Of a stretch of DNA of 42,427 nt, positions 1 to 42,427 are shown piece by piece. The notes below the pieces were generated by a model. That model was given only the letters and a program-made list of their open reading frames with translations, had not been told where the DNA came from and made no database searches. How positions within the stretch are numbered: the first letter of the stretch is position 1; every line of letters begins with the position of its first letter. The position numbers were made by a program, and so were the translations under genes. The DNA comes from an uncultured Prochlorococcus sp. (GTDB lineage Bacteria > Cyanobacteriota > Cyanobacteriia > PCC-6307 > Cyanobiaceae), in contig CACOIV010000012.1 in NCBI GenBank assembly GCA_902627335.1, positions 1 through 42,427 on the forward strand. The letters are read 5' to 3'.

Positions 1-744
1 ACCAATGGGAAAGGGTGTCCTTACTGCGGAAATAAAAAAGTTCTTACTGGTTTTAATGATTTAAAAACTAAATTTCCCACAATTGCGAATGAAGCAGATG
101 GTTGGGATCCTTCAATTATTCTTTTTGGAAGCAATAAAAGAATGCCATGGAAATGCAAAGAAGGACACAATTGGATTACAAAAATCTGTCACAGGACAGA
201 ATCAAAATCTAATTGTCCATATTGTGCTAATCAAAAATTATGGATTGGCTTTAATGACTTAAAAACTAAATTCCCCTTAATTGCAAAAGAGGCAGATGGT
301 TGGGACCCCAAAACTGTTTTACCAAGTTTAACTAAATCAAAACCATGGAAATGTAAGTGTGGGTATAAGTGGTCTGTATCTCCACGTGGAAGAACTGCCG
401 GAGATACTACAGGGTGTCCCAAATGTGCGGATTACGGATATAACCCTGGGAAAACAGGATATTTTTATTTAATGGAACGTCATAATGAACTTCAATTTGG
501 AATTAGTAATAACCTAAAAAGTAGATTACGTTTCCACAGAAAAGAAAAATGGAAATTATTAGACAAAACAGAAGGTCATGATGGTAAAAAAGTACTTGAT
601 TTAGAAACTTGTCTAAAAAGGTGGTTAAAAAAAGAAATTGGAACGGTTCCCGGGAAACAAGAAAATTGGTATAAAGCAGATCTAGAAATCAAAACTCTAA
701 AAGAATTAAAAATTAAAAGTAATGTTAAAACTTCAATTTTTTAG
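1..744 (+). CDS. Zinc-ribbon repeat protein with C-terminal GIY-YIG-like domain (5' end outside window)
   Basis: The reading frame is open from base 1, so the N-terminus lies outside the window; 247 codons are visible. The visible part has two copies of a repeat of about 67 residues. Each carries CPxC, then GFNDLKT, an EADGWDP block, a WKC segment and another CPxC (Cys pairs near residues 6/9, 72/75 and 139/142), like the probable zinc-ribbon (DUF4379, treble-clef) repeats of phage and bacterial proteins. The last ~95 residues (GYFYLM, then LQFGISNNLKSRLRFH, a Glu-containing helix, and ENWY) follow the order of a GIY-YIG nuclease fold: GIY-like strand, YIG-like strand, Arg helix, Glu and Asn. 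Zinc binding is inferred from the cysteines and nuclease activity from the fold order; neither is certain. It sits beside argJ with a 99-nt gap and is probably accessory. The first Met in the window (base 142) lies mid-repeat and is not the start. Confidence 0.7.
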   Translation, partial: TNGKGCPYCGNKKVLTGFNDLKTKFPTIANEADGWDPSIILFGSNKRMPWKCKEGHNWITKICHRTESKSNCPYCANQKLWIGFNDLKTKFPLIAKEADGWDPKTVLPSLTKSKPWKCKCGYKWSVSPRGRTAGDTTGCPKCADYGYNPGKTGYFYLMERHNELQFGISNNLKSRLRFHRKEKWKLLDKTEGHDGKKVLDLETCLKRWLKKEIGTVPGKQENWYKADLEIKTLKELKIKSNVKTSIF

Positions 745-843
745 TTATTAAACATCATTTCTTTTTAAGCAAATTTACTGTCATATTAGCGTCATATGGT
801 TTTCGCAGTCTCTGTAATCGCCTGCCCTGCAATAGATTTGCAC

Positions 844-2067
844 TTATGTAGTATATTCGCTATTTATCTCAACATATTTCTTAGATAAATCACAACCCCA
901 TGCGATGCTTTTACTCTTTCCTTGGTTTAAGTTGAGTGTAATTCGAACAATATCATTTACTAAATAATCTCCATTCATTTTGCTTTTTATATAGCTGGTC
1001 ACTTTTTCTCTATCAAAAATAATCAAATTACCTTTTCTTAAAATCTGAAATTCGCCTATAAATAAATCAACATCATTAAGTTTAAATTGAACAACAGTAT
1101 TTCCTGCAGCCCCAATGATTCTTCCCCAGTTTGGATCACAGCCATGTATTGCTGTTTTAACGAGCATTGAGTTAGCAATGGATTTAGCAATTTTTAAAGC
1201 ATCAGATTTATTTTTTGCATTCTCTACTATTACTTCAATTAAACAATTTGCGCCTTCGCCATCTCTAACAATTGATTTAGCTAATTTCTCACAAACTATA
1301 TCAATACCTTCATGAATAATAGGTAAATATTGTTTTTCTATTAATTCACCTGAATTAATTGCAATAAAAGAATCATTAGTGCTGGTTTCTCCATCAACAG
1401 AAATTGAATTAAATGAAGTCTGAAGTGAATCCTTTAACATCAAATCCCAAGTCTTCTTCTCAATACCAACATCACAAACAATAAAAGCAAGCATCGTAGC
1501 CATATTTGGATAAATCATTCCTGAACCTTTCGCAAAACCTGCAATCCTTATTCTTCTCCCAGCAATATATCTTTCAACAATAAAACTTTTAGAGACTAAA
1601 TCGGTAGTTAAAATAGCTTCAGATGCATCTTTAAAATTCCTCTTATCCAACTTATTAACTAATAACGGTAATTTGTTTAAAAGTTTTTTCATAGGGATAG
1701 GTTCACCTATAACTCCTGTTGAACACATTAATATTTGACTTTCAGATATACCTAAAATATTTCCCAGTTCCTTTGTAGCAGCTAGTGAATCAATAAGACC
1801 TTTATCTCCAGTGCAAGCATTTGCTTGTCCCGAATTTATCAATATTGCTCTAACTAAACCTAAAGATTCTTGAAGACGACTCATACAAATATCTACACAA
1901 GAAGCTCTGACTACTGAATTTGTAAAAAAACCAGTAAAAATACTTTTAGGAGGAGCTAAAATTAACGCGAGATCTTTTTTCTTAGAAACTTTTAATCCTG
2001 CTGATATTCCTGAGAATAAAAAGCTATCAGGTATTTCTTCAGAATCATTTATAAAAGTCCAAGCCAA
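844..2067 (-). CDS. argJ: Bifunctional ornithine acetyltransferase / N-acetylglutamate synthase
   Basis: ArgJ moves the acetyl group from N-acetylornithine to glutamate, which recycles acetyl groups in cyclic arginine synthesis in the cytoplasm. The 407-residue length is normal for the family. The self-cleavage motif is present: K-G-S-G-M-I-x-P-N-M-A-T-M-L, with the Ala190-Thr191 bond where the precursor splits and Thr191 becomes the nucleophile. Other family blocks are NSGQANACTG (78-87), STGVIGE (116-122) and the late CDPNWGRIIGAAGNT segment. It is transcribed divergently from coaE with an 82-nt spacer. Together with argH at the other end of the window it represents arginine synthesis. Whether it also makes N-acetylglutamate from acetyl-CoA cannot be told from sequence alone. 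Confidence 0.96.
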   Translation of the reverse strand: MAWTFINDSEEIPDSFLFSGISAGLKVSKKKDLALILAPPKSIFTGFFTNSVVRASCVDICMSRLQESLGLVRAILINSGQANACTGDKGLIDSLAATKELGNILGISESQILMCSTGVIGEPIPMKKLLNKLPLLVNKLDKRNFKDASEAILTTDLVSKSFIVERYIAGRRIRIAGFAKGSGMIYPNMATMLAFIVCDVGIEKKTWDLMLKDSLQTSFNSISVDGETSTNDSFIAINSGELIEKQYLPIIHEGIDIVCEKLAKSIVRDGEGANCLIEVIVENAKNKSDALKIAKSIANSMLVKTAIHGCDPNWGRIIGAAGNTVVQFKLNDVDLFIGEFQILRKGNLIIFDREKVTSYIKSKMNGDYLVNDIVRITLNLNQGKSKSIAWGCDLSKKYVEINSEYTT

Positions 2068-2149
2068 CTTAAATTTTTCTCCATTACCAATATAATTTTA
2101 TAGTAGCCATACTTCATTTTCTTTTACACAAAACTATATTCAGGCTTTT

Positions 2150-2755
2150 ATGATTAGCAATCCAGAACAGAATCAAAAAAGGATTGGTATTACAGGTGGA
2201 ATAGCCTCTGGTAAAACTACAATCGCAAACTATATTTCAAATTTTAAAAAAATAAAAGTTCTTAATGCAGATGAGATTGCTAAGCATTTTTTACTTTCAG
2301 AAACAAAAACATATAAAAAAATTATCCAGCATTTTGGGCATAGAATTATAGATTATTCATCTCCTACTCAAGAAATTCAGACCAAACTACTCAAAGAAAT
2401 AATTTTCGCAAACCCAACTGAAAAAATTTGGTTAGAAAATTTAATTCATCCTTTAGTAAAAGAGAGAATGAAAAGTAAATATATTCAAATGAATGACAAA
2501 TGTCTGATTTTAGAAATTCCATTGCTATTTGAAGCAAACTTCGCAGATCTATGTACAGAAATCTGGTTCATTAAATGCTCTCAAAAAATGCAATTAAAAA
2601 GGTTAATGAATCGAGATAAAATTTCTCAGAAAGAGGCCTTAAAAATTATAAATTCACAATCTAATAATATTGATAAAGAAAAACTATCAGATGTAGTGAT
2701 TAGTAGCGATGAGGATAATCAGACTTGGCAAACAAAAATTAATCAGTTAATTTAG
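2150..2755 (+). CDS. coaE: Dephospho-CoA kinase
   Basis: CoaE phosphorylates the 3'-OH of dephospho-CoA with ATP, the last step of coenzyme A synthesis. The 201-residue protein has the P-loop GGIASGKT (16-23), a LNADEIAKHFL segment matching the CoaE D-A-D region, the LIHPLV motif of the CoA domain, and a LEIPLLFEA segment typical of the family. The start is the ATG just upstream of the conserved GITGG strand. Its stop codon overlaps the end of gatB by 4 bases in convergent orientation. Confidence 0.94.
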   Translation: MISNPEQNQKRIGITGGIASGKTTIANYISNFKKIKVLNADEIAKHFLLSETKTYKKIIQHFGHRIIDYSSPTQEIQTKLLKEIIFANPTEKIWLENLIHPLVKERMKSKYIQMNDKCLILEIPLLFEANFADLCTEIWFIKCSQKMQLKRLMNRDKISQKEALKIINSQSNNIDKEKLSDVVISSDEDNQTWQTKINQLI

Positions 2756-4224
2756 CTATTTAACTTTGACGAAATAATTCCATTTGCAAGTTTAGGATCA
2801 GCCTTGCCTTTAGTCTGTTTCATTAACTGTCCAACAAAAAATCCAAGTAATTTAGTTTTACCGTTTTTATAAGCTTTTACTTCTTCAGGATGATTTTTAA
2901 TTAATTCATCTACTATGATTTCCAAGCTGGAGGAGTCACTAATCATTGCCAACCCTTTTTGGTCTACTAATTTTTTGGGAGAAATATTTGTTTCTATGAT
3001 TTCAGGCAAGATGTCTTTTGCTATTTTCCCGCTGATATTATTATTTGATATCAAACTAATCATCTCTGCAAGATTTTTTGATGTCATCTTTATTGAGTTA
3101 AAAGATTGCTTATTTGCTTTCAAGTAGCCGGATATATCGCTAGTAATCCAGTTTGAAGCGATTTTAGGATCTGCACCATACTTAACCGTTTCTTCAAAAA
3201 ATATAGCCATATAAATTTCATCGGAAAGAATTCTTGCATCATATGCAGACAAGCCAAATTCATTTACATATTTATGCCTTTTTTTATAAGGTAATTCTGG
3301 TAGTTCTTTTTTCCACTCAGCAATGAGATTTTTAGAAAGTTCAATTGGACCTAAATCAGGGTCTGGGAAATACCTATAATCACTACTTCCTTCTTTAAGC
3401 CTCATACTTTTTGTTGTCTGCTTTGATTCATCCCATAATCGGGTCTCTTGGTAAATTTCACCTCCTTCTTCGTAAAGCTTTATTTGTCTTTTGATTTCAT
3501 ATTCACAAGCTTTTTGAATAGCAGAAAATGAATTCATATTTTTAATTTCAACTTTCGTACCAAAAGGGGCTTCTGGCCCTCTACGTACAGAAATGTTTAC
3601 ATCACACCTCAAAGATCCTTCTTGCATATTCCCATCGGAAACTCCAAGATATCTCACCGTTCTTCTTATTTCTGAAGCATATTCAGAGGCCTCTCTTCCT
3701 GTCCTGATATCAGGCTTGCTGACTATCTCAACCAGCGCAATCCCCGCACGGTTATAGTCTACTAAGGAATATTTTGAACCATCTAAACGATCACTGCCGG
3801 CGTGTACTAATTTGCCAGCGTCTTCCTCCATATGTAATCTCTCGATTCCGATTTTTTTAATATAAGAATCTTTCCCTTTTTCTGAAATTTCGATTTCTAA
3901 CCAACCATCCTCTGCTATAGGTTCATCAAATTGAGAAATTTGATAATTTTTAGGCAAGTCAGGATAAAAGTATTGTTTTCTATCAAATTTACAATGCTCC
4001 GCAACATTTAAGTTTAGCGCTAAAGAAGTCTTAACAGCGTATTCCAGTACCTTTTCATTTAAGACAGGTAATGTTCCTGGCAAGCCACATACCACTGGAT
4101 CAATATGAGTATTAGGGTCATCGCCAAAAGCTGTTGAAGCGGATGTAAATATTTTACTTTTAGTATTAAGCTGTACATGAGTCTCTAGACCAATTACAGC
4201 TTCCCAAGCTTCAAGATTCTTCAT
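2752..4224 (-). CDS. gatB: Asp-tRNA(Asn)/Glu-tRNA(Gln) amidotransferase subunit B
   Basis: GatB is the kinase/tRNA-binding subunit of the GatCAB complex. This complex converts Glu-tRNA(Gln), and in some organisms Asp-tRNA(Asn), to the amidated form; cyanobacteria need it to make Gln-tRNA(Gln). The 490-residue length is normal. The N-terminus has EAVIGLETHVQL, followed by CGLPGTLPVLN, the RKQYFYPDLPKNYQISQ segment and LHMEEDAGKL, all hallmark GatB blocks. The C-terminal ~150 residues form the helical YqeY-like tail that contacts tRNA. The gene is convergent with coaE (4-bp overlap) and divergent from thiO (81-bp spacer). No gatA or gatC lies nearby, in line with their dispersal in cyanobacteria. 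Confidence 0.97.
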   Translation of the reverse strand: MKNLEAWEAVIGLETHVQLNTKSKIFTSASTAFGDDPNTHIDPVVCGLPGTLPVLNEKVLEYAVKTSLALNLNVAEHCKFDRKQYFYPDLPKNYQISQFDEPIAEDGWLEIEISEKGKDSYIKKIGIERLHMEEDAGKLVHAGSDRLDGSKYSLVDYNRAGIALVEIVSKPDIRTGREASEYASEIRRTVRYLGVSDGNMQEGSLRCDVNISVRRGPEAPFGTKVEIKNMNSFSAIQKACEYEIKRQIKLYEEGGEIYQETRLWDESKQTTKSMRLKEGSSDYRYFPDPDLGPIELSKNLIAEWKKELPELPYKKRHKYVNEFGLSAYDARILSDEIYMAIFFEETVKYGADPKIASNWITSDISGYLKANKQSFNSIKMTSKNLAEMISLISNNNISGKIAKDILPEIIETNISPKKLVDQKGLAMISDSSSLEIIVDELIKNHPEEVKAYKNGKTKLLGFFVGQLMKQTKGKADPKLANGIISSKLNS

Positions 4225-4305
4225 TTACTAATAGTTACCTTCTTTAAATAATATGAAATATAAAGTAAAAAAAGTATCAAACTTATATAAATCAAAAAAA
4301 ATTAT

Positions 4306-5418
4306 ATGAATTCTGATAAAAAAGAATCAATTTTAATTATTGGCGGAGGTTTAATAGGCTTATCTCTTGCATATGAATTCGCTAAAAAAAATTTCCATGT
4401 TGAAGTATTAAGTAAAAAAAGATCCGAGGCAGCTGGTTTTGTTGCAGCAGGAATGCTAGCTGCTCACGCAGAAGGGCTTAGCGATGAATTACTCAGTTTC
4501 GGCCAAGAAAGTCAAAACTTAATCCCACAATGGATTAAAGAAATAGAAATTGATAGCGAGATTAGTTGCGGATTAAAAAACTGTGGAATAGTTGTTCCAT
4601 TTGAGGAGAGAAAAGACTTAGAAAAATTCCCGACATACAAATATGGCCAGTATTTAAATAGAGAGGAACTCGAGGAACAAGTATATGGGCTTGATGCGAA
4701 ATGGAAACACGGATTACTTTTCAAACAAGATGGACAAATCGATAATCGTAGAAGATTAATGCGTGCACTTGAAAAAGCATGTACATTTCATGGAGTGCAA
4801 TTTCAAGAGGGCACTAATGCTACAAAATTAATTTATGAAAACAATAAATTTAAGGGTGTCCAAATCTTAAATGCTTTTGGAGAGATCAAATCTATTTTTT
4901 ATGAAAAAGCCATCATTTGTTGCGGAGCCTGGAGCAGAAAGCTTATGACTGATCTACCTATCTACCCAATTAAAGGTCAAATGCTCTCTATTCAAGGCCC
5001 AATTAATAGAATAAATAGGGTACTTTTCGGACCTAAAACTTATATGGTTCCTCGTGATGATGGATTAGTAATTGTAGGAGCAACAGTAGAAAATGCAGGC
5101 TTTAATACTGGAAATACTCCTCAGGGTATAAAAACTCTCCAAGATGGAATTAAATCTTTATTTCCAGAAGCAGTGATATGGCCTCATATGGAGCACTGGT
5201 GGGGATTTAGACCTGCAACACCAGACCTTAAACCAATTATTGGAAAAACACATCTCAAAAATCTCTTTTTAGCAGTAGGACATTATAGAAATGGTGTTTT
5301 ATTCTCAGCCATAACAAGTAAATTAATTTATAAGGTAATAACTAAATGCAAGTTAAATGACAAAGAAAATATATTTCTTGAGAAATTTAATTATTCAAGG
5401 TTTAAAGAAACTGATTAG
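4306..5418 (+). CDS. thiO: FAD-dependent glycine oxidase-like protein (ThiO family)
   Basis: This is a member of the D-amino-acid oxidase/glycine oxidase family. ThiO oxidises glycine to iminoglycine for the thiazole ring of thiamine. The N-terminal FAD-binding Rossmann motif [18 protein letters not shown] (residues 9-26) is followed by an acidic strand end. Near the C-terminus the blocks [31 protein letters not shown] and [17 protein letters not shown] match the family pattern for substrate and flavin binding. In many cyanobacteria thiO is fused to thiG; here it is a stand-alone 370-residue protein. thiL lies elsewhere in the window, which fits local thiamine synthesis. The exact substrate is inferred from family. 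It overlaps the 3' end of ndk by 4 bases. Confidence 0.82.
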
Positions 5419-5870
5419 GATTCTACTCTCCATTTATGATCTGAGGTCTTCCACTCATTAATCTCAGAATCTTCAAACCAAAGATTGATTTCAAAGGCTG
5501 CAGTTTCAGATCCATCTGACCCATGGATTATATTCCTGCCAATATCAATAGCTAGGTCTCCTCTAATAGTTCCTGGTTCAGCTTCAAGAGGTTTAGTCGC
5601 ACCAATTAATTTTCTTGCATTCAAAATAACGCCTTCTCCCTCCCAAACCATCGCAATTACTGGTCCACTGGAAATAAATTCAACTAAATCTCCAAAAAAA
5701 GGCCTATCTTTATGAACCCCATAATGTCTTTGTGCAAGTTCTTTTGATGGGATTAATTGTTTTAAACCAACTAATTTAAAACCTTTTCTTTCAAATCTGC
5801 CAATAATTTCAGATATCAAACCTCGTTGAACACCATCAGGTTTAATTGCAATAAAAGTTCGTTCAGTCAT
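5415..5870 (-). CDS. ndk: Nucleoside diphosphate kinase
   Basis: Ndk transfers the gamma phosphate between nucleoside triphosphates and diphosphates through a phosphohistidine. The 151-residue length is normal. The active-site signature NIIHGSDG places the catalytic histidine at residue 116. The N-terminal [14 protein letters not shown] strand and the ERKGF and HYGVH segments are also standard. It is convergent with thiO (4-bp overlap) and divergent from speA across a 111-bp spacer that must hold both promoters. Confidence 0.98.
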
Positions 5871-5981
5871 TTAAAATCTTTATGAATATCCTTTATTTAA
5901 AGTAGCATCTTAAGAACAAATCATTAAACTATAAAATGACTGAATCTAAGATCATTTTTTTTATTTCAAACTATAACTGCT

Positions 5982-7925
5982 TTGTTTAATCAAGAAAATA
6001 CATCCAATAGAGAATGGTCAATTTCTGATAGTATTCGCACTTATGAAATTGACCAATGGGGAGATAAATATTTTTTTATAAATAAAAAAGGTAATATCGC
6101 AATATCAAATAATGCAAACGATAAGAAGTCGATCGATCTTTTTAAGTTAGTTGAAGAAATTCAAAATAGAGATATTAAACCTCCATTGATTTTAAGATTT
6201 AATGATGTTCTAAAAGATAGGATTTCAGAATTAAATAATTCTTTTATCAATGCAATTAAATTTTATTCATATAAAAATAGATATCAAGGAGTATTCCCAA
6301 TTAAATGTAATCAACAAAAAACTATGCTTGAGAAAATCATCGAGTATGGATCTGAGTGGGATTTTGGATTAGAAGTTGGAAGTAAATCAGAATTACTTAT
6401 CGCACTATCCCTTTTAAAAAATGAAAGAGCATTCTTAATTTGCAATGGATATAAAGACAAAAATTATATTGAGATGGCCATTTTGGCTAGGAAGTTAGGC
6501 AAAAGACCAGTAATAGTAATTGAACAAAGAGATGATGTAAAAAGAATAATTGATTCAGTTAAAAAACTAGGCTCTAAACCAATCATTGGTATACGAACCA
6601 AACTCTCTAGTAAAAGTAGCGGTAGATGGGGAAAATCAGTTGGAGATAAATCAAAATTTGGATTATCAATTCCAGAAATCATGACAACAGTTGAAGAATT
6701 AAGAGATTCGCAACTACTTGATGAATTAAATTTGCTGCACTTTCACATAGGAAGCCAGATTAGTGATATTAAGATCATAAAAAATGCTTTACAAGAGGCT
6801 AGTCAGATCTTTGTTGAACTAAATAAACTTGGTGCACATATGAAATACATTGATGTAGGAGGCGGATTAGGTATTGATTACGATGGAAGTAAAACACCTA
6901 CAAACAATTCAACTAATTACTCTTTACAAAATTATGCCAATGATGTTGTTGCTACATTAAAGGATTACTGTGATCAAAATAATGTTGATCACCCAATAAT
7001 CATCTCAGAAAGCGGGAGGTCAATTGCAAGTCATTGCTCAGTATTAATTTTTAATGTTCTGGGAACAAATAATGAGAATTACGAAATAAATATCAAAGAT
7101 GAGAATAGTAATTCATTAATAATCAAAAATCTTCTCGATACACTAAATCAAATAAAATCTCTAAATACAGATGATGATATCTTGTCAAAAATAATTGAGC
7201 TCTGGAATGATACAAAAAAATTCAAGGATGATTCATTATCTTCATTTAGATTGGGATATATGAATCTCACAGAAAGAGCGCATGTTGAAAAAATAGTATG
7301 GAAATGTGCAAAAGAAATTACAAAAATTATCGAATATAAAAATATCATTCACCCAGATTTATCAGATATTAGATCAATTCTTGCATCAATTTATTATGCT
7401 AATTTCTCTGTATTTAAATCTATTCCCGATACCTGGGCAATTAATCAAATTTTTCCAATAGTTCCAATACATAGGCATTCTGAAAAACCAACTTTAGAAG
7501 CAAGTTTTGCAGATTTAACATGTGACTCTGATGGTAAATTAAATAATTTTATTGACAAAGGTAATAGTAAATCATTATTACATCTTCACAGATTTAATAA
7601 AGATGAAGATTATTTTATTGGAATTTTTCTATCCGGCGCATATCAAGAACCTTTGGGTAATTTACATAATTTATTTGGCAACACAAATATTATTCATATA
7701 GACATTACTAGCTCTGAAGACTACAAAATCACAAATATGATTAAAGAGGATAGCAAAGCTGAGATATTAAAAGTATTCGATTACAATGTTGATGATTTAC
7801 TTGAAAGAATAAGATTAAAATGCGAATCAGCAATAAACAATAAAAAGATAACTATTGCTGAGTCAAAAAAATTAATTACACAATTTGAATCAAGCCTAAG
7901 AGAAAGTACTTATTTATCAAAATAA
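5982..7925 (+). CDS. speA: Biosynthetic arginine decarboxylase
   Basis: SpeA decarboxylates arginine to agmatine with PLP, the first step toward putrescine and spermidine. The 647-residue length and the alanine-racemase-like barrel plus beta domain fit bacterial SpeA. The PLP lysine is expected at K108 in the FPIKCNQ block. HFHIGSQ and the [12 protein letters not shown] phosphate-binding loop follow, and CDSDGK sits in the C-terminal domain with the substrate cysteine. The chosen start is a TTG: an in-frame stop lies 45 bases upstream and the next in-frame ATG is inside the conserved domain. A TATAAA at 5930-5935 could be a -10 box, but it has no clear -35. The last 16 bases overlap the end of alaS. 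Confidence 0.93.
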
Positions 7926-10570
7926 TTATTTAATTCACTTCTTAAAAATTCCTTAGAGAAATCTAATGCATCATTTAATTTCTCAGTATTACTTGCCCCT
8001 GCTTGAGCTAAATTTGCTTTACCACCTCCGCCACCAGAGCATAAACCTGCAATTTGATTGATTAATTTACCTGCATGCAGGCCATTATTTACTAATGTTG
8101 ATCCTAATGCAATCACAAATAATAATTTTTTATTTGATTTATCTGGAACTCCTCCCAGAATAACGACTGAATTATCTCCTAATCTAGAAGTTAAATTCAA
8201 AGCTGAGGTTTGCATTAACTTACCTTCTAAATCATTCAATTCACTCACTAAAATTGAAAACTGTCCAAACTGTTCTACTGAATTTAAAAGTGAAGAATAT
8301 TTATAAGATGCTAACTCTTCTTTTATTTTTTTAATTTCTTTGTTTCTACTAATAAGCTCAGATTGAAGTATATTAACTCTTTCAAATAACTGTTTAGGAT
8401 TGGATTTTAATAATTCACTAAGTTGATTAACGAGTAAACTTCTTTCACTCAAAAAATTTAATACTGATTGACCAGATAGCGCCTCTATCCGTCTAATTCC
8501 AGAAGAAATACCAACCTCAGAAATAATCTTGAAACAGCCTAATTCTGATGTTCTCTTAACATGCGTACCGCCACAAAGCTCCATAGAGACACCTGGCATA
8601 TCTACAACTCTGACTATATCCCCATATTTTTCTCCAAACATTGCTAATGCCCCTGCTTCTAAGGCATCATCTTTTTGCATGCTTTTTACAACGACAGGAT
8701 GATTCTCCATAATCCATTTATTCACAAGAGTTTCAACTTCAGCTATTTGAGCTGTAGATACGGGTTGAGAAGCATTAAAGTCAAATCTCAATTTATTAAA
8801 AGCGACTAATGACCCCCTTTGACTTACGCTTTTATCTACGATTATCTTTAAAGCCGATTGAAGTAAATGCGTTGCTGTATGATTTGCTTCCGCTTTTGCT
8901 CTATTGAACTTATCCACTTTTGTCTCAACTGACTGATTTAAAGAAATCACTCCCTTCAATACTTTTCCACAATGCAGAAATACGTTTTTTTTACGAATAA
9001 CTTTATCAATCAATATTTCTGCATTATCAGAAATTATTACTCCTACATCACCAACCTGTCCACCCGACTCTCCGTAAAAAGATGTTTGGTCCAAAATTAT
9101 TTGAACATATTGCCCTTCCGAGGCATTAGTAACAGAATTAGAATCTATAAAGATTCCTAGTATTTTCCCAAGAGAATGAAGTGATTGATAGCCATTAAAA
9201 ATCGTCTTATCAAATAACTCAATATCTCTTTCAATAGATCCTTTAAGGGTTAAATCAATGTTTTGAGAAGAAGCCTTAGCCCTTTCTCTTTGAGAATCCA
9301 TTTCTTTTTCAAATCCTTGTAAGTCAATTTGAATATTATTTTCCTCCAATATCTCTTTAGTAAGCTCTAAAGGAAATCCATAAGTGTCATAAAGTTCAAA
9401 TGCTTTCAATCCAGACATAATTTTTTCTCCTGAGATTAAAAATTCATTTATTAATTTCTCACCTCGTTCTAGAGTTTCAAGAAATCTTAATTCTTCAATA
9501 TCAATATCTTTCAAAATACGATCAGCATTAATATCTAATTCAGGATAAGTTTCCTTCATTATTTGAATCCCAACCGCAGCTAATTCCATTAAAAAGTTCT
9601 TTCTAACCCCCAATAATCTTCCATGTCTTATCATTCTCCTAAGTAATCTGCGCAAAATATATCCTCTACCAAGATTGCTAGCTACTACACCATCAGAAAT
9701 TAAATGAATTACTGCTCTGGTATGATCTCCAAGTATCTTTAAAGATGTTTTTTTACTATCCGTAGAGGTGTGATAGTCAATATTTGCTATTTCAGAAGCT
9801 TTTTTTATGATTGGAAAGATTAAATCAGTCTCATAATTATTTTTTTTATTTTGAAGTATTTGAGCCATTCTCTCAAGTCCCATACCAGTATCTATATTCT
9901 TCGATGCTAGATCTGTTAAATTTCCATTTATATCTCGATTATGTTGCATAAAAACCAAGTTATAAAACTCTATAAATCGATCATCATCCTCTAAATCAAT
10001 ATTATTTGTTCCTCTTTCAGGATAAAAATCATAATAAAGTTCTGAACATGGTCCACATGGTCCTGTTGGACCTGAAGACCAAAAATTATCCTTTTCATCT
10101 AATTTAATTATTCTACTTGTCTCAACTCCTACTACCTTTTCCCAGATTGCCTTAGATTCTTCATCCTTATAATAGATACTTACCACAATATTTTTTGGGT
10201 CTAGGTTGTAAACATTAGTTACTAGTTCCCAAGCCCATTTGATAGCATCCTCTTTGAAATAATCGCCAAACGAAAAATTTCCTAACATTTCAAAGAAAGT
10301 ATGATGTCGTGCAGTTATTCCTACATTCTCAATATCGTTTGTTCTAATACATTTTTGACTTGATGTTGCTCTGTTTGAAGGTCGCTCTTTTAGCCCTAAA
10401 AAAACTGATTTAAAGGGTAACATTCCTGCTATGGTTAGTAGAACTGTTGGATCTTCCGGTATTAATGATGAGCTTGGAATAACTTTATGAGCTTTCCTTG
10501 CATAAAAATCTAAAAATGATTTTCTAATTTCGTCTCCAGTTGAAGGAAATTCATTGATTGAAGATGCCAT
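7910..10570 (-). CDS. alaS: Alanyl-tRNA synthetase
   Basis: AlaS charges tRNA(Ala) in the cytoplasm and edits mischarged Ser and Gly. The 886-residue protein shows the full bacterial layout: a class II catalytic core (the [28 protein letters not shown] region with motif 2), the tRNA-recognition helices, the editing domain with ANHTATHLL and CGGTHV zinc/active-site motifs, a coiled-coil segment around residues 690-740, and the C-Ala domain with its [13 protein letters not shown] glycine loop. It is convergent with speA (16-bp overlap) and divergent from the flavodiiron operon. Confidence 0.98.
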
Positions 10571-10690
10571 TTCTAGTATAAGTTGTGAACTAAATGATTA
10601 AGAAATACACAATTTCCTTAATTTCACGACAAAAAACACGCGAAACTATATTCTACTGAACTAAAGTTAATAAATAAAGTTTTTTGTATT

Positions 10691-12466
10691 ATGGTATCTT
10701 CTACAAAAACCAATACTTCTGACATATCTCATGTTGAACAAAAATTATCCGTTCAATGTAGAAGTTTTGCAGAAGATTCAATTGCCATAAGATCACTGGA
10801 TTGGGATAGAAGTAGATTTGATATTGAATTCGGGCTTAGAAATGGGACTACTTATAATAGCTTTATTATCAAAGGGAAAAAGATCGCAGTCATAGATACA
10901 TCACACTCTAAATTTGAGAGTTTGTGGCTAGATAACTTAATTCAACAAGTCAATCCTAAAGAAATTAGTTATTTAATTTCTAGTCATACAGAGCCTGATC
11001 ACTCAGGTTTAATTTCCGATTTATTAGATCTTAATCCTGAAATTACTATAGTAGGATCAAAAATTGCACTCAAATTTATTGAAGATCAAATACACAGACC
11101 CTTCAAACGTTTAGAAGTTAAAAGTGGTGAATTCTTAGATCTTGGGACAAATAGTGAAAGTGGTATTAATCATAATATTGAATTTATCAGCGCTCCTAAT
11201 CTTCACTGGCCTGATACAATTTTTTCTTTTGATCACGGTACTAAAGTTTTATATACCTGTGATGCTTTCGGTTTACATTATTGCTCAAATGATTTATTTG
11301 ACTCGAATCAAAAAGAAATTTTTAAAGACTTTCGCTTCTATTACGATTGTTTAATGGGTCCAAATGCTCGTAGCGTCATTCAGGCAATAAAAAAAATCGA
11401 TAAGCTTCCCTCTGTTAACTCTATTGCAGTTGGTCATGGCCCAATTCTTCAAAATCACGTAGAGTTTTGGAAAAACAAATATTCTGAGTGGAGTAATAAT
11501 AAAAATAAAGGTAATGAATACGTAGCAGTGTGTTATATCAGTGATTACGGTTTTTGTGATCGTTTAAGTCAAGCACTTTCACATGGTATTGGTAAGGCTG
11601 ATGCTCAGGTACAATTAATTGATCTAAGATCTTCTGATCAACAAGAATTAACTGCCTTAATTACAGAAGCGAAAGCTGTAGTAATTCCGACATGGCCAAT
11701 TAATTCGGATGTCGATTTACAGGAGTCAATTGGAACTCTGTTCGCAGCACTAAAACCAAAACAATTTACAGCAACATACGATTCATTTGGCGGGAATGAT
11801 GAACCCATCGATTCATTGGCTAATAAATTAAGAGAATTAAAACAAAAAGAAGCATTAAGTCCCCTAAGAGTAAAAGAGTCTCCAAATCCTATTATCTATC
11901 AAAGATTCGAAGAAGCAGGGACTGATTTAGGTCAGCTTATCAATAAAAAGAAAAATATAGCATCGATTAAAAGTCTTGATTCAAATTTGGATAAAGCTTT
12001 AGGAAGATTAAGTGGAGGTTTATATGTTGTTACTGCAAGTGAAGGTTCAGATTCAACTTTCAGGCAAAGTGCAATGGTTGCTAGCTGGGTCAGCCAAGCA
12101 AGCTTTTCCCCTCCAGGTATAACCGTTGCCGTTGCGAAAGACAGGGCAATCGAATCATTTATGCAAGTTAATAAAACTTTTGTAGTAAATATCTTAAGAG
12201 AAGACAATTTTCAAAAAATGTTTAGACATTTCTTAAAAAGATTCGCTCCTGGCGCAGATAGATTTGCTGATGTAGATATTATTAAGGATCTCGCAAAAGG
12301 TGGCCCTGTATTATCTGATGCACTAGCTTTTCTTGATTGCAAAGTTACTTCTAGACTCGAAACTCCTGATCACTGGATTATTTATGGTGTCGTTGAGAAT
12401 GGGAATGTGTCAGATCTATCTTGTAAGACTGCTGTTCATCATAGGAAAGTAGCAAATCACTATTAA
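10691..12466 (+). CDS. flv3: Flavodiiron protein, Flv3-type (canonical diiron ligands)
   Basis: A-type flavodiiron proteins of oxygenic phototrophs reduce O2 to water with electrons from the photosynthetic chain, protecting photosystem I. The 591 residues split into a metallo-beta-lactamase-like diiron domain (~30-265), a flavodoxin domain (~275-415, CYISDYGFCDRL) and a C-terminal flavin reductase domain (~435-591, the cyanobacterial signature). All seven expected iron ligands are visible: H99, E101, D103, H104, H172, D191 and H249. This makes it the catalytically competent class A partner (Flv3-like) rather than Flv1. The flv1-like gene follows after 25 bases. A TATATT at 10647-10652 is a weak -10 candidate. 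The exact paralogue name is inferred from the ligands. Confidence 0.93.
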   Translation: MVSSTKTNTSDISHVEQKLSVQCRSFAEDSIAIRSLDWDRSRFDIEFGLRNGTTYNSFIIKGKKIAVIDTSHSKFESLWLDNLIQQVNPKEISYLISSHTEPDHSGLISDLLDLNPEITIVGSKIALKFIEDQIHRPFKRLEVKSGEFLDLGTNSESGINHNIEFISAPNLHWPDTIFSFDHGTKVLYTCDAFGLHYCSNDLFDSNQKEIFKDFRFYYDCLMGPNARSVIQAIKKIDKLPSVNSIAVGHGPILQNHVEFWKNKYSEWSNNKNKGNEYVAVCYISDYGFCDRLSQALSHGIGKADAQVQLIDLRSSDQQELTALITEAKAVVIPTWPINSDVDLQESIGTLFAALKPKQFTATYDSFGGNDEPIDSLANKLRELKQKEALSPLRVKESPNPIIYQRFEEAGTDLGQLINKKKNIASIKSLDSNLDKALGRLSGGLYVVTASEGSDSTFRQSAMVASWVSQASFSPPGITVAVAKDRAIESFMQVNKTFVVNILREDNFQKMFRHFLKRFAPGADRFADVDIIKDLAKGGPVLSDALAFLDCKVTSRLETPDHWIIYGVVENGNVSDLSCKTAVHHRKVANHY

Positions 12467-12491
12467 AATTTGTAATTAATTAGTAAAAATA

Positions 12492-14282
12492 ATGACTAAT
12501 GAGTTAATAGATGCAAAAAAATTACTAGATTTTAATATAAGTCCTAATTTAAATTGCATAAGATTTCTTGATATAAAAAAAGAAAAATTTGAATTAGAAT
12601 TTAATTTGGAAAAGGGTTCTTCTTTTAATACTTTTATTTTTATTGAAGATGATTTATTAACGATAATTCATCCGCCAGAAATTACCTATGCTGCAAATTT
12701 TATACAAAAAGTAAATTATTACTTTGAAGAATTTAATCTAAAAAAATTAAATATCATAACTGGACATATAAGCCCAAAAATAGTTGAAACTATAAAAAAC
12801 ACAGCAAATAATTTTACAGATCTAACAATTACATGTTCAATACCTGGAAAAAAGTTGATTTGCGAATTATGGCACCAAAAAAAACCAGGCAAAAATGATT
12901 CTTTAGATGTAAAACTTCCTCAAATCAATTTAATCAAGAAAGAAATAAAATTAGTTTTCAAGAATAATATTTTTCATCTAATACCTGCACCAACCGCTCG
13001 ATGGCCTGGAGGATTAATTGTCTATGAAGAGACTTCTGGAATACTTTTTAGTGAAAAATTATTTTCATGTCATTTAGCCTGCGATGAGTGGTCGGAGAGC
13101 AATAGACTATCCACAGAGGAAGATAGAAAACATTTTTACAATTGTTTAATGACTCCAATGTCTTCCCAAATAACTTCTCTGGCAGAAAAAATATCTGAAC
13201 TGGATATGAAGATTATTGCTCCATTACATGGACCTGCTATTGAGTATAGTCTTAAAAGTTTTATAAATGATTACATTCGATGGGGAGAAAGCTTATCAAC
13301 TAATAAACCAAAAGTTGTATTGATTTATGCTAGTGCATATGGAAATACAGCCTCAATAGGAGATGCTTTAGCTAAAGGAGTCACCTCAACATCAGTTGAA
13401 GTAGAAAGTATTAATTGTGAATTCACCTCTAATGAAGAATTAATCAAATCCATACAAAAAGCAGATGGATATCTTTTAGGCACTCCGACTCTAGGAGGCC
13501 ATGCTCCAACTCCAATAGTTAGCGCACTTGGGAGCATATTATCAGAAGGAGACAGAGAAAAACCTATAGGAGTTTTTGGCAGTTTTGGATGGAGTGGAGA
13601 AGCCATTGATTTACTTGAATCAAAACTAAAGGATGGAGGTTTTACATTTAGTTTTGAACCAATCAGAATAAAATTTAGTCCTAATAAGCCAAAAATAAAG
13701 GAAATTGAAGAAATTGGAACACATTTTGGCAGAAAGATACTTAAAAAATCAAGACAAAAAACACGTAAATCTGATACCGGAATGATATCAAGCAAGACGA
13801 ACCCGACCCTTCAAGCGTTAGGCAGAGTTGTCGGTTCATTATGTGTGTTAACTGCTTCCAAAGGCAAAGGAGAAAATAATATCAGAAGCGCCATGCTTGC
13901 TTCTTGGGTAAGTCAAGCAAGCTTCTCTCCTCCGGGATTAAGTATCTCGGTTGCGAAAGACAGAGCAGTTGAATCAATTCTACAAAAAGGTGACTCATTT
14001 GCTCTTAACATATTAAATTCTAATAATTTAAAAGAACCTTTAAAGAGATTCTCTAAACCCTTTGCTCCAGGCGAAGATAGATTCTCAGGGTTAGAAATAG
14101 AAGAAACTCCCAATGGACAAATAATTATTCCTGATGCATTAGCTTGGTTAGATGCCTCAGTAAAAGAGAGAATGGAATGCGGAGATCATTGGGTCATTTA
14201 TGCTGAGGTAAACTATGGAAATGTACTCAATAAAGATGATTTAACTGCTGTCCATCATCGTAAAAGTGGTTCAAATTATTAA
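12492..14282 (+). CDS. flv1: Flavodiiron protein, Flv1-type (non-canonical diiron site)
   Basis: This is the second flavodiiron protein, with the same three-domain layout as its neighbour: beta-lactamase-like domain, flavodoxin (LIYASAYGNTASIGDAL at ~275) and flavin reductase (ASWVSQASFSPPGLSISVAKDR). Most iron ligands are replaced. The HxExDH site reads H92-I-S94-P-K96-I97, the later His is R170 and the Asp is K189; only H92 and H246 remain. Class B Flv1/Flv2 proteins are known for such neutral or basic replacements and act as heteromer partners of class A proteins in O2 photoreduction. Pairing with the gene 25 bases upstream is inferred from operon position and known Flv1/Flv3 biology. Confidence 0.92.
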   Translation: MTNELIDAKKLLDFNISPNLNCIRFLDIKKEKFELEFNLEKGSSFNTFIFIEDDLLTIIHPPEITYAANFIQKVNYYFEEFNLKKLNIITGHISPKIVETIKNTANNFTDLTITCSIPGKKLICELWHQKKPGKNDSLDVKLPQINLIKKEIKLVFKNNIFHLIPAPTARWPGGLIVYEETSGILFSEKLFSCHLACDEWSESNRLSTEEDRKHFYNCLMTPMSSQITSLAEKISELDMKIIAPLHGPAIEYSLKSFINDYIRWGESLSTNKPKVVLIYASAYGNTASIGDALAKGVTSTSVEVESINCEFTSNEELIKSIQKADGYLLGTPTLGGHAPTPIVSALGSILSEGDREKPIGVFGSFGWSGEAIDLLESKLKDGGFTFSFEPIRIKFSPNKPKIKEIEEIGTHFGRKILKKSRQKTRKSDTGMISSKTNPTLQALGRVVGSLCVLTASKGKGENNIRSAMLASWVSQASFSPPGLSISVAKDRAVESILQKGDSFALNILNSNNLKEPLKRFSKPFAPGEDRFSGLEIEETPNGQIIIPDALAWLDASVKERMECGDHWVIYAEVNYGNVLNKDDLTAVHHRKSGSNY

Positions 14283-14298
14283 TTCTAATTTTTAAACA

Positions 14299-14832
14299 AT
14301 GGGAAACGACTCAAACCTTATTATTATTTCTGCAAGTAGTGGAAAGAACCTAGAACTTTCAAATGATTTTCAAAAAAAAAGTCAAGAATTAAATATATCT
14401 TCTGAGATTTTAGATTTAACTACATTAGATATACCCTTATACAACCCAAGAATTCACTCAAATAAGGATATACCTGATGTAGTTAATTTAATAAAAGAAA
14501 AATTATTTGCAATTGACAAATGGATTATTTGTGCACCTGAATATAATGGCTCTATCCCTCCAATACTTTCAAATCTTATTGCATGGTTATCTATTTCAGG
14601 AGATGACTTCAGAAATCTTTTTAATGGGCAACCTATTGCAATCGCGACCTTCTCCGGAGGACCTGGTATCGAATTAATAACCTCTTTGAGAATGCAATTA
14701 GCACATCTGGGTGCTCAAGTAGTTGGCAGACACTTATCAGCCAACTACAAGAAACCTGCAGAAGAAAAAACCATAGAGGACATAATTCAGAGACTAATTC
14801 AAATGAAAAGACTTGATTTGAATAAATATTAA
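14299..14832 (+). CDS. NADPH-dependent FMN reductase family protein
   Basis: The 177-residue flavodoxin-like protein carries the signature CAPEYNGSIPPILSNLIAWLS (residues ~78-98) of the NADPH-dependent FMN/azo/quinone reductase family, and an N-terminal SASSGKNLEL phosphate loop for FMN. Such enzymes pass hydride from NAD(P)H to flavin, quinones or metal ions; the actual acceptor here is unknown. It starts 16 bases after flv1 and is probably in the same transcript, suggesting a role linked to flavin or oxygen reduction. It ends one base before the convergent PBP2 gene. Confidence 0.8.
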   Translation: MGNDSNLIIISASSGKNLELSNDFQKKSQELNISSEILDLTTLDIPLYNPRIHSNKDIPDVVNLIKEKLFAIDKWIICAPEYNGSIPPILSNLIAWLSISGDDFRNLFNGQPIAIATFSGGPGIELITSLRMQLAHLGAQVVGRHLSANYKKPAEEKTIEDIIQRLIQMKRLDLNKY

Positions 14833-14833
14833 A

Positions 14834-16624
14834 CTAATTATTTCCATGCCACGCCTCTAAAATTTTTCTTGCCATGGGCAGAGCATGAACTGATCCACCC
14901 CCTGGCGTGTTTTCTGCGAATGCCACGACAACTAATTCACTATTTTCTGAAGGAGAATAACAAACAAACCATGCATGGTCTGCACCTCCAGTTCCATCTT
15001 CAGCAGTACCTGTTTTACCGGATACAGGAGGTAGATTAATAGTGCCATAATTTATAGCAACACCTGTGCCAGATTGAACAACTTTTTTCAAACCATTTTG
15101 AATAGTAATAATATTTTTTGGATTTATTTCAATTTTTTTTCTTTTAATATCATCCCCAGAAAGATGTAGTTTTGATAAATGAGGTTTTACTAAATAACCT
15201 CCATTAGCAATCGCAGCATAAGCTTTTGCTAATTGTATAGGTGTTACTTGAACTACAAATTGTCCAATAGACATACTCGCTATATCTTCTGGAATCCATG
15301 GGGTTGTTCCAGGATTACCCCAACCTCTACCAGATTTCGCCCATTCACTATTTGCTACAAGACCTCTATTCTCTTGTTCAGATAATTCAATACCTGATAA
15401 CTGAGAGAATCCAAGTTTTTTAGAAATTTTATAAATCTCATCTACTCCAACTCCATAGCCAACTTGATAAAAAAATGTATTACTAGAAACTCTTAGTGCA
15501 TCTTCATATCCAATAAAACCGAATCCAAGATCATTATGTTCACGAAAGCATTGACTGCCATATTTAATACAAGGTTTGGTCTCTAGCAATATATCTGCAG
15601 GAAACTTTCCTGACTCTAAACCCGCTAAAGCAGTGACAATTTTCCATACACTTCCTGGATCATATGCATTTAAAGCTCTATTGAATAAAGGTTTCTTTTC
15701 AGAAAAAAACAATTCATTATATTCTTTTTCAGGCTTAAATTCTCTGGAAAAAAAATTCAAATCAAATGTAGGTTTACTTGCAATAGCTCTTATGGCTCCA
15801 TCTCTTGGGTCCATTGCTATCAAAGCCCCACCTTTTTTATCAAGAAGAACTTCTTCGGCGACTTGCTGTAACTTTAAGTCAATTGTCAATTTAACATCCC
15901 TTCCTTTTTGGGATGGTTTTACGCCTAAAGACTTTTGATAATTACCTGCCGCATCAACTTCAATCATCTCACCACCCCATTGACCTCGCAAATAATCCTC
16001 ATAAGCATGTTCAACTCCAGTTCTTCCTATCAAATCATTTAACCGGTAACCTTTTTTTGATAAAATTTTAAATTCTGATTCAGTAACTGGGGACGTATAA
16101 CCAAGAGCATGAGCAGCTAGTGTCTTGTATGGATAATTTCTAAGAACTTTCTCAGCAATTTCTATACCTTTAAAATCTCTTTCATTCTCTTTAAATTGTA
16201 TAAGCTGTTCTATTGATAAAGAATCTGATAATTTTATAGAAAAACGTTGATTACCAATATTAAAATTATTATATTTGCTATCTAATTTATCTACATCTAA
16301 ATTCAACAAATTAGCAAGTTTATATTTATATGAATCCCAAATCTTTTGATTTATAATTTGTGGCTTAACTACTAAGGAATAATTTAATTTGCTATTAGCA
16401 AGTACTTCTCCATTTTTATCAATAATACGTCCTCTTATTGGCTCGGTAGAAATAAGCCTAATCCTATTTTGATCAGACATATTTTTATACTGTTGATGAT
16501 TTAGAACTTGTAAAAAAACAAGTCTAAATAATATCAATAGAAATGCAAATGATGATAACAAAATCAGCATCAAAGGCTGATTATTTAAACGTACAAACTT
16601 TTTATTAAATTTATTATTAATCAA
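14834..16624 (-). CDS. mrdA: Penicillin-binding protein 2 (elongation transpeptidase)
   Basis: This class B PBP crosslinks peptidoglycan during side-wall elongation. It has a short cytoplasmic start, one membrane helix (~17-37), a dimerisation domain (RGRIIDKNGEVLA at ~64) and a transpeptidase domain with the three penicillin-binding motifs: S325-V-W-K328, S380-S-N382 and K537-T-G539. The 596-residue length fits PBP2 (MrdA) better than PBP3 (FtsI), as does the RTGVEHAYEDYLRG segment. Its start overlaps the stop of the upstream 102-residue protein by 4 bases (ATGA type), pointing to coupled translation. Confidence 0.92.
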   Translation of the reverse strand: MINNKFNKKFVRLNNQPLMLILLSSFAFLLILFRLVFLQVLNHQQYKNMSDQNRIRLISTEPIRGRIIDKNGEVLANSKLNYSLVVKPQIINQKIWDSYKYKLANLLNLDVDKLDSKYNNFNIGNQRFSIKLSDSLSIEQLIQFKENERDFKGIEIAEKVLRNYPYKTLAAHALGYTSPVTESEFKILSKKGYRLNDLIGRTGVEHAYEDYLRGQWGGEMIEVDAAGNYQKSLGVKPSQKGRDVKLTIDLKLQQVAEEVLLDKKGGALIAMDPRDGAIRAIASKPTFDLNFFSREFKPEKEYNELFFSEKKPLFNRALNAYDPGSVWKIVTALAGLESGKFPADILLETKPCIKYGSQCFREHNDLGFGFIGYEDALRVSSNTFFYQVGYGVGVDEIYKISKKLGFSQLSGIELSEQENRGLVANSEWAKSGRGWGNPGTTPWIPEDIASMSIGQFVVQVTPIQLAKAYAAIANGGYLVKPHLSKLHLSGDDIKRKKIEINPKNIITIQNGLKKVVQSGTGVAINYGTINLPPVSGKTGTAEDGTGGADHAWFVCYSPSENSELVVVAFAENTPGGGSVHALPMARKILEAWHGNN

Positions 16625-16929
16625 TTATCTTTTTGTAGATAATCTTTTATTTCAGTCATTATATTTTCGATATTATTAAGTCTTAAAAATAAATTTTCAT
16701 AATCATTACTATCATTTTGAATATCTATATTTTCATCTTCAATAGGATCACAATCTATTGTTTCTTCATTTTCTTTCATATCAATAATATTATTTAAATC
16801 AATTTTATTTTTCTTTAAATAACTGATTATATTATCTGATAAGTTATTAGGATTCTTTAAGATTTTTTTAAAGTCAGATACAAAATCTTTTGTTAAAAAC
16901 TGGTTTAAGCTATCAAAAAAATCTGCCAT
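16621..16929 (-). CDS. Small acidic protein of unknown function
   Basis: I do not recognise this 102-residue protein. It is strongly acidic and asparagine-rich in the middle (MKENEETIDCDPIEDEN around residues 51-67), has no membrane segment, and ends in a heptad-like stretch (LFLRLNNIENIMTEIKDYL) that could form a short coiled coil. The 4-base overlap with the PBP2 start and the 3-base gap to the upstream gene place it in an operon with them. A role in cell-wall or division work is only a guess from position. Confidence 0.7.
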   Translation of the reverse strand: MADFFDSLNQFLTKDFVSDFKKILKNPNNLSDNIISYLKKNKIDLNNIIDMKENEETIDCDPIEDENIDIQNDSNDYENLFLRLNNIENIMTEIKDYLQKDN

Positions 16930-16932
16930 ATT

Positions 16933-17547
16933 TTAGATTTTACTGTTCAAAGAGTCTTCAAAATAAGGATTACAGCTATTTTGTGAAATGCCTGCCGACC
17001 ACCCTATAAATGAAGAAGCGAATATCATAATAATAACCGGTAGCAGAGCCTTGTGAGTTTCTTCTAAAGATAGCCATTCTTTCCATCTACTTATAAATTT
17101 TATCCTTTCAAATTTTCTTTTTTCTCTTAATTGTGCATTAGCTCTTTTAACAAAGGATTGTTGAACCCATTTTTCAAAAGAATATTTTTTACTAATTGTC
17201 ATTTTTCTCTCAACTTCTAAAAGTTGTCCAGAATTTAAATCAGGATGAAAAGTAGAAATCAACTCTAATGTTTTTAAAAACATTTCAATAGTTCCATCTT
17301 TAAGAGCTTTTTGATCATTATTTAAAGACTCCCAATCCGCTTCTGGATAAAATCTATTTCTATTAGTTTTTATTTGCAATTCTGCAATTTGACCTGGCTC
17401 TCTAAGCCATCTATTTGTATTCTGATCAATTCTCCTCCAGTATAAAAATGGATTAAGAAAAATTGTCTTACCACCAATTTTTATAATATCCTTTTGTAAT
17501 TTATTGCTTAATTTATTATTTTTTGTTTGTAAAAAAGCCAAAATCAT
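16933..17547 (-). CDS. Conserved-looking hypothetical protein with C-terminal membrane segment
   Basis: This is a 204-residue protein of no family I can name. Residues 1-150 are basic and mixed alpha/beta in character, with a WRRIDQNTNRWLREPGQIAELQ segment and a second stretch rich in Lys/Arg (KRANAQLREKRKFERIKF). One hydrophobic helix (~168-186, LLPVIIMIFASSFIGWSAG) lies near the C-terminus and would leave a short tail across the membrane. The gene sits between the PD-(D/E)XK nuclease and the PBP2 pair, all on the same strand, and ends 3 bases before the next start. A cyanobacterium-specific membrane-anchored protein is the most I can say. Confidence 0.7.
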   Translation of the reverse strand: MILAFLQTKNNKLSNKLQKDIIKIGGKTIFLNPFLYWRRIDQNTNRWLREPGQIAELQIKTNRNRFYPEADWESLNNDQKALKDGTIEMFLKTLELISTFHPDLNSGQLLEVERKMTISKKYSFEKWVQQSFVKRANAQLREKRKFERIKFISRWKEWLSLEETHKALLPVIIMIFASSFIGWSAGISQNSCNPYFEDSLNSKI

Positions 17548-17611
17548 TGGTTGTAGTTCCTTTTAAGATTAGCTTCAATTTATTTAATTACCAGATCAAC
17601 AAAAATTAAGA

Positions 17612-18328
17612 TCAGGTATTTTTAGCTAAATTCCATCTTTTCTTAATGTAATTACAAAAATCACATTTTGTCGATGGCTTTGGAAACGTACTAGATCTTA
17701 ATAAATTTACAGTATCAATTACAGCTTGCTCGACCCATTCAGATGAGCAATCTAATTTAATCAAATGAGTATCAAATTGAAGTTTATTATTAAAAAATTT
17801 TTCATTCTTTTTACCATTAAAATAAAGCAAATAAGCTTCGTTAGATACTTTAAATCCGTTTTTTCTTAAAAGCCATTGATACATTTCAAGCTGCCTTTTA
17901 TAAGCTTTTGGATAGTCATATTTTTGGAAAGTTTCCAACCAATTAAATTCATTTCTAGATGTAGCTTTAACATCTGCAACTATTAATTCTCCACTTCTGT
18001 TTTGCCAAACATCATCAATTGCACCACCAAAATCATAGTTATAATCTAAGGATTTATATCTCAGTCCTTGAAAATTATTTCTCCAAATATCGATGTGATC
18101 ATGTTTAAAAGGAACCGCATCTATTTGATGTTTTTTAAACAAAGGATGTGGTTCTTGTTTTTCACGATAAAAATCAAACTCATTTTTACATAAATTATCC
18201 ACAGCAATATTCAATGTGAAAGGTAAAGAGGGCGGCCTAATATTATGATTTTTCTCTAAATAACAACATCGTTGACATTGAATATATCTTTCAACAGTAG
18301 ATCTACTTAATTTTATAAACCTACTCAT
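17612..18328 (-). CDS. PD-(D/E)XK nuclease family protein, Cas4/RecB-like
   Basis: The 238-residue protein has the order of a RecB/Cas4-type nuclease. A Cys cluster (C18, C21, C22) lies at the N-terminus, followed by GGAIDD (acidic residues D105/D106), the catalytic strand ELIVADVKAT with D119-x-K121, and the helix KRQLEMYQWLL with Q146. A C-terminal C222-x-x-C225 pair lies where Cas4 and AddB carry iron-sulfur ligands. An Fe-S cluster is inferred from this spacing. No CRISPR array or other cas gene is visible, so a general DNA repair or end-processing role is more likely than spacer acquisition. It heads a minus-strand cluster leading to PBP2. Confidence 0.78.
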   Translation of the reverse strand: MSRFIKLSRSTVERYIQCQRCCYLEKNHNIRPPSLPFTLNIAVDNLCKNEFDFYREKQEPHPLFKKHQIDAVPFKHDHIDIWRNNFQGLRYKSLDYNYDFGGAIDDVWQNRSGELIVADVKATSRNEFNWLETFQKYDYPKAYKRQLEMYQWLLRKNGFKVSNEAYLLYFNGKKNEKFFNNKLQFDTHLIKLDCSSEWVEQAVIDTVNLLRSSTFPKPSTKCDFCNYIKKRWNLAKNT

Positions 18329-18391
18329 AACTCATAAAACTTAACAGCATAAATTAGTATCAAGGATTAATTCATAACTTTCAAAATTAAA

Positions 18392-18559
18392 TTAATTATT
18401 TTTATTTTGCAAATCATGATAATTATTCATTAAAAAGTAGCTTGATGATTTCTGACTATTTTCATTTCTAATTTTAGCAATAGAAAAAACAGCAATTAAA
18501 ACTACTATTAAAAAAATCAATAAATCTCCTACTGTTATACCTCTTTCTTTAAAGTTCAT
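18392..18559 (-). CDS. Small single-span membrane protein
   Basis: This is a 55-codon reading frame starting at the ATG complementary to 18557-18559. The product has a short polar start (MNFKERGITVGD), a hydrophobic helix of about 18 residues (LLIFLIVVLIAVFSIAKI) and an Asn/Ser-rich polar tail, the plan of a small bitopic membrane protein. No Shine-Dalgarno sequence is evident, which is common in this type of genome. It is on the same strand as the nuclease gene but 63 bases upstream of it. The coherent helix with charged edges supports it as real; I cannot name a family. Confidence 0.55.
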   Translation of the reverse strand: MNFKERGITVGDLLIFLIVVLIAVFSIAKIRNENSQKSSSYFLMNNYHDLQNKNN

Positions 18560-18785
18560 TTTTAATAAATTATTAGAATCATACTACTTTAAAAATAAAA
18601 TTTGCCTACCAATAATTACTTAATAAAAACTAAAATATTTTGAATTAAAAATATGATCACTTTTCTTAAAAAGTAACCTGCTTTTTTCAAAATAATAAAT
18701 AATAAATTGAATTTCTTAGAGAATAACTTAGACTTTAACTATAAATATTTAAGACTTAATTTTCTAAATATGAAATAAACAAGAT

Positions 18786-19058
18786 ATGAATTTATTTAAA
18801 AAAAAATATAAAACAGTTATTTATTTTTTTTGTGTTGGATTTGTGCTCAATAGTATTCCTCATACATTAGATCTTCTTGAAAACAGAAAAAATGCAAGAC
18901 TTGAGTTGTTAGAAAAAAAGATTTTACATAAACAAAAAGAAGAAGTTTGTAAAGAAAAAAGCGAGTATTTTAAATTTTTTAAAATGGGATTTGAGGAAAC
19001 TGCTCAAAAAAGATTAATTTCCTGTATGGAACAATCAAATCTCATAAATAAAAATTAA
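18786..19058 (+). CDS. Small hypothetical protein with N-terminal hydrophobic segment
   Basis: This is a 90-residue basic protein with a Lys-rich start, a hydrophobic stretch (VIYFFCVGFVLNSIPHTL, ~11-28) that could be a signal anchor, then a charged, probably helical region with two cysteines (C55 and C80). Codon use is very AT-rich like its neighbours. No family is recognised. It stands alone on the plus strand between minus-strand genes in the accessory stretch beside guaA, and its reality rests mainly on the sensible protein plan. Confidence 0.5.
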   Translation: MNLFKKKYKTVIYFFCVGFVLNSIPHTLDLLENRKNARLELLEKKILHKQKEEVCKEKSEYFKFFKMGFEETAQKRLISCMEQSNLINKN

Positions 19059-19104
19059 ATTCTTAAACTATCACAGACAATTAGTTTTTATTTTCAGCAG
19101 TAGT

Positions 19105-19515
19105 TTAATTATCTTTTTCAAGACCCCAAATTTCTTTTAATTCTTTTAAATCTGATTCTGTAAAGAACATATTATTATCAGGATTAATTTTTATTGCCTC
19201 TGTAAAGTCCGATATTGCTCCTTCATAATCTTCTAGATTTTGTTTCGCCATACCTCTATTAAAATAGAAATTACCATTATCAGGATTAATTTTTATTGCC
19301 TCTGTAAAGTCCGATATTGCTCCTTCATAATCCTCGGCATCTAATTTATCAAAGCCAAGATTAATATAAAATTCTGCGCTTTCTGCATTAACTTCTTCAG
19401 AATGAGAGAACATAATTACGGAAGTTCCTAGACCAAAACCAATCTTAATTAAAAGTGGTTGGGCAAAAGGTATTAAAGATAATATTCCAATGACAAAAAA
19501 AGCTTTTTTTTTCAT
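19105..19515 (-). CDS. Secreted or membrane-anchored TPR repeat protein
   Basis: With the start at the ATG complementary to 19513-19515 (MKKKAFFVIG), the product is 136 residues. It has a Lys-rich signal-like start and hydrophobic segment (~5-35), followed by tetratricopeptide units. Two consecutive 34-residue repeats carry the near-identical sequence DYEGAISDFTEAIKINPDN, matching TPR helix B and the Pro-Asn-turn consensus. TPR proteins are binding scaffolds; the partner is unknown. An upstream in-frame ATG at 19560 would add 15 residues before the Lys-rich signal start and is less likely. The two repeats share an exact 57-bp DNA segment, so they arose by recent duplication or conversion. Confidence 0.75.
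   Translation of the reverse strand: MKKKAFFVIGILSLIPFAQPLLIKIGFGLGTSVIMFSHSEEVNAESAEFYINLGFDKLDAEDYEGAISDFTEAIKINPDNGNFYFNRGMAKQNLEDYEGAISDFTEAIKINPDNNMFFTESDLKELKEIWGLEKDN
19174..19332. repeat. Exact 57-bp direct repeat inside TPR gene
   Basis: Bases 19174-19230 and 19276-19332 are identical over 57 positions and start 102 bases apart, exactly one 34-codon TPR unit. Flanking bases differ at both ends. Third-position identity across the whole block shows that selection on protein sequence is not the only cause; recent duplication or gene conversion is implied. Confidence 0.93.
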
Positions 19516-19807
19516 ATCAAATTCACTTTTAATTAATATACCAACAGTAACGAAAATCAACTTTATGATATTTTTCTTAAGAGGGGAAAAATTAACACGT
19601 GAAGCCTAGTTGAAACCAATTTTTTGATACTATGACTTGCTTTGTGACCTGCTGTTCATTACCACTCTATAGTCCTGAAATTTAAATAAGAAAAAAATAC
19701 GTCATAGTAGTGTATCTGAAAATAAAATTTAAATATTATCTGGGATGAAATCCTTGCCAAACAATCTTTAGATCAAATTTGTTTAATAAAAACTAATAAT
19801 TAGTTAC
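19516..19807. other. Non-coding stretch with long-range inverted repeat and guaA-end-like sequence
   Basis: I see no credible gene in these 292 bases. They hold a 9-bp inverted repeat (TACTATGAC at 19628-19636, GTCATAGTA at 19701-19709), extended by GATAC at 19626-19630 and GTATC at 19712-19716. Near its midpoint lies CCACTCTAT (19662-19670), which also occurs at the 3' end of guaA in the same orientation. A CACGTGAAGCC at 19596-19606 resembles the iterons next to guaA. Their meaning is discussed in the findings. Confidence 0.5.
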
Positions 19808-19990
19808 TCAATCACAATAAATTAAACAATTTTGATTTGTTGGATGTTCTCTACATTCCTTCTCCCAAAAGTTTCGAAATTCAGGAGTACATTTTTCAAG
19901 TTCTTTTGGAGTTTCGTTAACTTTTAATCCTGCATAGTTAAACGCAGTTAAGTATCTTGGAAGAACATTAAATTGATTGAATAGTTTCAT
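19808..19990 (-). CDS. Small cysteine-containing protein with strong Shine-Dalgarno
   Basis: This is a 60-residue protein with four cysteines in the second half, ending CREHPTNQNCLIYCD. The spacing of C34, C46, C54 and C59 suggests metal binding or disulfides, but no known family is assigned. I recall similar Cys-rich tails in small picocyanobacterial proteins, though I cannot verify this here. Start choice is firm: AGGAGG ends 4 bases before the ATG, an unusually good ribosome binding site for this window. It faces away from the candidate RNA at 20044-20200. Confidence 0.68.
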   Translation of the reverse strand: MKLFNQFNVLPRYLTAFNYAGLKVNETPKELEKCTPEFRNFWEKECREHPTNQNCLIYCD

Positions 19991-20001
19991 AAGACCTCCT
20001 A
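19991..20001 (-). promoter_or_regulatory. Strong Shine-Dalgarno for the 60-residue protein
   Basis: On the minus strand the bases before the ATG read TAGGAGGTCTT, a full AGGAGG (complement of 19995-20000) four bases from the start codon. Most genes here have no clear Shine-Dalgarno, so this site stands out and fixes the start. Confidence 0.7.
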
Positions 20002-20043
20002 GATCTATATCTGTATTGTCCTACTTTTAACTTGAAATTCATA

Positions 20044-20200
20044 GGGTATTTCTACCCGAGTATTAGTGCTTTGTGGTTGTCACGACTATCTTTTCCCATT
20101 CAGTAGGAGTAGAAATAATCCAGGAGTCAAGGAACTTCAAACATTTAGGAAAAAGAAGTTCAAGACTCGAAGAGGGCAAACAAATGCCCTCTTATTTTTT
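20044..20200 (+). ncRNA. Candidate structured non-coding RNA
   Basis: Three hairpins lie in series on the plus strand. First, GGGTA-TTTC-TACCC (20044-20057). Second, a two-part stem: GAGTC (20124-20128) pairs with GACTC (20164-20168) and GAACTTC (20132-20138) pairs with GAAGTTC (20155-20161), giving 12 base pairs around a 3x2 internal loop with a 16-nt apical loop. Third, a terminator hairpin begins two bases after that stem. No convincing gene lies upstream on this strand to use the terminator, so an independent small RNA is likely. The 5' end is uncertain: TATTGT (20014-20019) or TATTAG (20061-20066) could be -10 boxes. Four GGA triplets occur, one in the apical loop. I do not recognise it as 6S RNA, tmRNA, SRP RNA or a known cyanobacterial Yfr RNA. 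Confidence 0.45.
20170..20200 (+). terminator. Rho-independent terminator
   Basis: A 9-bp stem (AAGAGGGCA / TGCCCTCTT) with a 6-base loop AACAAA is followed by ATTTTTT. The T tract lies only on the plus-strand side, so it terminates plus-strand transcription. GC-rich stems are rare in this AT-rich window, which makes a chance origin less likely. Confidence 0.75.
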
Positions 20201-20242
20201 AGGTAGATTCTGGGAAGAAATCTTCTTTAACTTTCCTACTCT

Positions 20243-20953
20243 TTATCTAATTAATTCTGCACCATTTAATTTCAACCATTTCTTATGCTCTTTAAATAAA
20301 GGGTCATATTTTGCTACCTCATTCCAAAAGAATTTTGAATGATTTGGTTGAAGCATATGACAAAGTTCATGCACAACTACATAATCAACAATCGAATGTG
20401 GTGCTTTTATTAGATGAAAGTTAAAAGTTAATCTACCTTTCCTATCACAAGAACCCCATCTGGTTTTGTAGTTTCTGACTTTCATTTCTCTTGGAGATAC
20501 TTTAATAATTTCTGAATACCTTATAACTTTCTCTTCTAATCTTTTATATGCTTCTTGGATATACCATTTTTCAATATAAGTTTTAATTCTAAATTTTCTT
20601 ACATCTTCAATCTCTGATGCTCTTACATTCGTAAAAAGATAATCACCATCTAATTTAGTTCCAACTCTCCCTCCCTCTAAAACTTTTAACTTTAAATTCT
20701 TACCAAAAAGTGCAAAAGATTCGCCACTAATAAATTCTCTTTCTTTAGATATAGGTTGACTTTGTAATTGAATTGCCTTATTTCTAATCCATCTTTCTTT
20801 CGTTTCAAGAATTTCAACTATTTTTCTATCTCTTACTCTATTTGGAACTCTTATCTGTAGTTCATCTCCAACTATATAAAGTACTGAAGTTTTTCTTCTG
20901 GATCGAAGAACCTCTACTCTTAATCCGAATAACTCTTTTGGAATTGCGCTCAT
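20243..20953 (-). CDS. YgjP/DUF45-type metal-dependent hydrolase
   Basis: The 236-residue protein belongs to the DUF45 (YgjP-like, M48-related) family. It contains RWGSC (165-169), the zinc-binding helix H195-E-L-C-H199, and a third histidine H205 in QPNHSKFFWNEV, the usual HExxH-x5-H arrangement. Family members are predicted metallohydrolases, often found near restriction-modification genes or on mobile regions; the substrate is not settled. No restriction genes are visible here. It is the last gene before the guaA 3' end, with a 279-base non-coding gap carrying short repeats, and may be an acquired gene. Confidence 0.88.
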   Translation of the reverse strand: MSAIPKELFGLRVEVLRSRRKTSVLYIVGDELQIRVPNRVRDRKIVEILETKERWIRNKAIQLQSQPISKEREFISGESFALFGKNLKLKVLEGGRVGTKLDGDYLFTNVRASEIEDVRKFRIKTYIEKWYIQEAYKRLEEKVIRYSEIIKVSPREMKVRNYKTRWGSCDRKGRLTFNFHLIKAPHSIVDYVVVHELCHMLQPNHSKFFWNEVAKYDPLFKEHKKWLKLNGAELIR

Positions 20954-21232
20954 TTGAACTTCACCTTTAGAAATTCCATAAATCTTCCAATATTATTGTT
21001 CTATTATTTTTCAATTTAGACAAAGTTTTTACTCAATATGTAACCCACGTGTAACCAACTTTTTTAAATATAACTAACTTTATACGCCCTTTTGCTACCC
21101 CACTTAATAGAACCACCTAATTTTTATCCTTAGAACCCATTGATATCACTAGATTTATAAATATAAGATTTTCACGTAAAACCCACGTAAAACCAAAGAA
21201 TTCAATTATTTATGAAATGAGCGAATTTTCCG
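20954..21232. other. Non-coding gap between DUF45 gene and guaA with CACGT iterons
   Basis: No gene is apparent in these 279 bases. Two 17-base sequences match at 15 positions: AACCCACGTGTAACCAA (21042-21058) and AACCCACGTAAAACCAA (21180-21196). A partial third copy, CACGTAAAACC, directly precedes the second at 21173-21183. The region must also carry the DUF45 promoter. There is no clear hairpin terminator for guaA. Confidence 0.6.
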
Positions 21233-22819
21233 TCACTCCCACTCTATTGTGCCAGGAGGTTTGCTAGTTATATCAAATACGACCCTATTTACCAGATTAA
21301 CTTCATTAACTATTCTATCTGATATTTTTTCTAAAACTTCAAAAGGTATTTTTGACCAATCAGCCGTCATACCATCCTCACTTGAGACACATCTAAGAAC
21401 GATAGGCCATGCATAAGTTCTTTTATCTCCCATAACACCAACAGTTTTAACAGATAATAAAACCGCGAAAGCTTGCCAAATCTCATTATATAAGCCTGCT
21501 CTTTTAATTTCATCTCTGACAATCCAATCTGCATCCCTCAAGCAATTAAGTTTTTCTTTATTAACCTCTCCTAGGATTCTAATAGCCAAGCCTGGACCTG
21601 GAAAAGGATGCCTTCTAATGATTTCATCTGGCAACCCAAGTGCTTTACCAACATTTCTAACTTCATCTTTAAAAAGTTTTCTTAATGGCTCAACCAACTT
21701 AAATTGAAGATCTTTAGGTAATCCTCCGACATTATGATGACTCTTAATTTTTACTGCAATTCTCTCACCAGTTTTTGGATCTATATTTGTTCCTGCACTT
21801 TCAATGACATCAGGATAAAGAGTTCCTTGAGCTAAATAATCAAAAGGACCTAATCTTTTACTTTCCTCTTCAAAAACCCTAATGAACTCAGTACCAATAA
21901 TTTTTCTTTTTTCTTCTGGATCTTTTACTCCACAAAGTTTTTGAATAAATCTTTCACGAGAATTTATATATTCAACTCGAATATGAAATTTCTTATCAAA
22001 GAAATTCATTAGGAACTCAGGCTCTCCTTTTCTCATAAAGCCTTGATCAATAAACATACAAGTTAATTGATCGCCAATTGCTTTGTGCAATAAGAAGGCC
22101 AAGGTTGAAGAGTCGACTCCACCCGATAAAGCTAAAAGAACCTTTTTATTACCAACTTGATCTCTAATTTTTTGAATAGATTCATCAATAAAAGCTTGTG
22201 TTGTCCAATTGGCTTTTGACTTACAAATCTTAAGAACAAAATTCTTTATAACATCCATACCGTACTCTGAATGAACAACTTCAGGATGAAACTGAACACC
22301 AAATAACATTTCTTTTTCATTTGATATTGCTGCATGAGAAGTATTATCAGTATGAGCAATTTTTAGAAAATTCTCAGGCAATCTATTAATAGAATCTCCA
22401 TGACTCATCCACATAACAGAATTATCTTGAATGTCTTTTAATAAAAGGCTCTCATTATCTAACGTGATTGGTGCTCTTCCATATTCTGATTTATTTTCTG
22501 CTGGAGAAACCACCCCCCCTTTCTGTTTCACCATTAATTGCATACCATAACAAATTCCTAAAACAGGTATTCCAAGATTAAAAATTTTTTCATCACATAT
22601 TGGAGCACTCCTTTCATAAACAGAGTTTGGGCCTCCACTTAAAATAATGCCATCTGGGCTAATTCTCTTAATTTCTTCAACATCAATCAAATAATTGACT
22701 ACTACCGAATAAACATTTATCTCTCTAATTCTCCTGGCTATCAACTCGGAATATTGTGATCCAAAATCTAAAATTAATATTGAGGGTTCCCTCTCTTGAT
22801 CTGATGTAATTAAAGACAT
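21233..22819 (-). CDS. guaA: GMP synthase (glutamine-hydrolysing)
   Basis: GuaA aminates XMP to GMP using glutamine and ATP. The 528 residues contain the class I amidotransferase domain (nucleophile C90 in [10 protein letters not shown]; catalytic His/Glu in FHPEVVHSE), the ATP pyrophosphatase loop [13 protein letters not shown] (~226-238) and the C-terminal dimerisation domain ending in the invariant PPGTIEWE. The 3' end of guaA is a known integration site for genomic islands in bacteria, and the gene here borders the accessory stretch. Divergent spacing and start are standard. Confidence 0.98.
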
Positions 22820-22865
22820 ATATAAAACTTACAATAGCTTTTTTAAAATTATAATTCACGCACAG

Positions 22866-23978
22866 TTAAAAATTATCAGGCTTTAAAAACATTGCCTCTG
22901 CATTAATCCCAATCCAACGAACTGATCTTTTTCTATCAAATAAAGCTGCACCTACCGCCAATTCATTTGATGTATATCTTTTAATATATTCGAGTGATCT
23001 GAATTCAATAGTATTAGCCATCAAAAGCCATAATTTTTTCACAATCTCAATATTTTCTTTTTCTAAAGTAATTAATGCATCCTCAATAGTATTACTTTTT
23101 GAAATTTGATGGATTAACTCAATAGGAATATCTGCTTGCAATGCAAGAAATACAAGTATTTCAATTCTTGCATCAGCTAGATGATGATGTGTATGAAAAA
23201 TGCCACCTGCTAGTTTTATTAATTTTCCATGGTAACCAAGCAAGAGAATTTTCTTAACGTTGTTTAAAGCAGCATGAACTAAAAGAGGCCCGATCCAATT
23301 TCCTACTTTTATAACTGGAGAATTTAATTTCATATTTTGTGCAAGATCTAATCCATTCTCTCCAATAACAAAAACTATTTTTTCAACACCTTTTGAAGTA
23401 AATTGCTCCAATTCTAGCTTCGCATCATTTATCTGCTCAGGAGAAGCACTTATATAAGTTTCCGCTGTAGTACCAATGATCGATAATCCATCTACTATTC
23501 CAAAGGATTTATTACTTGTTCTCTCTGCAAGAAATTTTCCTCTTGGGAATATTATCTCTAGATTTAATTGGAATCCGGCTGGAATTAACTCTAATAAATT
23601 CTCTTCTAGCAGTTCTAAAGCGAAGCGAGAAATACAAATTTCTGAGGTTTTTGAATTTATTCCAACTCCAAATCCTGGAATAATATTAATTAAACCTTTT
23701 GAAGTCTTATCATTAATAAGCTTTTGAAATGAAACTAGAGTCCATATTTCAAGATTTTGAGTAAGATCTAAACTTAATTCAGAATTTGCAAAAGTAATTG
23801 CAAGGGCATGATCTTTATCTTTGATAAAAGCAGATGAATGTACTTTTAGTTTCTCAGTTTCTTTTGCGCCGGGGATTTTAAGTAATTCATATTCCTCAAA
23901 TGGGAGCATTAATAATTTTTTTACTGCTGCTTGAGCAGATGCTGCAACCCATAAAGGTAAAGAAAATCCTTTTTTCAA
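22866..23978 (-). CDS. cbiD: Cobalt-precorrin-5B C1-methyltransferase
   Basis: CbiD methylates C1 of cobalt-precorrin-5B in the oxygen-independent branch of the cobalamin (pseudocobalamin) pathway. The 370-residue protein has the family N-terminus KKGFSLPLWVAASAQAA, a central GxGVG-like block (IIPGFGVGINSKT), TAETYISASPEQ, and the GYHGKLIKLAGGIFHTHHHLADAR segment that marks CbiD. It is divergent from the aminotransferase gene with a 60-base spacer. No cobalamin riboswitch is seen upstream. Confidence 0.93.
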   Translation of the reverse strand: MKKGFSLPLWVAASAQAAVKKLLMLPFEEYELLKIPGAKETEKLKVHSSAFIKDKDHALAITFANSELSLDLTQNLEIWTLVSFQKLINDKTSKGLINIIPGFGVGINSKTSEICISRFALELLEENLLELIPAGFQLNLEIIFPRGKFLAERTSNKSFGIVDGLSIIGTTAETYISASPEQINDAKLELEQFTSKGVEKIVFVIGENGLDLAQNMKLNSPVIKVGNWIGPLLVHAALNNVKKILLLGYHGKLIKLAGGIFHTHHHLADARIEILVFLALQADIPIELIHQISKSNTIEDALITLEKENIEIVKKLWLLMANTIEFRSLEYIKRYTSNELAVGAALFDRKRSVRWIGINAEAMFLKPDNF

Positions 23979-24038
23979 ATTAACTAATTGAAAAATACAT
24001 AATGAGAACTAATCTAAGAATGACCTATTTCTTAAAAA

Positions 24039-25196
24039 GTGGCCATACAAAAAAAATTATCACTCATGATCCCTGGACCAACACCAGTACCAGAAAAAGT
24101 ATTACAAGCATTAGGAAGTCATCCGATAGGACATAGAAGCAAAGAATTTCAAGATTTAGTTTACTCAACAACTCAAAAATTAAAGTGGCTTCATCAAACT
24201 AAAAATGATGTTTTAACTATTACAGGAAGTGGAACTGCTGCAATGGAAGCTGGGATTATAAACACTCTGAGCAAAGGTGATAAGGTGATATGTGGAGAAA
24301 ATGGCAAGTTTGGTCAACGATGGGTAAAATTAGCCCGCGCATTTGGATTAGATGTAATAGAAGTCAATTCAAAATGGGGAGAACCCCTAAATCCAAATTC
24401 AATCAAAGAACTTTTAGAAAATGACCATAAGAAAGAAATAAAAGCAGTTATATTAACCCACTCTGAGACTTCAACCGGGGTAATAAATGATTTAGAAACA
24501 ATTAGTAAATATATTCGTAATCATAAAAGAGCTCTTTCAATTATTGATTGCGTCACAAGTATTGGAGCATGTAATGTACCTACCGATGAATGGGGATTAG
24601 ATATAGTTGCTTCTGGTTCTCAAAAAGGATACATGATACCTCCTGGACTCAGTTTTATTTCAGTAAGTGAGAAAGCATGGGAGGCTTGCGAGAAATCAAA
24701 TCTTCCCAAATTCTATTTAGATTTAAAATTTTACAAAAAAAGTTTAGATAATAATAGTAATCCATATACTCCCGCAGTAAATTTGGTATCTGCTTTAGAA
24801 GAATCATTGAAAATGATGCAAGAAGAAGGCCTAGAAAATATATTCCAAAGACATGAGAAACATAAATTAGCTGTATCACATGCAATTCAAGCACTAAACC
24901 TCAAATTATTTGCCAACCATAACTCACTAAGTCCATCAATAACCGCTATTAGGTCTACACAAATAGATGCTGAAACTTTTAGAAAAATCATTAAAGACAA
25001 GTATGACATTCTACTGGCTGGCGGACAGGATCACTTGAAAGGTAAGATTTTCAGAGTTGGACATTTAGGCTATATAAATGATCGAGATATCACAATAGCT
25101 ATATCTGCTATTGGGCTTACATTATTAGAACAAAAACTTATATCAACAGAGGAACTAGGAAAAGCATTACAAGTGGCAAAGACATATCTGCAATGA
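24039..25196 (+). CDS. PLP-dependent aminotransferase, alanine-glyoxylate/serine-pyruvate type
   Basis: This class V aminotransferase (385 residues) starts with LMIPGPTPVPEKV, typical of alanine-glyoxylate and serine-glyoxylate aminotransferases; cyanobacterial members were once labelled soluble hydrogenase small subunit. The PLP lysine is K196 in SGSQKGYMIPPG, and D170-CVTSIG supplies the Asp that contacts the pyridine nitrogen. A photorespiratory glyoxylate role is plausible for a cyanobacterium but substrate is inferred. The start is a GTG at 24039; the ATG at residue 10 falls directly before the conserved block and is a possible alternative. Confidence 0.87.
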   Translation: MAIQKKLSLMIPGPTPVPEKVLQALGSHPIGHRSKEFQDLVYSTTQKLKWLHQTKNDVLTITGSGTAAMEAGIINTLSKGDKVICGENGKFGQRWVKLARAFGLDVIEVNSKWGEPLNPNSIKELLENDHKKEIKAVILTHSETSTGVINDLETISKYIRNHKRALSIIDCVTSIGACNVPTDEWGLDIVASGSQKGYMIPPGLSFISVSEKAWEACEKSNLPKFYLDLKFYKKSLDNNSNPYTPAVNLVSALEESLKMMQEEGLENIFQRHEKHKLAVSHAIQALNLKLFANHNSLSPSITAIRSTQIDAETFRKIIKDKYDILLAGGQDHLKGKIFRVGHLGYINDRDITIAISAIGLTLLEQKLISTEELGKALQVAKTYLQ

Positions 25197-25202
25197 GAAC
25201 TT

Positions 25203-25400
25203 TTATGTCCCAGGCTCTTCAACATTGCCTCCCAGTTCAAAAATCTTCTTCCTTAATATAGCGGATTTTTCTCCATCCCCATTAGTTTGAGCAACGGCTA
25301 AAGCAAATTCTAACTTTTCTAATTGATGACCATTTTCAATAAAAGAAAACTTTTTTTTGATTTGATTCTTTTTACCTTCATAAAAAATTTTTGACGCCAT
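25203..25400 (-). CDS. Small conserved-looking picocyanobacterial protein (65 residues)
   Basis: The chosen start is the ATG complementary to 25398-25400, giving MASKIFYEGKKNQIKKKFSF and ending in GGNVEEPGT. The product is basic at the N-terminus and helical in the middle (QLEKLEFALAVAQTNGDGEKSAILRKKI), with no membrane segment. An AGGG lies about 10 bases upstream. Extending upstream to 25523 would add 41 residues including a hydrophobic helix from very AT-rich sequence, which I consider unlikely. Function unknown. It is convergent with the aminotransferase gene, 6 bases apart. Confidence 0.7.
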   Translation of the reverse strand: MASKIFYEGKKNQIKKKFSFIENGHQLEKLEFALAVAQTNGDGEKSAILRKKIFELGGNVEEPGT

Positions 25401-25688
25401 AATAAATACCCTTTTTATTATTATGCCAACTAGAAGTACAATTATGCTGTAAAAAAGCATAGAAAATAAAAAATTATATGGTTTATATAAGGTTTTTACA
25501 CAATATCTAGCAAAAATATACAAAAAATATATTTAATGTTCTAAAAATTAAGTCCCACTAAATTATAAATTTTTTAAAAATATTTAAAGATAAATCAAAA
25601 ATATCAATAAAAAATCAAGTATAAATCTTTAAAATATATAGACATACTCAAAATAAAGGATATTTTTTAATAAGATAGAAAATTTTTG
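25401..25688. other. AT-rich non-coding stretch
   Basis: These 288 bases are almost all A and T, and I see no reliable gene or structure in them. They must contain the promoters of two divergent small genes. Several TATAAT-like strings occur, but at this base composition they are not informative. Confidence 0.5.
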
Positions 25689-26138
25689 ATGTTAAGTATC
25701 AAATATATGAGAATAATTTTATTTTTTATTGGACTTATGTTACCAATAGTCACAATCTCTAAAGTAAATGCAGGATCTTTTGGGGCTGAGATTTTTTGCA
25801 CAATGAGAGAGGGCGGAAATGACCATGAAAGTAGTTGGGAAGCTGCATATAGCTATATAAAAAAACAAAAGGGGGGAGTTTTTAAGACTTCACCAAACCA
25901 AGCAGCATCACAAATAATCGAAACTGTTATAAGAGAAAAGGATAAATTTACTTATTGTGTAGAATATCTTGATAAGTTATATCCAGATAGAAAATTACAA
26001 AAGAAACAAAGACAAGAAGAACAAAAAAGAAAGAACGAGGAAATAGAGCAAAATAATAGGAGAAAAAAAATAGAAAATATGATTGAAGATAACTCTGATG
26101 ACTATTCAAATGAATCATTTGATAGATATAGTTATTAA
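25689..26138 (+). CDS. Exported hypothetical protein with charged C-terminal helix
   Basis: This is a 149-residue protein with a clear signal peptide: a hydrophobic core IILFFIGLMLPIVTI and likely cleavage after VNA, near residue 28. The mature part has two cysteines (C37 and C83), then a highly charged Lys/Arg/Glu/Gln segment (~100-135) likely to form a single helix or coiled coil, and an acidic tail. A periplasmic location is inferred. The ATG at 25689 is chosen; a TTG directly before it and an ATG at 25707 are alternatives, the last giving a tidier signal peptide. No family recognised. Confidence 0.62.
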   Translation: MLSIKYMRIILFFIGLMLPIVTISKVNAGSFGAEIFCTMREGGNDHESSWEAAYSYIKKQKGGVFKTSPNQAASQIIETVIREKDKFTYCVEYLDKLYPDRKLQKKQRQEEQKRKNEEIEQNNRRKKIENMIEDNSDDYSNESFDRYSY

Positions 26139-26144
26139 AATTAC

Positions 26145-26189
26145 AATGTATAAAAGAATACCTTTTTTTATACATTATTTTATACATTA
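26145..26189. terminator. Hairpin with duplicated right arm between small genes
   Basis: AATGTATAAAA (26145-26155) is fully complementary to TTTTATACATT (26166-26176), an 11-bp stem with a 10-base loop. The right arm with one extra base, TTTTATACATTA, is repeated at once (26178-26189), so either copy can pair with the left arm. It sits 7 bases after the stop of the exported protein gene and could end its transcript, although it is AT-rich and lacks a classic T tract. Confidence 0.35.
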
Positions 26190-26276
26190 ATTTATAAATT
26201 TAAAGTCATTAATTAATACTTTTAATATTGACTTTTTAAATATTTAAGTCATTATTTATTTAATTAAAATAACTGA

Positions 26277-26678
26277 ATGCACTTTAAGGATGCAGTGTTT
26301 TTAGAGGACTTATGTCCAAAATTTAGATTCAGACAATGGCGACAATCAATTCATAAATTTACAAATAAAAGTTGTATATACTGCGGCAAACCATCAGAAT
26401 CAATTGACCATATTCTCCCACGAAGCAAAGGAGGACTAAGTAACACAGAAAACTGCGTCCCAGCATGCCTATCCTGCAATGGCGATAAATCAAATAATGA
26501 GGCGTTTTACTGGTACCGAAAACAAAAATTTTATGACCCTAGACGAGCTATGGCAATCAGAGCATGGTCAGATGGAGATATAAGACTAGCTGTAAGATTA
26601 TTACAATGGGCCAAACCATCACTAAAAACGTTGATAAACCCAAATTCAAATGAAAGTATTGAATTGGACGCTGCTTAA
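26277..26678 (+). CDS. HNH endonuclease family protein
   Basis: The 133-residue protein has a compact HNH domain: C33-x-x-C36, then S-I-D44-H45-I-L-P-R-S-K-G-G, N59-C, C64-x-x-C67 and N73/N74. The two CxxC pairs form the zinc site seen in many McrA-like HNH proteins, and the DH pair plus the downstream Asn are the catalytic set. The C-terminal half (residues 76-133) is basic, with YDPRRAMAIRAWSDGDIRLAVRLLQWA. Stand-alone HNH proteins of this type are widespread in cyanobacteria; the DNA target is unknown. It ends exactly where the convergent small reading frame ends. Confidence 0.85.
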   Translation: MHFKDAVFLEDLCPKFRFRQWRQSIHKFTNKSCIYCGKPSESIDHILPRSKGGLSNTENCVPACLSCNGDKSNNEAFYWYRKQKFYDPRRAMAIRAWSDGDIRLAVRLLQWAKPSLKTLINPNSNESIELDAA

Positions 26679-26915
26679 CTACCAAACATTACAAGCCGAC
26701 TTAGGATTATTCTTGATACATATTGACTCAGATAATTGTGGCGATTCAGGCAAGAATAAAAAAATTGAAAAGGAAAACAATAATAATAGATAAGATATAA
26801 CTTTTTTATTGTCCCTGAGGAGGATTCTTTGATTTCTGACTATTTTTTTTGGTGTGAGCTTATCGGTAGAAATTGCTATAGTTGAATAAGGCTGAGGTCT
26901 AACTAAAGTCTTCAT
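26679..26915 (-). CDS. Small protein, possibly frameshifted at an A8 run
   Basis: Starting at the ATG complementary to 26913-26915, the frame encodes MKTLVRPQPYSTIAISTDKL and continues through a run of eight A (complement of 26843-26850) into a basic and then hydrophobic tail. With one extra A the frame would instead read KKNSQKSKNPPQGQ and stop at the TAA complementary to 26806-26808, giving a ~36-residue hydrophilic protein. The N-terminus looks protein-like in either case. I cannot tell which end is used. A 5-codon upstream extension to 26930 is possible. Function unknown. Confidence 0.45.
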   Translation of the reverse strand: MKTLVRPQPYSTIAISTDKLTPKKIVRNQRILLRDNKKVISYLLLLFSFSIFLFLPESPQLSESICIKNNPKSACNVW

Positions 26916-26951
26916 GAGTAAACAATACATATGTACTAGTTATAGGTTGGC

Positions 26952-27839
26952 ATGAACAGTTTGGCAAGTGTTTTAAAAAAGAAAAAAATTCTTATTTTTG
27001 GAGCAGGTTTTAGCGGCAAAAAAATTGCTATGGAGATGAGAAATATCGGATTTGAAGCTTTTACGAGTTCAAGAAGTGTTAAATATGACAAGTGGAGTTT
27101 TCTATATGACAGTAATAATAATGATTTACCCCCCGATGAAATATTTAAAGGTGTAACTCATATTTTAAGTTGCATGCCACCAAATAAAGACGGGTCAGAT
27201 CCTCTGTTATCTAAGTTAGAAAATAAGCTTTTGGACCTCAATTTGGAATGGGCTGGATATCTGTCTACAACAGGTGTATATGGAAATACTTTTGGAGAAT
27301 GGGTATCTGAAAATGACCCTGCCAATCCTGTTCAAGAAAGAAGCAAAAGAAGGTTATTATGTGAAGAAAAGTGGATTAATACGAGTTTACCTACTCAGAT
27401 ATTTAGGCTTCCAGGTATTTATGGGCCTGGGAGATCTACCTTAGATTCAATTCTTAAAAACAATATAAAAGTAATATTTAAAGAAAATCAAGTTTTTTCA
27501 AGAGTTCATGTTGCAGACATCGCAAATGCAATAATTTATCTTATTTTAAATCAAAATAAATTTACTTTTCACAAGATAATTAATATTGCTGATGATAATC
27601 CGTGTTCACAAATTGAAGTTATTAGATATAGCTATCAACTGCTAAGAATGCAAATGCCTGAAAAAATTGATTTTGAAGAAGCAAAAAAAAATCTTTCACC
27701 AATTGCACTATCATTCTGGGAAGAAAACAGAAGAGTCTCAAATTCTCTACTTTGCAAAGAACTGGGATATCAATTAATTCATAAAGATTACAAATCTGGG
27801 TTACAGAATTGCCTCAAGTATTTAAAATTGACAAATTGA
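26952..27839 (+). CDS. NAD(P)-binding epimerase/dehydratase-like protein (atypical SDR)
   Basis: The 295-residue Rossmann protein has ILIFGAGFSGKKIA (14-27) as the dinucleotide loop, LSCMPP in the fourth strand, LSTTGVYGNTFGEWV where extended SDR enzymes carry Ser/Thr and Tyr, and RLPGIYGPGRSTLD plus SRVHVADIANAI, both standard for extended or atypical SDRs. The usual YxxxK lysine is missing (YGNTF), placing it with atypical YeeZ-like members whose reaction is unknown. A weak AGG lies 8 bases before the start. It precedes pdxA by 51 bases and may share a transcript. Confidence 0.82.
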   Translation: MNSLASVLKKKKILIFGAGFSGKKIAMEMRNIGFEAFTSSRSVKYDKWSFLYDSNNNDLPPDEIFKGVTHILSCMPPNKDGSDPLLSKLENKLLDLNLEWAGYLSTTGVYGNTFGEWVSENDPANPVQERSKRRLLCEEKWINTSLPTQIFRLPGIYGPGRSTLDSILKNNIKVIFKENQVFSRVHVADIANAIIYLILNQNKFTFHKIINIADDNPCSQIEVIRYSYQLLRMQMPEKIDFEEAKKNLSPIALSFWEENRRVSNSLLCKELGYQLIHKDYKSGLQNCLKYLKLTN

Positions 27840-27890
27840 ACTCAGAAAACATTTAACTTTCTTAATTTTTCAAAAATACATAACTTACAA

Positions 27891-28946
27891 ATGGTCCAGC
27901 TAAAAAGAAATAAATCTAATTATTTTGAAAATACAATTATAATTTCTGCAGGTGATGAGTCAGGAGTTGGGCCTGAAATCATTCTCAAAGCTTTAGCTTC
28001 TAATCAAATTCCTGAAAATGTTAGGGTAAGAATAGTCGGATCTAAACAAAATCTAATAAATACTTATAGATCTTTAAAATTAATTGGTATAAAGAATATT
28101 GCAAATCCTGATGAATTAGATATTGAAGATATTGAAGTGTCAAAACTTAATAATTCAAGTTGGAAAACTAATTGTGGGAACTCTAGTTTTGTTTATTTAA
28201 AAGAAGCAATTAAACTTACAAAATTCCAACCAAATACTGCCCTGGTAACGGCGCCGATTTGCAAAAAATCATGGGAATTAGCAGGTCATAAATATTCAGG
28301 CCAAACTGAGTTACTTGCGGAATGCTTTAATACAAGAAATGTAGGAATGTTATTTACTGCAAAGTCTCCAATAACGGGGTGGAGATTCAACACTCTTTTA
28401 GCTACAACGCATATTCCCTTAAGTGAAATTTCAAAAAATTTAATTGAGAATGAGGATTTAATTTTTTCTAAACTAAACCTATTATCTGATTTTTCAAAAC
28501 AATTCAAGAAAGAACCAACCTTGAGAGTGGCGGGATTAAATCCTCATGCAGGTGAAGAAGGCATTTTAGGAACAGAAGAAAAGGATTTTATAAAAGAATC
28601 TTTAGAAATTTGGAAAAAAAATAATCCTGATGTAAAACTAGAGGGTCCCATTTCTCCAGACAGCTGCTGGATTTCATCATTAAGAGCATGGAATGAAAAG
28701 GGCTTAAATGGTCACGATGGAATTCTTGCTATGTACCATGATCAAGGTCTAATCCCTATGAAAATAATAGCTTTTAATTACTCAGTAAATACGACAATTG
28801 GATTACCCATAATTAGAACATCTCCAGACCATGGAACTGGTTTTGATATTTATAATAAAGGTATTGCTCAATGCCAAAGTATTCTTGAAGCTATAAAAAC
28901 CGCTAACGAATTATGTACAAAATCACGACTGCTTAACACGCATTAG
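27891..28946 (+). CDS. pdxA: 4-hydroxythreonine-4-phosphate dehydrogenase
   Basis: PdxA oxidises 4-phosphohydroxy-L-threonine with NAD, leading to pyridoxal phosphate through the DXP-dependent route. The 351-residue protein has the start SAGDESGVGPEIILKAL, the VTAPICKKSW block, metal-binding histidines in HKYSGQTELLAE, MYHDQGLIPMK and SPDHGTGFDI, and the AGLNPHAGEEG segment. It converges on accB, overlapping it by 24 bases. Confidence 0.96.
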   Translation: MVQLKRNKSNYFENTIIISAGDESGVGPEIILKALASNQIPENVRVRIVGSKQNLINTYRSLKLIGIKNIANPDELDIEDIEVSKLNNSSWKTNCGNSSFVYLKEAIKLTKFQPNTALVTAPICKKSWELAGHKYSGQTELLAECFNTRNVGMLFTAKSPITGWRFNTLLATTHIPLSEISKNLIENEDLIFSKLNLLSDFSKQFKKEPTLRVAGLNPHAGEEGILGTEEKDFIKESLEIWKKNNPDVKLEGPISPDSCWISSLRAWNEKGLNGHDGILAMYHDQGLIPMKIIAFNYSVNTTIGLPIIRTSPDHGTGFDIYNKGIAQCQSILEAIKTANELCTKSRLLNTH

Positions 28947-29423
28947 AACTTGTCCAAACTCAACAGGAGTTCCATTCTCTACAAGTATTTCAACCACTTC
29001 AGCATTATATTCGGATTCGATTTCATTCATGAGCTTCATGGCTTCTAAAATACAAATTGTTTGCCCTGCTGATATAGAACTACCAATTTCAACAAATGGA
29101 TCCTCTCCTGGAGCAGAAGCCCTATAAAAAGTTCCAACCATAGGAGAGGTTATTTCGGTAAGATCCGAGCGGCCAGGGGGTGGTGTAGGGGGCGAAGCTT
29201 GTAACTGCAAAGAGTTAAGAGTCTCATTATTATCTTGTACTTGACTTTGATCTTTATTCTCTTGAGGCACAGCAAATACTTGGCTGGCTTGAGGAGGAGT
29301 AACTAAATTCCTTTTAATTTCGAGTTTGAAATCTTCTCCTTCTAAAGAGAATTCTTGAAAATCACTTTTAGAGATTTTATCAATCAAGCGATTTAAATCA
29401 TCATGATCTAATTTCATGGCCAT
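28923..29423 (-). CDS. accB: Acetyl-CoA carboxylase biotin carboxyl carrier protein
   Basis: AccB carries biotin in acetyl-CoA carboxylase, the first step of fatty acid synthesis. The 166 residues hold an N-terminal domain, a Pro/Gln-rich linker (~42-88) and a C-terminal biotinyl domain with the ILEAMKLMNEIE hallmark; biotin attaches to K130. The start codon overlaps the efp stop as TGATG, so translation is probably coupled; an alternative ATG lies two codons in. It is convergent with pdxA. Confidence 0.97.
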   Translation of the reverse strand: MAMKLDHDDLNRLIDKISKSDFQEFSLEGEDFKLEIKRNLVTPPQASQVFAVPQENKDQSQVQDNNETLNSLQLQASPPTPPPGRSDLTEITSPMVGTFYRASAPGEDPFVEIGSSISAGQTICILEAMKLMNEIESEYNAEVVEILVENGTPVEFGQVLMRVKQS

Positions 29424-29983
29424 CAGTTTTCTCTACCAAGATAACTATCATTTCTAGTATCAACCCTAATCACTTCTCCAATAGTAATAAATAATGGAAC
29501 CATAACTTGTGCTCCAGTCTCTAAAATCGCAGGTTTTGTACCACCACTTGCTGTATCTCCCTTTATGCCAGGATCAGTCTCTTTGACTTTTAAGGATACA
29601 GAGATTGGAAGTTCAACTTCTAAAACTTTACCATCCCAAAAAACTACAGTAACCTCCATCCCTTCCTTGAGGTATTTAGAACCATCCCCTATTTGATTAG
29701 AAGTTAGCCTGGTCTCTTCAAAACTATTCATATCCATAAAAACATAATCTCCAGCTTCCACATATGTGTGCTGAAGGTTAGACTTCTCTAAGATAGCCTG
29801 CTGCACAGATTCACCTGCTCGAAAAGTTTTTTCAACTACATTGCCATTTTGAACTGACTTTAATTTTGTTCTAACAAAAGCAGAACCCTTACCAGGCTTG
29901 ACATGTAGAAATTCTACAACCCTCCAAACTTGGCCATCTAATTCGATGGTTGTGCCTGTGCGAAAATCGTTACTGGAAATCAT
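29423..29983 (-). CDS. efp: Translation elongation factor P
   Basis: EF-P relieves ribosome stalling at proline runs. From the ATG complementary to 29981-29983 ([15 protein letters not shown]) the protein has the usual 186 residues. It has three beta domains, the tip loop [14 protein letters not shown] with the lysine that is modified in some bacteria, and a C-terminal domain with [18 protein letters not shown]. An upstream ATG at 30055 would add 24 residues not found in the family and would overlap the cyclophilin start. efp-accB is a common cyanobacterial gene pair. Confidence 0.96.
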
Positions 29984-30017
29984 TCCTGTATTACATCCCC
30001 AGAGATCATAAACCTGT

Positions 30018-31118
30018 ATGAGTCTTATGCAAAAATTTTTATCAAATCTGAACAAAAATTATTTGTTTGTATTAATTCTACTATTGCAATTTTTTTTTAC
30101 AAGTCCAGCACAAGTTCTTGCTGACTTACCCAATGGAAATGCGGTTAAGGATCCTAATGCAATCCTTAGAAACGCTCTCCCTATAGAGCAAAAAGAATTA
30201 CAAGATCTTCAACATAAACTTGAAGAAACGAGTGATCTAGTTAGAGGAGGAAGATGGCCCTCCCTCTCAAAAACTGTAACAAAATGTCAATCTTTGGTAA
30301 AAAAATATAAAAGCAAGATCATTGATGAAATTGATTCTAAAAGCAAAGATTCCGCTGAAAAAACATTTTCTGATCTTGCAAAAAATTTGGATGAACTAGC
30401 AGATAAAGCGAAAACAAAAGATAAATATGGATTTATTGACACAAGAAAAGTAGCTCTTGAAAAGATTGGCTTTTTAGAACAATTCTTTCTTCCTGATGAG
30501 TTTCCTTATGAAATTCCATCTGAATTCGATGAACTCCCAAGGCTACTAGGTAGAGCTAGAGTCAATATTAATACGTCTAAAGGAAAAATGATTGCAATCA
30601 TTGATGGATATAATGCACCTCTTACAGGAGGCGCTTTTATTGACCTTGTCAAGAGAGACTTCTACAGCGATCTACCTATTAATCGTGCTGAAGAATTTTT
30701 TGTTTTGCAAACTGGAGATCCAAAAGGTAATGATATTGGCTATGTCGATCCTGAGACAAACAAAGAGAGAAATGTTCCACTTGAAATAAGAGTCCCAGGA
30801 GAAAAGAACACTTTTTACAATGAAACTTTTGAAGATTTAGGTTTTTATACCGAAACCCCGACTCTTCCATTCGCTACTTTGGGTACACTTGGCTGGTCTC
30901 ATTCCAGTAAAGAAGTTAGTGATGGATCATCCCAATTCTTCTTTTTCTTATATGAAGCAGAACTAAATCCTGCAGGGCGAAATCTTATTGACGGGCGAAA
31001 TGCAGCATTTGGATACGTCGTAGATGGTGCCGATATTTTAGAGGAATTAACAATGGAAGATAAAATTATTTCCATACAAGTGATTGAAGGTGCTGAAAAT
31101 CTTAAAGCCAATGGATAA
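30018..31118 (+). CDS. Lumenal cyclophilin-type peptidyl-prolyl isomerase (TLP40/CYP38-like)
   Basis: The 366-residue protein begins with a signal peptide ([22 protein letters not shown], probable cleavage near residue 35). An N-terminal helical region rich in Lys and Leu (~50-150) follows, as in TLP40/CYP38, and then a cyclophilin barrel from about residue 180 ([53 protein letters not shown]). CYP38-type proteins assist photosystem II assembly in the thylakoid lumen and may lack isomerase activity. It is divergent from efp with a 34-base spacer and overlaps thiL. Confidence 0.88.
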
Positions 31119-32091
31119 TGAAAGAATCAAAGATTTAGGTGAAAAAGAATTAATAATTAGACTTTCAAAATATATGCCTAAGAACCAAACGAAGGATGAT
31201 TGCGCATCTCTTTCTATTGCTCATGAAAATTTACTTATAAATACAGATTTAATGGTTGAAGATACGCATTTTAATGACAAAATAATTCCTCCTAGAGATC
31301 TAGGATGGAAATCTGTTACTACTAATTACTCAGATTTAATATCTAGTGGATGCGTAGAATTTATGGGAATTAATATAGGGTTAATTATTAATCCTGAGAC
31401 TAAATGGTATTGGATAAAAGAATTTTATGAAGGAGCATGTGAAGCACTAAAATATTATGGAGGAATCATTCTTGGGGGAGACTGTTCAAAAGGAGGGGGG
31501 ACCGCAATTTCAGTTACAGCAATCGGTTTACAAGGAGAATTATGTCTTAGAAGGTATTCTTCTAGGCCGGAGGAAATTATAATTACAACTGGTTATCATG
31601 GCTTGAGTAAGCTTGGATATCTTTTAAAAAAAAGTAACATAAATGAAGACATAAGTAACCTCACTAGAGAGCTTATAAGCCAATCATTAAATTCTTTCCA
31701 AAGACCAAAACCTAAAAAAGATTTTCTTCAAAATATTATTAAATCTCGTTTAAGTACAGACCCTGTTGAAATTGGTTGTACCGATAGTAGTGATGGTCTT
31801 TATCAAGCCATAAGTGATTTAGCAGCTACAAGCAACTGCAAAGCAATTATAGACTATAGAAAATTGCCGAAATATCAAAATTGGCCTAACGGTAATAATT
31901 GGGATAAATATTATTTTTATGGGGGAGAAGATTATGAATTAATATTTTCTCTCCCCAAAGACTGGGCAAAAAGATACCTTAATTTAGATAAAACTTCTTA
32001 TGAGATAGGGAAATTTATAAAAGGTTTGCCTTCTGTGGAAATAATAAATTCTCCCGGAGCTATTCAAGGAAATAGCTATTCTCATTTTTAG
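31111..32091 (+). CDS. thiL: Thiamine-monophosphate kinase
   Basis: ThiL phosphorylates thiamine monophosphate to thiamine pyrophosphate. The chosen ATG ([21 protein letters not shown]) overlaps the cyclophilin stop by 8 bases and gives 326 residues with the normal ThiL N-terminus; a TTG at 31084 would add nine residues. Metal and substrate motifs are DDCASLSI, NTDLMVEDTHF, WKSVTTNYSDLISSG, GGDCSKGG and GCTDSSDGLYQAI. It ends one base before the convergent gap2. The thiO-like gene lies elsewhere in the window. Confidence 0.94.
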   Translation: MDNERIKDLGEKELIIRLSKYMPKNQTKDDCASLSIAHENLLINTDLMVEDTHFNDKIIPPRDLGWKSVTTNYSDLISSGCVEFMGINIGLIINPETKWYWIKEFYEGACEALKYYGGIILGGDCSKGGGTAISVTAIGLQGELCLRRYSSRPEEIIITTGYHGLSKLGYLLKKSNINEDISNLTRELISQSLNSFQRPKPKKDFLQNIIKSRLSTDPVEIGCTDSSDGLYQAISDLAATSNCKAIIDYRKLPKYQNWPNGNNWDKYYFYGGEDYELIFSLPKDWAKRYLNLDKTSYEIGKFIKGLPSVEIINSPGAIQGNSYSHF

Positions 32092-32092
32092 T

Positions 32093-33115
32093 TTATTGCC
32101 ATTTTTTTGCAACTATTTCAGCCAAGTCAACAACCCTCTGGCTATAACCCCACTCATTGTCATACCATGCAAGCACTTTCACAAGATTATCTCCAATACA
32201 CATAGTAAGATCACTATCCACAATTGAAGACTCATTTGTTCCAGCGTAGTCACTCGACACTAAAGGTAGGTCGCCATATTTAATAATCCCTTTCATAGAA
32301 CCCTTCGATGATTCTTTTAGAGCATTGTTAACTTCTTCAGCGGTGACTGATTTTGATGACTCGAATACAAAATCGACTGCTGAAACATTCGGAGTAGGTA
32401 CTCTCATAGCAATACCAGTCAACTTACCTTTCATCTCAGGATAAACAAGCGCTACAGCTTTAGCCGCTCCAGTTGATGTAGGAACAATATTAGTTGCGGC
32501 AGCTCTTGCCCTTCTTAAATCCCTATGACTGTTGTCAAGAATTCTTTGGTCGCCTGTATAACTATGAATTGTAGTCATTAAACCTTTATTAATACCAAAA
32601 GTTTGATCTAGAACTTTTACTACTGGGGCAAGGCAATTAGTAGTACAACTTGCATTACTTAAAATGTCAAAATCATTATGATTATAGGTTTCTGCATTAA
32701 CACCTACTACATAAGTTCCAACACCAGAACCTTTACCCGGTGCAGTTAGAATAACTTTTTTAGCGCCAACTTCAATATGCTTACTGGCTGCTACATCAGT
32801 ATTAAAGACACCAGTTGATTCAATAACCAGATCAACCCCCCAGTCTTTCCATGGCAGGTTAAGAATATTTCTATCAGAAAAACACTTAATAGTTTTGTTG
32901 TTAATCACAAAAGTATCATCAGTATACTGAATATCAACACCTTCAAGAGATCCAAGAACTGAATCATATTTGAGTAGGTGAGCATTAGTTTTCGGGTCTG
33001 AAGTAACATTAATTCCTACTACTTCAATATTCGTGTAAGCTCCCCTACTAAGCCAACAACGCATAAAATTTCTACCGATTCTGCCGAACCCATTAATAGC
33101 AACACGCAAAGTCAT
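32093..33115 (-). CDS. gap2: Glyceraldehyde-3-phosphate dehydrogenase, Gap2 type
   Basis: This GAPDH interconverts glyceraldehyde-3-phosphate and 1,3-bisphosphoglycerate. The cyanobacterial Gap2 form works in the Calvin cycle with NADPH or NADH. Length is 340 residues. The N-terminus [18 protein letters not shown] binds the cofactor, and [20 protein letters not shown] is typical of Gap2/GapA-B rather than glycolytic Gap1. The active-site cysteine is C157 in [12 protein letters not shown], with the catalytic histidine in [10 protein letters not shown]. It is divergent from murC across a 205-base spacer that contains a 16-bp palindrome. Confidence 0.96.
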
Positions 33116-33320
33116 AAATAATAATTTCTAAATGGACCTAAGCTCAAGATCATAATGAATTTTCTGCAATATCGTAAGGATTTTTTGATTTTTTTAGAAA
33201 ATAGTTTTGTTTTGTATTAATTCGAATTAATTAAATAATCCATATTTGTAAAAAATAAATCCCAAAACACAAAGGAAAGGGTATCTTTAGTCTGCTGTAA
33301 GAATTCACTTTAAAACGAAA
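33116..33320. promoter_or_regulatory. gap2/murC divergent promoter region with 16-bp palindrome
   Basis: This 205-base spacer must hold the start signals of both genes. At 33216-33231 it contains the perfect palindrome ATTAATTCGAATTAAT, about 100 bases from each start codon, which could be an operator. No regulator is named from sequence alone, and -10/-35 boxes are not clear in this AT-rich stretch. Confidence 0.35.
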
Positions 33321-34709
33321 TTGTCTGATACCCTTCACTATCATTTTATTGGAATTGGTGGCATAGGAATGTCAGGTATTGCAAAAGTTCTCATAAGCAG
33401 GCAATTTTCAGTATCTGGTTCTGATGTGCTTAATAATGATCAAACAAAAAAACTTTTTAATAAGGGAGCAACAATATTTAATAATCAAAATCAAAAAAAT
33501 ATAGATACTATTTTAGAAAAATTTCCAAACAAAAAAATAATTACCGTAATAAGTTCTGCAATTAAAAAAAATAATATTGAATTGAATTACTGTATCGAAA
33601 AAAAAATATCCATTAAACATCGATCAGAAATTCTTTCAATGATTATGAATAATCATGAATCAATTGGAGTCGCAGGAACACATGGTAAGACCTCAACAAG
33701 TACTTTTCTTTTCACAATGTTGGATCTATGTACTAGTAATGTCTCGGGAATTATTGGGGGAATATTGCCAAAATATGACAATAATTCTTTTATTATTAAA
33801 AACTCAAAGTATTTTGTAGCTGAACTAGACGAGTCAGATGGTTCTATTTCCAATTACAAAATTAATTTAGGAATCCTAAATAATATTGACTATGATCATT
33901 GCGATTACTATAAAAACATTGAAGAAATAATAAATTCATTCAAAATCTTTGAAACTAATTCAAAAAAATTATTAGTTAATGGTGATTGTAAAATAATTCA
34001 AAAGCATATAAAAAGTGACTATAAATGGTCAACAGTTAATGTTAAAAATATTAATTATTCTTTAATTCCTATAAATCAAACAACAACATCAACTATTGCA
34101 CATTATTTTGAACAAGGGAAATTAATAAGCAAACTTGAAATCCCTATCCCTGGACTACATAATCTGTCCAACATAGCTGCAGCCATAGCAGCATGCAGAA
34201 TACTTAATGTCGATTTTGATGATATTAAAACAAAAATTTCAAATATAAAATTACCTTTAAAAAGATTTGAATTTAAAGGCAACATTAAAGGTAGAACAAT
34301 CGTTGATGATTATGCACATCACCCTAAAGCAATAAAAGAAACGATAAAACTAGGACGACTATTTCTTAATGAGCATGACAAATACAAGAGATTAATAGCT
34401 ATATTTCAACCACATAGATTTAGTAGGGTTAACGAATTCTTTGTTGAATTTGCAAATGAACTCGCATTAGCAGATCAAATAATTCTTACAAATATTTATG
34501 GGGCTGGCGAAAAAAATATCAATAATATAAGCTCTTCTATAATTTCAACAGAAATATTTAAATATAATAAAAACGTCAAAATAGTAAAAGACAATAATGA
34601 AATAAGAAAAAATTTTAATCATTTAACTAGAGAGAATGACTTAATCATTAATATGGGTGCTGGAGATTGTCATAATTTATGGCAAATATTAACAAGTCAA
34701 AAATATTGA
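33321..34709 (+). CDS. murC: UDP-N-acetylmuramate--L-alanine ligase
   Basis: MurC adds L-alanine to UDP-MurNAc, the first amino acid of the peptidoglycan stem. The 462 residues include HFIGIGGIGMSGIAKVL (8-24) for UDP binding, the ATP loop GVAGTHGKTSTST (116-128), AELDESDGS and the C-terminal FKGNIKGRTIVDDYAHHPKAI plus FQPHRFSR. The start is a TTG; the next in-frame Met is residue 17, inside the glycine-rich loop, so TTG is the better choice. murB follows after 6 bases. Confidence 0.96.
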   Translation: MSDTLHYHFIGIGGIGMSGIAKVLISRQFSVSGSDVLNNDQTKKLFNKGATIFNNQNQKNIDTILEKFPNKKIITVISSAIKKNNIELNYCIEKKISIKHRSEILSMIMNNHESIGVAGTHGKTSTSTFLFTMLDLCTSNVSGIIGGILPKYDNNSFIIKNSKYFVAELDESDGSISNYKINLGILNNIDYDHCDYYKNIEEIINSFKIFETNSKKLLVNGDCKIIQKHIKSDYKWSTVNVKNINYSLIPINQTTTSTIAHYFEQGKLISKLEIPIPGLHNLSNIAAAIAACRILNVDFDDIKTKISNIKLPLKRFEFKGNIKGRTIVDDYAHHPKAIKETIKLGRLFLNEHDKYKRLIAIFQPHRFSRVNEFFVEFANELALADQIILTNIYGAGEKNINNISSSIISTEIFKYNKNVKIVKDNNEIRKNFNHLTRENDLIINMGAGDCHNLWQILTSQKY

Positions 34710-34715
34710 TTTTTA

Positions 34716-35597
34716 ATGATGAAATTTAATATCCAAAAAAATATAAATCTTCTTAGTTACACAACTATAAAAGTTGGAGGACAAACTGAATATTTTTCGG
34801 AGCCGGTCAATATATCAGAATTAGAAAATATCCTAAAATGGGCAAACGATAAAAATATAAATTGCCAGATTTTTGGAGCAGGCTCAAACTTACTAATTAG
34901 CGGAAATGTTTGGAAAGGTTTATTTATATGTACTAAAAAATTAAAAGCTATAAATTTAAATCCGGAAACAGGAATTCTTGAAGCAGAAAGCGGAGTAATG
35001 CTTCCTACAATTTCAAATTTACTAGCTAAAAATAGTTGTAAAGGAGGTGAATGGACTATAGGAATCCCTGGCACAGTTGGTGGTGCAATATTTATGAATG
35101 CTGGATACGGGGATTTTTCAATTTCGAAGCATTTAGTATCAGTAAAAGTGATCGATATACAAACTTTAAATATCTTCAATATCTCAAAGAAGGATCTTAC
35201 TTTTACATATCGATTCAGCCCATTCCAAAAAAACAAACTAATTATTTTGTCAGCAAAATTTTATTTTGAACCAGGAGGAGATAAAGATTTAATTACAAAA
35301 ATTACTAAAGCAAACCTTAAAAAAAAGACTGACTCTCAACCATATCACCTTCCAAGTTTCGGAAGCGTATTTAAAAATCCAGATAATTACTATGCAGGTA
35401 AATTAATTGAAGAATCAGGATTAAAAGGTTTTAAAGTAGGTGGTGCTCAAGTTTCAACTATTCATGCCAACTTCATTGTTAATCATTTGGAAGCATCATC
35501 AGAAGAGATTTATCAATTAATTTGTTTAATTCAAGAAAAAGTACAACAAAAAAAAGGAATATTTCTTCATCCTGAAGTAAGAATGATTGGTTTTTGA
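34716..35597 (+). CDS. murB: UDP-N-acetylenolpyruvoylglucosamine reductase
   Basis: MurB reduces the enolpyruvyl group to make UDP-MurNAc, using FAD and NADPH. The 293-residue protein shows the FAD-binding blocks TTIKVGGQTEYF, FGAGSNLLIS and GIPGTVGGAIFMNAGYGD, and the C-terminal GSVFKNPDNYYAGKLIEESGLKG with the catalytic serine. It is the short (type II) form lacking the E. coli insertion. The order murC-murB with a 6-base gap is a standard wall-synthesis pair. Confidence 0.97.
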   Translation: MMKFNIQKNINLLSYTTIKVGGQTEYFSEPVNISELENILKWANDKNINCQIFGAGSNLLISGNVWKGLFICTKKLKAINLNPETGILEAESGVMLPTISNLLAKNSCKGGEWTIGIPGTVGGAIFMNAGYGDFSISKHLVSVKVIDIQTLNIFNISKKDLTFTYRFSPFQKNKLIILSAKFYFEPGGDKDLITKITKANLKKKTDSQPYHLPSFGSVFKNPDNYYAGKLIEESGLKGFKVGGAQVSTIHANFIVNHLEASSEEIYQLICLIQEKVQQKKGIFLHPEVRMIGF

Positions 35598-35627
35598 CTA
35601 TCCTTAATTAAATATTCTTTTTATCAA

Positions 35628-35978
35628 ATGGCTGGTTTTGGACTCCCAAACTTTGGACAAATAACAGAAGCTTTTAAAAAAGCTAAGCAAATTCAACAGG
35701 ATGCACAAAAATTACAAGAGGAATTAGAAAAGATGGAAATAGAAGGAACTAGCGAAAATGGAATGATCAAAATATGGCTCAGTGGGAATCAATTGCCTTT
35801 AAAGGTTGAAGTAGATGAAAAAATAAAATCTAGCTCAAAAGAAGAAATTGAAGAAAGTTTTTTAGATGCACTTCAAAAAGCTCATGAGGGTTCAACTAAA
35901 ACAATGAAAGAGAGGATGAATGATCTTACTGGAGGATTAAATTTCAATCTCCCTGGTTTCGAGAATGATGAAACTTGA
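35628..35978 (+). CDS. YbaB/EbfC nucleoid-associated protein
   Basis: The 116-residue protein matches the YbaB/EbfC family: an N-terminal [32 protein letters not shown] helix, a short beta sheet with [17 protein letters not shown], and a C-terminal helix ([21 protein letters not shown]). Family members form tweezer-like dimers that bind DNA. It lies 30 bases after murB and overlaps the end of rsgA by 35 bases in convergent orientation. Confidence 0.92.
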
Positions 35979-36864
35979 GATTAACAACTAATTCTTTGTA
36001 AAACTTATACCTTTCAAAATCTCTATTAATTTTGCATCCTGGCTCTGTAATATGCAAACAATCTCGAAATTTACAATTACTTCCTCCCTCCTTTAATTGA
36101 TTAACTAATTCTGGAAACAAGTAAGCAATATTCTTCACACCTGAGTTTAAAGATTGCATATTAAAACCAGGAGTATCAACTAAGTAACTCCCCTTCTTAA
36201 GATAAAACAATTCAATATTTCTCGTTGTATTTTTTCCTCTTTTAATTTTTTTCGAAACATCAGATGTGGCCCTATTAATATTTGGTATTATTTGATTCAA
36301 AATAGTTGTTTTCCCAACACCAGATGGACCAATCAATATTGAGCATTTTCTCATTTTTAATTCAGCAAGAAAATCTTTAAACCGTTTTTCCTCAGCAACT
36401 GATAACAACCAAGGTTTATATCCCCAACTTGAAAATTTATTATAAAAAAAATCTCTTTTTTCTTTTGAAACCAAATCACATTTGGTGATTATTAAAGAAA
36501 CATTTACTTTTAAATGCTCTGAATTTACTAAAAACATATTTACTTGAGCAAGATTTAATTCAGGCTCCTTAAAGGAAATTACAATAAAAATATCAGAAAT
36601 ATTTGCGATAGCCGGTCTAACTAAATAATTCTTTCTTTCAATTAAATTTTCAATAATTGCTGTTCTTGCTGCAAGATTTATTTCACTTATGATTACTTGA
36701 TCCCCGACAACAATAAATTGATTTTTAAAATATAAGTTTTTGCGACTTTTGCATAAAAATCTTAATCTACCATTTTCATTCTTATCATTTTCAAGAATAT
36801 CTACATAAAAAAAATTATTAAATTTTTTTGTAACCAAAGCCTTTTTTTTATTAAATATTGCCAT
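35944..36864 (-). CDS. rsgA: Ribosome small subunit-dependent GTPase A
   Basis: RsgA is a late 30S ribosome assembly GTPase. The 306-residue protein has an OB domain (~10-75), then the circularly permuted GTPase motifs in the order G4 TKCD (127-130), G1 GPSGVGKT (179-186), G3 DTPG (230-233), and a C-terminal zinc knuckle C264-x4-C269-x-H271-x5-C277. The order G4-G1-G3 is diagnostic. Its start lies inside the tusA-like gene by 14 bases, so the two are probably co-translated. Confidence 0.96.
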
Positions 36865-37087
36865 AAATCACAGAAATTCTAATCCAGTTTGTCTCATCAA
36901 GAAGGATATCTACTATGTATCCCAATTGATCCAAAGTCTTAAAAACCATCTCTTCAGGTTCTCCCTTATCTAGCTCAATAATAAGATTATCCTCTATAGA
37001 TAATTTTTCTAAAGCAAGCTTACATTTAACAACGTTTAAAGGACAAGGAATACTTTTTAAATCTAAGATTCTTATATCTTTAATCAA
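36851..37087 (-). CDS. TusA/SirA-family sulfur carrier-like protein
   Basis: The 78-residue protein has the two-layer fold pattern of TusA/Sir[24 protein letters not shown] with the conserved Cys15-Pro16, then [12 protein letters not shown] and a closing beta strand. TusA carries persulfide sulfur for tRNA thiolation or other uses. The usual CPxP reads CPLN here, a variant whose effect is unknown. It overlaps dnaJ by 4 bases (ATGA) upstream and rsgA by 14 bases downstream. Confidence 0.85.
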
Positions 37088-38214
37088 GAATCATTACCAA
37101 AAAATTTACTAAACAAACCACTATTAGAACTTGTATTTTTGGAAGAATAATGCGATGCAAGTTTTTCTAAAAGATTTCTCTCATCTTCGTTAATTCTGAC
37201 TGGTAATTTAACTTTTATAAGAACATCATGATTACCTCTTGCTACTGGATTACCAAGCCTTGGAACTCCTTTATTTTCTAAAGTTAAAGTACTATTTGGT
37301 TGAGTACCTCCTGGAATATGAAGGTCGACTCTCCCGTCTACGGTATCAATACCAATAGTATCTCCTAAAATGGCTTGAAGATAACTTATCGATACTTCAG
37401 AAAAAATATTAATTCCTTCTCTTCTCAATTTAGAATCACTTTTAACTTTTAGAAAAACATAAAGATCTCCTGAGGGGCCTCCTTTTAGTCCTGCATTGCC
37501 CTCCCCTGAAACTCTTAACTTTGTTCCAGTGTCTACCCCAGGTGGAATATTTATCCTTAACTTCTTACGAACTTGTTTTACACCATTTCCTCCGCAATTA
37601 ACACATGGATCAGATATGGTTTGACCCATCCCAGAACAAGTTGGACATTCTGCGACTTGCGTGAAATTACCAAAAGGAGTTCGAGTAGCTCGTCTTACTT
37701 GGCCACTACCCCCACATGTTGAGCAATTAACTGGTCCTGTTCCAGGCTTTGCTCCAATACCTTTACAAGTTAAACACGTTTCTAGATGAGGTATTCTTAT
37801 CTCTCTTTGCTCGCCAAAAATAGCTTGCTTAAAATCTATATTTAAATCATACCTTAAATCATCGCCTTGTTGAGGCCCTCTTCTTTGAGTTCTTGTACTA
37901 CCCCCAGGGGATCCTTGGCCACCAAAACCATTAAAAAAAGTTTCAAAAAGATCAGCGAATCCACCCATGTCGCCCATATCAGGCATTCCTGCGGCTCCTC
38001 CAAGACCAGCCTCTCCGAATTGATCATAACGTGCTCGTGTTCCTGGATCAGCGAGCACTTCATAAGCTCTTCCTATCTCCTTAAATTTCTCTTCAGCACC
38101 AGGGTCTTTATTAATATCAGGATGATATTGTCTAGCCAATTTCCTGTAAGCCCTTTTAAGGGTATCTCCATCTGCATTTCTTGAAACTCCAAGTAATTGA
38201 TAAAAATCAGCCAT
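37084..38214 (-). CDS. dnaJ: Chaperone DnaJ
   Basis: DnaJ delivers clients to DnaK and triggers its ATPase. The 376-residue type I protein has the J domain with HPD (31-33), a Gly/Phe-rich linker (~70-115), four zinc CxxCxGxG motifs ([32 protein letters not shown], ~147-215) and two C-terminal substrate domains. The grpE gene lies 29 bases upstream on the same strand, and the tusA-like gene overlaps the stop. Confidence 0.98.
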
Positions 38215-38243
38215 AGAAAACGTTTTACAATTATAAAAAGAAA

Positions 38244-38957
38244 TTATTCATTCTCAGATAAATCTTTATCTGGGATTTCTTTATCTTCAACTGTATCTTT
38301 TTCTTCTTCTCTTTGTGAGTCATTATTGGGTCCAGGCCCCATTGAAACCTTTACTAGAGCATGCCTTAAAACCTTCCCATCGAGATGATAGCCCCGCTGT
38401 AACTCTTCTATATTGATATCCTCTTCGTAATCATCATTAGGCTCTCTTAATACTGCTTCATGAAGATTTGGATCAAATCTTTGACCAATAACTCTCATAG
38501 GAGCCACCCCTTGTTGCTTTAAAACATCTACTAATTGCTTATACAAGCCCTGATAACTCCTATGAAGTGTTTGCGCCTCTTCGCTCTCAGGTTTTAGCTG
38601 CTGCCTTGCTCTTTCAAAATTATCGACTATCGGAAGGATTGCACTCAAAGATTTACATATCAGTTGTATTTTAAGATCATCTTGATCCCGAGACTGTCTT
38701 TTTCTGAAATTATCAAAATCTGCTGCAATTCTTACATACTGACTTTTAAGAGTTTCATGCTCTTTTTCTAACTGCTCAAGCCTTGCATCAGTATTTGATA
38801 TTGAATTCTTAAGATTATCGGAAAGAGTATCATCTTGAGATGTATTATCTTTATTTAAAGAATCTTCTGTTGTTAAATTATCCTTAATATTATTTAACTC
38901 TTCTTCAGGATTAACTTCTAAATTATTTTCAATACTTTCTTTTTGATTTTCAGTCAT
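38244..38957 (-). CDS. grpE: Nucleotide exchange factor GrpE
   Basis: GrpE releases ADP from DnaK. The 237 residues have a long acidic, low-complexity N-terminus (~1-60), the long coiled-coil helix ([31 protein letters not shown], ~62-93) and the C-terminal beta domain ending with [37 protein letters not shown] further acidic tail follows. It leads the grpE-dnaJ-tusA-like-rsgA set. No CIRCE element is visible in the upstream spacer. Confidence 0.97.
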
Positions 38958-39008
38958 TATTTTTATAAACTATCCAACTATATTGAAATAAAATTGTTAA
39001 ATTCACAA

Positions 39009-39025
39009 GTTGCGGAAGCCCGCAC
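39009..39025. other. Small GC-rich hairpin after msrB
   Basis: TGCGG (39011-39015) and CCGCA (39020-39024) form a 5-bp stem with a 4-base loop, about 6 bases past the msrB stop. A GC-rich hairpin is rare here. No T tract follows on either strand, so it may be a weak terminator, a processing site or chance. Confidence 0.3.
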
Positions 39026-39030
39026 CAAAA

Positions 39031-39522
39031 TTATTCTGGTTTAAATGTCAAAGCAAGGCCATTATTGCAATATCTTTTACCTGTAGGTTGAGGCCCATCG
39101 TTAAAAACATGGCCTTGATGGCCTTTACATCTAGAACAATGATATTCAGTTCTTGGCACTATTAATTTGAAATCAATTTTTGTCTCAATAGCGCTATTAA
39201 TTGACTGCCAAAAACTTGGCCAACCTGTACCACTATCATATTTATATTCTGATAGAAATAACGCCTGATTGCATCCAGCACAATAAAAGGTGCCCTTTCT
39301 CTTCTCGTTGTTTAAAGGGCTACTAAATGGCCTCTCTGTACCCTCCTCTCGAAGAATATTAAAAACTTCAGGAGATAATTTATCCTTCCATTCACTTTTA
39401 GAAAGAGACCAATTCTCTTGAGAATCTTTTGATGAAGCAAAAACTCTTTCTGGTTTGAGTATAAAGTTTATAATAGATGCAAATGGAATGAAGATAAATA
39501 ATCTTCTTGTGAAATTACTCAT
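39031..39522 (-). CDS. msrB: Peptide methionine-R-sulfoxide reductase, exported
   Basis: MsrB repairs methionine-R-sulfoxide in proteins. The 163 residues have zinc ligands C81/C84 and C129/C132, the GTGWPSF substrate loop (98-104) and catalytic C152 in RYCNNGLALTF. An N-terminal RR-containing segment followed by a hydrophobic helix (TRRLFIFIPFASIINFIL) looks like a signal, possibly Tat-type, so the enzyme may act in the periplasm or lumen. The canonical RYCINS reads RYCNNG. It lies 73 bases upstream of grpE on the same strand. Confidence 0.93.
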   Translation of the reverse strand: MSNFTRRLFIFIPFASIINFILKPERVFASSKDSQENWSLSKSEWKDKLSPEVFNILREEGTERPFSSPLNNEKRKGTFYCAGCNQALFLSEYKYDSGTGWPSFWQSINSAIETKIDFKLIVPRTEYHCSRCKGHQGHVFNDGPQPTGKRYCNNGLALTFKPE

Positions 39523-39541
39523 TACTTATTATTTTTTATAA

Positions 39542-40543
39542 ATGGTTAATAATCTTTATTCTATATGTAATCAGCACAAAATAAGTATTGCTCCAATGAT
39601 GGACTGTACTGATAGACATTTCAGGATGATTATGAGGCAAATCAGCTCTCAAGCTCTGCTATATACCGAAATGATAGTTGCGCAAAGTTTAATTTTTTCA
39701 AACAAAAAAGAGAAATTCCTAAATTTCAACAAAGAAGAACATCCTATCTCCATTCAATTTGGAGGGGATAATCCAAAATTTTTAAGTGAAGTTGCAAAGA
39801 TGGCTGAAGATTGGGGATATGACGAAATCAATTTTAATGTAGGATGTCCTAGCTCAAAAGTCTCTTCTGGCAATTTTGGCGCCTCTCTTATGAATCATCC
39901 TGAACAAGTTGGGGTTTGCATAGAGGCATTAAAAACTAGCTGTAAATTACCTGTAACAATAAAGCATAGAATTGGAGTAGATAATAATGATAGTTTCGCA
40001 AACTTAAATAATTTTGTGAGAAAAATATCTAATTCAGGTGCAGATAGATTTATAGTTCACGCTCGAAAAGCTTTTTTAAAAGGATTAAATCCAAAAGAGA
40101 ATAGGACTATTCCTCCATTAAGGCATGATTTAGTAGAAAAATTAAAAAAAGACAACCCTTCTCTTCTTATTGAAATAAACGGTGGATTTAATGATATCAA
40201 TCAATGTAAAGAGGCTTTGCAGACCTTTGATGGTGTGATGATTGGAAGGAGCGCATATAAACATCCTCTTAAGTGGACTAAAATTGACGAGCAATTGTAT
40301 GGCAATTTAAAAAAAGTAAAGAAAGCATCAAGTATAATTTTGACTTTACTCCCATATATTGAAAAACATGTTTCTAAGGGTGGTTCAACGTGGGATATCT
40401 GCAAACATTTAATAAACATTGTAGAAAATATACCGAATGCAAAAAAATGGAGAACCAAAGTAACTGTTGCTTCTGTTCAGGGGTCTTTAACTATAGATAG
40501 ATTAAAGAATTATGCTTTAGAACTAGAAGAAATAGAGAAATGA
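39542..40543 (+). CDS. dusA: tRNA-dihydrouridine synthase A
   Basis: DusA reduces uridines in the D-loop of tRNA with FMN and NADPH. The 333-residue protein has the N-terminal SIAPMMDCTDRHFRMIMRQIS typical of DusA, TEMIVAQSL, IQFGGDNP, the catalytic cysteine C102 in NVGCPSSKVSSGNFGASLM, HRIGVD and HARKAFLKGLNPKENRTIPPL, and FDGVMIGRSAYKHP. The start is 19 bases from the divergent msrB start, so the two promoters must overlap. Confidence 0.95.
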   Translation: MVNNLYSICNQHKISIAPMMDCTDRHFRMIMRQISSQALLYTEMIVAQSLIFSNKKEKFLNFNKEEHPISIQFGGDNPKFLSEVAKMAEDWGYDEINFNVGCPSSKVSSGNFGASLMNHPEQVGVCIEALKTSCKLPVTIKHRIGVDNNDSFANLNNFVRKISNSGADRFIVHARKAFLKGLNPKENRTIPPLRHDLVEKLKKDNPSLLIEINGGFNDINQCKEALQTFDGVMIGRSAYKHPLKWTKIDEQLYGNLKKVKKASSIILTLLPYIEKHVSKGGSTWDICKHLINIVENIPNAKKWRTKVTVASVQGSLTIDRLKNYALELEEIEK

Positions 40544-40552
40544 CCCGATATT

Positions 40553-41167
40553 TTAAATATTTTCTTCTTGCTCTGTAGAATTTGATCCACCCCTTTTTCT
40601 TCTGCTTCTAGAACTTTCAAACTCAGAATTTTCTATATTATTTCCAAAACTTCTGTCTTCCCAACCTTTCGCACCAGAGGATCTAGAATCAAAATTTGAG
40701 CTTTGATCATTATTAGATCCATATCCACCACTGTTGTTAGATCCATATCCACCATTATTGTTAGATCCATATCCACCATTGTTGTTAGATCCATATCCAC
40801 CATTGTTGTTAGATCCATATCCACCACTGTTGTTAGATCCATATCCACCACTGTTGTTAGACCCATATCCACCAGGGCCATTATTAGAACCTCTTGAATT
40901 ATAATTATTCCTTCTAGGCGAATTAGTTCTTGGTTCCGCTTTATTTATTCTTAAAGGTCTACCCATCATTTCAGAGCCTTGCAGACTTTCAATAGCGGAG
41001 GATTCTGTAGCTTCATCTACCATTTCAACAAACGCAAAGCCTCTTTTTCTTCCTGTATCTCTCTCTAAGGGAAGAGAACAATTAGTTACTTCACCATATG
41101 GTGAAAACAATTCAAGGACATCTTCACGTTCTGCACGAAAAGGTAAATTACCAACAAAAATACTCAC
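40553..41167 (-). CDS. Gly-rich RRM RNA-binding protein (cyanobacterial Rbp type)
   Basis: A single RNA recognition motif (residues 1-80) has RNP2 IFVGNL (3-8) and RNP1 KRGFAFVEM (41-49). The rest is low complexity: seven tandem copies of an eight-residue GGYGSNN(S/N) unit (~97-155), then a Ser/Arg-rich, charged tail. Cyanobacterial Rbp proteins bind RNA and some respond to cold. Gly/Tyr/Asn-rich repeats are the sort linked to self-association, but that is not shown here. It converges on dusA with a 9-base gap. Confidence 0.93.
   Translation of the reverse strand: MSIFVGNLPFRAEREDVLELFSPYGEVTNCSLPLERDTGRKRGFAFVEMVDEATESSAIESLQGSEMMGRPLRINKAEPRTNSPRRNNYNSRGSNNGPGGYGSNNSGGYGSNNSGGYGSNNNGGYGSNNNGGYGSNNNGGYGSNNSGGYGSNNDQSSNFDSRSSGAKGWEDRSFGNNIENSEFESSRSRRKRGGSNSTEQEENI
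40713..40880. repeat. 24-bp tandem repeat (seven units) in the RRM gene
   Basis: The unit TTAGATCCATATCCACCANT (first 20 of 24 bases) recurs every 24 bases at 40713, 40737, 40761, 40785, 40809, 40833 and 40857, with few changes except in the last copy. Being a multiple of three, gain or loss of units would keep the frame and change the length of the GGYGSNN tract. Confidence 0.95.
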
Positions 41168-41256
41168 TTTAAGACTAAAAAATTTAAACTAAACCATATA
41201 GGTTGTTTTTTCATAATACTTAAATATATAACTATTTGGAGAAATTCAAGTTTGTC

Positions 41257-42427
41257 TTAATTTAATAACTTACTTTTCCAACTTGATAATTGAAGACTGA
41301 CTTGCTCAAAACCAGTTCCACCAATACTATTACGAGACTCAACAACGTTCGTTGGCATTATTTTTTCAAAAATATCTTCTTCAAATTTTTCGTTAAAATT
41401 CTTAAATTCTGCTAAAGACAGATCTTTTAATAATGTTTTTCTAGATAAACACAACTTTACTATGCTTCCAACCGTTTGATACGCTTCCCTGAATGGAACA
41501 TTTTTAGAGACCAAATAATCAGCCAGATCCGTAGAGTTAGAGAAGTCTTCTTCTACAGATCTCAACAAATTTTCTTTTTCTATAATTAATCCATCTTGAA
41601 TCAAAATCTTCATAGCTTTTAAACAATCTGCAACTGTTTTAACCGTGTCAAATATCGGTTCTTTATCTTCTTGAAAGTCTTTATTGTAAGCCAGCGGCAA
41701 GCCCTTAATAGTAGTTAACAATGCTTGCAGATGGCCAAAAACTCTCCCCGTTTTGCCTCTTATCAATTCAGGAACATCAGGATTCTTTTTTTGTGGCATT
41801 AGACTACTTCCTGTTGCGCATTTATCAGTAAGCGTCGCAAATGCAAATTCATCAGTAACCCATAATATTATTTCTTCAGATAACCTACTTAAGTGAGTCA
41901 TAATCAAAGAAGATGCTGCAGCAAATTCAACAGCAAAATCTCTATCACTTACTGCGTCTAAACTATTTTTATAAATATCTTTAAAACCAAGTTCTTTAGC
42001 GGTAGCAAACCTGTCAATTTTTATTTTTGTTCCGGCCAAGGCCGCTGCTCCCAAAGGTGAAATATTAACTCTATCTCTTACACTATAAAGACGATCAATA
42101 TCTCTCTGCAGCATTTCGATGTATGCTAATAAATGATGTGCAAAGGATAATGGCTGTGCTCTTTGCAAATGAGTATAGCCAGGTATAAGTGTATATAAAT
42201 TCTGGTCTGCCAAAGATAAGAGTGCTTTTTGCAAATCAATAATAAGATCAATTGTCTCGTCTATTTTTTTTCTAAGCCAGAGTCTTAAATCTGTTCCTAC
42301 CTGATCATTTCTGCTCCTCCCTGTATGAAGTTTTTTACCCAAATCTCCGATTAAGTTTATAAGTTTTTCTTCAATACAGTAATGAATATCCTCTGATGGA
42401 AAACAAGGAATAAACTCCCCCTTCAGA
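41257..42427 (-). CDS. argH: Argininosuccinate lyase (N-terminus outside window)
   Basis: ArgH splits argininosuccinate into arginine and fumarate, the last step of arginine synthesis. The frame runs off the right edge, so the first residues are missing; about 390 are visible. Family blocks are [38 protein letters not shown]-like ([21 protein letters not shown]), SDRDFAVEF and the signature [19 protein letters not shown] with the catalytic serine loop. A TTG near 42342 is internal and not the true start. Confidence 0.97.

Follow-up and report, generated by a model that had tools for sequence, protein, structure and literature searches.

Known sRNAs and divergent sRNA-protein loci

Yfr2 (Cyano-1, RF01701) is a small RNA (sRNA) that Prochlorococcus carries in multiple copies, often in genomic islands. 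Yfr2 to Yfr5 pair with Yfr1, Yfr10, Yfr12 and Yfr18 through the 5′ motif GUGUGUAGGAG (PMC2518516), and targets of Yfr1/Yfr10 are controlled by Yfr2-type pairing (PMC6778093). Yfr11 and Yfr16 (RF02363) are about 140-150 nt long, possess their own terminator and are present as two similar copies in MED4 islands. Head-to-head pairs of an sRNA and a small protein gene are known from divergent type I toxin-antitoxin loci, such as tisB/istR and zorO/orzO. CP12 is a switch of carbon fixation; it has an AWD_VEE core, an N-terminal Cys pair and a C-terminus of the form C-x3-P-x4-C-x2-[YF]. Cyanophages also carry proteins resembling the CP12 C-terminus (PMC3906501).

The window analysed here is a stretch of 42,427 nt, contig C12 of a Prochlorococcus genome of 1.31 Mb in 68 contigs. 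It harbours a small RNA gene and a divergent small protein gene which, judging by the comparison of copies, form a compact two-gene module spreading between Prochlorococcus genome sites. The family, its structure, its terminator, its non-coding character, its linkage to a protein gene and its multiple copies and contexts were established by computation. Overall, the explanation that we consider probable is a module of a non-coding RNA and a divergent small protein, in which the RNA would pair in trans.

Similar to Yfr2, the new RNA is a multi-copy Prochlorococcus element often situated in genomic islands, and its exposed (U)AGGAG-type motif is a candidate for pairing with ACUCCUCACAC of Yfr1/Yfr10, where ACUCCU matches AGGAGU. 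However, it has no sequence or structure match to Yfr2/RF01701, is longer, has other stems, is linked to a small protein and, among the genomes sampled, occurs in Prochlorococcus and a single sister genus only. The true Yfr2 copies of the window's genome lie elsewhere in that genome. With Yfr11/Yfr16 the RNA has in common its predicted length and a terminator of its own, but identity with them was rejected, as blastn of the element against those loci gave chance matches and RF02363 had no match in the window.

Structure and conservation of the RNA

We are highly confident that the plus-strand element belongs to a genuine family of non-coding RNAs. A structured RNA had been proposed here by an earlier sequence-only reading, and the proposal is supported by the covariance search, by compensatory changes and by the lack of coding. 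The gene is placed at 20056-20200 (+), a non-coding stretch that the copies keep end to end and that the covariance model matches. The 5′ end is predicted between about 20044 and 20066 and the 3′ end at the terminator T-run, with a predicted length of about 140-150 nt including its own terminator.

The RNA comprises hairpin P1 (GUGGUUG-UCA-CGACUAU, 20073-20089), where 86% of the cells were paired over six pairs, an unpaired linker (20090-20123), the main stem-loop P2 (20124-20168) and an intrinsic terminator (20170-20200), all on the plus strand. P2 has lower arms GAGTC/GACTC (20124-20128 and 20164-20168) and upper arms GAACTTC/GAAGTTC (20132-20138 and 20155-20161) with a 3x2 internal loop between the two helices, just as the earlier reading had drawn it; the apical loop is variable. 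The strong terminator hairpin that it described is also present, with a stem of 9 bp and a loop of 6 nt (20170-20193) followed by ATTTTTT, although one base and not two separates it from the main stem. This is the sole terminator-like site on both strands of 19780-20280, where shuffles predict 0.2. The fold of the whole 160 nt (20041-20200, plus strand) reached -48.3 kcal/mol against -31.9 +/- 3.6 for shuffled sequences (z -4.6), and 0 of 200 shuffles were as good.

In an alignment of 38 sequences, 89% of the cells form standard pairs against 42-48% with the partners slid, a comparison in which picking the helices from family copies favours the unslid register. The double changes are not a product of this choice: 43 double-change cells were observed versus 15.9 in shuffles, and 0 of 500 shuffles reached 43. 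The closing pair of P1 switches between GC (24) and CG (9), one pair of P2 varies between CG (17) and AU (9), and terminator pairs switch between GC (25) and AU (10) and between AU (27) and GC (6). The covariance check suggested along with the first reading thus recovered copies across marine Prochlorococcus, whose stem and terminator both carry compensatory changes. On the raw alignment, a misaligned upper stem left RNAalifold with only the terminator and a 5′ hairpin; the structure analysed here was instead anchored on a typical copy.

A conserved 5′ block (AGGGTATTTCTACCCGAGTA, 20041-20062, strand unassigned) may correspond to a promoter/operator or to the RNA 5′ end and is palindromic in some copies. 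It contains the most conserved 8-mer, CCCGAGTA. At loci L176 and L186 the RNA is lost, yet part of this block remains with the ORF. A small upstream hairpin, GGGTA-TTTC-TACCC, had been read as part of the element. It is found at 20044-20057, but 14 of the 38 copies have A.C as its second pair, and since it is so poorly kept across relatives it cannot be counted securely to the RNA; this stretch may instead be part of the divergent promoter. Overlapping GAGTATT/AATACTC half-site palindromes were observed in 20041-20065 and its equivalents, three of them consecutive in, for example, L023, L051 and L056, and they represent a possible operator at the divergent promoter. Both divergent promoters are expected in the shared intergenic region (19991-20043, strand unassigned), which is conserved across copies and from which the RNA would be transcribed. 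No good match to the sigma-70 consensus was detected on either strand.

The divergent small protein

The partner gene encodes a small protein of 60 aa (19808-19990, minus strand) and is identified by its coding signature, its linkage to the RNA and the CP12 match of its C-terminus (ECREHPTNQNCLIYCD). A divergent small ORF with a strong ribosome-binding site had already been pointed out and is real: the AGGAGG-type site, AGGAGGT at 19994-20000 (-), appears on the other strand as ACCTCCT and is conserved in copies of all types. What had gone unnoticed is that this protein and the RNA together make up one conserved and mobile module. Among the 109 distinct RNA copies with enough upstream sequence, 94 are accompanied by a divergent ORF (40-75 aa), and the median distance from ORF start to the first position of the RNA model is 44 nt.

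Synonymous fractions of the partner ORF were 0.59 for type A (expected 0.26), 0.37 for type B (0.19) and 0.43 for type C (0.22). In these three types variability is 2.5 to 5 times higher at third positions and stops are absent, a pattern that indicates clear protein-level selection. The ORF types have a common MKLxTPFxxL-like start and diverge after it. Searches of Pfam, NCBIfam, PHROGs and PADLOC with the small protein gave nothing significant, and its AlphaFold model (mean pLDDT 58) was too weak for a structure search. MED4, MIT9515 and the sister genus also possess the small protein without the RNA, and the RNA sometimes occurs without an adjoining protein gene, for instance in MED4. As protein and RNA each occur alone, the pair is the usual state and not an obligate one.

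CP12-like tail and phage homologue

The two main ORF types, A and C, share with CP12 and with the cyanophage CP12-like proteins the C-terminal motif C-x3-P-x4-C-x2-[YF]; the Cys-pair motif is also found in the phage and MED4 forms and is lacking in types B and D. When a profile of 17 members was searched against PDB sequences, three out of the five matches were CP12, and the best of all was a CP12 peptide whose structure was solved together with GAPDH (3b1j, E 0.0098). In a profile-profile comparison with cyanobacterial CP12, the last 21 residues matched with E 8.9e-5 (WEKECREHPTNQNCLIYCD versus LELFCDANPDEPECLVYDD), and 0 of 200 column-shuffled profiles reached the CP12 score. In contrast to CP12, neither the AWD_VEE core nor the N-terminal Cys pair is present in the small-protein alignment, and the Pfam CP12 model does not match the small protein.

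By this similarity, the Cys-pair types of the small protein probably dock on GAPDH via the CP12-like tail. Because types B and D lack the motif, we infer GAPDH binding for types A and C alone, and the RNA is not bound to a single function of its partner protein. Through such docking the module may couple control by RNA with carbon metabolism.

Cyanophage P-TIM68, a T4-like phage isolated on MIT9515, encodes a 51-aa homologue that is 63.5% identical to type C. The gene (KM359505.1, 129293-129448) has a heat-shock gene on one side and the DNA polymerase region on the other, is annotated only as hypothetical and is not accompanied by the RNA. No credible phage copy of the RNA was found. One IMG/VR contig (L172) carries RNA and small protein at 1-1130 and continues from about position 1131 with T4-like phage genes; it was rejected as most likely a chimeric host-phage assembly. 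Since the microprotein with the CP12-like tail is firmly linked to the RNA and is also phage-borne, the idea that islands and phages share small carbon-redirecting tools can be tested directly.

Proposed mode of action

The best-supported reading is that of a trans-acting RNA, possibly a weaker partner of Yfr1/Yfr10. Action in trans via base-pairing has, in our estimate, slightly better than even chances. The exposed linker (...UAGGAGUAGAAAUAAUUCAGGAG...), with AGGAGU at 20105-20110 as candidate base-pairing site, would contact C/U-rich targets, and AGGAGU is intact in the linker of 58 out of 71 copies. The ACUCCU motif of Yfr1/Yfr10, with which Yfr2 pairs, is a plausible partner of this site. 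Predicted duplexes of the linkers with the Yfr1 motif of the window's genome (AUACUCCUCACAC) have a median of -10.8 kcal/mol, a value that 1% of shuffled linkers reach; for a Yfr2 5′ motif of that genome the predicted duplex is stronger, at -16.4 kcal/mol. The AGGAGU-ACUCCU pairing is short and generic, the motif was picked after looking, and AGGAG also resembles a ribosome-binding site. Pairing with Yfr1/Yfr10 is put forward as a tentative proposal that we regard as rather unlikely.

The main rival is a dedicated action on the partner mRNA, with the RNA as its repressor in the manner of tisB/istR, zorO/orzO and shoB/ohsC. We consider it unlikely, though it agrees with the head-to-head layout and the tight linkage. 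Codons 4-6 of the mRNA in ORF types B and D hold UACUCCU, which pairs with AGGAGUA of the RNA, and the type C mRNA keeps ACUCC; the type A mRNA of the window lacks ACUCC at this place. Duplexes of the RNA with its own partner mRNA lay barely below those with shuffled mRNAs (z mostly -2 to +1, from a program that permits very long interactions), so that the complementarity has no significance. Unlike type I toxins, the small proteins are charged and polar and not hydrophobic, padloc does not match them, and several RNA copies lack the ORF altogether, as in MED4.

More far-reaching than the trans-acting RNA itself is the picture of a mobile cassette, in part shared with cyanophages, whose sRNA would sponge Yfr1/Yfr10 while the CP12-tail microprotein would bind GAPDH and brake the Calvin cycle. 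We consider this combination improbable. If true, the sponge would retune a global post-transcriptional network, and carbon flux would come under a combined control by RNA and protein that can jump between genomic islands.

Distribution and novelty of the family

A DNA search detected homologues of the element in 93 out of 197 relatives, often several per genome, in unrelated places and on either strand. The window's genome contains a second copy on contig C2 (77%) and a partial third on C55. In the stretch 61906-62866 of C2 (L002, L061), about 730 bp separate the second copy from a Yfr2 (RF01701) gene, with a second small-protein gene of the MKLLNQF... type between them. With a covariance model built on 38 diverse copies, matches were found in 208 of 266 genomes of the genus (E down to 2e-31), and in 80 of the 87 that are at least 90% complete, with one to five copies per carrying Prochlorococcus genome. 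The carriers appear to include MED4, MIT9515, AS9601 (one copy) and MIT9215 (three copies), and named records with an exact core match comprise MIT 9107, 9201, 9302, 9314 and an HNLC2 scaffold, among others. In a family-wide sample of 400 genomes, two out of 59 genera had matches, the window's own and one sister genus (genomes of 1.9 Mb, weak matches with E 1e-4 to 1e-8); none were found in the 57 other sampled genera. The covariance model and the defined gene pair are ready for a search in existing ocean metatranscriptomes.

In the sister genus, loci L096, L097, L098 and L099 showed matches on both strands with overlapping 5′ ends: related RNAs stand there in divergent pairs that begin in one common region, and a further small Cys protein (MSCGNPFKHAIEDVKETF...) flanks them. 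At L105/L039, apparently MIT9515 (135043-135196), unrelated sequence replaces the terminator half and two tandem small-protein genes are located upstream. Some divergent copies have lost AGGAGU or stem pairs, and therefore many RNA copies may be decaying.

The first reading recognised no described RNA, which holds as far as Rfam goes: at the gathering threshold and at E<=10, Rfam gave chance matches only, such as a plant miRNA model. The RNA could nevertheless already have a name, either from the primary transcriptomes of MED4 and MIT9313 (Voigt et al. 2014) or as one of Yfr106-108 of NATL2A, which we regard as a doubtful identification. MED4 has one copy (1348232-1348400, plus strand) and the sister genus has copies too, and by 2020 the known Prochlorococcus sRNAs numbered about 30 (PMC7368042). 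Against it, the MED4 copy coincides with none of the published positions of Yfr8-Yfr21 (Table 1, PMC2518516), and Rfam, which is home to Yfr11, has no match. Yfr103 is present in Synechococcus and MIT9313 (PMC5069720), whereas the new family was not seen in the 57 other sampled genera. The MED4/NATL2A sRNA papers that were compared describe no such sRNA-protein pair. Measured against Rfam and Yfr8-Yfr21, the element would be a new Prochlorococcus sRNA family with an unusual sRNA-microprotein arrangement, its transcript being predicted and its function deduced.

Mobility of the pair

At least 30 different downstream contexts were found among 107 copies. Eleven copies end 27-29 nt from tRNA-Ser(CGA), with the tRNA gene on the opposite strand, and tandem or near-tandem copies are present at L044, L046 and L048. 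No mobility gene was identified with the pair. Multiple copies, tandem arrays, many contexts and repeated insertion at tRNA-Ser would also fit a repeat that acts at the DNA level, in mobility or recombination, and is transcribed only incidentally. This is quite improbable, because the stems show compensations of the RNA type with a conserved linker left exposed, the linked ORF is under protein selection, the conserved unit stops exactly at the terminator, and conserved terminal repeats or attC-type ends were not seen by eye.

Strand and coding potential

A structured 5′ leader, acting in cis on the minus-strand small ORF, would place the element directly upstream of that ORF, where it is, and the early conserved columns do continue into the ORF promoter. 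On the plus strand, G.U outnumbers A.C by 91 to 7 in P1 and by 32 to 8 in the upper main stem; where cells depart from the commonest pair, the two are about equally frequent (33 G.U versus 31 A.C), and therefore the strand cannot be assigned from the substitutions alone. The T-run follows the terminator hairpin on the plus strand only, three G.U of the commonest P1 pairing would be A.C on the minus strand, MED4 and others have the element without the ORF, and L176, L178 and L186 have the ORF without the element, all of which makes a leader very improbable and favours the plus-strand RNA.

A short coding gene, with a GTG/ATG/TTG frame from 20066 (VLCGCHDYLFPFSRSRNNSGVK...), is almost certainly not the explanation: although a start codon is found at the equivalent position in 71 of 77 aligned copies, with a median of 40 open codons, and loosely similar frames exist in the sister genus and MED4, a stop follows within 25 codons in 21 of the 77, the synonymous fraction (0.19) equals the neutral expectation (0.19), codon-position periodicity is absent from these copies, and the partner ORF clearly passes the test that this frame fails. 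A conserved reading frame, named with the first reading as an outcome that would speak against an RNA, was thus rejected by the substitution pattern despite the sister-genus and MED4 lookalikes.

Neighbouring genes

A gene for a YgjP-like metallopeptidase (PF01863, E 6e-57; 20243-20953, minus strand) adjoins guaA and ends 43 nt from the RNA terminator. On the other side of the module, the gene of a TPR protein (19105-19560, minus strand) contains two nearly identical DNA repeat units, at about 19172-19244 and 19283-19340, which suggests a recent internal duplication.
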